The notes beneath the pieces are model-generated. The model had not been told where the DNA came from. It made no database searches and worked only from the letters and a program-made list of their open reading frames with translations. Positions 1 to 64,000 of a DNA stretch of 64,000 nt are shown here, piece by piece; position 1 is the first letter of the stretch; each line of letters opens with the position of its first letter. The DNA lies in contig NC_058497.1 of the NCBI RefSeq assembly GCF_020382885.2, positions 16,298,330-16,362,329 of the forward strand, written 5' to 3'. This DNA comes from Scatophagus argus. Its lineage: Eukaryota; Chordata; Actinopteri; Scatophagidae. Both the position numbers and the translations under genes were made by a program.

Positions 1-2104
1 ATTACTTTGTGAGGTTGTCGCTATACCAGAATTTTAAACATGGATACAATACTGGTATAAAAGGTACTCGATGTCTCAGTACGCAAAAGGGGATTATATC
101 CTATTGTTTTAAACATGTAGTATATGTTACTTTTGAAAACCTATTCTTTAGAATTTCTTTTTATATACATCCAGACATATCAACAAGACATAAAAAAGTA
201 GAATAAAAAACAGAATTAAGGAAAAACAACTGTCCTGGTCTTACAAGCAAAACCACAAAGTCCATAAAAGTATGAGTTACATAAACACACTGTTCTCTCA
301 GTCTGTTACTCAGCTTGGTGTAGTACTGTACTGGTAACCGTGTGTACCTAACAGCGGTCGAAAACAGGCCTGTACTGGCCTTTCATACCTACATCTCTTT
401 GTGAACTCTGTGTGTGTGTGTGTGTGTGTTTGTGTGTCCCAGGGGTAGTCACTACCTGCATGTCTGGACTGCTCTCCCATCACCCTGACAAGGCAAAATT
501 AGTTTCCAGTCCTTCCGTCCTGCTTGTTAAGTCACGTCACATTCTCCCTAACAGTCTCTTAAGGTCCAAACGCTCTGGGGAAAAATAATCACTGAGCAAA
601 CCTCTTAAAAATCATCTTTATCTAACCAGTGTGTTTGCTTTGACAAGATTGATATGTCTAATAAGGTGATATTTTATTGATCTGTGCATGTCAGAGCTGC
701 TGAATGATGAACGCTTTAGATTACAACTACCACTTCTAATGAGGTGATAAAGACAAAGTTTTATGTTTGTCTGTGCTTGTGTGTGTGTGAGACCACCATG
801 CAATGATGACTCCCAGAGGAGCTGATGACTGTTTTGGTAAGGCAGTCAAAGAAGGAGAAATCTCACTGAACATTGGCAAGGTGTAAAAGATTAAAGTTAA
901 ATTAAGTCAAATTAAAATATGACATGAAGTTACATGGGCGGCACGGTGGTGTAGTGGTTAGCACTGTCGCCTCATAGCAAGAGGGTTCCAGGTTCGAATC
1001 CCGGTCTGGGCCCTTCTATGTGGAGTTTGCATGTTCTCCCTGTGCCTGCGTGGGTTTTCTCCGGGTACTCCGGCTTCCTCCCACAATACCAAAAACATGC
1101 AAATTAGGTTAATTGGCTACTCTACATTGCCCCTAGGTGTGAGTGTGAGAGTGTGTGGTTGTTTGTCTTTGTGTGTTGGCCCTGCGATTGACTGGCGACC
1201 AGTCCAGGGTGTACCCCGCCTCTCGCCCGTAGTCAGCTGGGATAGGCTCCAGCTCCCCCGCGACCCTGACGGATAAGCGGTATAGAAAATGGATGGATGG
1301 ATGAAGTTACATAACGTAGGTCAGGTAGGTGATTTAGTTAATGTTGCATGCAAATACTGTAGTCAGACATGACTCAAACTGTGTGTCTGTGTGTCTGGCT
1401 TGTGAGTAGTTCAGGCAGTAACGGAAAGTTACTCAACAAAATTCAGTGGTTTAAATTGCTTCGGGGCCCACGACCAACAGGTTCTTCTTGGTCTCCTACT
1501 AGCCCCTTGTCACTTTCCCTTTATGTGTCCTGGAGTTGACCCCTGGTTTGGTGTGTGGTTTATTTGATTAAACATGAATGAATGCTGGGATATGGAATAT
1601 GTAATAATATTGTTAAATTAAGGTAGTAAAGCATTACTCACCTTAAAGAGAAACTGATAAACTGACTCGGGTGATGTCACTCAATATCTCTGGTTCTGTT
1701 GCATCAGTTTTGATACTTAACAAAAACTGGTTATGAGTCTAACAGTGTTGCAGAAGTCAGAGCACTGCTTCAAACCTCATATTACATCAGTTTATGTTGT
1801 CCTTCCATAATTCATATTCCCAAACAGGGTTACATATTACCACAAATCAGTTGCCATACTGTGAATGTGGAGCCTTTGGGAGACCAGACTTGGGAATCCT
1901 TCTATATAAGCATTTAGCTTTATGTAAATATTGAATGTGTATGTGTTCATTAAATGTTTATCTCGGGCTCTTCCTTGTAAACATATGTGTGTAGGTTTTT
2001 TATTTTTGCTGGTCAGCGGCACTCAAGCTGTGACTCTCAGCTTTTGTCACGAACAAAGAAGAGCATAAAAGTCTGTTCTGTACATCTAATCTATCTGTAC
2101 TTAC
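1..2104. other. calpain intron 3 / downstream, no exon recognised
   Basis: This stretch follows the third coding exon of the minus-strand calpain gene. I searched the minus strand for the next calpain exon (the block with the tryptophan-rich segment before the catalytic histidine) and did not find it, so exon 4 is probably off the left edge. The interval holds a short (TG)n near 410-436 and a complete tRNA-headed SINE-like element (listed separately). Nothing else is recognisable. Confidence 0.5.
936..1300 (+). mobile_element. tRNA-headed SINE-like retroposon with 12-bp target-site duplication
   Basis: The element begins GGGCGGCACGGTGG and has an RNA polymerase III promoter: an A-box-like GTGGTGTAGTGGTTAGCAC and a perfect B box GGTTCGAATCC at 991-1001. 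The body runs through the conserved stretch found in many fish genomes (GGATAGGCTCCAGC and so on) and ends in ATGG/GGAT repeats. The 12-mer ATGAAGTTACAT occurs directly before it (924-935) and directly after it (1301-1312), which is the footprint of target-primed retroposition. It lies inside the calpain gene, antisense to it. A second, tail-only copy is at 55.68-55.80 kb in the opposite orientation. Confidence 0.8.
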
Positions 2105-4094
2105 CCTAAAATAGAAGATCCCAGCATAAGACTCGGACAGGCTTTGATTGGGGGGCACCACCTTCACAAAGAGCGTAGGGTGCAGGGTGAGACAGGACAG
2201 GGATGCCAGCAGCCAGCAGTTACCTGATAAAGAAAAGAAAAATGCGTAAAGGTGACATGGATACACAGCACTTACATTTTTGAAGACTGTTAGTACTTCA
2301 GAATTAATTATTTGTTTTTTACATATCAGGTTATTTAAGAGCCCAGAAGGCACCGGTTTCCCATGAAGTGTGATTCATGTCTTTGTCAGTCTCTCTTTAC
2401 TTCACTCTTTCACACACATGCACACACACGCACACACAAACACGTAATAACCCACATTCCTCTCCAAAAGCAAACATCTGTTCCATGTTTTCTCTCTGGA
2501 GATGTTGCAGAAATTGTTGGTATCTGCGTAAATCATGAAAAACACATCCTGGGGTACAGCTGACAGGGAAGAAGAGGAGGAGAAAGGGGGAGGTTGGATT
2601 TGCACCTCTGCAAACAAATCATCAGTCTAAAATCTCAGAGGAGGATGGAGAGCTTGCATGCATTCTTATATTGACCACAAATAGGAAACAGACTAAACAA
2701 ACGGATTCCCAGCAGAATTTGGGGTTTGGGGAACACAGTGTCACTCCTCTTTCCCCCACAAGTCCTGGAGTCATTATATTTTACTGCATTTAAGAAATAA
2801 GAACAAGTAGGTTTTGGTTATGAGACAGTAGGACAACACCCATTCAAGACAACTCAGCACGACGTATTCCAGCATCTTTGGGGGGGAGGTAGAAGAGCAG
2901 CGGGCAGGAGAAACAGATTTTAATGTGAGTGAACGTTAAAAATGTTTTCCTGATGCACTCACCGAGCTGGCCCTGACAGATGTCAGTGGTTCCAGTGGTG
3001 CCCTCCACAAACACAGCATTCACACCGATTTCCTTCAGAGATGGAGCAAGAGGGGGACAATATGAACACAACATGCCATAAAATCACAAGCTGGTTTTAT
3101 GGGCGTGACCAGTGTTTCCACATCATGATTGTGTGTGATAAGATAAACAAACAAACAAACAAAAAAAGTTTTCACAGGAGGTTAATCTGTTCAAATAATT
3201 GTTGGAATCCTTTTTCAAGCAAAAACGGTAAAATATCACAGGTCTCAGTTTCTTGAATATGAAGATTTACTGTTTTTCTGGGTCATCCACTGCATTAAAC
3301 TTAATATGTTTGGGTTTTCGACTGTCAATCTGATCACAGATAAAATCTGATCTGGATTTGTTTTTATTTTTATTGTATTTTATTGTATTTATCTGACATT
3401 TTATTGACCAAACAAGAAAGATGTTAGCTGATGAATCAATAATAACAGAATTAGCCATGCCTGCGTGTTTCAACTCTTTTTTATTCTCTTTATGTGGTTT
3501 GCATGTTCTGTCAGTGTACTGTTTCTAATTGTTTATATAATGCCCCTTCAGTATTATTTAAGGTTTTCTTGAGTTACTTCTTCTCTTGTGGAGACCGCTG
3601 CAGGTAATAAGTTCCTTAAGCCTGAGGCACGCCTGGCTGAATCACAGCTTAAAGACTTTGTGAAGAATCAGTACAAGAAGACACATGCACACACATTCTC
3701 TTTTATATTAAACAAAATGACGCTTTGGTTTTCCTGCAGAATTAAAATGTTAGGCTGCACATTCTCATATCAATGTTTTTTTGCTGTATCGTGCCAAGTG
3801 AAGACCCACACCACTGATAACACCCGACAACATCTGGATAACAACTGCCACTGCACACAAATGACAGCGGTGAAAACGGGCAAACTGGTCTACCTTGGGT
3901 CGCTGCCACTTAATCGCCTTTTTTGGATCCGGATCTTCCGGCATACCGATGGAGTTCTGCTCAGCTGGAAAGGCTGGGTCAGCAAACAGCTCTCCGGACA
4001 TCAGACATTCCTCCAGGAGAGTCTTGAAGTCCTGACCTCTAAACTTGATCGGATTCTCGATGGAGCCCAGATGTGCCTCCTTGTCAGTCGCCAT
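2105..4094 (-). CDS. calpain (calcium-dependent cysteine protease), first three coding exons, 3' part off the window
   Basis: Intracellular calcium-activated cysteine protease; only the N-terminal anchor and the start of protease core domain PC1 are present. Coding exons run 3894-4094 (ATG at 4092-4094), 2963-3032 and 2105-2223. All junctions are GT-AG and in frame. The exon sizes of 70 and 119 nt are those I recall for vertebrate classical calpains. Exon 1 encodes the family signature ENPIKFRGQDF and LFADPAFPAE before IKWQRPK. Exon 2 encodes TTDICQGQLG. Exon 3 encodes NCWLLASLSCLTL, where the C (codon 2216-2218) is the catalytic cysteine; N instead of D before it is normal in several calpains. 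VVPPNQS and YAGIFYF follow. The catalytic His and Asn, the C2-like domain and any EF-hands would be off the left end. Linkage to znf296/clasrp suggests capn12, but a capn1/2/8/9-type identity cannot be excluded from about 130 residues. Confidence 0.9.
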
Positions 4095-7000
4095 CCTGTC
4101 ATTGAATCAACAGTAAGAATAATCAGAAAATGAGAGCAGTCGGTGTTTAAATACAGTTTAAAGCTCACACCCACCTCAACAAGTGAGGGCTCACTTTGGA
4201 GCGCCTCCCCGGCTCTGCCGAACCAGGAAAGGTATGCAGAGCGCCGGGGGCCGTGGAGAGCTGGAGTCGGAGTAATGACACGGTGCAGGCAGCCTCTTTC
4301 ATCTCACCCAAATTTATCGTCGAATCACCCTTGCATCGGTGGTCAGGAAGAAGCAACAAGCTGCTGTTAGACTGCAAGACACGCATAATAACAACTGGGC
4401 AGCTGTGCAGGCTGCCCCCGCCAGCACCTGTACTAAAAAAAAAACAACCCAAAACCAAATAATCTCCAAAATGTATTAACTTCTGGCATCTTTACTTATT
4501 CAGTTTGCTGTCCAGGGAAATTATTAGAAATGTAAAAATGCATAGCAAGGCGTCACATTTTCATTTCGGTGCACAGAGGTCCGAATTTTAAGAAGCCCCA
4601 GAAAAAAAGTTTAGGCTTCCAAGTTAAATAATAACTAAGGTTGGAAGATTGGTGTGTGTGTGTTCGTGTGCGCGTGTGTGCGTGTGTAACTGAAGAGAGA
4701 CAGAAAGTCATCCACTGCGGAAGCTTACAGATTAATTTGTTGAGCATATACACAAATCTTATCCTGTTGTGTTGAATAGGAGGATGGTCACAGACCTGTT
4801 AGTTTCCTCGAACGGGCGCTAGATGTCAGTCTACTCCACATAAAGGCACCAGACCACCGATCACCACAGCAAAATGTATAGGTTACGGTGTGTATCCGGG
4901 TAGTTACTTTTAATCTGTAAATTGTGGCCGCGATGATGATGATGGATGAGTTGGTGAGAGGAAAGACGTTTTACAAATGAACACCAGGTCTGTTCAACTG
5001 ACAGTAAAGAAAATCTCCCCCACAAGATGTATTAGTATCATTGGTCATCTATAAAAGAAGTCTGGTGGTCTGGTCCTTGGGTCTGCAACAGACACAAACT
5101 TTAAATTGTCTGACGTTACAGCTAATCTAAAATTATAAATCTATTCCGCTTTTAGAGAATCAGGTTTGATATAGGCCTACTCACTAAAATCTTAATTAGT
5201 TCATTAGTCTCCACCCACCATTTTTAAATGAAAGTTTTTAGACTTGATAAAAATGTTGGTGTATTTGTCCAGAGAACTCTGCTTTCAGCACCTCAATGTG
5301 TGTTTCTGTTTCCAATTGACATCCTCCTAAAAACAGATGCCAGGATTGAACATCATTCTAATCATTCACAGTTAAAGACAGTGTTAATAAGATGTGTATT
5401 ATAATGTTTCTCGTAATGTATGGGCTTTCTATGAACAAAAAATAATTGTGATTTTCATGGCCGTTAGTGTATTGATAATGCTACAATGAACAAAGCCTGA
5501 AAATCAGTCAAGATGTTGTTTGCCAGACTGACATACTGACATAAATATAAATGTCAGGAAATTGTCTTTTAAGAAGCTCCGACCCCCTGTGATGGGGAAC
5601 AGTATGCCTCATAGATCAGTTAAAGGCCATGAGTGAGAACAAACTTTTGGCTGTGTGACTTATTAGAAAGTGAGACTCAGTGGGCAGAGATAATTTACAA
5701 CCTGACAGTGCAAAACCAGTTCTATAAAACATTTGTAAATGATTAGTAAATGCCTTAATTACAATTTCAAAGACCTTTATTATAAAGTGCTCTCCTGATT
5801 TTTAAAATCTTCCCTCCCTTGAATATAAATTAAAATGAATTTAAAAAAAAATAGCAGAAAGCTATTGAAGGATCACAGGTTCCAAGCAGATTGTGAACAT
5901 TTGGATCCTTATTTCTTAATTAATTGCCAAGAAGCATTTGAACACATCACATGCACATACATGAATTGCCATACAGTTAACAAGTAGGACTTGGCCACCT
6001 GAGCCCAGTATTTCAAAACCTTAAGTCTAGCTCAGAATTATCTGGACAGGATTAAATCTCAAAATTGGGTATTTCAAAAGCAGAAGATGTGATACTGATC
6101 CTACTAAATGGAATATTTCAAAACTCTAAGGTGGAGATTAAAATAATTTTGATGCTTACAATCAGGATGATCCTGATCCCACTGGATGGGTGGATCCGGC
6201 GTGGAGTCAAGGTGGATGTAGAGACATGTAGGATATTTAATTACTCTTTTATTCGGTGCTTGTGTATTAACGGTATACAGACCACGCCAAAACAACGTCC
6301 ATTCATAGTTAAACAATGAACCATTGAAGGCAGCAGTGCAAATATTCCTCTCGAGCCACAATCGCAGTTGCAGGACGACCCACCTCTGCACTCCCAATTT
6401 GTCTCCAGGCCCGGTACTCACATTTTCTCACACGCTGAGGCAATGATTTGCAAAACCAGGTTGTTTAAACTTAAAATGCTCACAAAAAGTAAAAAAAAAA
6501 ACTGGTGATAAAATTCTAAAAAAGTAAAATCACACATCATTCTGCTTCTATCCAAAGAATGTAAGATAAATATCTGTCACACAACAGTGGATGAAAAAAA
6601 TAGTCAGCTCTCTAGGAGTTACTGTGAAAAGTAATTCTTGGATGTTTTGACCTCAATTCCCTTTTCCCCAATAATGACCAATACTGGGTGTTGTTGGGAT
6701 TTGACAACCTGGGAAAGAGAATCGATGATCAAGTATCTTTCTCCAGATGATGCGGCACCTTTAAGCCAGTTTTAAGCCAATAAAACTGAACTTAAAGAAG
6801 CAAGTTTAAAAACCTATACATTTCAAAAGCTGTATGGAATTTAAAAAATCCGTATGCTGTATAACTAATTTGATCCCATTTGTTCAAAATTTGTAGGACA
6901 AGTAGCAAACATTCTAAAAAAGTTCTATTGGCATAAATGAACTGAGCGACAGAATCAAGGAAAGAAGAAATATTTTTTAATCAACCTATCTGCGATGCCA

Positions 7001-7932
7001 TATTCCAGTGAAGAAACATTTCACCCTGTCGAATCTGTGTCATACAAACCTGTCTTTCTAATGTAGTTTCCCTCTTTATATCTGAGCACACTTTCAATTA
7101 TCTACCAATCTAAAATCATCCAACGTAATTGGCAGATTTTCTAAACTTGTTCCCAGAAAAGAGATAGTCAGGGCTTTAATGTGAGACTAAATGTCTTGAG
7201 AGGGACGTCTTTTGTAGAATGGCGTGATAGATTATTCATAAGGACTTGTTGGTTTGCTGCGATACCTTTATCAAGCAAACAGTTTTTGGAAGGAGGTGGT
7301 GATTTGGCCTCCTATGTGGACCACTTGTGAACCCTGGTCGGAACTCAAACAATCTGAAGTGGACATCCAATTACCGTCCCGCTCCTCTTCTCTTCTCTTT
7401 CTGCCCTCTCAATGTCATGTCATTAAATTTAGGTGGACATTCAATCTTGTCATTCAATCATTAGGTGGACATTCATTCATCCAATACACCGTTGTGTTGC
7501 AGTACTCACACCAGGCCTCTTCAGGCGTCTCCAGCCGTCCCTCCATCACACGCCTGATTACACTGAAAACGTGAGGCTGACCGAGACTAAACAAACAAGA
7601 AGAATAGTGACACAGATCCACCTAATGGTCACCTTTTAACTCCATTCATGGGTTCTCCATTATGTCCGTATGGTCTTTGAGGACAGGATTATAGGAAGCC
7701 TCAGTGACAAAGGTCAGAGGGCCGAGCGGACACTCCCACACCTCCACGACCTGCTCTGATCCCACGACCCCGGCATCAGCAGCCCCTGGGCCCCTCTCAC
7801 TCTCCCTGCTGGTTAACCGGCTTTGTCCCAGACCGTTTTCTGCCACATCACTCATGCAGACATCACGCCGAACAGGGTCAGGAGATGTAGAGGGGAGGGG
7901 AGTAATGCTGAGGAGAAATTAGCAGAATATAG

Positions 7933-7933
<1 letters not shown>

Positions 7934-7986
<53 letters not shown>
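7934..7986. repeat. (TA)n microsatellite, about 26 units
   Basis: An uninterrupted run of alternating T and A in the spacer between calpain and znf296. It makes a spurious poly-Tyr/Ile open frame. No function is implied. Confidence 0.95.
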
Positions 7987-7991
<5 letters not shown>

Positions 7992-8945
7992 AAAATAGTT
8001 ACTACTTTTACTCTTCCTTGTGAAGAACTATACTATATATCACTTTTTTTTTTTTTAATTTGTTTTTATTGGTTTTTAACTAACTAAAAAAAGAAAAGAC
8101 AACTAGACAAAGTACGTGCAACATAAGTTAAATAAGTGAGGTGACAGTGGGCTTTTGTTGCATGTGGACTCTGGTCAAGGCAGTTGGAAGGTGCAGCTCA
8201 CCTGCCCTCAGGCCTGCAGCCTGCTAACACATGAAAACATTTTCACCTGCCACAGGACTGAACTCTGCCTCCTAACCTCACTATGCGTGCGATCCAGGCA
8301 ACACCTCTGACCCCAGCACTGCGTGTGTATGTGTGTGTGTTTTCTGACAATTCTGACAAGGCAGATGTTTGACTACGACTTCTCTTCGCTGAACTTTCGG
8401 TTGTGATGTGGTTGCTCTGTACACTCACCAGTTAACAGGATGTGATGAGGAATCACCTTTTGCCAGTATTCAGGTCAAAAATCTATTTCATTTGCCCAGA
8501 TCGGACACCAAAAAAATGGTGTAAATGACTAAAATAAATGTTACAGAGAGGGTGAGCACATCATTTAGGTTGTCAAGAGGACACCTTGTTCCCATTTAAT
8601 CAGATCCATAACAGCTCCACATGAGTCAGCAGGATGTTTTGGTTATCCCACCAGCTCTTCTGTCAACTGCTTTCAGCCACCCTGTCTCAGAATGCACGTT
8701 GATGCTTCAGTGATCCACCACACAATCTGCCACAGTGACTTTTAATTATTTGTATGAAGAAAATGAAAGTGCAAGACAAGAAGGTTTAATGATGAAATCA
8801 AGTTCTTTGAAGAACTGAAAATGGAGCCACGGTCCATTCTGACCAATCATGCAAAACAACACAGGAGAGTACAACAAAGTAATAGTTGTACTACTCACAA
8901 AAATAGGTAGAAAAATGGATGGACTAAATAATAAGTCATAAAATA

Positions 8946-9360
8946 TAAAACCATTTTTTGTCATGGAGAGTGGCTGACGAGTTCAGGAGTCTCACATCCC
9001 GGGGAAAGAAGCTGCTCGATAGTCTGGTGGTATAGCAGTGGATACTTCTGTATCGCCTGTCAGATGGCAGCAGGCCCATCAGGCTGTATGGGCAGGAGTA
9101 GGTGTTGTCTTTTAGCATCTGAACTCACTGATATCACTGATGTTTGGGCAATGGATACCAATGATGTTCTGGGTGGTTTTAATCTCCTACTGCAGAGTCC
9201 CCCTGTCCTGGGTCATGCACACCCAAGGCCAAGTTGTAATGTTTTCTGTCAGGATGTTTTCTATTGCACTTCTGAAAAAGTTTCCTTTAGAACAACAATT
9301 GTTTCTCAGCTTTCTTTACCAGTGCAGATGTGTCCAAGACAGGTTCTCTGTGATGTTTAG
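8946..9360 (-). mobile_element. degraded non-LTR retrotransposon (LINE) 3' fragment
   Basis: On the minus strand, 8946-9118 translates to a stretch containing TTRLSSSFFPRDVRLLNS, which resembles the C-terminal end of fish L2/Rex1-like reverse-transcriptase polyproteins (SFFPRAVRLLN type). The same region on the plus strand reads GAGTTCAGGAGTCTCACA, a familiar teleost interspersed repeat. The rest, to about 9360, looks like its rearranged or untranslated part. The low-complexity ATTGTACTGTTGTAC-like tract at 9390-9540 may be related. Frame decay shows an old dead copy; the exact family cannot be set without a repeat library. Confidence 0.55.
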
Positions 9361-12300
9361 TAATCATATCAGGACATATCATAATGTAATGTTGCATCAT
9401 CTTGTATTGTACTGTTGTACTATTGTACATTGTATTTTACTCTGCCTTGTATTGCATTGCATCTAATGTATCATTATAACACATATTGTATAATATCATA
9501 TAACATAACATATCATATCACGTTTTTCACCAAATACCCACAGTATTAATAATCTGTATGGTATTTCAGATATCACTACAGGTGTTTGTATGCATTGTAA
9601 TATTAAAGCTAAAGTGGGCGAAATGTCCAGTGTGAAAAAAATATAGCATTGCGTTTTGCTGAGTAGTCTAACATCAAAATATTGATATCACATGGGTATA
9701 TCTTCCAATTCTACTCGCAAGATTTGGTGTTATTACAGCTGAAAATATCAAGGTGATGAGGTGATGACATCTTTTGTAATCTTTTGTTTCAGTTATAGTA
9801 GCTAAAATTCCTGAAAATATGATTTATTTGGTTAAAATTTAGTGAAACGGTTGGGTAAATAAGGGTGCAGTCTTTGTTTATTTGTGACACTACTGCAGAT
9901 TTCATAGAGGTACTTTGAATCTGATGTGTTTGTTGAGTGGTGCTGAGTTGGGGTTGGCAGAGTTGTTTGTGTGCATATGGAACGACAACTTCACTTGATC
10001 AAACAGTAGGATGAAAAATGGGCTCGTGGCCTTCACTCAGGGAAGTGCCTTGTTTAAGTTAGTTTTGTAATTTATTTTCACCATCATTATCTAACAATTT
10101 TCTGCCTGTTTGATGTAACACTCCCGCTGAGAAAAAGAGAAATCAGCCAACTTCCCCCCTTTTGTTTTAAAATCAACCCATCTCCAGTCTCATCAGGACT
10201 TCCTCGTACTCAAACCAAACTGAACTGACGCTGCTCCCTCAGCGCTTGTCCTCGGTGATCAGTGACATTATATAACCCTCTATAAGAATGAACCCTCCTT
10301 GTCTTTCCCTCCTCTTATTATCTGAAGGTGTTGAATGGCAAAAACAGAGGCACAGGACTGACGGATGGTTGCCTGAGACGGTGTCCCCTCTCGCCCCGTC
10401 CTCTCACACTCTCACTGTCAGAGGTGAGGAGGGTGGGACGGTGAGGGAGGAGAGGTGAAGCGGGTGTAATTCCAGGGTTCAGGTTTCACTCTGCGGTCAT
10501 TGCGGGAGGAGGGAAGGGCAAGAGAAGGTGGGGATTGTGGGAACTGTGCGAGGATAAAGAGCAGAGAGGGAGTCCTGTGGTTTGTCTGATGACTCCCGAA
10601 TGCATCTTTCTCTTTCTCGTTATCCCCCGTCTCAGTCGTCCCGGCTGATGATTTAATCCTCACCCTCTGCCTCCTCCTCAGCTATTCTGGGTAGGAAGAG
10701 GACAACAGGACAGGGACTGCAGTGATGATTGGAGGCTTTATACAGTATGCCATGAGAAATGTAATTAAAAACTCTCAGTTAATTGGCTTTTTCCATGATA
10801 AAGCACAATCTTCTCATACATAAGAGAGTGCCTCTCATGGCCACAGGCCTGCCCCATAGGAAAGCAAACACAGTAGCTCATACATTCCCTTTGTTGTGAG
10901 CATTTTCAGAGCTAATCATCTTAAGTTTAATCCGAAATTGTGAGTGCGCCACCACTGCCAGAAAACAGCACTTTATGTCTATAAAGAAACCCATGAGGTT
11001 GAGCTGTCAGATGGCTTAGTACGTATTTAATTTTTAGGTTTAAAAAAGATGCAGGTGAATAATACTGAATACTGGAGTTTTGTAGTTGCTGTTGATGTAG
11101 TCTTTGTCTGCATCTCTGGACTGTGGTTTTCCCCAAGGCTCTGTCTTGGGTCCCCATTTTGTTTTCCTTGTATTACCCTTGAACTCTGTCAAAAACAAAA
11201 AAGAAGAGCTGCAAAGCTGCCCTACAGTACAAGCAAACTCATTTTACTTGATCTTGTAATCATATCTGTGGCATAATGTTGTTCCTATCACTAACTACCA
11301 CTGAAGAGGTCATCATCTCAGTCATTTTTGTGGGAATTTGGGGGTTTTATTCAGCAGGGGGCAGGTAATATTTTTTCTTTCTCTGTGTACCAGGTTGAAT
11401 ATAAGGTCAGGTAAAAGTCTTCATTTTGTGAAATAAAATTTATGGATGACACATTTGAAGATTTAACTGAATATAATGGAAAAAGCATTACTCACTATGG
11501 CCCCGAGGATATGGACAAACAGACTGTTGCATTCAGTGTTCTTTCTTTTCATTCAGTGACATCTAAATAAGTTCAGAAAGCAGAATCACTTAACAGTAAG
11601 GAGGCACTTAAGAGGCTGAAAGCACAACACTTAAACTGTGATCCAGATGCTTCTACTTACCGGTACATCTATATGTCTTCCCACTATAGAGGTAAAGAGT
11701 GTTTAGCTAAAGTTGTTCAAGTGTGTGTAGCATATAAAATCCTCCCCATGGGTTGTGTGTGTGTGTGTGTCTGCCACGAACTCTCTCAACTTCCAGACAC
11801 GACTGATAGATCTCAAAGTCCACATTACTACCGCCCAGGGGCAGTCACTGGTCAGAAATCACGCTCTACCACACATATACCGTCAGCCTCACTCTCCCAT
11901 TGGCAGACATTATAAAATCTTCATGCTGTGATTGGCTGATTTGGGTGCCGACACTGGCCTGTGCGGGGTTCGACAGCAGCTCAGAGAGGTGTGGACCTCA
12001 GGAAGACAAAGGGCACTCTGGGATGTGGAAAAGATATCCTCTTGCTGTAGGGGCTACTGTGCTGTGTTCTGCTGTGTATCACCTTACCTTACATAATTGG
12101 GTCCATACGAGCACCAAATGGCGCTTGCTGTGGCGCCAAACAAACAAGGAGGGACGAGTTTACCAGAGGGAGAGACGGAGGACGTTATTTGTCACCTGTA
12201 CTGTCCTCCCTCCTTGTTTGTTTTTTTTTTTTTCTGTCTCTGTGGAGAGAAACGGACAAACTGACTCATCTGCATCCGAGGGGCTTCTGTCTGTACTTCC

Positions 12301-12424
12301 TCCTTATTTTCTATAACACAATGGTAATTGGTAGGAGTGGGCGTGTGTGCATCTGGTGCAGTAACCCCCCCCACACCCCCACCCCACTCCTCCTCTTCAT
12401 CTACCCAGCCCCCACCCTGTTGAA

Positions 12425-12455
12425 AGCTCATTAAAAGACCTGCTGTTAATGAGCT
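12425..12455. repeat. perfect 10-bp inverted repeat with TTAAT cores
   Basis: AGCTCATTAA at 12425-12434 is mirrored exactly as TTAATGAGCT at 12446-12455 with an 11-base spacer. The ATTA cores resemble paired homeodomain sites. It lies about 0.7 kb beyond the inferred znf296 poly(A) site. Function is unknown. Confidence 0.6.
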
Positions 12456-12623
12456 AGAGGGATCATAGAACATCATTTTCATTGGGGGTGGGGTTAAGGC
12501 CAGAGATGCTGGTGCAGAGGTTTTTAGGCCCTTAAAATGGAGTCAGCAATTATCCCAACCCCTTGACACTCCCAACCCACCCCACTTTGTCTTCTAACAT
12601 GCCCACAAACAATAACCAAATTG

Positions 12624-12668
12624 CCCCCCCCCCCCCCCCCCCCCCCCCCCGCACACACACACACACAC
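12624..12668. repeat. 27-base poly(C) run followed by (CA)n
   Basis: C27 at 12624-12650 continues into GCACACAC repeats. On the other strand this is G27, which can fold into G-quadruplexes and is hard to sequence. The reported length may be inaccurate. Confidence 0.9.
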
Positions 12669-13109
12669 CCCTTAAATTTTATCCTGAGAAACCCTTGTCG
12701 CCTATGTCCCATCAAAGTTCGCTGCACTCATCTCACGACCTGCAGGATGACTGACACAACACAAATACATCCACATACACACATTTAGAACAGGCACTCA
12801 CACGGACACCCTGCTGGAATTAATTTACAGTGTTTCGAGACAAAGCCAGTAACATCACAAGGATGTAAACATGGAGTGAGGGTCCCTAATCCAAACAGTC
12901 ACATTAAAAATTAATAACTCAGCGCTGACTATAGTCCTCAGAGAAACGACCCACACTGGCTAAGACAACATCTTGGTGAGAAAAATATACTTAAAAATAG
13001 TTTCAAAAGCTTTGTTGTGGGTAACCGAGTAAGAACAAAAAAAAAAAAAAAAGCAACAAGCATGGAAAAGCAACCACAGATGTTGGAGGGGGAAAAAAGA
13101 CTCCATACT

Positions 13110-14877
13110 ACAAAATGTTTCACCTCAATTCTTTATTGAGGCTCCTCAATTACAAAATGGTGTCAAGTTTACGAAGACAGCGTATCGGTATTACATTAGC
13201 CAGTGTTCAGCGTAAAGGAGACGATACAAGGTAAAGCAGAGGCAGATAATATTAATAACAAGAATAAGTAGAGTAACAGCAAGAATGTCAATCTATATAC
13301 ATATCCCTGAACAGTTACACTGCACTCATCCATAATCATTCATTACACAACACACACATAAGAATTTGTTTTCCCTGACATGAATGCAAGAAGAAATCAG
13401 GTATGGTAACACAAAGTCATCACAGTAGTCACAAAAACGTTGTTAGCAGTCTACTTGACTGAAGTTTATCCTGTCATATTTGTCAAACGGACAGATTTTC
13501 TCAGGCTTATTTTGCGTTTCCGAACTTAAATCCTCATCGTTGACACACGATGACCTGTCAGAAGGGCGACACAGTGATTATGACCGGCGGAGTCACACTA
13601 TGGACACGAGATCATAGGACAGAGGGTTCAAGTAGAAGCGTCACCCGAGGACGTACACACAAAAACATTCACACAACTCACAAACTCACTAACCCAAGTG
13701 CTCACTTCCCATAAAACCATCAACTATCTACTCCTGCATCTCTCAAGCTTGTCGTTCGGCGGTGGAACAGCTTTATTCAGTTTTACAACCACCAACATGC
13801 AGCATCCATAAATTAGGAATAATTCGAACACAGACAACAAAACAAACAAACAAACAAAAAAGGAACAGTTTCAAAAGGCTGCAAAACATGCACGAGCTTC
13901 AAGCAGTCCGGCACTTCACAAATGTAAACAGTGAAAGAGAGAAATTACCATCACAATAATAGATACAAATAGAGAAAAATAATACACACCCGTTTCACAT
14001 ATATGAAAAATTGCATTTTTTTATGCATAGAAACTAATCATGGAAAGAAAAAACGTAAATGAGACTTTAAAGTCTCCTTATTCACATTTATAAAATTAGA
14101 ACAAAAAAAATTCCATCCACACATACTGTCACAAAGTCAGGAGCGCAACCTTTCCAGGCCCCGCGAGCCCTGTAAACATTACGTTAAGTGACAAGTGTTG
14201 TGACAACCAAGCGCCTTTAAAAAGAGGAGTCTGAGAAACTGCAGGCAGACAGTGTTTGGATTCGTTTCACTCCTGTGTCTGTTTAGTCTTTAAAACATCT
14301 TCTCGAAAAGAAAACCGGCAACAGCTTGGTAGCACAATATGACCTCTTTCCATCTGCTGATGCTGAAAATATATTAACATTGTTCTATTGCTAGGTTGTT
14401 TTTATTTTTAACTCAGTATAATCCCTTCTCTTTATTATCTTACAGTTAATTTCTGTCTCCACCTGTCCAGTGGGTCACCACAGAGATAAATCACTCGTCT
14501 TTTGCATCCTGCACTGCAACATGGTGATCAGTTTCCTGTGTCGGTGTGGACTGTGGCGGTTCACTTCCTGTTCAAGAGCTCTGGTAATCTCCCCGTTGAA
14601 TGTCATGGCCTTGTTTTGCTCTGTGGTCTAAAGAACTGTAGGCACTTAGTTTCAACCAGCAACTTTGCATATAATCATGAACAACGTGACTGATGGCTGC
14701 TGGGTGCCTGGCAGAGAGGACGTTCCTGCCTGCTGCTTTCTATAGCTTGTTCTTTAAACTAGATTCCAGTTTAACTTGACTGTCGGTTCAATGACTGGAT
14801 GAGTTTTTTTATTTTAATCGGTGGGTTGAATCCTAAACAGTGCTATTTTAATGTCATTTAGAGAATGAGAACAGCTC
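13110..14877 (-). other. znf296: inferred znf296 3' UTR
   Basis: The interval runs from the znf296 stop codon (14878-14880) to the nearest good poly(A) signal. It is AT-rich with several A/T homopolymers and has no competing open frame or splice-linked exon. About 1.7 kb is a plausible 3' UTR length. No recognisable microRNA sites were assigned. Confidence 0.5.
13132..13137 (-). terminator. znf296: candidate poly(A) signal AATAAA for znf296
   Basis: TTTATT on the plus strand gives AATAAA in the minus-strand transcript. It lies inside a short hairpin: CCTCAAT at 13123-13129 pairs with ATTGAGG at 13135-13141. It is the first canonical signal I accept downstream of the stop. Confidence 0.5.
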
Positions 14878-17800
14878 TCATGGCGCAGAAGTCAAAGCTA
14901 ATCCCACTTCTGTGTTGCTCTCGACTGGGAGATCACCCACTATGGCTGGACTCCCCAAGCTCTCAATGTACTGCGCATGACTTTGCCCCTCATCCACCTC
15001 CATGCTTTTCACGCCATCGCTCCGCGCTTTACTCTCCATTTCTATCCGATCCAAACTGGCTTCGTCCTCCTCCATTTTTACCACCACTGCTTCTTCTTCA
15101 GCTTTTATGGCAGCCAAAGTGTCTGCAGCGCTGGCCTGCGCGTACGCTCCCACGCTGGCGTGGCTCAGGCCGTGAACTTTCTTCAGGTGTTTCTCGAGTG
15201 TAGCATAGACAGTGAAGGGCACCGCACACAGCTGGCACAAGAAGGAAGCCTTTGCTCCCTGGGCGCCGTGGGTCTTCATGTGGCGTGTTAACTTTGAACT
15301 CTGAGCGCAGGCGTAGTTGCAGAGGCCGCAGCGGTAGGGTCTTTCACCTGTGTGGCTGCGACGATGCACAGTCAGGTTGCTGCTGTTTCTGAACTGTTTA
15401 CCACAGTACTCGCAGGCTTCGTCTTTCTTCTTTTTACCACTCGAAGCGGTGGTAGCGTTGCTGTTGTTTCCTCCGCCGCCAACACCTCCTCCTACACCCC
15501 TTCGCTCATTCTCCCTTTGCCACTCCTGCACAGCCTCACTGACTTTGGCTGAGCTCCACTCTTTCTCCCTCTCTATGATCTCTCCTCTGTCATTCTCCCA
15601 CTCTCCCACTCCTCGTACCCGGTCGCCCAACTCTGGACGTTTGGGAGTGCAGTTGCCACTGGCAATACCGCTTTCACCGCTGCCTCCTGTCTCTCCACTC
15701 TCCAGTGAGCCTTCAGAGGGGCTGGCGCAGGGTGAGGTGTGCTGAGGCTCCCCCTGCCCCTCTGCCTCCTCCTCCCCTCCCTCTCCTGGCTCTCTCTGGC
15801 GCTGGTACAGCCTCAGCAGCTCCCGGCCTGACGGTCTAACCTGCGAGGTGAGAAGCATAAGGCCCGAAGCAATGGAGGGGTGTTTGGGCAGGGTCAGGTC
15901 GAGCTCCGAAGAGCCCTGGACCCTCATGTCTGCACTAACCCTTCCCTTTCCCATGATTGCAGACGGCTGCATTTGAAACCTTCCTCTCATGCCCTGCCTC
16001 CCTACATCCTCCTCCATCGCAACTACCTCCACCGACTCATATGCACTTCCTCCACTTCCAACCATCCTATGATGGCTCCTTATATGACGGGCCAGCTGGC
16101 CACTCTGGGCAAAGGCCTGTCCACACACTCCGCAGTGATAGGGCCTCTCGCAGGCATGAGTCCGGCGGTGGGCCGACAAGGCGCGCAGGGACTGGAAGTT
16201 CTGGTCACACGGCTCGCAGTGGAAGTCAGTCTGGAGGGTGGTGGTCTGAGGAAAGGGGGAGGCTGCTGGTGGAGAAGAGGACGGAGATAGCACCAGGCCT
16301 CCAGGGGAACTGCAGGTGGTGTTATTATTCCCCTCGGCGAGCTCCCTGAGCCGCAGTGAAAAGTTCAGAGCCTGCAGGTTAGTGGAGGAGGAGGAGGAGG
16401 AGTTGTTATTGTTGTTGTTGGTGGTGGTGTGAGTCTGACGGGAGCGACTGAGGCGCAGGGCGGAGGGCTGAAACGCTGAGGCAAGAGCTTGGCTCAGTTG
16501 GCGAGGGTCCAGAGTGGCTGCAGCAGGCTTGTGCTCTTTAAGTCCTCCTCTTCCTCCTCTGCTGTCATCCTCCTGGTCCTCTTGGTAGATGCTGAAGGAG
16601 TGTGTGTGCTGAGCGTGCTGTAGGAGTGCCCACGCAGATGGAAACACAGATTCACACTGCTGGCAGGTGAAGTAGGAGGGCTCCTCAAGCACTGGAAAAC
16701 AAATATGGACAAAACTGATTTAGAAAATTTGACTGATGATTGTCAGGTCAAATGTTTCAAATGTCTTCCAACAAATTACGACATTGTTTGTTTTTGCTTT
16801 TTGCAGTTTCCTAAAGTTAACTGGAGTTGTGTTTGTGCCCACCTGATGATTGTAACTCAAATATTCATATCTCATTTCGGTCTTCTCCAACTCCTGACGG
16901 ATTTATCCGGCTCTTTAGCTACAAATTTTTCTCCCTTTTCAGCACTCAGGAGCTAACTTTGTCCGACTGCATTTTGTCTCAAACTTGTCGTGTGCAGAGG
17001 TTGTAAGTAAAGCTGAGGTCGAAAACCAAAAACAGTGAGTTAAAAGACCTCCGCAGATCTGGGAGGAACTCAAGAGTTGACTGATCTTTTATCTGTGGTT
17101 TGGTCACACACAAGTAGCTGTTTCATCCCTCACTAACATACAGATACTGATTATGGCAGCTTTAAGGTTCTAAAGGTTGGACGGGAACGTGAGTGTCGGC
17201 GTTATAAAAGCCAAGTCTAACACACAGTGAGACTGATATGCACTCAAATGAACCTAAGGTGGAACAAAAAAGATGATAAGGAACAAAACGAGGAAAAGTG
17301 TGAGGAAAAGTGTGACCCAGAGCAGAATGGAGAAACGAAGCTGAGAGGCAGACAGGGATGCGAGTCTCGTCGCAAAGTACATCTGGAGATATTTTTATAT
17401 GTGGATAGCTTTGTCTCCTAACCGAGAGCCACTCTCCAATTAAGCTGCAAATTGCTAATTAGCAGAACGTAGAAATGAACGCTTTATGCAAATCAGGCAC
17501 TGACTCAGCCTGCTTGACAAATGAGGCCTTTCTGCATAAATCAAAATTGGAGAGAAGATCCCCAAATTGAGGGTGAAAACAGTTCTTTCTTTTTTTTTTC
17601 CTCTTTTTTGGAGAGGTTCAAAGCAGACTGTGGTATAAGCCTCTTTCATGTTTCCTCAAGTCAAATCCTTCTGTATTTTACTGGAGGGGGGGAGGAGAGT
17701 GAAGATGAAAAAGAGAGCAACTGTTTCTTTCTCTTTTTCCCCTTCTCCCGCCCTCCCTCTGTCTGGAGACGAGCAGAGCTGTGGTGTTCATGTCCTTTAA

Positions 17801-20800
17801 CCTAGCCTGAGGAGAAACCCTGGAGAAGTTGAGATACTTCTTTTAAAAAATTGGGTGAAGAGTGAGAGCAGTAAAAATAAAAAAAAAAGAGAGAGAGAGA
17901 GCGAGATAGAGATAGGTAGGTAGGTCAGGGCTCAGGAGATAAAAAGAAAATGAGATAAAAAGATTATAATGTAGTACGGGGGGCCAAGAGACACCATGAA
18001 AATATGTCACCCCCTTTGGATTGTACTTGAGACCCATCCTCCAACCCCAACTCTCCTCACCCCTCCGCCCCACCAAAACCTTCCAAATCTTTCCCTGAGG
18101 GGGGGCGAGGGTTGGGGGGGGGCTTTTGTCTCGGGGTCCTGGAGTGAAACACAATACCCAGCCGGTTTCTCTTTCCTTCCCTCTCTCCCCCTCTCACTCT
18201 TCTCTCCCCCTTTTTTTTTTTTGTAAGGATTCCCATTTGGCCCGGGGTAGCACTTGAATATTAAGCAGAAGCAATAACTACTAATTAAAAATGCAGATTG
18301 GCTGGGAGCACTAACGAGCAGCAGGCAGAATCTCTTTTCCCTTGGGAGGCAGAGGGAGGAGAAAAGAGAGGAGGAGGAGGTGGTGAGAGGTGTGTGTGTG
18401 GGGGGGGGGGACTGAAAGAGGGCAAAGTGAAAGTGTGTTGAAGATGGGGGGAAGAAATGAAAAGGAGGGGGGATGTTGGAGATGAGGGAAAAAAAACAAA
18501 CAAGGAGAATAAATAAAAAGGAATGAGACAGATGCACGCGGCTCTTCAGTAATCCATCCCACTCCCTTTTCTACCCCCTTTTTCTCCGCCGTTGTCTTCG
18601 CCGCCGCTTCGCTCTTGAATACAGAAAATAGATGGAGGGCCTTTCTGTTGAGGGATAACTGCTCTTTCACTTTCAGTCATCTCAGTAGCTTCAGTTTCCC
18701 CCTCGCACAAAGCGCCACTCAACTAAAACAAGACTTCCTATTACTCACAAAGCTGCAGGACGTCCAATTAAAACTATCCTTTCTTACTTCAGTGTGCACC
18801 AAACTTTATGTCACAAACTACAAAATCTGAGGTGGTAAAAAAAAGGCTAAAGACTGGGTAAAATTACAGTTAACAACTGGAAAACAAATGCAACCTACAT
18901 TTTCTAATAAAACTTTAATCCAAGCTTAACCACTTTTTCATTATTCACAAGCCGTCATGCTCTTTTCCTCTCGTCTCGTGCACGTGTTTGGTTTGTTGGA
19001 TAACTCTGTGGGCACCAAATTACCAAACTGGCATGCTCTCTGACAGTAAGTGAGAGACGGGGAGAAAGATGAAAAACAAACAGAAATAGAAGAAGAAGAG
19101 AGGTTGTGGACAAACGGAAATCATGCATGCAGCAGTCCCCTGAGCGTTACACAGAGGAAGGAACTGCTAACGTGTGTGTGTACATGGCAGAGAGAGTTTC
19201 AAAATATGCAAAGGGGCACTCAGACCTACTCTGAGTGTGTAGCAAGATGCTCAGTCCTGTCCTGCAGTCATCTACAACATCCTACGTGCTCCCTTTTCAC
19301 TTGCATGACCTTCAAATACATCTGGCCTTCGCAGGAAAAACACAATAAGTCCCCTCCATCTCATTTTCACTCACTAGAAATGAAAATTCTTCAAAAGGAT
19401 TTTAATGAGAATTCATGAATTGCTGATTGACCCCTACCGTGACATATTCTATATGGCACATCCATCAGGGTGTCCATACTCTTCCTCTCTTTTAAAAATA
19501 AAAAGGCAGCAGAATAGGTGTGAAGAAAAAGACCTTAAGGAAAAACAGGGTGGCTTTAGAGACAGAAAATATAACAACAAGGGGGAAGAGGGGGAGAACA
19601 CGATGTAATAGATGAAGAAAAGGGATGAGATTCCCAGGAGCTCAGATGGCTCGGCCCAGGGCAGAACAGTGGGAGATGGCAGAGGAGCTGCACATGATGC
19701 AACGTCCTCCATTACTGTGTCACGGCAGTGAGGGGAACTGCACGAACAGCCTCACATCCACTCCTGTGACCACTCCATATTGTGATGCGTGACTAAAACC
19801 AGCTCTCCCCTCTCTGAAAGAAACACGATAGCCTTATTACCACTGAAACGCACTCCTGGGTTGGTTTTTAGGGGACATGCTTTCAGTCTCCGTTGTCCAG
19901 GACGTAGTGGGTGACAGAGAGGGAGAAACATGTTTACCTGGCCATTCCACCTCAGAGACTGACAGCCAGGGAGATGGGAAAGAGCTCTGGAGCTCAGTTG
20001 CTCAGTGTGGAGCCCTCGGGGATCCTCGGCGCCCTCCGAACGATCCTGACGCCTATCCTTTCCACACAATTACCCAGTGCGTCACTAACTCATGCAGGTC
20101 TGCTAATGGCAACGGCTAGTTAATGAGCTGGACTCCAGAGGGAGGAGGGGGGGGGGGACAGTTGTTAAATGAAGAGGAGGGTGGTTGAAAAAAAAAAATA
20201 AAACAAAAAACAGAGTCACTAATTAGCAACCTGCCTTCTCCTTTTTAGGTGCTTCACTCACCTGCTTTGCTGTGCTGCGCCCTCACGCCGGGCTCCTCCC
20301 CCCAGGCCTTGCCCCTGACCGCTCCTCTCCTCAGCTCGATGAAGCCCGGCCCTGGCGCGGCACTGGCGACGCGCTGCTGTGCTTGATTGGCAGGTGAGGG
20401 CGGTGTGGCGCTGTCGTTCGGGGTTTGGTTTCTGGAGCGGCAGTCGCCCTGTTTGTGCTGAATGAACGCCAGGATGTGGGCAAGCGGGAAGGCCTGGCTG
20501 CACTGGCCGCAGGTCAGTAGGTCATGACCCTCGTCAGGAACCAGAACTTGTGGAAGGGGTGGAGGAGGGGGTGGAGGAGGAGGAGGCTGGTCGTCTGGTG
20601 GACTGGTACCTTCCACCATGTCAGTAGCATCTGTGAAACAAGAGGAGGAAAAGTTTGATTACCGACGAGTTTGACGTGTTTTTGTTCATGAACATTTAGC
20701 AGAGAGCCTGAAACACGGATCAAAACCATGCAGTCACCACCTAACACGGACTGATACACGAGTGCAGGTTATTCAAACACAAACAATGGTTTTTAAATAA

Positions 20801-22143
20801 AGCTGCAATGATTATTTGATTCATCAGGTAGTTGATTGACTTATTTAACGTATATTTCACAGATTGCAGCCTCTCAAATGTGAATTTTTTGGCCTCCTTT
20901 GACAGAAAAGTGAAAATCTTTGGCTTTTGGACTACTGGTCAGACAAAACAAGACATTTGAAGACACTGCCTTGAACTCCGGGAACTTGTGACAAGCATTT
21001 TTCACACTCTTCTGACTTCTTCAACCAAACACTTGACTCAGAAATAGATGAAGTGAGACACTTCACCCAGCAATTTTCACCCTTCTGTTTCTGTAGTCGG
21101 AAAAACAGATGATTCTGGCTATGAAAATATTCATAGCTGTGGTTTCTCAAAAGCATTTTTACTTTTGGAGGCAGATATTACTTGTGCCATATCCCCAGAG
21201 CTCACAAACAGAGAAATCGATAGTAAACCAGAGCATCTCTGACATCACACGACTCAAGCTAAGGGAGTTTTTGACTGTGCTTATACAAAACAACAACTCA
21301 AAGTGGCACAAATACTGTTAGACCTCAGTGGAACAGCAAACAGGCGTGTTGATTGAAAGTGCTAGTTTCAGTTGCGAGCTCTAACGAGGCCAATCTGCTA
21401 AGCCAATACTGACCACTTCCTTTAACCAACCCATAACAGATCTGCTCGCTCTCACCGAGGCTGCAACAGAGAGGAAGAGGAGCCCAACTGTCCATCTCAG
21501 CAGCAACATCAACACCCGAGTTAATGTGACAATCGCTGCGTGCTGACAAGTGAAATTATTGATTACAAAAAAGTAATAAATACTGCACTGTGACCAAGGC
21601 TTTTACCCTTCACTCACAGTTACAGCTTGTCCTACCAGCCACAGGCAGCGGGAGTTTCTCAACAGGAAGTGGATTGCAATAAAAGAGAAAAAAAATGACT
21701 GAAGGTGTTTGAGATAAGGGCAGCCCCTGTGTTTTTGAGTGTGTGTGTGTGTGTGTGTGTAAAACATGGCTCATCTGATTCAGCCTTAACAACCTGACAA
21801 ATCTTATGTGGCCAGCAGGAAGCTGAAATGTGAACAGTCTGCAGACTGCAGGGACACAGAGACACACACAACTTCAAGCAAACTTCTTTTCTTATGAAAG
21901 TCTCCCAGGTACGGGGAGGAGGAGGAGGAGGAGGAGGGGGGAGGTGGGTCAGTAGACTATTGCTCAATGTGGACATGGGCACACCTTGATGCCTCGACTG
22001 GATCCTGCCCGGGCTAGGCCGGCTAACGTACAGGACAGGTACAGACAGTACAGTCTGAAGTCGGATCTCGCCAGTAGTTTCAGAAAAAATGTCACCTTTC
22101 CTGTTTCAAGGCTGCGCTGTTTGTGCAGACTTGCAAGGCGCGG

Positions 22144-22188
<45 letters not shown>

Positions 22189-23051
22189 GAGAGAGAGAGA
22201 GAGAGGATTGAGTCAGGGCCTGTGGTCACACCAGACACGCACCACTGGTCTCCAGAAGAGAACTGTAAAAAACCAAATGGCGTTGGAGTTTCTCTAATTT
22301 CTCTTCAAACATCATGTTTCCTTGTGAGCTTGACTTTATATTTAAAATGTCTGAATGGGATCTAGGTTGCAGTTTGTGATTTTTTTGCTGTTGTTGTTGT
22401 TGTTGTTAATTAATTTAATGGTCCGCGTTTTCAAAACTAGATCATTAAATGAAGCAGGGTGGACTCAGTCACTTGTCTGTCCGTCACAGAGGCAGCGATG
22501 GGAAACTGTTCAGAGAAACTTGATCGTAGTCTAACCTGGAAATATTAATCATCCTGTTCGGACCTGTAGCCTCTGAGAACAGCGTGCCTATAAACCGGTC
22601 CTTCCTCTATGAGCACAACTGCAGTAACAGAGCACATCAGGACAAACATGACAAGAAAATTATGATCCCTTCCTCAAATATTTGCCTTTAAAGTCCACAG
22701 AAGGGATTAAAACACGTCCACATTGGCTCGTTCGAGGTTAGTGTATTCTTACATCTACTTAAAATCAATCTGGAAAAGCGTCTTTTTTCCCCCACGCGCT
22801 TGAAAAATTAAAGTAATTACATATTCATCCATTATTCGCTGACTGGTGCCTGCGCGCAGCTAAAACATGCGCACAGACCGAAACAAACGCTGTGACCTGA
22901 ATTCATTTTAAGTTAAAGTCTTAAAAACAACAACATCATCATCACATCCGTCCCCAACTGTCTCGACGTGCCCACACATCGCAGCTCCCTCCGGCTTACC
23001 TTGAATTGCACTCAGGTGCTGCGGTCTGCTTCCAAGTTTGCGCCTGGACAT
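14878..23051 (-). CDS. znf296: BCL11-family zinc-finger transcription factor, znf296 orthologue
   Basis: Nuclear C2H2 zinc-finger regulator of the BCL11A/BCL11B/ZNF296 family. Three coding exons: 23000-23051 (ATG at 23049-23051), 20262-20630 and 14878-16691; the joined frame is 744 residues. Exon 1 gives [14 protein letters not shown], the N-terminal MSRRK motif that recruits NuRD in this family. Exon 2 has a run of ten prolines (33-42) and the CCHC finger zero (C58, C61, H76, C81; LLTCGQC). Exon 3 has finger 1 at about 147-171 ([11 protein letters not shown]...HAQHTH), fingers 2-3 at about 297-347, and a C-terminal triplet at about 567-647 beginning [17 protein letters not shown]. Asn/Ser-rich, Glu/Gly-rich and acidic linkers separate them. 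SIYQ after finger 1 matches ZNF296 better than BCL11A/B, and ZNF296 adjoins CLASRP in human as here. An extra, divergent BCL11 paralogue is the alternative. Linkers and fingers 2-3 are divergent. Confidence 0.85.
17440..17560. promoter_or_regulatory. possible intronic enhancer block with octamer and homeodomain-like motifs
   Basis: Within about 120 bases are an exact POU octamer ATGCAAAT (17486-17493), the palindrome CTAATTAG (17455-17462), CCAATTAA and TGCATAAAT. The block stands out from the purine-rich surroundings. Motifs this short also occur by chance, so this is a suggestion only. Confidence 0.3.
18235..18310. promoter_or_regulatory. possible second intronic regulatory block
   Basis: A non-repetitive segment with ACTAATTAAAAATGCAGATT, flanked on both sides by simple sequence: T-rich before it and AG-rich after it. 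Sharp edges against simple repeats are typical of conserved non-coding elements, but conservation cannot be seen from one sequence. Confidence 0.25.
20631..22999 (-). other. znf296: znf296 intron 1
   Basis: Intron between the short N-terminal exon and exon 2. It holds (GT)n near 21738-21760, a (GGA)n at about 21913-21945, the compound (CA)n(GA)n at 22145-22206 and (TTG)n near 22385-22406. I see no further exon. Confidence 0.6.
22145..22206. repeat. compound microsatellite (CA)20 then (GA)n
   Basis: An uninterrupted CA run at 22145-22184 passes through GACAGA into GAGAGA. It is intronic to znf296. Confidence 0.95.
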
Positions 23052-23360
23052 CGCGTCGAGCGTTCCGCGTTTGGCACCTTTCTGTGTCCCAAACAACAAC
23101 AAAAAAGATAACTCCAAAACAAAAAACTAAACGACAGTCCGTCCAGCTGCTCCTGTCTCCGACAAGTTGACCGAAACCCGAGCGGCGGGGACAGACTGAT
23201 AAGACTGACTGGCCTCTGCCTGGACTCGCACTGAGCAGTGAAGGCTGCGTTCAAGTTCACGCTTCTTCCTCCCGCAGCGAGCGGAGGGCAAAAGGGGGCA
23301 TGGGCGACTATAGGCACCGCCCGCCCCGCTACTACGATCCTGACCCCGCCCTCATCGGGT
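23052..23360 (-). promoter_or_regulatory. znf296: CpG-rich promoter and 5' UTR region of znf296
   Basis: The segment just upstream of the start codon is enriched in CpG (CGCGTCGAGCG, CGAGCGGCGGGG, CCGCCCGCCCCGC) compared with its surroundings. No TATA box is evident. The exact start site cannot be placed. The region also separates znf296 from the 3' end of clasrp, which lies 0.6-1.1 kb further right. Confidence 0.55.
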
Positions 23361-23909
23361 AACACACTCGATAAACACATCTATGACTTTAAAGCCTTTT
23401 TTACGCTCTCTGGTTATGGTTTTTACCCGTGCTCCAATCAAGAATTTCACATCCGATAGTGGAAACCAACGTTTACTTCATCCCCACCAGTTTCGAGGAA
23501 CTGCCTGTTGGGTTTTCTACAAGTCTCTACAAAACCAAACTGGGACCGGAGGAACACTCATTTCTGCTTTTGTTGGTGAGGAACCGTGACTACATAAAGC
23601 ACTGAATTACAACAAACATTAGGAAAACTGTCTCGATTTAAGACACTGACAAGCGGCTACAGTGAAGCATCTTTCGATGCAGAACAGAAATTTGTCGCCA
23701 CCTGCTGTTGAAGAGAACAAACTGCAGCCGTCTGACAGAGTTCATTCACTTATGTGTGTGACATTTCTGTGATCAATATTTTATCAAATATTTGCACACC
23801 AAATGCCAACAGAAAATATGTCCAGTAGGGGAACCTGAACATACTGCATTTCTTGGTACAAAACATGTAAATGTAAAGAAGAAAATGAACAAATAATTTC
23901 AAATTAAGC

Positions 23910-23915
23910 TTTATT
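23910..23915 (-). terminator. clasrp: candidate poly(A) signal AATAAA for clasrp (distal)
   Basis: TTTATT on the plus strand gives AATAAA about 650 bases past the clasrp stop codon. A nearer alternative is at 24422-24427, about 135 bases past the stop. Either is possible, and both could be used. Confidence 0.4.
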
Positions 23916-24560
23916 TGTTGCTCTGTATTCAACATTCCACATTACTGAGATCAAAAAAAGTTATTTGCTGCTGTTAACTGGCTGGCAGAGGACAGAGTGT
24001 AAAAAAAGAGCAGTAGATAGACTGACATCATACATGAACCTTGTTTGCATCTGCTTTCATAAAGAGGATTCAAGTGGATGTGTATAAATATCCTGTGCAT
24101 CGTCTTTACTGTGAGCACATCCCGTTAGAGAAGCGTAAGAAGCAGGGCACATAATGACACCAAGAGGTAAAAAAAGGTGAGATATTGCTTATTAAGGACT
24201 TGGAAACACAAACGAAGTTCTCTTAAGCGAGTCCATGCTGAGAAGAACTGTTCAGGCAGAAATGAGGGGAAAGGTGCATGCAGAATAAACCAGAAACTCA
24301 TTTGATAAACCTGTAGGCTGTTTACAAGAAGAAGCAGAAGTGAAAAGGGCAGATAAAACTCCGCTCGGCTGAACCAATCAGCTGTGTAATTAGTGAAACT
24401 CGGGTATCACAGTCAAAATGTTTTATTTTGTAGATGCAGAAAACCAGGGGGCATAGCGTTCACGTATAGATTTTTGAGACAGTCAGTCCATTTATTCATA
24501 TTTCCATGTTTTAGTGCAGTGACTGAAGGATCTGTAGGATGCATCCTCGTTTTCCACAGC

Positions 24561-27500
24561 TTAGTATCGATAGTAGGGACTCCGTGAGCGAGACCGCGAC
24601 CTCCTGATAACAAATAAATAAATAAATAATCAGTATCAAGGTGACAAATACCATTAAGCGACCGTGAAATTGTCTCTTTGTCTTAAAAACCTGATTACTG
24701 AACTTAAGGTTCAAAAAAGTGGCATTTTGTCTCTAAAATGAAATGAAATGAAATATAAAAGGCCCGCTGTGCTCCAGTACACATATTACAGACAGAAACA
24801 TGAGCATAACGAATCATTAATGACAAGGATTGAGTTTTTTTTTTAATTATTTTAAATTTAAATCTTCGAGACAACAGTGTTTTAAGGAAAAAGTTTTGGA
24901 TGTTTTCGAATAGCGTTTCTATTGCTGGTTTGCTTTTCTGTAACGTCAATGTTGTTTTAAAATATAACATAAAAATGCTTCTCTTTTTTGCAAGTCTTGA
25001 TTGAAATTTTCAGTCCTGCTAATCATCAACAATCTCCATACTGATAACTGACTGATAAACATGCTAGTTCCACTTCAGTTTTGCGGCAGCTGCAAAATCT
25101 TTGAAAACAGTTGAACTGGTATCAGTGGGATCAGTGGGCTGCTCTCTCACCTCTCTGCTGAGAGGCCTTTGGGCTCTTATGATTGACTGCTAACGGTGCC
25201 AAATGCATAATTTGTTATTTCAAAACATTTGGCTGCATCAGCCTCAAGGAACTTTGATCTCTTATCTCTCTGCTTTTCAGCACCACTTTGAAATTTGTTG
25301 GACTACCTTGATAAAGCGCGTAAACATTCTTTTTTTGTCACATTTTACTTAATGTATCATTGTTTGTCATGTATAACTGCTGAAATATTTGTGCCTAGTA
25401 TGTTGATTACTCCAAATACCAGGTGGCTAAAAAAAGCAAACATTTTTCAGTGTTGGCAACCAACAGTTGATGCTTGGCTGCCAACTACTTTTAAGTTTTA
25501 AGTTAGTATTGAGCACTGAAAAGGCCTTTCGAGATAGTGTGAACAAACCCCACTGTTCACTCTGCTTCATCGGAGCTGTGCACATTCTTGTGGCTTCTTG
25601 CATACCTTCTATATGAGCTGTGTTCTCGGCCTGAGGGACACAGAAAACAGAGCACATGATCAAAACAATAGCATGCCAGAGCATCTTAAAGTCTGTAAAT
25701 CTGTCAGAGCACAAATTGATGCCAGCAAATCAGACTGAGGCTTAACTAATTAAATATTTTGTTACTGCTAAGAGAACATTAACAGTGTGCAAACATAATT
25801 ACCACTTCTCTAAAAAAAAAAAAATTATTATTAGATTCATATGGCTGTTCATAAGCAAAAATAAAGTCTTACCATATTTGGAAGGCGAAGGCGAGTGGCT
25901 CTGTCGCCCGTACTGTCGTTCCCATTCATCCCTCTCCTTCTCGCGTCTCTCGCGCTCCCTAAACGCAGAGCCTCTGGGTCAGGAAAAACCGCAACATGCA
26001 AACAGCCAACAAAAAACCCCAAATACAAATACACACTTACTTCATGCGTATTTTGCGTGCCATAGCTCGCAGTTCTCCCTCTCGCTCCTATAAGACAAAT
26101 ACAAAGTGATTGCTGGAGATGCAGGATAACAGAGTATACACATATCTGCATGAAAACAAAAACCACACACACACACACACACACACACCTGTCGTTTGTG
26201 TTCTTGTTGCTGGATCTTCACTTGTGCTGCCTTTTTATCCGCCTTGGCTGCAGGGCAGAAAAAGCCACAGCAAATGACGGATGGGAAGAGTTGAATAAAC
26301 AAAGAAAAAGTTTTATGACCTTTGTAATTTCCATATTGTGACAAAATATAATAACAAAATACTAACAATATCTCAACATGTTCATGACTCAGAGGTGTGA
26401 GCTGTTGCTTCACTTGTGTATAAACCAAAAAGTTCAGTTGTTCAGATGTACTCACACTGCTTGTTGAGCGCCTTCTGCATTCGTAGCTTCAGACGCTCCT
26501 GTGGGGTCATCTTGAGCTGCAGGTGACACAGTTATGTTAGCACATCCTTTCAGAGCCTGACAAAAATGTGTGCGTGCGTGTGTGTGGTGAGAGATGAAAC
26601 CCACAGTGCTGTTACACAGTTTCTGTACTATTACCTTTATGTATAGTACTGGGTAGAGATAAAAAGGCAACAGATTCTGTTTGTTGAGTCAAGTTCACTG
26701 GGGTCTTAATGGCCGAACAGGGTGTGTGTGTGTGTGTGTGTGTGCGCTTGCGAGTGTGTGTGTACAGAGGCAAACTGCTGTTGTAGCTTGCAGCTGCAGT
26801 AAGACAGCTTTGAAGTAGGACAGGATCCAGTCACATGAATCTTTACACAATATACTGATATGAGCGAACACTGTCAGGGCGATAAAAGGGAGGAGGCTGG
26901 AAAAAGAAGAAGAAGGTCGGAAAGTGAGACAGAGACAAGTTCTGGTCCGGTGAGTTCAGAGAGTTTAGAAAGAGCCACTGGCATTTTGTCAGGGACACGC
27001 CCATCACTTGGCCGTTTAAACCTGGCCAGGCAAGAAAAACTACAGGTCACAGCACCGCAGGCATGTTTAACAGAGAAGCAGATAAAAACTTCCACTCTAT
27101 TCGTCTGTTTGAGTCTTTGCTTCTTTGTTGGGTAATGCAGAGAAAAGAGAAGCCGATGGTCCAGAATGTTAAGAGTATAACCACAAATAAATATGTTATA
27201 TAGTCCTTAAAGACACAGTGTGCATCTTGGGAAACACGTTACACTTTTGCAGAGTGAGATGAGAAGAAGCTATGTGGTTAGCTTTGCTAAGCATAAAGAC
27301 AGGAAACATTTAGTCTGGGTCTGTCCAAAGGTAACAAAACCACCTGTAAGCACCTCTAGACCTCATTAAGTAACACACCGGCTGTGGTTTGTTTAACTTA
27401 GAAACAGACAAGCAATAACTGTCATTTTTTTTGCATGTTTTTTTTCTTCTCTCACTGCTAGTCTAATAAACAGTAAACTTTTCAAATTTGGTGCCAAATT

Positions 27501-30500
27501 TCACTATTTTCCCAGTTTCACATAAAGTAGGTGGGAAAACAACTTTAGCAGTCTGGACTCAGTTGTTCAGTCTGGCCAAACTTTTTGCCGGTTGTTCAGG
27601 TAACAGCAACTGTCAATCAGGGTTCAAAGAAGATCTAGGTCACACTGAATGTGACCAACGAAAAGTGGGAGGGCCAATGGCTCCCGCCAGGTTCCTTCTG
27701 CTAAAAAAAGTGAGGTTGCTCTGGGCAAGCAGAAATCAACTTCAAGAGCAGAGACACCTGTGAGAATGTGTATGCCCTCCAGTGCTCACCAAGCAAAAGC
27801 TCTGCTGCACGCTGTGGCTGCTTTATGCAACTGCTGCTTCATTCCATACACGCAGGTGAAATTCTTTGCCTCTCCCTGCATTTGGTTTCTCACTTTCGGC
27901 CGCTTGCACAACTCTCAGTTGTTAATTTTGTGCACAAACAACTAACATGCGAGTGGCAGTTCATACTTGTGTGAGTGAAATATGACTTGCTCATGAGCAT
28001 GTGTTACTGCACTTACAAGGCATGACTCAATGAGCTTTAGAGGTGCCAGTAGTCAGATTGAGATACCTTTCCACAGAGCCAGGTAAGCTGTGGCCCGTCT
28101 GGAGTGCTTGTGCTAAGCTAAGCTAACCAACTGCTCCCTGGAGCTTCATATTTTGCATATAGTCTTGGGAGTGCTATCAATCTTCTTACTCTCAGTCCCT
28201 GCAAGACAGGAGACACCCCATAGCCACCTCTTGAATTTCAAGATTAAGAGCATGCTCTGCTGCCACAAACTGTCCAGGGCACACCCCTGTGTTTTTTTTT
28301 TTATCATTAATCAAACATCATCTGTCACTATTAAATGATCACTTGGCCAATACGGACTCAGAAGCTTCAAAAACACAAGAGTCAGGAGCCAAAAAAGTAA
28401 TCTTTTTCCTCGTAGGACCATTGACATGTGACAGTTCTGAGACTACAAACAGTAATAAAGACGCTCTCACACCCACATGTATATGCATACATGCATGCAC
28501 AATGAAGACTAAAAGCAATCAAGCAAGACAGCAATGACTCGACAGGGTGCCTAAACGTTCACTCCATTCAGAGTGAGCTCAGTCTGTCATTTATCAGTGA
28601 CAGTAAGTTCATGTTCTTCTCAGCAAAACACTAAAAATGTGAAAAATATTGTAATGGCAATTGCAGCTGAAGGGCTCTGACTGCAGTGCATGTCCACTTT
28701 GTGGGGAGGGGAAAGAAGACAAAAAAAAAACAAACAAAAAAAAAAAAAAAATCACATCATTTTATTTTCTGTGTGCAATGGCTTCTACATCCCAGTCTGG
28801 TGGACAACCATGTCAGCCTGTCAGGGATGAGGGAGGCGTAGGCTTTAGAAAGAAACCCAGCTAGATCAAATTCTTACTGACTTTGGCAGCTCCCGTCTCT
28901 TTACCGCCCGGAGTATCAGGCCTGGAGAGGAAAGGGGAAAAGACGATTAGCCATTTAACAAATTCCAAAAACCAGACTGATTCTTCATTTTGTCAAGGTA
29001 CGGCACTGAGCACAAGAAAATATACTCTTAAAGCTTAATAATGGTTTTTGGCCAAACAGTTATCGTTAGGTAAGCTGTTTTGTTGCATTGTACTTGTACA
29101 TGTGTAATGACAATAAAGTTGAATCTAATCTAATCTAATAAATGCACAAAATCTAAAGACTAAGAAAACGACAATAGCTTTACCCAACAAAAAAAGCAGT
29201 ATATTATATGCCTGAACAAGTAAAATTGTACTAAACTTACAAACACTGCTGTTAAGACCATCTTAGGCAACTTTCAGGAGTTCAAGATCGTTCTCTACAT
29301 CACCGACAGTGTTTCAGTGGAGATTTGTTTCTGCTAAGTTTTAACGTGGTCTTCTTACTTTCTTAGCTTGTCAGAGATGGTGGTGGTAGAGGGCGGGGCT
29401 CCTCTGTGAGCAGGGGAGGGACTGTGGTTAGCACGACTGGGTGACTGAGAGGGACGGCGACTGACGCTGTCTCCCCGTCGGTGGCCTCCGCTGCTCCGAC
29501 CCCCTCGCCTAGAACTGCCCCCTTGCCGTGAGCTGGATCGGGACCTGACAGAAAATGAAAAGACAGCTCCAGTCACTGCAATGTGTTGTACATCAGTAGC
29601 TGCCGGGAGACGTACAGGAGTCTTACCTGGTTCGTCTGCGTGCTGAGTACCGTCTCCTGTCCCGGTCCCTGTCCCTGTCTCTCTCCCTCTCTCGCTCTCT
29701 GTCTCGGTCGTTGGACCGTGATCGCGTCCGGTCACGTCTCCTCCAAGAAGCAGTCCCTCCGTTCCCTCCTCTAGCTCGAGAATAAGATCTGGAACGCCGC
29801 CTTGACCGCGATCGGGTTCGGGATCGCCGTCCATCCCTCCCTCCGCGTCCACGTCGGGCACGACGTGAACGGGAAGAAGAGCGAGAGGAGGATCGAGATG
29901 AGGAGCGTGAGGAAGAGGAAGGGGAACGACTTGAGGATGACCTTCGTCTCCTGGACAAAAAGAGACAAACAGTTTTAGTGATAACACCAAGCCAGCACCT
30001 AGCCTATCTTCAGAATACTTCTGCTTTGTTGTTTTTGAGAAACCTTATGGTCACATGGTTTGAATAGAGGTATAAATTAGAAAGAGATATTAAAAAATAA
30101 TGTATTTCCTACTCGTTGCATTTACATAACCATAAACTACCATATGTGTGTCAACATCTCACATTATCCTATCAAACAAATTTTGTCTATGCACACATGC
30201 AGAGAGGAAAAGGTGCTCTTTGCACTGACTTTGTGATCCACTTCACCTACCACAAAAATCAGTATTTCATCGTCAGTATTCTTTCTGCCTCAACAGCTGT
30301 GGTCATTTCAACAAGACAACAAACTGACTGTAAGAAGAAAACAACCAATGAAAAGCCAGGAAGACGGAAAGTTACCGACCGGGAGCCCCTGCTATGACCT
30401 GCAGGGTGCTGCATGTTGGAGGGGGCGTGGCCAGACTGAGAAGCGGCTGTTTGCGTGGCTGCTGCAGCTTCATCATCGCTGCCACCAAAGCTGGTGATGA

Positions 30501-33500
30501 AGGTGATCTTCTCTGGACCGGGAGAACGAGAGCGTGACCTCGACTCAGAGCTCGACTCCGACTCTGGCCTGAGAGAGATCAGAACAACATGAAAATAAAG
30601 CTCAAACATAGATTCAGACGCAACAAATGTGGACATTAAGAGGGGAAAGACAAAGCAGTCAACTGACCGTTTATATGGATCATATGTTGGGCTGTCTCTC
30701 CTGGCATAGCTGAAATAAAAAAGGATGAGGACATTCGTTAAATGTTTTGAGGCAAGTAGACCGTTAATATGGAAAAAAGGCTTTACTCTATACGTAAGAC
30801 GCAAATTTACCTTGGTGGGCTTATCTGTCTACCTTTTAGCCTCTTCTCTCTGAACTCTCTCCTTTGTCTGCGAGAACGACGGCCCTAAGATGATCAAACA
30901 CGTCACTTTGAAATATGCTTATACCAATCACATGGCACAAATTCCTCCATGGATGTTATCTTACAGAGTACATGGCCTTCTCTGCCTCCAGAGCCTTGGC
31001 ATGTTTGATGGCTTCCACTTCCTCTTTGTCCTTCCTCAACATCCTGATGAACAGGTATCATGTTAATAGTCTTAGTACAATAAACCCAATCATTACTTCA
31101 ACAGAGCAAAAGTCCAAGTCAGTTGGTTTTGGGGAGTAACATGCTGCAGACATTACCTGACAAAGTCTCCTTCAGCCATTCCATATGAGGTTGCCATTTT
31201 GTTTATGTCCAAAACCTGTTCCTGGTTCAGCTCATCTACATCAACCTCGACATCTGTACATAGACACAGAACCAACACAAACCAAGTTTTTAAAATAACA
31301 ACAGCTAGATATCAAAGCAATTTTTGTCCTTGTATTCACGTTTAACTAATATTTACATAGAAAGAGAGGATTTGTATTCTGTAATGAAAGTTGTTATAGA
31401 TTGGTGCACATTTCTGCTCAGCATTCTGTTTCTGAAATGCTTAACGGCACAGCGTTTTTTGTGCTTGTCTCTGAAACTTTAATTTTTCCTGATATGTAAA
31501 TCTCATTAGTGTCAAACCCCTTTACTCACCAATATCCGGGATGCCCTCATCTTCTTCAGATTCACTGTTCTCTGAATTGTCTTCATCTTTGTCTGACTGG
31601 GGGTCAGGCTCTGTCACAGTGCTGTCTTCATAGGTGTAACCAATGGTGGCCTTTTTTTCAGCCAGTCTGCACAATGGAAGTAATTATTTATAAACTCTCA
31701 GACAACTTAAATGTTGTTCTGCTGCACAGCGGGAATGAAATAACCGCTTTATTAACATTTCAAAGTCATACTTTTTCTTCTCTTCCTCATTTGGCTTCTG
31801 CAGGCCACCGTAGAGCTCATCCAGGTAGATCTGGTATAAACACTGCTCCTCGGAGACTATGAGAGGACAGCAGGGAGTTTAAGCACACAACGCAACTGCA
31901 AAATATACCCAGTGAGAGCAGGTGATCAGACTATTATGGTCACCTTAAAGATACATGTGCAGCACTATGTGCAATATGTGAAATGTATTAACAGCAGCTT
32001 GACAATTAGCACTCTCTCAGTATTTCTCACTGCTGATATTACTTCAGAGAGTCGAATGAAATTAAACTTTCTTGTGACAGCAAGTCGGCTATGAAGTTTG
32101 TGACACTCACTGTTGGCAAAATCATTCTGCACAAGGCCTCTGTAGCGCTCATAATTGCACTTCCTCTCCTCCATCTCTTGCTCTGGGGTGCTGTTTGAGA
32201 CAAAGAGAAGAAGGTCGTTTTTCACTTTTACCACTTGATCAAATTCTCAAATCTCACCCCTGAGTGTTTTCTTGTAACTCAGGCTGAAACATCAGTTCTT
32301 CTCATCTGCTTTCTACAGTCAAAGCAGTCTCGAAGATTAAACTGAATGTCCAGTTAAATTACTTTGTGACAGCTAACTTAACATCCAGAAGTAATCGGAA
32401 CAACCAGTGGTTTCAACCACCAGTGGTTTCAACCACCAGTAGTAATGCCCTGATGCAATTAGAGTAACAAGACAGTGAGGTGAAGTAAAGCTCATAAATT
32501 TTAAAACATTAAAGAAGTAGTTTTGCATATGATTTATGAGGAAGAAAGTTTTCAACAATTTTGTTAGTAGGGCTGGGTATCATTTATAAAATTATCATAC
32601 CAGCACCAATACCCTGTGATACTAAGTAATACTGATACCAATAGAGTACTTCATTTAATATCCATCATCTAAAACTTACGATGTGTTGAGCAGCGGTGGT
32701 GTGTAGGTGGGGATGTAGTCCAAGTGAGCTCTCACATCGAATCTGTCAATCGTGTTGTTTGCGTCTCCCTGCCATGGCATCCTTTTGACAGCAGAAGAGA
32801 AAATGTACAGTGTCATCAGTGGTCTCCCACAGCACCGTGCATCGTGTGTGTGTGTGTGTGTGTGATGATGTCTACTATACAGTATATACATTATATATAT
32901 ATATGTATGTGTGTGTGTGCACGTGTGTACGTGCATGCTTCCTCACATGTTGATGGGGCTCTCTGCAGCCAGGGCCACAGCAGGATCCAGATGGATCTTG
33001 TAGGCTCGGCCATGAACCTGGAGAAACTGAGCTGGATCTTTTTTCTGTCGGGACAAAATGAGAACCAGTCAAAATACAATGACTAAACTGACTTGTAACT
33101 AAAACAAAATAACTAACCAAATAGCGGATATTATATTGCACATCCCAGTAACTTCTCAATTTCATCTTCTACAGTACAATTTAGGCTACACGTATGGCGG
33201 TGGACTTGAGCTTAAAAATGTTGCTGCAAATCTGCTGACTGTGCTCATCTGTCATCTCAGGTCTAAATTAGGCTACAATCGCACAGTGAGAACAAAAAAA
33301 TCTGCTGACAGAAACAGAAACCTAACAACAGGGGAAAAGTCTCTGTGCATCAGTTAACTTAAAGCTCAAACTGGACCCTCAACAGACAGGACAACTGAGG
33401 TGGGACCTGGAAAGACGATGTCATAAAAATATCATCTTTAAAGTGAAAGGTAACAGCACTTGGTACGATAGGATCGAATTTGCTCTGGCTTGTAGCAGAT

Positions 33501-33662
33501 ATTTATTTGTGTTCATAATATCTATCTGAATACATTGTTCAGCTAAATGACAAAGTCTCTTACGATCTTCTCGTAGTACTCTCGCCGGCGCTCGCCTCGG
33601 CGCTTGTAATCTACCATCATGCCACGGAGCTTGCGCTCATGTTTGCGGGCCTCCTGCCACAT
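24561..33662 (-). CDS. clasrp: CLK4-associating serine/arginine-rich protein (CLASRP/SWAP2)
   Basis: Nuclear RS-domain splicing regulator of the suppressor-of-white-apricot type that binds CLK kinases. I could assemble 20 coding exons giving 650 residues (human about 674): 33564-33662, 32947-33044, 32680-32781, 32111-32190, 31772-31856, 31530-31666, 31157-31253, 30965-31043, 30811-30884, 30668-30709, 30380-30568, 29627-29950, 29359-29544, 28882-28921, 26456-26516, 26189-26247, 26041-26087, 25873-25958, 25606-25630, 24561-24603. Phases agree throughout. The start is MWQEARKHERKLRGMMVDYK, almost identical to human. The SWAP N-terminal region is at 33-160 (MPWQGDANNTIDRFDVRAHL, CNYERYRGLVQNDF). 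RS repeats run about 298-530. The basic/acidic coiled tail is 545-628 (LRMQKALNKQ, ADKKAAQ) and the end is RSRSRSPYYRY. Oddities are a 25-nt microexon, three tandem donors and one donor inside a (GT)n repeat. Confidence 0.96.
26164..26188 (-). repeat. clasrp: (GT)n microsatellite that forms a clasrp splice donor
   Basis: In transcript sense the exon 26189-26247 ends CGACAG and the intron begins GTGTGTGTGTGT, so the donor dinucleotide is the first unit of a 12-unit GT repeat. Confidence 0.85.
29050..29142 (+). mobile_element. short non-LTR-like 3' tail in a clasrp intron
   Basis: The segment ends ATGACAATAAAGTTGAATC followed by repeated TCTAA units. It is a familiar terminal sequence of dispersed teleost retroposons. 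Only the tail is present and no coding part is visible. Confidence 0.45.
32403..32440. repeat. short tandem repeat, 16-bp unit, 2.4 copies
   Basis: The unit ACCAGTGGTTTCAACC occurs twice in full and once in part. Each unit contains the palindrome GGTT-TC-AACC. It lies in the clasrp intron between exons 32111-32190 and 32680-32781. Confidence 0.85.
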
Positions 33663-33703
33663 GACGGCTCCGCTGGGGGTGGGGGCGCGGCGAGGCACGG
33701 CTG

Positions 33704-35473
33704 CTGTAGGGAGGAGGCAAACAGGGCAGAAACATGGCAGAGATGAGAAAGACAGAGCATGCAAAGAAATGTGAGGAACTGAAGGACAGACGTGCAAGAG
33801 GGGAAGGCATTGAGTGAAAGAGCCAAAAGACCGGTATACAAAAGACTGTATTTTTTTTTTACAAATATTTGAAGGGAACAAGCTGCACAGAGTGAGCTCC
33901 TCTGAGAGACTGCATAAGTTCTGTTTCCCACTTCATTTCATTGATTTTAGTACTTTAAACATAACTCCTCTTCTACTTACAGTCATTATTTCTCACTAAA
34001 ATTATAAACCATGTACCACAACAATACATCTGAGAGCACAGTGTCAAGACTCAGTTCTATATTTACTCAGGATACAGTCAGTCTTATTGAGTACATGGTT
34101 AATCTATGAATAAGAATGACTACTTTGATGATTTGATGATTTTACTAATAATATTATAATAATAATATTTTACTTTATTTACTACTTCGTTTTTGGTTTT
34201 TTTAATATGCAAAAGTAAGACTTACACATTAGATTTTTATTTTATATTTATTATAGTCCAGTGTAATTAACTTTAAACAAGATAAATATGCAATTTCCCT
34301 TTTGTCACAGACATGGCTTTGTATTTATCGTTATCAAAGAAGGCATTTAGGTTAATTTCACAAGTCTTTAGTTCGATCTATTTACAAAAATAGTTTTAGT
34401 CAATCAGTCTTAACTTTAAGCTGGCTGTAGTAAATACTACTTGCTGTCACAGAGAAAAGTGGCATTCAAGCCAACAAACTAAACAAAATAAAAAGCTGAT
34501 ACACTATGTAGACAAATGTATTGGGACACCTGACCATTACACAGACAGTGTCTAATGACATCACATTCTAAATACACAGACAGCTTTGTGGCTATAACAG
34601 CTTCCGCTCATCTCAGAGGGCTTTTCACGAGATTTTGAAGTGTTCATTTCTCCCAAAAGGTGTTGGATGAGGTTGAGGTCAGGACTCTGTGTGGGACAGT
34701 CAAATTCCACACTAAACTCATTCAACCATGTCTTTATGGACTTTGCTTCATGCACTGGGACACAACTATGCTGGAAGAGAAAATGGCTTTCCCCTCATCT
34801 TTTGTCTTTAAGTTAGAAGAATAGTATTATCCAACATGTCCAGCTATTCTGAAATATCAAGATTTCCCTTCACTGGAAATTACTTCCAACACTGCGGGAA
34901 CGTTAGTAACGTTCACGAAGACTTTGCGAATGTAAGATTTTCAAATTAATTATTCTAATTGTAAAGTTGCCTACTCTATTCTACAAAATGACACAACCAT
35001 GTTTTTGTGAGCTCTGGTGCCAAGTTCAACTATTTAATCGCAGGCATTATTCGTGTTTGTTTAGTACATTGGCGTCATATTAGCAGCTAAACCGACTGGA
35101 GCCAAAGGACTAATCTAGCTAACTATCTAACATTATCGTTGTCTAGCTCATCACACGACAGCTCTGTTTATTTATTGTATCCTTTTAATTCCGTCATGCA
35201 CACATTCTTTCTATTGAATTTAGACTAAACTGAATGTCAAAATCGCAATGTTTTCAAAGTTATCGGGTAGTTTGCTTGCTTACGCATGCAGCCCGGGCCT
35301 ATGCCGCTGTTAGCCAGTTGTTAGCATTACAGCGCGCATACATTAGCTTAGCTTACTTTAGCTAGTCTGCAAAGATGTTAGCAACGACCCGCGTATCGCA
35401 GCCTCCGTAACGTCAAGAAAACAGGAAATGCACTTGCAAAATATTTTATATTGTTTAAAATTTAAATATGTAC
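33704..35473 (-). other. clasrp: clasrp intron 1 (5' UTR intron)
   Basis: The exon carrying the start codon begins at 33703 after an acceptor reading CCTACAG, leaving 41 nt of 5' UTR before the ATG. The intron runs back to the donor at 35473 (CAG then GTACAT). It contains a Tc1-type transposon remnant and AT-rich DNA. No other exon is seen. Confidence 0.55.
34503..34790 (-). mobile_element. Tc1/mariner-type transposase remnant
   Basis: Minus-strand translation at 34561-34755 contains CPTQSPDLNLIQHLLGEM, a decayed form of the Tc1 transposase block (W)PAQSPDLNPIEHLW, which includes the third DDE-type acidic residue region. The left edge reads CACTATGTAGACAAATG then TATTGGGACACC, the terminal sequence of a widespread teleost family. 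It is a short fragment with one side missing. It sits in intron 1 of clasrp. Confidence 0.8.
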
Positions 35474-35600
35474 CTGTTTTGCTGACCGCCAACACACACT
35501 TGGGTTGTTTTCGGTCACCGAACACGGAGGAAACGGAGTGCTGTCACACACCTCCACCTCCTTCTTCTTCTGCTTCTTCTTCTTCTTCTCACCCCGTTGA
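35474..35600 (-). promoter_or_regulatory. clasrp: non-coding first exon and promoter of clasrp
   Basis: The region is CpG-richer than its surroundings and carries a good donor (AAAACAG then GTACAT) at its left edge. The right edge is uncertain. The transcript-sense strand has a GAA-rich tract (from the CTT repeats at about 35561-35588), typical of splicing enhancers. Housekeeping-type CpG promoters lacking TATA are usual for such genes. The right boundary and start site are inferred, not seen. Confidence 0.45.
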
Positions 35601-36352
35601 AACTGTCGGAGTTAATCTGTGCAGCACCGCGCTTTACCTGCGGGGGCGCTGCACACCTTTAGTGAGCATTATAGGTGGTGACCACACTCTGGTCGTAATG
35701 CTAAAGCTGCTGCTTCCAACTTTGCAGTCAAATGTAAATCTACTTTTGAAAAACAAGTTTTTATAGGTGACTTTGTAGGTATTTTTGAAATCAAATCATT
35801 AATTTTTTTTTTAATTAGTTGATATACTCTGCAACAAACAGACTGCAAACGACGGCCTATACCATACAGAACTCACCACTAATGCAATGATTACACTGAA
35901 TCAGAAAAGTGAGTCAGTGGTTTGAAAGTTTGTACTTGATGTAGCCACAAGATGTCGCTGTAAGACAGGAGACATGTCCCTAACTTTGAAGGAGACCACT
36001 ATTGGGATTATCCTAATTCAATTTAATGAACAGGGTTCCTTTCAAAATTCTGTTTTGTGAAGAAACACTCATTGTCTCAATGCAGAATAACTGAATTAAC
36101 ATGAACGATTCTTCCCTAACAGTCCTCTTTCATATGCCATAAACACTTGTAAATGTCGAAATTTTCATCCCCAATGAAAAGTCAATCATTCTTTGTGCTG
36201 TTACCCAGTGGGGAGCCGAGGATAGAGACCAGAAAGTTTCTTCTGTGTTAAAGAGGGACTAACAAAGTAGCCTCAGTGAGTCTAAAAAGAATGATCTCTG
36301 CATCAGTGTCCACACTTGGGTTACAACAGGTGTTTAGGAAACATGTTTAGAT

Positions 36353-36383
36353 ATATACTTTATTGATCCCAAGGGAAATTTAA
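36353..36383 (+). mobile_element. retroposon 3' tail (TTTATTGATCCC type)
   Basis: ATACTTTATTGATCCCAAGG, followed by GAAATTT, matches the conserved end found on many fish LINE-mobilised repeats. A related but more decayed copy is near 53283-53330. It lies about 54 bases beyond the 3' end of the tRNA gene. Confidence 0.5.
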
Positions 36384-36436
36384 GCATGAAAATTGCCTGA
36401 TTGTGGAGACTGCATCCTTAATTGGCATTTAAGAGC

Positions 36437-36508
36437 AGGTTCCACCGAGATTTGAACTCGGATCGCTGGATTCAGAGTCCAGAGTGCTAACCATTACACC
36501 ATGGAACC
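36437..36508 (-). tRNA. tRNA-Gln (anticodon CTG)
   Basis: A 72-base cloverleaf on the minus strand. The acceptor stem pairs perfectly (GGTTCCA with TGGAACC) and is followed by discriminator T. The anticodon stem CTGGA/TCCAG encloses the loop CTCTGAA with anticodon CTG (36473-36475). The T stem CCGAG/CTCGG encloses TTCAAAT. There is no intron and no CCA is encoded. As I recall it, the sequence is essentially that of vertebrate tRNA-Gln-CTG. The first run of four T residues downstream in the transcript is about 45 bases away (36389-36392), which is further than usual for polymerase III termination. Confidence 0.96.
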
Positions 36509-37617
36509 TCTACAAGGCCTGGGCTGTTCAGTGAGGCATTCAGTTAACAGAAGGTCTTCAGATTGAGGGGCAGTGACCTGAATGAAAAATTTCTACAGAT
36601 CTGACATCCTGGGCTGCACAACAGATGTAGAGAGGGTCCTCTATATTCAGTAGTGTACACATGTACTTGTGTGTGTGTGTAAACTCTATTTCCTACATGT
36701 CCTTCTGACCAAGGTGGTGACAGGAAGCTCATGTTCTTTTCCAGTCCACTGTAGTCTGCACGGGTCAAAGGTCACCCTTGTCACATCCACTTGCCCATTA
36801 ACTGTCACTGCTGTTGCTCTGCAGTCACTTCACATTACCCTGACACACAAACCCCTCCCTTTAAAACATTGTATTATAGAGTATCAGACCCAAATATCAG
36901 AAATGTTACAAAAACCCTCATATTTACACTGAATGTGCAATAACCACCTGCTGAAGAGTTACAAGAAACTACTGGTATTTCCCTTGAAAGACCACTGCTC
37001 TTGAAAGTTACTCACAACACTGTTTTCTTTTTAAAAAATAATTGTGTCTATTCATTTTTTTCATGTTAGGTGATCCCATCACCTCTTACCCGTTTAACTC
37101 TTTAAACCTTGATTTTCCCCTTACATGTTCAGGTTTACAAAATTTCTCACCATTGTATCCATTTGCTCCAACACTTCAGTGAAGCTGCATGACATTTACA
37201 GTGAGTGGAATATTCAAAACCCTAAACCCCATGTTTCTGTGGCTGCATGATACCCTAAAATGGGAATATATATATTACATACATATTTATATAAAAGATA
37301 AAATTTTGGGGCTTGTATTTAGTTCGAACTACAAACTAATAAATAAACAAACAGAAAATGAGACCATCTTCTGAAGAAAACTATGCATCCCTTGTTGCTC
37401 CCTGACGACATATCATTGACATCATCATCTGACAATGATAAGAACAACAAAGCTTGTCATAGCATCCCAAATTATGCACATAGAAAAAGGGTGTGAAGCG
37501 CTTTAGTTTCGCTTGCAGACCATCGTTAATAATCTCCATGGCAGTGCTGACACCTGTAAGCACTATTGTCCTGGTGATATTTCAATTAAAAAAGTATATA
37601 TAGCTGGTAAATGCACT

Positions 37618-37623
37618 TTTATT
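37618..37623 (-). terminator. candidate poly(A) signal AATAAA of the jagged-like gene
   Basis: TTTATT on the plus strand lies about 840 bases past the stop codon at 38466-38468. The intervening sequence has no other gene, so 37624-38465 is a plausible 3' UTR. Confidence 0.45.
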
Positions 37624-38465
37624 ACAATCCACATGTGCTGGTTGCTCCAAATGGAAAGTGAAATGGGACAAACAGAGCAAAGTAACACAGTGATACTTCC
37701 AAACCAAATCACAGTACAAAAGGGCTTCAATATGTACAATATATCCATGTACAAAAAAGAGCTAATTTACATGCAGGTATGAAAAAATCATACATCTTTG
37801 ACAAACTGTAGTATTACAGAGACAATACAGGCAACAGTGTACAGTTTTAAAACAGTTTTCAGAAGGCTTGAAAGCCTTTGGATGAGGAGTGCGCACTCTC
37901 TTTGACAAGTTTATCAGCTTTGTCGTCTTTTCTTAAAGTAAACTGTCTTTGTCCTTCTTTTCCTCTCCACACATTTAATGTACATTCTCTATTTCACTCT
38001 CACACGCGCTTATATACAACCAAACACAGAAACACACCGAATGTTAAATAAGCATTCATAAGCATCAGCAAAAGCATCCATTCTTTAATCTCTCGGTCCG
38101 TCAAAGCTGAGTCCGAAACAGAAATGGAGATATGAGCACAAACATGTCGAGTGTCTCCTACGGAAGATGATCCACTATTTCCTTTTGACAGTATCTCAGG
38201 CACTCAAGTCTCCATATTAAATCGAGTTTGTCATTGTCAAAGAGGACAACGCAGTAGGACTAACGAAGCAGCTGTCAGTTGTCAGGAGTCTACCGATAGC
38301 TGCCTGAGCACATAAAGGTCAGGAGTCACCCAGTTTTCATAACAGCAACAGTGACACAGTGCAAGACATTGAAAACAGGTCCCTGTGTGGGAGAGTGCCA
38401 AGAACATAAAATAAAATAATAATAATAATTAAAAAAAACTCCTCAGACAGCCAAAAGTTCAAAGG

Positions 38466-41400
38466 TCAGGCCTCCAGCTCCTGGTTCTCTGTGTAGTGGA
38501 AGCGGTTCAACTTCTCCCTCTCACGATTTGAAATGTCCAGTTTGGGTGCGTGGGCTGGCTTTAGCGCCGGAGATGAGTGCGAAGGTGCTGGGGAGGGCGG
38601 CAGGGTCAGTTCAATCTCCTCGTAGCAACGTGAGACGGGGGCAGGGGCAGGAGGGTGTGTGAGCGGGGTGGCGGGGGGCAGGAGGGGCACGGGACGGTCC
38701 ACATTTCTGATGAGATTGACAAACTCCCTCTGATTGTTTATGCCTTCTTCCTGTGGGACGGCCTGCTGCTTTTTCCGCTTTCGATGGAGGTGGGAGAGAA
38801 TAAAGGCGCAGGCTGCACAGCCACAGACCGTCACTAAAGCCAAGACACCCACCAGGATAATGTAGAAGCTGACACCACCGTGTGTCGTGTCAGACATGGC
38901 ACCTGCAAACATGGACGCAGTGACAGAGCGGTTAGACAAGATTTCATAGAGCCTGTGAATATTCTCATTCATCCAGGTCATGGTTATCTCAAGGAAATTC
39001 ATTTAAACGCAACTGGACTTAGTTATTTGTCTTTGAAGACATTTCACCTCTCATCCAAGAGGCTTCATCAGTTCAGAGGTGAAACGTCTTCAAAGACAAA
39101 TAACTAAGTCCAGTTGCGTTCGATTGAATTTCCTTGAGATAAGATTTCATAGAGATTTTAGTTTAATTACTTTTTAAGACGAACGCACACATATTTTGAT
39201 TACCTGGACAGTGCTGACCAATGCAGGGATTTTTGAGGCTCATGCACTCATTACCATAATAACCATCAGGGCAGGCACACATGTATTGGCCCTCCGCACT
39301 GTGACAGGGAGCCCCCTGCTGGCAAGGGTTAGGATTGCAAGGATCCAACACTATCTGAAATAACAGAAGACAGAACAAGAATAACAAAAAGAAACCAGTA
39401 CAATGGCTTGGAATTTTTTCTTTTACTAATTAATTCCTACATATATGTTTGGAGTCATTACACAAACATTTCTGTGGCTACTTGAAATATTGTGAGGCTT
39501 CTAATCCTGGTAACCAATTCAAGTAGATATGCATCTACTGCCCCACCACTTTTTTCAGTTTGTCTTACAGATATTCTTGGTGTTCTTTTTACACTTCCTT
39601 TTTGTGATTGCACTAGAATGAATCTAAGATTTTTTGCATGATTGAGAGGCCTTCTTATAACCCTTTGTCCACAGCACATATCCATTTAGTTTAATCACTG
39701 CATGTCAGTTGCTATGAAGAATTCATTCTGCAGACTAAGCTTTCCTTAGCTTAACATCTACTAACCTCACAAAAGTTTCCTGAATATCCCAAGAGGCAGT
39801 TGCAGGTGAAGGTCCTCTCGTCTTTCTCCACACACTGTCCTCCATGCAGACAGGGGGCACTGCCACAAGGACTCGGTCCATTTTGGCAATATTTCCCTGT
39901 GAAGCCAGGTGGACACAAGCATCTGGACCCTGACAGCTGGTCCTGTGTGGGACAGCATGTAGAGAATGTTATTTATATGTATGTAAAACAGAGAGAATGA
40001 TTATATAAAGTTGGGGGAAAGTGCACTAAAGAGAGAAAGATCTGCCAGAGCCAACGAAACATTTGCCACTTTGAGATATAGTAGTCATGCTGCTCATAAC
40101 TTCAGGAATAATGTCAAAAAGAAGTTTTTAATGCCCAGAAGAAAGCCTAAAATGCCATGGGCGTTAACGTAATCAAAATTATTCCCAGTGATTTACTTTT
40201 TAAAAAATTAGCTTCTTGATTTGGCTGTGAATTCTTAATTTTGAGGGGCAGATGAAGGAATGAAATCAGGAGATCATGCGAGTGCCACTAAAGCGAATAT
40301 GAGAGCGCGAGAGGACGATAACGAAGCAGGTCAGTGTTGGCGACTGATATGCAGAGTCTGCAGGCAAATCAGAGCGGGAGAGAAGGACTTACCTCGCAAC
40401 GTCCACCGTTCAGACACAAACCCTGACAGCTGCTGTTCCCTAAAGATCAGGGAGACACAGATCAGAAATTATACCACAATGCTGTAACCAACAATATGCA
40501 AGGCGCAAAGAGAGCCAAAATCACTGGAGTAAAACAATCTCTTTCACACAGGAGTCTGGCATGCAGGGAAATGTGGTTTGAACACAGTCCTATGGGTCTA
40601 CCTGAAACAGCTCTCGAAATGTTTATTCCTTTCCTTTCCTTTCGTTATACCTACCCTTGTCCTTATCCTTGTCTTTGCCCTTTTATACTCACTGATGTCA
40701 CATTTAGGTCCCGTCCACCCAGGAAGGCAGTCACATAGGTATCCACCAATCAGGTTGCGACAAGAGCGGGCGTGTACACATATACTCATTTCACACTCGT
40801 TGGTGTCTAAAAAGGAGAAAGAACATTTTGAAAAATACTGGTGTGATGAAAATCATGTCATCTTACACTGATCTAAACTAATGATAAAAGGAGCTTCTGC
40901 TACACTATATAATATAGTAGCAGGAAATGAAATGACAGGACACAGAAGAGTCCAATATATATTAATATATGAAAATATGAGTCTGATCTCACACACAGCA
41001 TCACACTTAACTTCTCACTGAAATGAGATAAAACATCGCATAAAACTACCGAATCTAATCGCATGTGTCTCCTATTGGGCCCTGATGAACCTTAACCACC
41101 AGTTCAACCAAAGTTAAATCTGAATTGGATGCTTGAACTGAACCGTGAACTGGAGAATTGCTGTGCAGACGCGAGCAGGATGCACATCAACACGACAGAG
41201 TGCTTGTCAAAAATTATGTTTACAAATGCATAGTGCATCCAAAATAATGCCTTGCAGCATCTCCTCACGTCTTTGTTTATGCACAGATCCCCCCTGCTGT
41301 ATCGCTTCTTTCTGTTGGCTTTATGTGTGCTTATTCCCATCGTCTGCCACACTGGGAGTGTAAAAGCCAGGAAGCCCTGAGGGCTTGGCTCTGAAATGCT

Positions 41401-41718
41401 GAATGAATAAAGAGGAAGCAGACAGTCAGTTATAGGTAATCTAAACCTGTTACCTCCAGAGAGAGGCCTATTAGGATTTAGCACCAGTGAAGTGTATGTG
41501 TACAGTATGTATGTATGGGAGTGTGTGCGTGTGTGGGTGTGTTATCTATGGGAAAAGCCTGGGGATCCTGTCCACTATCAGAGAAAATGTGGGGACAGAA
41601 GTCAGCTAATAAAAGAGTGAAACTGATAGAAAGTTTAATTGCCTTTCACATTTTAGGCACTACTGATGCTCTGCCTTTCAGCTCAAGCTATAAAGAGTTT
41701 TATCACTTGTGTTTGAAC

Positions 41719-41755
<37 letters not shown>

Positions 41756-44700
41756 TACGTTGAGCCACAACCCTGTGATGTGGAACTATGAGGGATTATC
41801 AAGTGTCACAGTGACATATCACTGTAACACGGAGAAGCAGGAGAGGCTGTCATCCTGAAATATGTAGCAGTTTCTACTTCATAACCCCCAAGCATCTGTG
41901 TGTGTGTGTGTGTATGTAGCAGACTATGTCATCTGTGTGTGTGAGACCTGATCCTATACCATATTCCCTCTCTGCTGTAGTATCTAACACAACAAGCCTC
42001 TGGGAGTATACTTATCAACATGAGCAAATGCAGCCCAAAGGGACTTGACAGTGCATTTGGAGAATACAGATTCACAGTCAGGATGAGTTAATATGCCATC
42101 AGCTTTTTGTGTGGCCTTTTTCCTCTGTACTTCAAATGCATATGTCGCTTCAAATGGATCACATAATCACACATATCCCACGGAAAAACGGGTTTTGAAT
42201 AAAAGCTGTGCGCTACAGCTGAAATTGATTTAGCTTGTTAGAAGATCAATGTTGAAAATCCTGTGAACAGATTGCTTTGAAGATGACAAATACCAGATTT
42301 TCTTAATTAATAGAAAACTACATCAACAACTGGAGTGACACACTTTTCTCGTCTAATTTTTCACACACACTGGTGATGAAAAATTATCACCTTTATAAAA
42401 ACCCAATATAAAATCACTGTGTGGCAGCTTCGCCTTTGCCCTGGTAATCTGTCGAGGTTCGATCAATTATTTGATCATATTTTATTGATCAATTGATCAG
42501 TCAAAGTAGTGCACATATGAAATCTTCAGCGTAAAGCTTGTAAACACACCATGCATTTTCACGGAGAAAATAATGACAAAACTGTCATTAATTCTGTTTT
42601 GATTTGAAGTTTCTTTGCTTTGATTACTTTTAATCTTTACTTTAATATATATTGTATCATTTGTAACTGTATCAAATAAGTGTATCAAAATACGCCACAC
42701 CTGATTTCAATAATAAAAAGGTCTGTCCCAATACTTTTGTACATGTAGTGTATTTGTGTATAACTTAAAGCAAATATATGAATAGAGAGGCATTGACCAT
42801 CTACATGTATATAAGCCATGTTTAATCCTGACCCACTGACCCAGCTGGCAGGTCCTGCCCGTCCATCCAGGCGGGCAGAGGCACTGGTAACCTCCAGGAG
42901 CCTCCCGACATGTTGCTCCACGTCCACAAGGGCTCCGATCACACTGCCTCACGGCTGGGAGGAGAAGCAGAAAATACTGTATATGAATTACTGGTCTGTG
43001 TAATGGGAATGTGTGTGTGAACATTAAAGAGTGATTTTGTGTGTATGTGTTTCTGTGTGTTGCGATCTGAAACTGCAGCATTGGTATGCCAATGCTTTGG
43101 CAGCCTGTGTTTTCATTCTCTTTCCTGGTGCTCTGGTTTCTGTGCAAACAGTGATAAATATAATCATCTGCTGCACCAACATGGCTGACACCCCAAACCC
43201 TTCACAGAGAGGAGGAGGAGGAGGAGGAGGAAGAAGAGGAGAGAAGAACAAGTGAATTTAAATAAAAGAAGAGATGGGGTGTAAAATAGAAACGGGAAAA
43301 TGGAGCTGCCACGCCTTGTTCTGCTCCTTTAAAGAGGAATTAAAACCAGCTAAACAGGACAGAGGGAAAGTGAGGAAAAAGAGCAAAAATAGACAGAGAG
43401 ATGCACTCGTTTTAGACATTAACCACGCATGACGTCCTATTACACGTCATACCGTATTTGTGCAGTAGTGGCATCATAACTTTTCCCATGCGTGGCTCTG
43501 CAGTGCACATCTCTCACTCTGTCTCTCTCATAACCCTTTTTCCATTTACCTAACCCTACAGAACAACCATTTTCCATCCTGCTGACCCCGTCTCCAACCC
43601 TGAGCAATAATAATCCAAGCCAAGCTAGCGGCACTTCTCCCAAAACGGAGACAGAGGATTCATAACAAACAAAGAAGCCTTTAATTAATACTGGTTATAT
43701 ATATAAATCTTGTCTGAAAGCAGAGCTGTGTTGTGGTCATGGTCGTCATTCTCTGCAAGCCTGACAATCCTCTCACTGTGTATTCCCCAGAGATCCCCCC
43801 ACCCCACCTCCACAACACATGCAGAGACAGAGACAGACGGCCTCTCTGACTGTTAATCAAGCCAGTAACAAATAACAAGAGCAAAAATAAACTATTCCGT
43901 TATTCCTCAATTCGTCCCTCTTCTCTGATTCTCTCTGTCTCTCTCTCTCTCACTCACATAAATGATTCTTGGTGAACTGTTTACATGCCAGTGACCGACG
44001 TGCTGCTTATCCTGATCAGGGTGAAAGCAGAGGATGTGGAACGCTTGCTTGTTTACACACGCATCTCTGACAGACCATAGCCTGTACGATCCAATCTCAC
44101 CTGTGGCTACTCTCACACAATACGAGCTCACACCTACTGTATACATAAGTCTCACACCAAGAAAAGCCTTTAAGACAGACTGCTGTGACAGCTCAGTTGT
44201 TACTTCGCAGCCAAAAACATGTTTGACCTTTATTCATGCTTCACTGGGAGGTCGCACAAGGTGTGAGGGCTGCTATAAGTCAGTGTAACACCGTGTGTGC
44301 CAGGGATCAAGATTCAGAAAAATAAAGCAGGGTCAAAGACTCCTCCAGCTGCATGTGCTTACAAATGTGTCACAATTTTAGTCGATAATTTATCTGTGGT
44401 GGCTGGAAAACAGCAGTGCCCTCTTGAATGCCCTTATGGTAGATAGAAAATGATAAAAGGCCTTTTACAGTTTCCCAATGTGCAAGAAAATGTGCTGAAG
44501 CGCCCACTAGGGCTCCTTATGGAAAACGTGATCCGCTGCTACTTGAATTAAATGATTCAGCATTTCTGAGTTTGACTCATACTTGAGATTAGGAGTCAGG
44601 ATAGCTCAGGGTCTGCTGGTGCTTCAGTTTTGCCCAAGTTTTATTCAAGCGTGAGATAAACTATTTTGAAAGGATGCACCACTATGTTGAATGATTTTTC

Positions 44701-47700
44701 TTCTCGCTTCCTTCCACACTGTTTTCGTCATGAACATTTACTCTTATAAAATCTTGTTTATGGATGGATATCAGGTTTCTCTAGCAGAAATCTAGCTGTG
44801 ATAATCAGGTTTCTCAGATAGTTTACCCTGATTACAGAAACTGTCTTGTTTGTTTACACGACGGTTAAGAAATCGGTTTGCTGCAGAAAGCCGACAATGC
44901 AAAGTACATGTGAATAAACACTGCATGACATGAGCTCAAGGTAAAAACTGAAAAATATTTGTCAGTTAGATTGCCGCGATGCAAACAAAGGAATCTTAAT
45001 TTCCATTGGAAAATAAATAACAAAAGCTCAAAATTCCTTGTGTGCAATAATGCATCTCTAGTGTGCCTGCAGAGTGAAAATAAACTCACAAACAATCTCC
45101 GTTTTTCTTGGACCAGAATATTACAGAGTTTTTAAAAGCCAAAGTTAGACAGTCTAGCAACTTATTTTCAGTTAAAACATCCGGCTACTGTACAGCAAAC
45201 TAATGTCACCACAACTGAAAAGGATAAAAGCCAACAACAACATGTCAGTCCTGCTCTAAGTGTGTGTTGTTTTTATGTTTAACAGTTGTCTCAGTTTGCT
45301 CACAGAGAAAACAAAGTCTCATAACATTACAATCATTTGGCAGATGCTTTGGCCCAAAACAACTTTTTATTTTTTCCCATTCACACACACAACCCAGATG
45401 CACAAACACACACACATATCAAAAGGGGAACTGGATCCTGGAGCACAAATTTCCACATACGGGATGAAAGTCTGTGCTAACAGCATTCAACTGTCTGTGT
45501 GATGTTGTGATCCTCAGGAAGTTACTGGTTATAAGGGGCACCCACTTTATGTTTTCTTACTTACTTAACACACAGTTTCACCTCTCTGTTTATATTAAAT
45601 CAATAGAGCTGATCAAAGATCTCCTTTCAGTGTAAATATGCATGGGAATGCACACACACTCGCACACACACACACAGACAACTGGACAGTGGGTGAGACA
45701 GACCGCTGATTGCTGCTGATACTGTTTGTGTTCATGCTAATTTAGTTTCCTCTGTCAGATTGATTAGAGTCACTCACTGGATTTAATCGAATAACAACCA
45801 ATCACAGACAATCTCAGCTCATCTCCAAATTGTGTGTGTGTGCGTCATTGACAATCACCATCAGCGCAGGTGTGTCCGGTCCAGCCGTCTGTACAGATGC
45901 AGCTGAAGCCTGTTGGGTTTTCCACACAGGTGGCACCGTTCATACACGGGGACGACAAACACGCATGTTCCACTAGTGAGAGGTGGAGAAAAAAGGCATC
46001 AAAGAAGAGAAAAGGAAGAACAAACCACAAACAGACAAGAGGATACAGTTTACTTAGATTTAACAATGTGGTACACTTTGCCATGTTTGCTTTTGCCTCC
46101 TTTCACTCAGTGCGTATTTTGGGAAGCAAAAATATTTCATTCAGCTTTGCAAAATGTGTGCAGGTTTCATACATAATTTAATACTATTAAATTAAATATT
46201 ATGGCAAATATCTGCATGGTATGAGATCACCTAAACAATAAATCTGCAATGTTAGGAGACAGATTTAATGGATATATGTTATTTCTCTGAGCGTTTCTTT
46301 CATTTGTGTAGACAATCTGAATTTCATTTGACATTTGTTACTTGCTGTATCCACATACAGTATTCAACTAAACTTTTTTTTCACAAGTGGTTCAGTGCCC
46401 ACATGATGAATCCAGACTCACCAATGCCACAGTTGCGTCCTTTGTAACCTTCCTGGCATTCACACTGGTACTCGTTTGGCTCTGTGTTGGTGCATGTCCC
46501 TCCGTTCTTACAGGGCTGGTGGGTGCCACAGTAATTCAGATCTGAAACCATAAAAAGTCTGTGTTTAAGTTCAGTTCACAGCACAAAACAGCAAAAGAAT
46601 AAAGTATGTCGGTAAGAAAAGATAAAAGAACGAGGATGCAGATGGAACCCGGTTAACTTTAGTTTGACTTTGTCTCACATAGAGAGCGCAGCACACACTC
46701 ACACACATTTCCACACACATTCTGCACTCAGGCTGAAGTGTATCCAGGTCGGCTCATTGTGCTGACTGCGCAGGCCACTAGCTGCAGGGCCTGTTGTCTC
46801 TAGTGTTAAAGCTGATTAAAGCTTTGCTTTCTCTAATGATCTCCTCCGTGCCCACAGTCTCTTTGTCTCACCACAGCTCTTTACAGAGCCTTTCTCAATG
46901 CACAAAAACAGCTCAGGACCCCACCTAGCTAAGAGCGTCCAGCCCAGCCCTGCTCACATTCACCTTACCCAAGGCTATCGCCTTTCCTCTGCACAATACA
47001 ATGTCCCATGGGCACTTGCTGGGCTCCTGGATCCCAGCTCCCACGCTGGGACGGAGGAGGGGGTAGGGTAATGTTGGAGAAACTTTGTTGCAGTGTGGGA
47101 AAAGTTAAAGAATTTGAACTGCGAGTGGGCTGTGTCTTATCTTATACAGAAGATCAGTATGCCATGCCTGGGAAGGTGTGCGAAGAATCAAGCTTGTTAA
47201 ATACACAGACACAGTGTTTCTCTCTTTGTCTTCTTCTCACAAACGCGCAAACACACATGCACATACACACATACACTGATCAAGTCCTTGACTAACAAAC
47301 AATACAGGGCAAACTTCTTTCATCTTTATGCAGATGACACAGTCCTCTACTTAGTGACTTAAGCTGTGTTCTGTTGTTTGTATTAAATGCTAACAGTAAA
47401 ATAAAATTCAGAGGAAAAAAACTCTTATCCTAGACGAGAAGCAATAAATACTCTACACTGATATGACTGTGAGAATTCTTCAGGGAGCTCCTAGTCAGTA
47501 AAAGTACCTCAGTGTTGGCTCAGAGCAATTTGCAGGTTTCTTATATGTGTGGGCTCACAGAAAGAAAAAGGAAAATATATGACAAATGATGTTTTACAAG
47601 CCATAAGTGCAGAAATTAAGATACAGATCAGGACATTTTTCACAACTGTGCTCCACCGCACACTGGGTAGTACATGGCTGTGTTGTGGACAAGTCACCAA

Positions 47701-50700
47701 ACTTCAAGTCTGAGTCCAGTTTAGAGTTCCCAGTGTTCGAGTCCAAGTCAAATTCAAGTCATTAAAGAAAAAAAAACGAGTCAAGTCCAATCCAAATACA
47801 CTATTGTATAACTATTAGTTAATATTGAACTTTACGTAGATGTTACCTTACGCCAAATTACTATGGTATATTATATAAAACAAAATAAAAATCTGAGGAT
47901 GCCGATTTACGAGTCTGCAATTAATGCACAAGTCCAAGTCAACAGTGCTCAAGTCCAAGTCAAGTCCTTAAAATTAGGGGTTTGAGTCCGAGTCCCTGGA
48001 GTACTACAAGCCTGGTAGATGGTAATGAGTCTGGTCAGTTGTCAACTATTTATTCTCAAGATTATTGAATCTACTGTTTTCTCAACATTAACAACATGTG
48101 GTTGTGTGTGGCACAAACTGAGATAAGATGAAGTTCAGGCTGAGAAGTCAAGTCAAGTGTTGACCATGTGAGTCTGACAGCCTCCAGCTACATGTTTAGG
48201 ATGTCAAAATAAACAGAAGAAAAACAGGGAAACAGATCAACAAACACAAGCTAAATCCCAGTGTTAGTATATCCAGACTTTCTTTCACTCTGTCTTCGAA
48301 ACATTTAGTGGGTCACGTCTGACCTTTGTCACACAGCAGTCCTCCCCAGTTGACGTCACACACACACCGCCAGGGTTCGGTGCAGCTTCCATGCACACAG
48401 CCGGGGAACGTCACACACTGGTCACACAGGGGGCCCGCCCAGCCATAATGACACCTGAAGAGGGAGACAAGCACAAAGTTCATATTATGTTCACATGTTC
48501 ATGTTGTGAAAACTGTTTTCTTTAAATGGATTTGGGAAGGTTTACTTATATTACACAGGTTATATGATGCTTTTAAGATCAGTAGTTATATTTGTGAAAA
48601 GAGTTCAGCAATTTTGGAGTGCAAATAGCTCATCAGTGCAATTAAACCTCCAGGCACCTGTCTACTGCTGCAGGATTTAACACCAACGAGATTTCAGCCA
48701 CTCTGCACACGTCTAATTCAGGCTCAGGTTAAAAAACTGCAAAATTCTGGTGTATCCTATTTAATACTGTTTTAATCAGCTCGATGTTACACAAAGGTTT
48801 ACAAAATTTTCAGACTCACTTGCATTCTCCAGGAACAGTGCAGGAGCCGTGGACCTGATGACACCCCTGCTTACACACCGCTGTGAATGAAAACATCATA
48901 TACACAAAAAGAGAGTAATTAGAGACTAACAGCAACTGTGAAACAAAAATGAGGTTCAGTTGAGTTACTGGGTATTAAAAGCTGCAATCCACACTGACTA
49001 CATCTGCCAGTTAAACAACAATTCAAAAGAGTCGACATAAAACAATCCCAGATATCACCAGATACACAAAACATGCTCTTAACTGTGCAACATTGCACAT
49101 AGTAGATCATCAGTGTATTCTAACTATGTGAAAACAAATCTTGAAATACACAGTTTCCCCATGGAGAGCTCAAGACTGAAAACTTCCTGAACTTCATCAT
49201 GGTCATTAACCTGCAGGGGGTAACAGAGGGACCCCCAGCTAATTTTTCAGACTTCCTGCTTCTCCGCAGTCCAATCAACGACCTGCTGAGGAGGAAGTCA
49301 GATGAAGTGAGGATGTCCGTAAACTAGCTGTGTGTCCTTCAGGATTCCCATGGTTTCCACTCTGGTTTCCTCCATTCACTTTTCACCATCGCAACACGAT
49401 GGCAGCGCTCCGAGGTCACACAGTGAGGTCGTCCAGCTGATGAGTCACAGACAGACGGACAATAATCCCCCCCACACACACACACCATCCACTGTAGCTG
49501 ACTGTATTAACTGACACACAGAGGTGCATCAGTGTAATGGGTCCTAAAGGCTGTCAGTACTGATATTAACAGCAGTAGATGGGTACAAGCACTTACGTGT
49601 GCTTTTTCTCTTGAGGTTTATGCTGCCACTGGTTCAAAGGGTTGTTTGAAGGCTACAGCTTGGTTTTAGGGTTAGTTAGTATGCATGTGCATGTGAATCC
49701 AAAACAACACATCTACCATCCAAAGCTGATGACACTGGCTTGTGGGTCAAGTTTATTTTAACAGCCCAGAATTCACAATAACAGCTCCAAAGGGTTTCAG
49801 AGGCTGACATCAGAAAGGAAAAACAAGGACGCCCTCATGGAAAAACCTTTTAAGAAACCTTGGAATGGATCAGTATAGAGGAAACCCCCTTCTAGGGATA
49901 ATGGAAAAACAAAAGTGAAAACATTCTCTAATTTTTCTCATTTATGTCCTTAAGTCATCATGAGGAAAATATCACCTGATTATAGCAACAAACATATATA
50001 TCTATTTATATGGATTATTATGTGGTATGTCTTTTGAGTATTTTACTGATCTGAATGTGACAAAGGCAAACAACACTACAGACTTAACTTCATTGGATAC
50101 ATGATTTGTACTATTTTCAAAATGTATATAGGACATGTGGTGCTGAGGTACTCTCCCTGACACTTCGTTTTGATTTATGATTTAAGATCAATCTGGGTAT
50201 AATCTGAATATGAAAAAAGATGGATTTTGGCTAGCAGTCTGAACAAGGCCAAACACACCACAGATTTAAGTTCCTCTCACCTTCTTTGCACTCTGGTCCT
50301 GTCCAGCCCTCCATGCAGACCTTGGAGCCACTGGAGTCACAGTTGAAGTGACCAAAGAAGTCATCACGGGCCCTGCAGAACTTGTTGCAGAAAGGTCCAT
50401 AGTAGTTTGAATCACAGCGAAAGCGAAGTCGATATTCCAGACTGAAAGTTCGTCCGTGGTGACGGTAATTTTGCCACTGTTCACCAGGGTTCAACATGGA
50501 TGAGAGGAGGACTCGCTCAATCAGCTGACCTGGGGGAAGAAGAAAGATGGAAGACTTTTTCAGACTTTTAAGACCAAGCGCAAAAAACTGATCAGGACAA
50601 CTTTAAACTTCACTGCCACTTGGCCTGGGCAGGTTGTTAAATAAGAAATATTTCAAATCAAATCAATTCAAAGTGTGAGCTGGGCATTTTGTGCAATTTT

Positions 50701-51522
50701 CAGCAATTTTCTGAAAAAAGATAGGCGCATTTTAAAATTTTTCAGTGTACTGAATTTCTGAATCCATTGGTATCAGATAACGAGGATATAAGATATCAGT
50801 ATGAATATCAGTGGAGACAAGAGCAGGCTAAAGGATCAGAGAAAAGAGGTCAGGGGTCTGCAGAAAAAAACCCTGAACACCAAAGCGCCGGGGTAGTGAC
50901 TGCTGCTCCTAACCCCCGGAGGGGATTTCACCGTCATCCCCAATTCAGTTATAATCTCCTGTGACGGAGTATTAACGCAAAAAAAAGCACTAAGGATATG
51001 TGTGTGAGTAAATCGTGTCTCAATGCTATGTATGTATGTATTTAAGAGATGGTGGTGAGGGTAAAGGGAAAGATTGCAAGATGGTAGAGCTGTTTTGTGG
51101 ACATGTTTTGCTTACCTTGTAGAGACAAAAATCTGTTACGCAGTTACATGTGGTTACTCACCTTCCTTATGGGGACAAAATGAAGTCCCCATAGCTCCCA
51201 TGATGTAAATGTTTAAATTTTAGGGTGAAGACTTGGTTTAAGGTTAGGTTTAGGTTAAAATTAGGGTAAAGGTTAGGGTCAGGTAAGTAATGGTTTTGGT
51301 TATGGTCTATGTAATGTCCCCATAGGGAACGGAGACAAGACTCTCCCTCTCTCTCTCTGTGTGTGTGTGTGTGTACGTGTGTGTGTGACAGACAGAGAGG
51401 CAAACAGAGCCAAAGAGGAAGGGAGGCAGCTATTAGGGCACACACATTGCAAACCGCCTGATGGAGAGATGAGATCACCATGGTTTGACACAAAGGAATG
51501 ATAACAGGGGCACATATTGGCC

Positions 51523-51553
<31 letters not shown>

Positions 51554-54500
51554 GTGTTTAAGAGAATAAAAGAGGAGTGGGAACAGAGCAGATGCAGAGC
51601 ACTCTGTTATTTCTGCCATTGCCCTGTTTCTCCACCAGCCCTCCGCCTGTAGTCACATCTGAGGGCCCGCTTTTCCATCACGTTACTCCAGTGCGTTGTG
51701 AGTTTTTTTATTATTTCATAGCTCTTGCATGTCAAAGGGCTAATTTCATCATCACCATTTCTGTGCAAGATAAGAAGAACAGTAGAAGCGAGAAGAGTAG
51801 AAAAAAAATAACCACATTATCAGGCAGCACAGCAGGGAAGGTGTAGAACAGAGTCTGATTTCCTCTCCAATGAGATTAGTTGAGATGGCACAATAATGAA
51901 AGTGAGCACAAGTAGAGAGAAAAATGGAGAGATTGAGAGAAGCTCAACTATTAGATTACAAAAAGAGCAACAACAACAAGAAGGTTTACAGAAAAGCAAA
52001 TACAAATACAAGCAGGAGACGTGTCTGCAGGTAGCAAAAACACTTTAATCCTTATCTCTGGCCTCTTGTCATTGTCCCTGAGTACCTGGTACTAGCTGAG
52101 AAAACACTGCAGGAGAGAAAACATCTCCTTTTGACTTGCTCTTCCACATCGCTTGTACCGACAAATCAATACAGTAGACCTATGGATTTCAGTAGATCAG
52201 CTGGATAGTGTTTGTGTCTCCTCTATATTAAATGCATGTGGGTAATTCTCAGAGTTGCCTTTTTTTGTTTTCAATTTTGACTCCAGTCCACAAAGTCCAG
52301 ATGAAATTATTCTCATCTGGATAAAAGCACTAAGTCTAAACATGTGTCTTGAATTTTATAGACAAGCTGGTCTAAATTATAACGCTTCTAATATTGAATT
52401 TCACTTTCTCTCCGGCGGTGCTGGCAATTTTGTGGCTGTGAGTGCTCTGTCAATACAGTTGAAACATGGTTGAACACAGCAGCAAATCTGCACTCAAAAT
52501 GACCCTGTGAATATGTGAACAGGCTGAAACACAGTAAGAAAATAAAACTGATGCTATTATAAAGTAATTGTGGTTTATTAGTACACTGTACTGGCAAAGG
52601 TACATTGTGTGCATTTTACGGCCACTTGCACTAGGAAGCAATGTTTTTAGGAGTGCGTGTCTATGAGCATCTCTGAGTTTGATAATCTTGGCAATAGTTT
52701 CATGCCATTTCATTTATCGACAGCTGTTGTTTTAATGTCCAAGCAGGTGTAACAATATACCAACAACCGCAAGGAAGAAGAGGAGTTCTGGCAATGACTA
52801 GTGGGGGGGTTTGTGAAGCTCCAAAGATGCACACAGTGTGTTTCGGTAAGAAACACTGAACATAAACATTAAAATAACTAAAAAAGAAAACTCGACTACC
52901 TTCTTCTTCAAGATCTGTGCATGTGATGACACTGCTAAATGGGAAAGTCAGATGAGGGGGAAGAAATGCATGTGATCAAACAAGTTTGTAACAAACCTCA
53001 TCAAACATTTGCCACATGCAAGCTGTAATTTGCGCCATGAAATGATTTTCTATTGCTTCTTGTTTTACTTCTCAAGTCAAGTATCACAAGTTTAACACAC
53101 TAAATATGATGTGATATGTTTTTGTTGTTTTCTAACATATTTTAGTAACTTCTTCAAATTAAATTCATTCTCGTAGTACTAGGCAGTGTGACTATCTTTA
53201 TCTTCCCTTTAGTAAAACAAAACTTTAATTGACTATGTCTAATTAATTCTTTATGATGTCAAACTCTTTTTTAACATACATCAGAATCAGAATACTGTAC
53301 TGATCACTGGGGGAAATTGGGTGATGATTCTTTGAACTACATGATTTGTGTTTGCTGGTTTGGTGAAATTTTTAAGGGGACCAAAAAGAGGAGACAGGAA
53401 GAGCAGGAGAAGGTGAGAAAAGAAAATCTATGGTTAATTTTGTGTCTGTGCTTTTGTCATTTGTGATTTTGATAAATAATGTTTTATATTATAGCCAGGT
53501 TTCATTCTTAAACTGAAGTTATGCTTGCACTCAGTTGTCAGTTTATTAGTTACACTTATCTCAAATTAATGCAGTACAATACAGTAAGTAATCTTAGACA
53601 CATAAGTTATAATATTATTGATTGTGGTTGATTAAACTTCACGGTCATTTCAAAGGCTGCAGTTTGTGAAGTTTCTATTATTTTGTCCATTCAATTTATA
53701 TCACTGAGGGTAGGCTAAATAACAGTAGGCCTTTAATAATATTTGTATTGTTCAATTCAGATACAATGAGGGATTATTACCAACATTTCAGGTGCACTCA
53801 CTTGCAGATTTACATCAAAATAAAGTGGGATTTAGATCATCTAATTAAACTGCTGGCCTGTTTACCATCTGTCAGATCAACTCTGTTTCTTGTCCCACTG
53901 GGCTTCGTTGTAGTGATGCCATCATGTTCCCAGATCTAGCAATTATTATGGTGAGCAAAATGTTGCCATTACCAATAAAAATGAGGACCAAAACTATCAA
54001 AACAAGAGCAATGTCGTACAAAACCGAAATGATATTTTAACACCCCTGCATATTAATACTTGCTACATCTTATTTAACAGAACTCAGTGAAGGTCATACT
54101 GTCAGTGCTCAAAGGACATCATATTTTCTCACAATTTCCATGGACTGTTTCAGAAGTTACAGTCATGCTGGGTAATCCTTTCTGATTAGCAGCCGGGTCT
54201 GATAAGTCCATTCAGACTGCTTCGGGACTCCCATATTTGGGCTGAGCTAAGCTGCTGGCCTAGTGAACGGCTTTAGACCCAATGTAAGGGCTGTCAGGAG
54301 CTCAGGTGGAAATGACAGATGATGCAAACAAGATGTAAGAGTAGCACTGGAGGGCAGAAGGAGAGGTGGAAGAGGACAGGAGAGACAAACACAGAGAAGG
54401 ATCTCTGGTGCAGTTCCCAGTTTCTCATTATCTCAGCCATCTTTTGGATATGACTGGGGTTGGTGGGATGAAAGGGACGACTGTGGCATGACAGGAATGA

Positions 54501-55327
54501 GGAAGGCATAGAAACATCTGTCTCCATCTTTCTCTCTCTCTCTCTCTCTTTCTGTATGTTGTGTGGGTGTGCGTGTTATACTTTTTATAGCACACAGCTC
54601 ACATTCCCTGTCATGGAGTTTTCCCTGATTATGAGGAGAAACAACAGGAAGACAAGCAGGAAATTAAAAGGTCTGGATAAAAGACCTTGTAGCCTCGTAT
54701 GATTGCAGACATAAGGACACAAGGGATGTTTCCACAGTGTTCCATAATGATAAGCCACAAATACTCAAAAACAAGCTCTGCGTATTGAAATATACGCTAA
54801 AAAGTAAGCTAGATATGTTTTCTTGGGGAGACAAGTGGCGGAATAGTTTAAGACAAAGCCTAAACACAATAACTACATGATCAAAATTAAGTACAACAAT
54901 TTGAGTTTCTGAATACTGTTTTCCCATGCAAAATTATGATGTTAAAAATTATTATGTGTCATCTTTCAAAAATGAACATGTGAAACTCCCAGGAACAAAA
55001 CATAGGTAAAACTAAACCATCGTGGCCTAGAGGTTGGAGAAGCGGCTTGTGATCGGAGGGTCACCGGTTCGATTCCCCCACCGGACGGGCAGGAAAAATT
55101 TGGGTGTGGTGTGCGAAAAATGCTTCCTCCCCCTCATTAGCCGGCTGATGTGCCCTTGAGCAAGGCACTTAACCCCCCCAACATGCTCCCTGGGCGCTTG
55201 ATGCTGTCCTCTGCTCCTGTGTGCATACCTACACATAAAGGTATAAAAATACACACACTGCAGCTTCACCTGATTCTGATGTGTCGTTGTCATAGTCCAG
55301 AGCATCCAACACAAGCGAGAAGGACTT
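38466..55327 (-). CDS. short Jagged-family Notch ligand (DSL plus nine EGF repeats, transmembrane), exons 1-2 off the window
   Basis: Cell-surface DSL ligand of Notch. Exons from 5': 55270-55327, 50281-50529, 48820-48880, 48324-48454, 46422-46541, 45859-45972, 42841-42954, 40693-40806, 40393-40439, 39766-39942, 39204-39354, 38466-38902. Phases agree and give 590 residues. Exon sizes 61-131-120-114-114-114-47 match the JAG1/JAG2 layout as I recall it. End of the N-terminal module: [32 protein letters not shown] and [13 protein letters not shown]1 [17 protein letters not shown]3 [14 protein letters not shown]4 [12 protein letters not shown]6 [17 protein letters not shown]9 [12 protein letters not shown]. 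Part of EGF10 (PCIGQHCPG) joins AMSDTTHGG, a transmembrane segment (about [20 protein letters not shown]) and [21 protein letters not shown] matches the Jagged cytoplasmic start. EGF11-16 and the cysteine-rich domain are missing. JAG2-like residues predominate. The end, ENQELEA, lacks the JAG1 PDZ motif. Confidence 0.9.
38952..39140. mobile_element. foldback element with 14-bp target-site duplication beside the terminal jagged-like exon
   Basis: Arms 39008-39051 and 39075-39118 are reverse complements with one mismatch in 44, around a 23-base loop. The symmetry extends outward to 38986 and 39140 with a four-base mismatched patch. AAGATTTCATAGAG flanks it exactly at 38938-38951 and 39141-39154. 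The duplication length argues for retroposition rather than cut-and-paste. It is in the last intron, 49 bases from the acceptor. Confidence 0.75.
41721..41754. repeat. (GT)17 microsatellite
   Basis: A pure TG run in an intron of the jagged-like gene. Confidence 0.95.
42705..42752. mobile_element. terminal fragment of a Tc1-type transposon
   Basis: GTCCCAATACTTTTGTACA, followed by TGTAGTG, is the reverse complement of the terminus seen at 34503 (CACTATGTAGACAAATG then TATTGGGAC). Only this end is recognisable here. Confidence 0.55.
42955..45858 (-). other. jagged-like intron between EGF5 and EGF4 exons
   Basis: About 2.9 kb without a recognisable exon or complete repeat. A (GGA)n tract lies at 43208-43231 and a TC-rich stretch near 43930-43955. 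Confidence 0.6.
46542..48323 (-). other. jagged-like intron between EGF3 and EGF2 exons
   Basis: No exon seen. The segment 47690-48010 is rich in AAGTC/GAGTCC units. Confidence 0.6.
47690..48010. repeat. AAGTC/GAGTCC-rich degenerate repeat
   Basis: Multiple copies of GTCCAAGTCAA, TCAAGTCC and GAGTCCGAGTCC at both ends of a 300-base segment with an AT-rich middle. The arrangement, repeated motifs at both ends, suggests a decayed non-autonomous DNA element. The family was not identified. Confidence 0.5.
48881..50280 (-). other. jagged-like intron between DSL and EGF1 exons
   Basis: No exon seen. It contains a decayed interspersed repeat at about 49745-49910 (AGGAAAAACAAGG, AAAAACCTTTTAAGAAACC), similar to a common teleost retroelement segment. 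Confidence 0.5.
51100..51335. repeat. teleost dispersed repeat with GGTTAGG-like core
   Basis: CCTTATGGGGACAAAATGAA at the left and ATGTCCCCATAGGGAA at the right form an imperfect inverted relation. Between them is a GTTAGG/AGGGTAAAGGTTAGGG-rich core. The same pattern is common in fish introns. It is not telomeric: the hexamer is irregular. Confidence 0.5.
53283..53330 (+). mobile_element. decayed retroposon 3' tail
   Basis: AGAATCAGAATACTGTACTG, followed by ATCACTGGGGGAAATTG, resembles the same teleost LINE tail as at 36353-36383 but with more substitutions. Confidence 0.4.
55015..55255 (+). mobile_element. tRNA-derived SINE next to a splice donor
   Basis: The head has an A-box-like TGGCCTAGAGGTTGGAGA and a perfect B box GGTTCGATTCC (55066-55076). 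The body includes CCCTTGAGCAAGGCACTTAA, diagnostic of a SINE family common in percomorph fishes. It lies in intron 3 of the jagged-like gene, antisense to it; its 3' edge is only about 10-25 bases from the donor of exon 55270-55327. No clear target duplication was found. Confidence 0.8.
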
Positions 55328-55676
55328 CTGTGAAGAAACACAGAAAAAACATCCATTACACATGTGCATCGTGTATCCTTTTCTGTTATTACACTGTCTC
55401 TCTCAAGCAGCGTTGGGGTAATTTCTTTGTGGATCTCCACCACAATAACCCAGAAGTGTGTTTTTGTTGATGAAGACCAAACAGAAGTTTTAAGAGATGG
55501 GACTGTTTTTCACCTGTGCAGGGATGAATCTTATTTTATATAAACTGGGTTTCCTCATTGCAATATCAATGTGCCAAGATATGGAACCCAGGTGTGTTTT
55601 CCGTACCCATAAGTATAACCTCAGTAAATATGTGCATCCTGCATACTTGTGCACTGCTAATGTCCTTTATAGCCAT

Positions 55677-55795
55677 CCATCCATCCATTTTCTATACCGC
55701 TTATCCGTCTGGGTAGCAGGGGGGCTGGAGCCTATCCCAGCTAACTATGGGTGAGAGGCAGGGTACGCCCTGGACTGGTCGCCAGTCAGTCGCAG
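55677..55795 (-). mobile_element. tail-only copy of the tRNA-headed SINE-like repeat
   Basis: In minus sense it reads through GACTGGCGACCAGTCCAGGG, GGATAGGCTCCAGC and ends in TTTCTATACCGCTTATCC-complement and ATGG repeats (the CCATCCATCC at 55677 onward), matching the 3' half of the element at 936-1300. The tRNA head is absent, as expected from 5' truncation. Confidence 0.75.
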
Positions 55796-56114
55796 GGCTG
55801 ACACACATTCAGTGGTGAAAGTATGGAGATCTTTTACTTTAGTGGAGGTAACCTACCAATCTTGTTGAATAAAAATATACCAATACAAGTCAGCTTAATG
55901 TATGAATGCATCATAATGACCTGAAAAGTAAGTAGTGAAAAGAAGGTACTGTAGTTGTATCAAGTACCACAAAATGGAAACATTTGAGTTTGTCAGGACT
56001 GAGTAACTGTATCTAGTCTCCCTTTAGTCTCATTCTACCATTGAGAAAAGCTGTGTGTGTGTGTGTGTGGGTATGTTTCTATCCTCGCTCTAAGCCTTGA
56101 AAAAAGACAAGCAT

Positions 56115-56290
56115 CACAGATGATTCACTGCCCGAGCATGCCAAGGCTGCAGCTGGGCGCTGACTCAAAACAACCTCAACCTGAAGCCATGCAGAGAGAG
56201 TATGAGAAAGAGAAGGGCCTTTACATCAGCCTGGAGACGGTGGACGTCCAAAAAACCCTGTCTAATTTAGTGAACACGCTCTTGGACCAG
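56115..56290 (+). other. coding-like stretch of unknown identity, possible exon or retrocopy fragment
   Basis: An open frame encodes REYEKEKGLYISLETVDVQ and then TLSNLVNTLLDQ, with mainly G or C in third positions, and ends CAG then GTGCGA, which could serve as a splice donor. I do not recognise the family. It is on the strand opposite to the jagged-like gene, inside its presumed intron 2. No partner exon was found nearby. Confidence 0.25.
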
Positions 56291-59200
56291 GTGCGATGTT
56301 TTATGGTGCTGTTTTTTACTCTTTGACAAGTCTTACAGGCTAATCCTAAATACATGGAGCAGGTTGTTTGGTGTACACCATCTGTTTTACTTAATCAAGA
56401 TAAAGTCAGCGTATAAGGCCAATCTGCAGTATACAAGCAGGAGACTCGACACAAGCTGGACATCTTCAAATGATGACTGAGCTTACAGAGATACTGTATC
56501 ACACCCTGGAGAGGTAACAGAGGACAAATGTTTTTCTCTTCTGCCTTACTGTTTTCAGACACATTTGTTCATCCTGTAGACCAGCAATGAATAATTCAGG
56601 CCAACTACTACTACTCTCTCTTTCTCTCATGGCTTTCTAGCTATCTATCTCTCCATCCAACTATTCATCCCTCCCCCTGTGAAACACACCAGCGCCTGTC
56701 ATGCAAATAGCTCCACCGTGTGCATTGTGGGTAAGGTTTCTCCTATAGGGCTACATAGATGTGTAGTCACGTCTTTGAGGTGAGAGCATACTGCCAGAGG
56801 GGGAGGAGGGGAGGCAAGGTGCTGAGGGAGGTGGAATAGATGGGAAGCGGGTGATGGACACAAGAGGTGTGAGAGGTGTGAAGTGAGGGAGAGATGGATT
56901 TGTGGGAGGCTAAGGGCAGGAGGTCGACAGCAACGCCAGCGTTAGCTAGAGGCGAAACGAAGCGACACACGAGGAGGAGAAGAGAAGATGAAGGGTTGTA
57001 GTGAAGGTGCAAAATGTTAGGGGAGGGAAAATTGGTGTGGCAGAAAACACTGAGTCAGGGATTTGCTGCAAGTGGAGGCACATCCAGTGTATCTGTACTG
57101 CAACAGATGGGAGGAAAGGGTGAGCAGTGACTGTACAAAGCAGAAAGGGCTGATAAAAGGGGTAGAAAGGATAATTATGTGGGCGTATGTAAAGAAAATT
57201 GACAAAGAAAGGCAGAGGAGAAACTGTGGCAGCTGTGGTGGAATAACAATTTGCAGGACTCCTGGAGATCATTAGATCTCCAGATATGTGATGGAGAAAG
57301 AGAACAAAGAGGTCAGAGGCAGGTGAAACAAAAGATAGAGGAGAAAAGATAAGAAGTGAGCGCAAAAGAAAGGACACGTAACAAGATTACAATGATAACA
57401 TAAGAAAAAATGGTAGTAAGGGGAAGTGGAAGAACACACATTGAGAAGTCATGGTGCTAATGAGATGTTCTGGGTTGCAGAGGGCTCAGAGCCAGTTCAT
57501 TAAGGCAAGCAGATAGCAGGTAGCCAGCAGATGGACCAGCTGGAGTCATTAAGCTTCGCCTTACAACTCTCACCTGAAGTAATGTTTAGTATTCATGATT
57601 TAGATCTTTATACTTAGAAATCCTGCGATCCATTATAATAATATTGGCTGCATGCAAAATTATTATTAAGAAGTATTCAGGTCTTTTATTTCAAAAATGT
57701 ACCATATGTTTCAAAAGCAGAAGTACTTTTTTGCATAAAAATGGCCCCCGTGTATATATTTATGTTATTATATTTTTATGTATCACTGATGCTCGTTGTA
57801 TAGGCAGTGTTTTACTATCGTAGCTGTTTGAGATGGAGCCAGTCCATCCAACTACTTGCAGTTTTGAAAAAAGTAAATTATGCTACGTAAACATAAAAAT
57901 ACAGTTAAAAAGTATGATACCCCCCTGAAATAAAGTGGAGTAGAGGTAGAAAACTTCTCTGAACTGTACTTAAGTGCAAAACTTACCAGTACTAGTACTC
58001 AGCTACTTTCAGCTACTGTACAGGATTAGTCAGCATGATACTTCTGTAGCAGATAGACATTCAGTGTATAAAATACTGCTTGCACTGAAGCAATTTTAGG
58101 ATCAGACCAGTTGTGATAAACTGTCCACTACTACAAAATGCACACACAGCATTAGTCTGCTAACAGACCTCTTAGCCTTATCATGTTTCCCATCGCCGTC
58201 TCTCTTCCCTCACCCTTCCTTCCATCCTCTGTGTGAGCCTCTCCCTCTTTCTGCCCGCACTTTCTGCCAAGTGTTACAGCAGGTTAAGACCTGTGGGAAG
58301 TCCAGAGTCTTTTTTCTTTTCTTTTCTCCTCACCCCTAAACCCACAAGCACACACCACCAGGTAAGTTATGATACTGTCATTGATTCAGGAAGGGTGTAT
58401 CTGTGGTAAGCCTGTATGGAGGGCAGAGGGGGTCAAACTAACCTTGGTTACCAAGTTAAAATCACAACAACAATAGCAGATAAGACTTGGAACATGTGTG
58501 TAAAAAGATTAAGAAAATCAACTACAACGAATCCTTCCTGACAACCTTTCCAAAACACACACACACAAACTCACTCTCATGGACACCACCGCAATTTGTT
58601 TTGCAATCACCAAAGGCTGTGACGTCAGGGAGGCCTGCAGACATCAGAGGCCACGTGAAGGAAAAGTGACCTCAAACAACATGCACTTAAGGGAAAATGA
58701 AATAGTAAACATTAGAAGGAGAAGCTGATAGGATCACAGCTGATGATGAAGTGATATTTTTACCCCATACTGACACAAACAACATCTCAGTGTTCCTTGC
58801 AGCATTTGTGGAGATAATGGCTGATGTGATGACAACAGGGAAATGACATAATGGGAAAGGTGTATCAATGTGTGTGTGTGTGTGTGTGTGTGTTAACCCA
58901 GTCTAGGATAGTAGTTGCTCTCAAAACAATGAACAGAAGAAAGGAAAAAATAACAAGTATTATTCTGTCTGCTTGTTTTTCTTCCTCCTGAAAAAAGGAA
59001 GATTTGAATCTCACAGTTTAAAAAAAGGGTTAAATTCACCATTTTACCTCCATTAACTTAAAAGGAGAAACCTTATTACAGCCAAGCTCGGGGTGGGTCT
59101 AGGGATGAATCTCACTTGGTTGCTCAAACACTTGATAGAGGGTAAAACACTGCAATGTGGACAGTGGATATTTGGCTACTGACTGACGACTGAGTGTTCC

Positions 59201-61429
59201 CGTGTGGTTGAGACAGGCCAGAAACTCTCTGCTGAATTTTACATGCTCACTTTTGACTGACAAAAATAATCCTTTAAAATGAAGGCAAGCGGATATGATA
59301 TGGGTCAGCAACAGTCAGACTGTCAAGCAACATCACCCTCTAGAAGTGGTTCCCAATGCTAAGCTGACAATGTGTCAACCTTTGATGGGTAAATCGACTG
59401 CATTTCTATCAGCATGTAACAATACTAACAATACAAGCTGAATTTTATTACCAAGAGGATTAATTGTTTATTTTGATGTATTTCTGTCATTAAAATGAAA
59501 AACACAAATTAACCTCTGACATAAATAGGACTGATTGACTATTTTTCACAGAAGACTCGTCAAGGAAAGCACAGATGTAACCAATAACATCACTGATATC
59601 TTTGTTGCAGCAAAGTTAATTAGTTAATTAGTCACACCTGTGTCTGACAAATCAAAATGTCTGCTTTGATAAAGATCTTCCCTTATGGTTTTGTGTGCTG
59701 TTTACATTATATGTAAAAGTGTGTCAGACACACCACGGTTTCAGCTTGTGCACAAAATATCAGATATTTGTGATCAGAAACATGTGTTAGCTTTGTGCTG
59801 AGAAGAACAGGAGTCTCAGCAAGCGTGAGTGAAGATATTTGACTTTCTTTACATCCAAGGAATGCCCAGAATCGCATCTTATTCTCTTATCTCTCCATTT
59901 AAATCACTTCCACTTGCATCGATTTTCCCCCTCAACATTTGATCTTCATATTCATGTCAGTTGCTTCTGTGCAGGAGCTGCAGCCAGTCAAGCTGTGTGC
60001 ACATGGCTTGACCCTGCATGGCTGGAGAGGACTGGACTCCCACCACCCAGAAAAACCCCACAAGACAACATCAAAACAAGAGAATTAGTCCTGATGATAA
60101 ATCGTCCCTTCCCTCCGGCTGTAGGCTGTCTGGTCGTCTGGCCCTGTTCCTTTGCCTCCGGTCTCACACCAGTCTAACAGCAGTAAAGCTCAGGATTAGA
60201 GCGAACTATGCTAATTTAAACCACTGCGCAGACATTTGTGATGGCATGTTAAATTCTATTAAGTGAAAGTTTTTAAAAAAAATTTCACATTGTTTTCCAT
60301 CCTCCTGCCACGGCCTCCTCTACTGCTCCACATTGCATCCCTCCTGTTTCACTCTCACCCCCCCCCAACACATATCAGTGCCCCCCTCTCTCTCTGTCCC
60401 CCCTGCCATCCCTCCCTCCGTCCATCTCTCCCTCCGTCTCTCTCTCAGACATGGGCAGGGTAGGATATCCCGACAAAGCCAGGCTGTACAAACACAGCTC
60501 TACGACAGGAAGAACTCCCAGCCCTGAGAGAGGAATTTCCCCTCAGAACTCACACACTAATGCATACATGCTTACACACACATAACCAGACATGGTGGTG
60601 TACACACACACACACACACACCCAGGCATCGCTATTCTCATTTTTTTCCATATACAATACTTTCAGTCAGCCCTGAAAATATTGGTCTACGTACTACAAT
60701 GGAGAGTGTAGGAGACATAATGTGTCGTTTATCATCTCAGACACCAGGATTTGGTGCTTTAATCATTTAACAATAGTTACCATGTATGTGTCCCTAAAAA
60801 CAGACAAAAACACTTAACTTTATGACTCTTTAGTTTGTAGTTTATGACTCCAAGAGTTTTGAAGACTGATAAAATCTATTTAACTCATGGGCAGCAGAAA
60901 GAAGTTGATACTTTGAGCTTGTTAACAAACAGTTGCAGTTTATTTTCACTTCCCGCAGTTACAGATCAATATTGTCATTGATTTGGAGTCGTTGTGTCTG
61001 ACCACTGGGAGAATGTGAGTCATTTAGGCGTCTTCTGGCTCTACTTATTGTCTCATCGCTCAGAAGTTTTCATAAAAGTTTTTAAAAAGCAATTTTATAT
61101 ATTCAATTACAACCAGTTCATGGCAAATCAGATTCACAGCGCTTTATTTGTTAAATGCGTTGACCAGCAAGTCTACCTGCTGTTTGGTGCTGAGCAGGTG
61201 GGGTTTTTGAAAATTTTTCCCGAAAAAAAGGTGCCTGCTGAAAACAAGGGTGAACACAGCTAAACAATGAGGTGAAAACAGCTTTTAAGCTCATTGGGTT
61301 TATCACTACAGCGTTAAACAATAAATTTTAAACATTAATCCATCCTTCATTTATGTTGGGAAACTTTATTGTTGGATTGAACTGAAAGCTTGCCTTCAGT
61401 TTAATTTCAGTTTGCTTGTTCTGCTTTCC

Positions 61430-61580
61430 TGCGGTGCATGTGATTAACTGGAATTCATTAACTGAGACATGCCAATTAAACAGTCTCCACTTTCCATATA
61501 ATTGCTACCAATTACATCATTTTTTTCTTTAACTTGTTTGGAAATGATTAGGCAATTATGAAGAAAATTACAGACCTTTA
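61430..61580. promoter_or_regulatory. possible AT-rich regulatory block
   Basis: Contains GTGATTAACTGG, CATTAACTGAG, CCAATTAAAC, ATAATTGC, CCAATTACATC, AATGATTAGGCAATTATG: seven TAAT/ATTA-type motifs in 150 bases of non-repetitive DNA. It may be an intronic enhancer of the jagged-like gene. Low confidence because such motifs are frequent in AT-rich DNA. Confidence 0.2.
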
Positions 61581-62349
61581 AAAAGAGGTGTTCCCACAAA
61601 ATAAACAATAAAGTTAAAAATACAAATGAATGCATCGAAATATAATACTGGCAGTTATATAATCAAGACTAAAAAGATGTACATGATTTATTTCAATCAG
61701 TTTATAAAATAAATTCTGATTTATTTAATCTGATTTTACTGAGTTTAGGAACTGATAGGTGGTGCCCTCCGACTTATCTACTTTAACCCATTTTATTTTA
61801 AAAGACCTCTCTTTTCTTTGTCTCAGCATACATTCAATCATACATTTAGTCCATATTTTCACCTGCAACAGTCCCATTACTTTCCTACCCATGTTCCAGT
61901 TTTCCAGTTTTGCCTTTACGATGAAGAGATGAGTGTGTCTATCTATGTGAACAAGGATCAGTTAAGGGTGGGAGAAATTAAAAGTTTTCATTTATTTATT
62001 ATATGATCAATGATAGAGAAGAAAAAAAACCTCTAAACTATTTAGGTCAAAGAAAATAGAAAAAAAGCTATTTTAACTACTATCAATGAACAGTACAGTC
62101 AATATTTTTGGCTCCTCTGATAATCTTTTACTGTCTTTTGCCTTTGCGGTTTCCTAAATGATCAAACAGTAGAAATCCTAAGATACATCAAATCAAATGC
62201 ACCACACTGTTCAACTCCTGAACTCGTAAACCTTGAGTAAAGCCTGCACACAGTAATAAAACAAATGCACTTAAGCCTTTATGCACATATAAAACACCAG
62301 CGAGCTCAGACAGCACAATAAAAATCTTACATGCACACACACTTACAGG

Positions 62350-63000
62350 CAGGAGACTAATTGACAATTAAACATTCGCCTTGTGGATGATGGAGGAAAT
62401 TTAATCGAAAGTAAATTTTTCACGCGACTTTTCATTTTCATAATCTGCAGCTGAACATTCGTTGTTCTCATACACTTGCCGACCCTCACCTTTAACATCA
62501 GAAAGCTCAGGTAATTACAGACTCAACACATGCACAAACACAAAAGACAACTTGCACAAACATGCAAACGGTTGTCATGACAGCAAGATGAACTGGAGCC
62601 GGATTGGATGGTCGACACCTCACCTGCACTGCAAATTAGTAGTGGAGGTAACCACAGTAACAATGCCATTACTATTCCAGTGGCAAAGCTTTAAGCACAT
62701 ACAGTAAACAGGAAAGTATGTTGATGCTGGTCAGCTGTACCAAGAATACTGCAAAAGGCCCAAATACCTTAAAATATAAGATTTCAAATTGATTTTCACT
62801 CTGCTGAAGAGTAAAACAAACTGTTATCTGGCCACTGGGGCTCCCCACAGACTCACAGTTTAAACATCAGTGTGTCAGACGTGATTATTGTGTTATTGAT
62901 TGATTCTTGGCAGACAATAACAAAGACAAAAATCAATCCCTTTGGATCGAGGAGTTGCAAGTGCACGGGAGAGCAGGAGACATGACATGAGTGTGGCTAA
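62350..63000. promoter_or_regulatory. possible regulatory blocks with homeodomain- and SOX-like motifs
   Basis: 62355-62460 has GACTAATTGACAATTAAAC and TTTAATCGAAAG. 62880-62945 has ATTGTGTTATTGATTGATT followed by ACAATAACAAAGACAAAAA, an opposed pair of SOX-type ACAAT/ATTGT motifs. No open frame or repeat explains these segments. Confidence 0.2.
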
Positions 63001-64000
63001 TTTGTGAATTTCTAAAGTCTCTGTGGGTATGATCCAATGCCGGTCATCTCTTTGCCCTCAGGTGGAAAACACACACACACACACACACACAAGCACAAGA
63101 TGTGGAATTAGACCCCCGGTGTGCAGCCGTCCACCCCACCCTGCTCCCATGACCCCGTCTCTATAATTAAATGTCTCTGTTCTCGCATTCTTGCCATCTC
63201 CTTTGTTTTTCTTTCATTCTGGACATAATTAGCATCAGACTTTATCTTTCCCTCTCTGCCCTCACCTCACACACCGCTGACCCACCACCACCGCAGCCAC
63301 CGCCTTGTCATCGCTTCAAACTCCCTCTCCCCAGTGGTGGAAAAGGCAGTCAGATTCTTTACTTGAAATCTTCCTGTGGCTGGTATATTATTGTGCATTG
63401 ACACCATTCGATTTTTTCAACACTGCTTCAATCTGTTAGCATCATTTTACTCTGACTATTTTACATACACTCAGGTTGTTTATGCCTCATTTCCTCTGCA
63501 CAGCATGGAACTGTTCTTTTCTTGCTTATTCATTGGCTGATGCTGTGAATGGTACCTGGCAATGAGGGTTTTGCTATCTGCAGTCTAAAACAAAGCAGAC
63601 GACTCTTTAGACCAGTGATTCCCAACCTAGAGATCGGGTCCTTCCAAAGGGTCACAAGATAAATTTGACGGGTTGTTATTTCAGCATCGTTCTACAGAAC
63701 AGGTATAAAAACTGAACCCATTTGTTCCTGTGACAAAGCCTTAGCTATAATGTTGTCATGTCATAAAACTGATTTATTTGTCAAGAGTTTTTTGGAACAA
63801 TTTAGGAATGAAAGGAATGAAGGAAAAACAGAGAAATTATGTTGCCCTGCTGTTAGGGCATCAGATCAGACCACACTTTTATGGATCAGATGGACAAATG
63901 GACTTGTTTTAAAACAAGTTTAGAAAAGAAAATCATTCTTCTGATAAATTGTTAACAAGTCCCCATGTGACATGGGGCTGCATCAAGACACAACTGTGTT

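What the first reader, a model, noticed from the sequence alone, without database searches (positions are those of the whole stretch)
38466..55327. A compact Jagged-type Notch ligand lacking EGF10-16 and the cysteine-rich domain
Exons from the N-terminal module through EGF9 follow the Jagged plan in order, size and phase. The EGF9 exon (39204-39354) then splices in frame (phase 1 to phase 1, ...HCP-G-AMS...) straight into a transmembrane/cytoplasmic exon. JAG1 and JAG2 have 16 EGF repeats plus a VWC-like cysteine-rich domain. Here the ligand has about the length of a Delta protein but a Jagged DSL and Jagged EGF1-9. The only space for missing exons is a 301-base intron, so they are not hidden there. 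I know of no described vertebrate Jagged of this form. Loss of the EGF10-CRD stalk would shorten the reach of the ligand on the cell surface.
Basis: partly seen in the sequence, partly recalled or inferred. Interest (0 to 1): 0.85.

Follow-up and report, generated by a model that had tools for sequence, protein, structure and literature searches.

The report
Ancient short third Jagged Notch ligand
This fish gene is a shortened Jagged-type Notch ligand without the outer half of the usual Jagged stalk, and the same short gene exists in many other fishes, salamanders, caecilians, lizards, snakes and turtles, so it looks like an overlooked third Jagged gene rather than an oddity of one genome.

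Summary
Twelve exons (55327..38466, minus strand) encode a Jagged-type ligand whose EGF9 exon splices in phase 1 into the transmembrane exon across a 301-nt intron. Exons 1-2 lie 10.9-15.4 kb past the window; the gene has 14 exons and 758 intact codons. Full-length jag genes of the same genome match its exon plan but carry 12 more exons, an in-frame block, exactly at this intron. Four other Jagged-type loci exist there. It is not unique: 111 of 237 fetched proteins form one clade with it, none longer than 918 aa, from teleosts, gar, bowfin, salamanders, caecilians, lizards, snakes and a turtle. The Jagged C-terminal domain PF23575 occurs in 0 of 67 clade members scanned and 34 of 35 full-length Jaggeds. 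Two orphan EGF10 cysteines persist in most members. The five Jagged and five BCL11-family loci share five chromosome-size contigs. Best reading: a third Jagged ohnolog, shortened before ray-finned fishes and tetrapods split, kept as a membrane ligand. Function is inferred. Ten literature searches gave no description.

The parts
55270..55327 (-). exon 3: end of MNNL (C2-like) module, [19 protein letters not shown]
   Evidence: splice sites and phase; tblastn with P0001; MNNL Pfam
50281..50529 (-). exon 4: end of MNNL and DSL domain
   Evidence: DSL PF01414 73.8 bits; one of 11 DSL loci in the genome
48820..48880 (-). exon 5 (61 nt): EGF1, first part
   Evidence: same size in the three paralogs mapped
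48324..48454 (-). exon 6 (131 nt): EGF1 end and EGF2 (Jagged-type)
   Evidence: PF21700, PF21795
46422..46541 (-). exon 7 (120 nt): EGF3
45859..45972 (-). exon 8 (114 nt): EGF4
42841..42954 (-). exon 9 (114 nt): EGF5
40693..40806 (-). exon 10 (114 nt): EGF6
40393..40439 (-). exon 11 (47 nt): EGF7, first half
   Evidence: 47-nt exon also in the three paralogs mapped
39766..39942 (-). exon 12 (177 nt): EGF7 end and EGF8
   Evidence: 174 nt in jag1b-C10 and jag2-C19
39204..39354 (-). exon 13 (151 nt, ends phase 1): EGF9 plus the orphan first two cysteines of EGF10
   Evidence: 151 nt in jag1b-C10; orphan pair in 94 of 109 anchored clade rows
38903..39203 (-). 301-nt intron standing where full-length Jagged genes have 12 further exons (14-25)
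38984..39142 (.). palindromic MITE-like element inside that intron (68-nt arms, 94% complementary, 23 nt between them)
   Evidence: no second copy in the window, only short weak matches
38466..38902 (-). last exon (437 nt with stop, starts phase 1): juxtamembrane stretch, TM segment, cytoplasmic tail with N-box-like [12 protein letters not shown] and C-terminal [13 protein letters not shown]

Best explanation
The gene is the local copy of a third gnathostome Jagged lineage (call it jag3-like), an ohnolog of JAG1/JAG2 and probably sister to JAG2. Before ray-finned fishes and tetrapods diverged, it lost a block of 12 exons (EGF10 second half to EGF16, the cysteine-rich part and the juxtamembrane part) between two phase-1 introns, which kept the reading frame; it has been kept since as a short protein (here 14 exons, 758 codons). 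Shown: architecture, exon correspondence with paralogs, the clade, co-location with BCL11-family loci. Inferred: the single ancient loss, and the function as a membrane-bound trans-activating Notch ligand that binds Notch through MNNL-DSL-EGF1-3 and is pulled by Mib1-dependent endocytosis through the N-box, with a Delta-like reach and without whatever the distal stalk contributes.
For: Gene model and intact 758-codon frame. Exon sizes match jag1b-C10 through exon 13 apart from exons 4 (249 against 258 nt) and 12 (177 against 174), then 12 exons are absent (1476 nt in jag1b-C10, 1506 in jag2-C19, both multiples of 3, phase 1 on both sides). ML tree of 60 rows: short clade 100/100, JAG2 99/95, JAG1 100/98, short+JAG2 90/87. 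Tree of all 238 rows: short clade of 112 (0.993), none over 918 aa, and all 107 rows over 1080 aa outside it. PF23575 in 0 of 67 scanned clade members against 34 of 35 full-length. Orphan half-EGF10 cysteines in 94 of 109 anchored rows. The column of JAG1 N1124, which a paper passage calls pivotal for MIB1 (PMC11887331), is N in all 21 rows of A3, 17 of them short. C-terminal motif in 102 of 112 clade rows and 0 of 107 full-length, same pattern for both. Five BCL11-family loci on the same five contigs as the five Jagged loci. Six proteins from 2.4-4.2 kb contigs carry the same junction.
Against: Sister relation to JAG2 is not firm: grouping with JAG1 is not rejected (AU p 0.19). The N-box is not universal: one strict pattern in the last 180 residues matches 89 of 112 clade rows and 57 of 107 full-length rows. 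I identified no C-box, and no ligand activity was tested. The orphan cysteine pair is missing in the turtle row P0128 (a cluster of 41) and incomplete in a snake (P0127). The DSL-loop residue is L, not F, in 26 of 100 clade rows matching the pattern. No expression data for this species. The BCL11 link is by contig only and was looked for after seeing the neighbour on C5. My confidence is set at 0.82 (0.85 before the N-box recount).
Confidence: 0.82

Rival explanations
1. Assembly or gene-model artefact: exons 14-25 were collapsed out of a normal jag gene.
For: A palindromic element sits in the short intron at the junction.
Against: No N in the window; the genome holds four other Jagged-type DSL loci, three of which I mapped with their distal exons; the same junction occurs in many species and in transcript-sized contigs.
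Confidence: 0.01
2. A teleost-specific (third-round) duplicate of jag2 that was shortened in fish only.
For: High similarity to JAG2 in DSL-EGF3; this fish keeps two jag2-type loci.
Against: Teleost short + teleost jag2 as one clade is rejected, AU p 3e-61; tetrapod, gar and bowfin short genes join the teleost ones at 100/100.
Confidence: 0.01
3. Third Jagged ohnolog, but sister to JAG1 or to JAG1+JAG2 rather than to JAG2.
For: AU test does not reject short+JAG1 (p 0.19).
Against: Best tree puts it with JAG2 at 90/87.
Confidence: 0.25
4. A cis-inhibitory or decoy ligand rather than an activator: short stalk, altered tail.
For: No C-box was identified; the strict N-box pattern is missing in 23 of 112 clade rows; 492-502 residues of stalk are gone; the DSL residue varies F/L. 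A study of Drosophila Delta ties weaker Mib1 interaction to stronger cis-inhibition (passages in PMC11887331).
Against: N-box asparagines kept in 89 of 112 clade rows, against 57 of 107 full-length rows, and a conserved DSL core argue for Mib1-driven pulling; Delta ligands activate with similarly short stalks (general knowledge).
Confidence: 0.2

Closest known systems
JAG2 (jagged-2; teleost jag2a/jag2b)
   Same: MNNL, DSL, Jagged-type EGF1-2, EGF3-9, exon sizes and phases through exon 13; N-box in the JAG2 rows of A3
   Different: JAG2 genes mapped here have 12 or so further exons for EGF10-16 and the C-terminal part with PF23575; no full-length row has the [17 protein letters not shown] tail motif (0 of 107)
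JAG1 (jag1a/jag1b)
   Same: Same exon plan to exon 13; N-box with N1124 in the same alignment column
   Different: As for JAG2; separate clade 100/98
Delta-like ligands (DLL1, DLL4)
   Same: Overall length and number of EGF repeats; DLL1 4xbm aligns over 405 residues
   Different: N-EGF3 matches Jagged structures better (JAG2 314 bits, JAG1 303, against DLL4 194); exon plan is that of Jagged genes (no Delta gene was mapped for comparison)
Amphioxus Jagged genes without VWC domain (Gazave 2009, passages in PMC2770060)
   Same: Jagged-clade ligands reported without the VWC domain
   Different: The authors thought prediction error, incomplete assembly or secondary loss possible; not a vertebrate lineage; not compared here

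Membership tests
Jagged/Serrate ligands | MNNL plus DSL plus Jagged-type EGF1-2 | tested here: met
   Pfam PF07657, PF01414, PF21700, PF21795
Jagged/Serrate ligands | Phylogenetic position among vertebrate Jagged genes | tested here: met
   60-row tree rooted on one insect ligand that has PF23575: short clade groups with JAG2 90/87, beside JAG1 and cyclostome Jaggeds. No Delta rows were in this tree.
Jagged/Serrate ligands | Jagged exon sizes and phases through EGF9 | tested here: met
   61,131,120,114,114,114,47 in the short gene and in all three paralogs mapped; 174 against 177 for exon 12; 151 for exon 13 in jag1b-C10. jag2-C19 exon 13 was printed as 163 and jag2-C15 exons 12-13 were not resolved by the automatic mapping.
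Jagged/Serrate ligands | About 16 EGF repeats | tested here: not met
   Nine and a half
Jagged/Serrate ligands | C-terminal cysteine-rich part with PF23575 domain | tested here: not met
   No PF23575 in the window protein or in 67 clade members scanned; 34 of 35 full-length have it. Pfam showed no VWC match in either set, so VWC itself was not tested this way.
Jagged/Serrate ligands | Single TM segment and tail with Mib1 N-box | tested here: met
   Hydropathy peak at residues 628-646 of the full model and 107-residue tail with 6 lysines; N-box asparagine in the column of JAG1 N1124. Mib1 binding itself not tested.
Delta-like ligands | Delta-type DSL sequence | tested here: not met
   Locus L003: P0001 167 bits, JAG1 112, JAG2 107, jag1b 107; DLL1 not among the best four
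Short third-Jagged clade | Direct EGF9-to-TM junction with orphan C-x6-C-x4-C | tested here: met
   Seen in the window row; pair present in 94 of 109 anchored rows in all
Functional Notch ligand | Binds and activates Notch | not testable with these tools
   Needs binding and co-culture assays

The most novel reading that the evidence does not exclude
Bony vertebrates ancestrally had a third Jagged ligand of Delta-like length, made by a single clean removal of 12 exons from a Jagged ohnolog more than 400 million years ago (date recalled from vertebrate divergence times) and kept in ray-finned fishes, salamanders, caecilians, lizards, snakes and turtles. Mammals, and perhaps birds, lost it, so the textbook list of five vertebrate Notch ligands is a mammalian list. 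The gene is a natural experiment on what the distal Jagged stalk does.
Probability: 0.75. Interest if true: 0.8.

Novelty: new variant of a known kind. Interest (0 to 1): 0.7.

Why it matters
A review table lists Jag1 and Jag2 for mouse and human and jag1a, 1b, 2a, 2b for zebrafish (passage in PMC10859470). A further conserved ligand would matter for reading knock-outs and expression in fish, amphibians and reptiles, where it is now filed as jagged-1b, jagged-1-like or jagged-2. Because it removes the distal EGFs and the C-terminal cysteine-rich part but keeps the receptor-binding head and a Jagged tail, it lets one ask what those parts are for.

Tried and rejected
Assembly artefact, third-round duplicate and Delta-type ligand were considered and rejected. 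Exons 1-2 were sought in the window and not found, then found upstream. Literature: ten searches. Those aimed at a prior description (teleost + CRD + phylogeny; jag3/jagged3; Notch ligand + ohnolog; third/novel Jagged, 20 of 80 papers listed; jag1b/jag2b + phylogeny; lost in mammals; VWC + gar) listed none that I could recognise; jagged3 is an old name of zebrafish jag1b (passage in PMC1781496). I saw passages of seven papers (PMC1781496, PMC2770060, PMC11887331, PMC10277265, PMC10859470, PMC5897035, PMC6255913); the others only as listings with the start of the abstract. A search for work on the Jagged CRD gave nothing usable. The AlphaFold2 model of P0001 (mean pLDDT 59.1, pTM 0.29) is too weak to use beyond one long helix at 627-660; no fold search was made. 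The three protein searches listed only the best 120 rows each, so absence of mammals, birds, crocodilians, frogs, sharks, lungfish or coelacanth among the named short rows is not proof of loss; members inside 90% clusters are not named. A whole-genome search for PF23575 and one for the clasrp domain did not complete, so that the other Jagged loci are full-length rests on mapping three of four. Scripts that failed or stopped early: (useful output before the error).
Full report
What was checked. The minus strand of the window carries 12 exons from 55327 to 38466 (16,862 nt). All acceptors and the 11 donors fit AG/GT and the phases agree. The translation (590 aa) has the end of MNNL, DSL, the Jagged-type EGF1-2 signatures and further EGFs, and no PF23575. 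Among solved structures, N-EGF3 Jaggeds score 314 (JAG2, 5mw7) and 303 bits (JAG1, 4cbz) against 194 for DLL4; DLL1 4xbm scores 350 bits but over twice the length.

The junction. Exon 13 (EGF9, 151 nt) ends in phase 1 and the last exon begins in phase 1. The intron is 301 nt, of which 159 nt (38984-39142) are a palindromic element with 68-nt arms. A pattern scan gave four stray EGF-like matches outside the exons, two with stops, and is blind to atypical EGFs. JAG2 and JAG1 queries place EGF10-16 only as cross-matches on the known exons; past EGF16 there is the TM/tail match of macaque JAG2, and the end of one weak gar match that lies on exon 12. The window has no N.

The whole gene. The own genome (570.7 Mb, 48 contigs) places the window at C5:16298330-16362329. 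Exons 1 and 2 were found 15,216-15,374 and 10,856-11,200 nt past the window end. The joined frame has 14 exons and 758 codons with no internal stop. Hydropathy peaks at residues 628-646 (TM) and 42-60 (signal).

Exon plan against paralogs. I mapped three of the four other Jagged-type loci of the genome with an automatic script. jag1b on C10 runs 258, 61, 131, 120, 114, 114, 114, 47, 174, 151, then 165, 114, 114, 114, 117, 28, 86, 114, 110, 240, 132, 142, then the TM exon. The short gene runs 249, 61, 131, 120, 114, 114, 114, 47, 177, 151, then the TM exon. The 12 missing exons sum to 1476 nt in jag1b-C10 and 1506 nt in jag2-C19, both multiples of three, with phase 1 at both ends. In jag2-C19 exon 13 came out as 163 nt, and in jag2-C15 exons 12-13 and some later ones were not resolved. 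The exon entering the TM exon ends in phase 1 in all three. Removal of this block keeps the frame, which shows how the short form could arise in one step.

A scar. The EGF9 exon of Jagged genes also encodes the first two cysteines of EGF10; in vole JAG1, macaque JAG2, gar and lamprey Jagged the spacing there is C-x6-C-x4-C. The short proteins keep it although the rest of EGF10 is gone: 94 of 109 clade rows in which my pattern anchored EGF9 have the pair, 90 with 6/4 spacing. Three of 112 rows could not be anchored. Of the 15 others, several are truncated or exon-skipping models or anchored on an earlier EGF, but the turtle row P0128 (cluster of 41) lacks the pair and the snake row P0127 keeps one cysteine. 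I read this as the mark of descent from a longer Jagged.

The family. Three protein searches (best 120 rows each) gave 237 proteins. In a FastTree of these plus the window, 112 rows form one clade (support 0.993), lengths 331-918 aa. None of the 107 rows over 1080 aa falls in it, and only two rows of 830 aa or less fall outside (P0106, P0119). Of its 111 database rows, 97 look complete by start and tail motif (median 725 aa). Named representatives include many teleosts, Lepisosteus, Amia, Ambystoma, Lissotriton, two caecilians, many lizards, three snakes and Chrysemys. NCBI names them jagged-1b, jagged-1-like, jagged-2 and so on. A Pfam scan of 67 of the 111 (residue limit) found PF23575 in none; of 35 of the 107 full-length rows, 34 have it. 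Chanos, Gouania and Lepisosteus have both short and full-length rows.

Transcripts. Six rows from source lgn (P0014, P0030, P0041, P0045, P0079, P0094) have longest contigs of 2.4-4.2 kb yet encode 685-760 aa proteins with the EGF9-TM junction. The gene here spans 16.9 kb in the window alone, so I infer that these contigs are spliced transcripts. I could not read the contigs.

Tree. With 24 short rows (the window included), 35 full-length rows and one insect row, over exon 3 to EGF9, the careful tree gives short 100/100, JAG2 99/95, JAG1 100/98, short+JAG2 90/87. Grouping short with JAG1 is not rejected (p 0.19); joining teleost short genes to teleost jag2 is rejected (p 3e-61). Ray-finned and tetrapod short genes form sister groups, so the short form most likely predates their split.

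Genome context. The genome has 11 DSL loci at E <= 0.001. By best match I type two as JAG1 (C2, C10), two as JAG2 (C19, C15), this one (C5), and six as Delta. BCL11-family CCHC fingers occur at five loci, on C10, C2, C19, C5 and C15: the same five contigs. If there are 24 equal chromosomes (my assumption from genome size) and the sets were independent, the chance is about 1 in 42,500; the test was thought of after seeing the neighbour on C5. Next to the short gene lie exons with the DRY_EERY domain, which I read as clasrp, and a BCL11-family gene (CCHC_BCL-11A; BCL11A fingers), which I read as znf296 (the names are mine). Human RELB, ZNF296, CLASRP and GEMIN7 are listed for one chromosome-19 locus (passage in PMC5897035). 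That JAG2 and BCL11B share human 14q32 is recalled. All this fits a whole-genome-duplication paralogon.

How it probably works (inferred). The receptor-facing head is intact. The DSL loop reads [11 protein letters not shown]; 99 of 112 clade rows match [FL]CR.R[DN]D[FY]FGH. That JAG1 residues 199-207 contact Notch is recalled. In the tail the asparagine in the column of JAG1 N1124 is present in all 21 rows of A3; a paper passage calls it pivotal for MIB1 binding (PMC11887331). Over larger sets a strict N-box pattern matches 89 of 112 clade rows and 57 of 107 full-length rows, so it is common but not universal in either. A Mib1-pulled trans-activating ligand is the most likely function. The C-terminal [17 protein letters not shown] motif (102 of 112 clade rows, 0 of 107 full-length) is of unknown role. 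The missing 492-502 residues shorten the stalk to about Delta length.

Novelty. The proteins exist in databases under misleading names. My ten searches of the held open-access library listed no paper that describes a short third vertebrate Jagged; subscription papers are not covered. Passages of two papers give Jagged1 and Jagged2 groups for zebrafish, frog, wall lizard, chicken and human (PMC10277265) and the usual nine zebrafish ligands (PMC10859470). By the domain definition (CRD, about 16 EGFs) it is not a standard Jagged; by descent and exon plan it is one. I file it as a new variant of a known kind.

Noticed in passing
window 33932-about 26045, minus strand: Gene read as clasrp (DRY_EERY domain in ORFs at 32942-32679 and 32246-31968; the other exons and the name by eye), next downstream of the Jagged gene.
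   Followed up: partly
window 20658-14881, minus strand: BCL11-family zinc-finger gene, probably znf296 (CCHC_BCL-11A and BCL11A-like fingers).
   Followed up: partly
window 4106-2003, minus strand: Calpain-type protease exons (Peptidase_C2; one of the two ORFs below the Pfam cut-off).
   Followed up: no
window 36437-36508, minus strand: Rfam tRNA match (68.3 bits) between the Jagged gene and clasrp; gene or tRNA-derived element not decided.
   Followed up: no
window 38984-39142: 159-nt palindrome in the junction intron, MITE-like, no second copy in the window.
   Followed up: partly
window about 55000-55250 and 55690-55850: Stretches that look like common fish interspersed repeats, judged by eye from recall.
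   Followed up: no
database rows P0076, P0083: Gar and bowfin short isoforms lack about one EGF unit; a second gar model (P0104) contains an EGF that P0076 lacks. Possibly alternative splicing.
   Followed up: no
short-clade DSL loop: The residue before the DSL-loop cysteine is F in 74 and L in 26 of 100 matching clade rows; L in the five tetrapod rows and the goldfish row of A2. Possible receptor-preference change.
   Followed up: no
full-length rows: Many teleost full-length Jagged rows lack the strict N-box pattern in the tail (50 of 107 full-length rows, mostly teleost by name).
   Followed up: no
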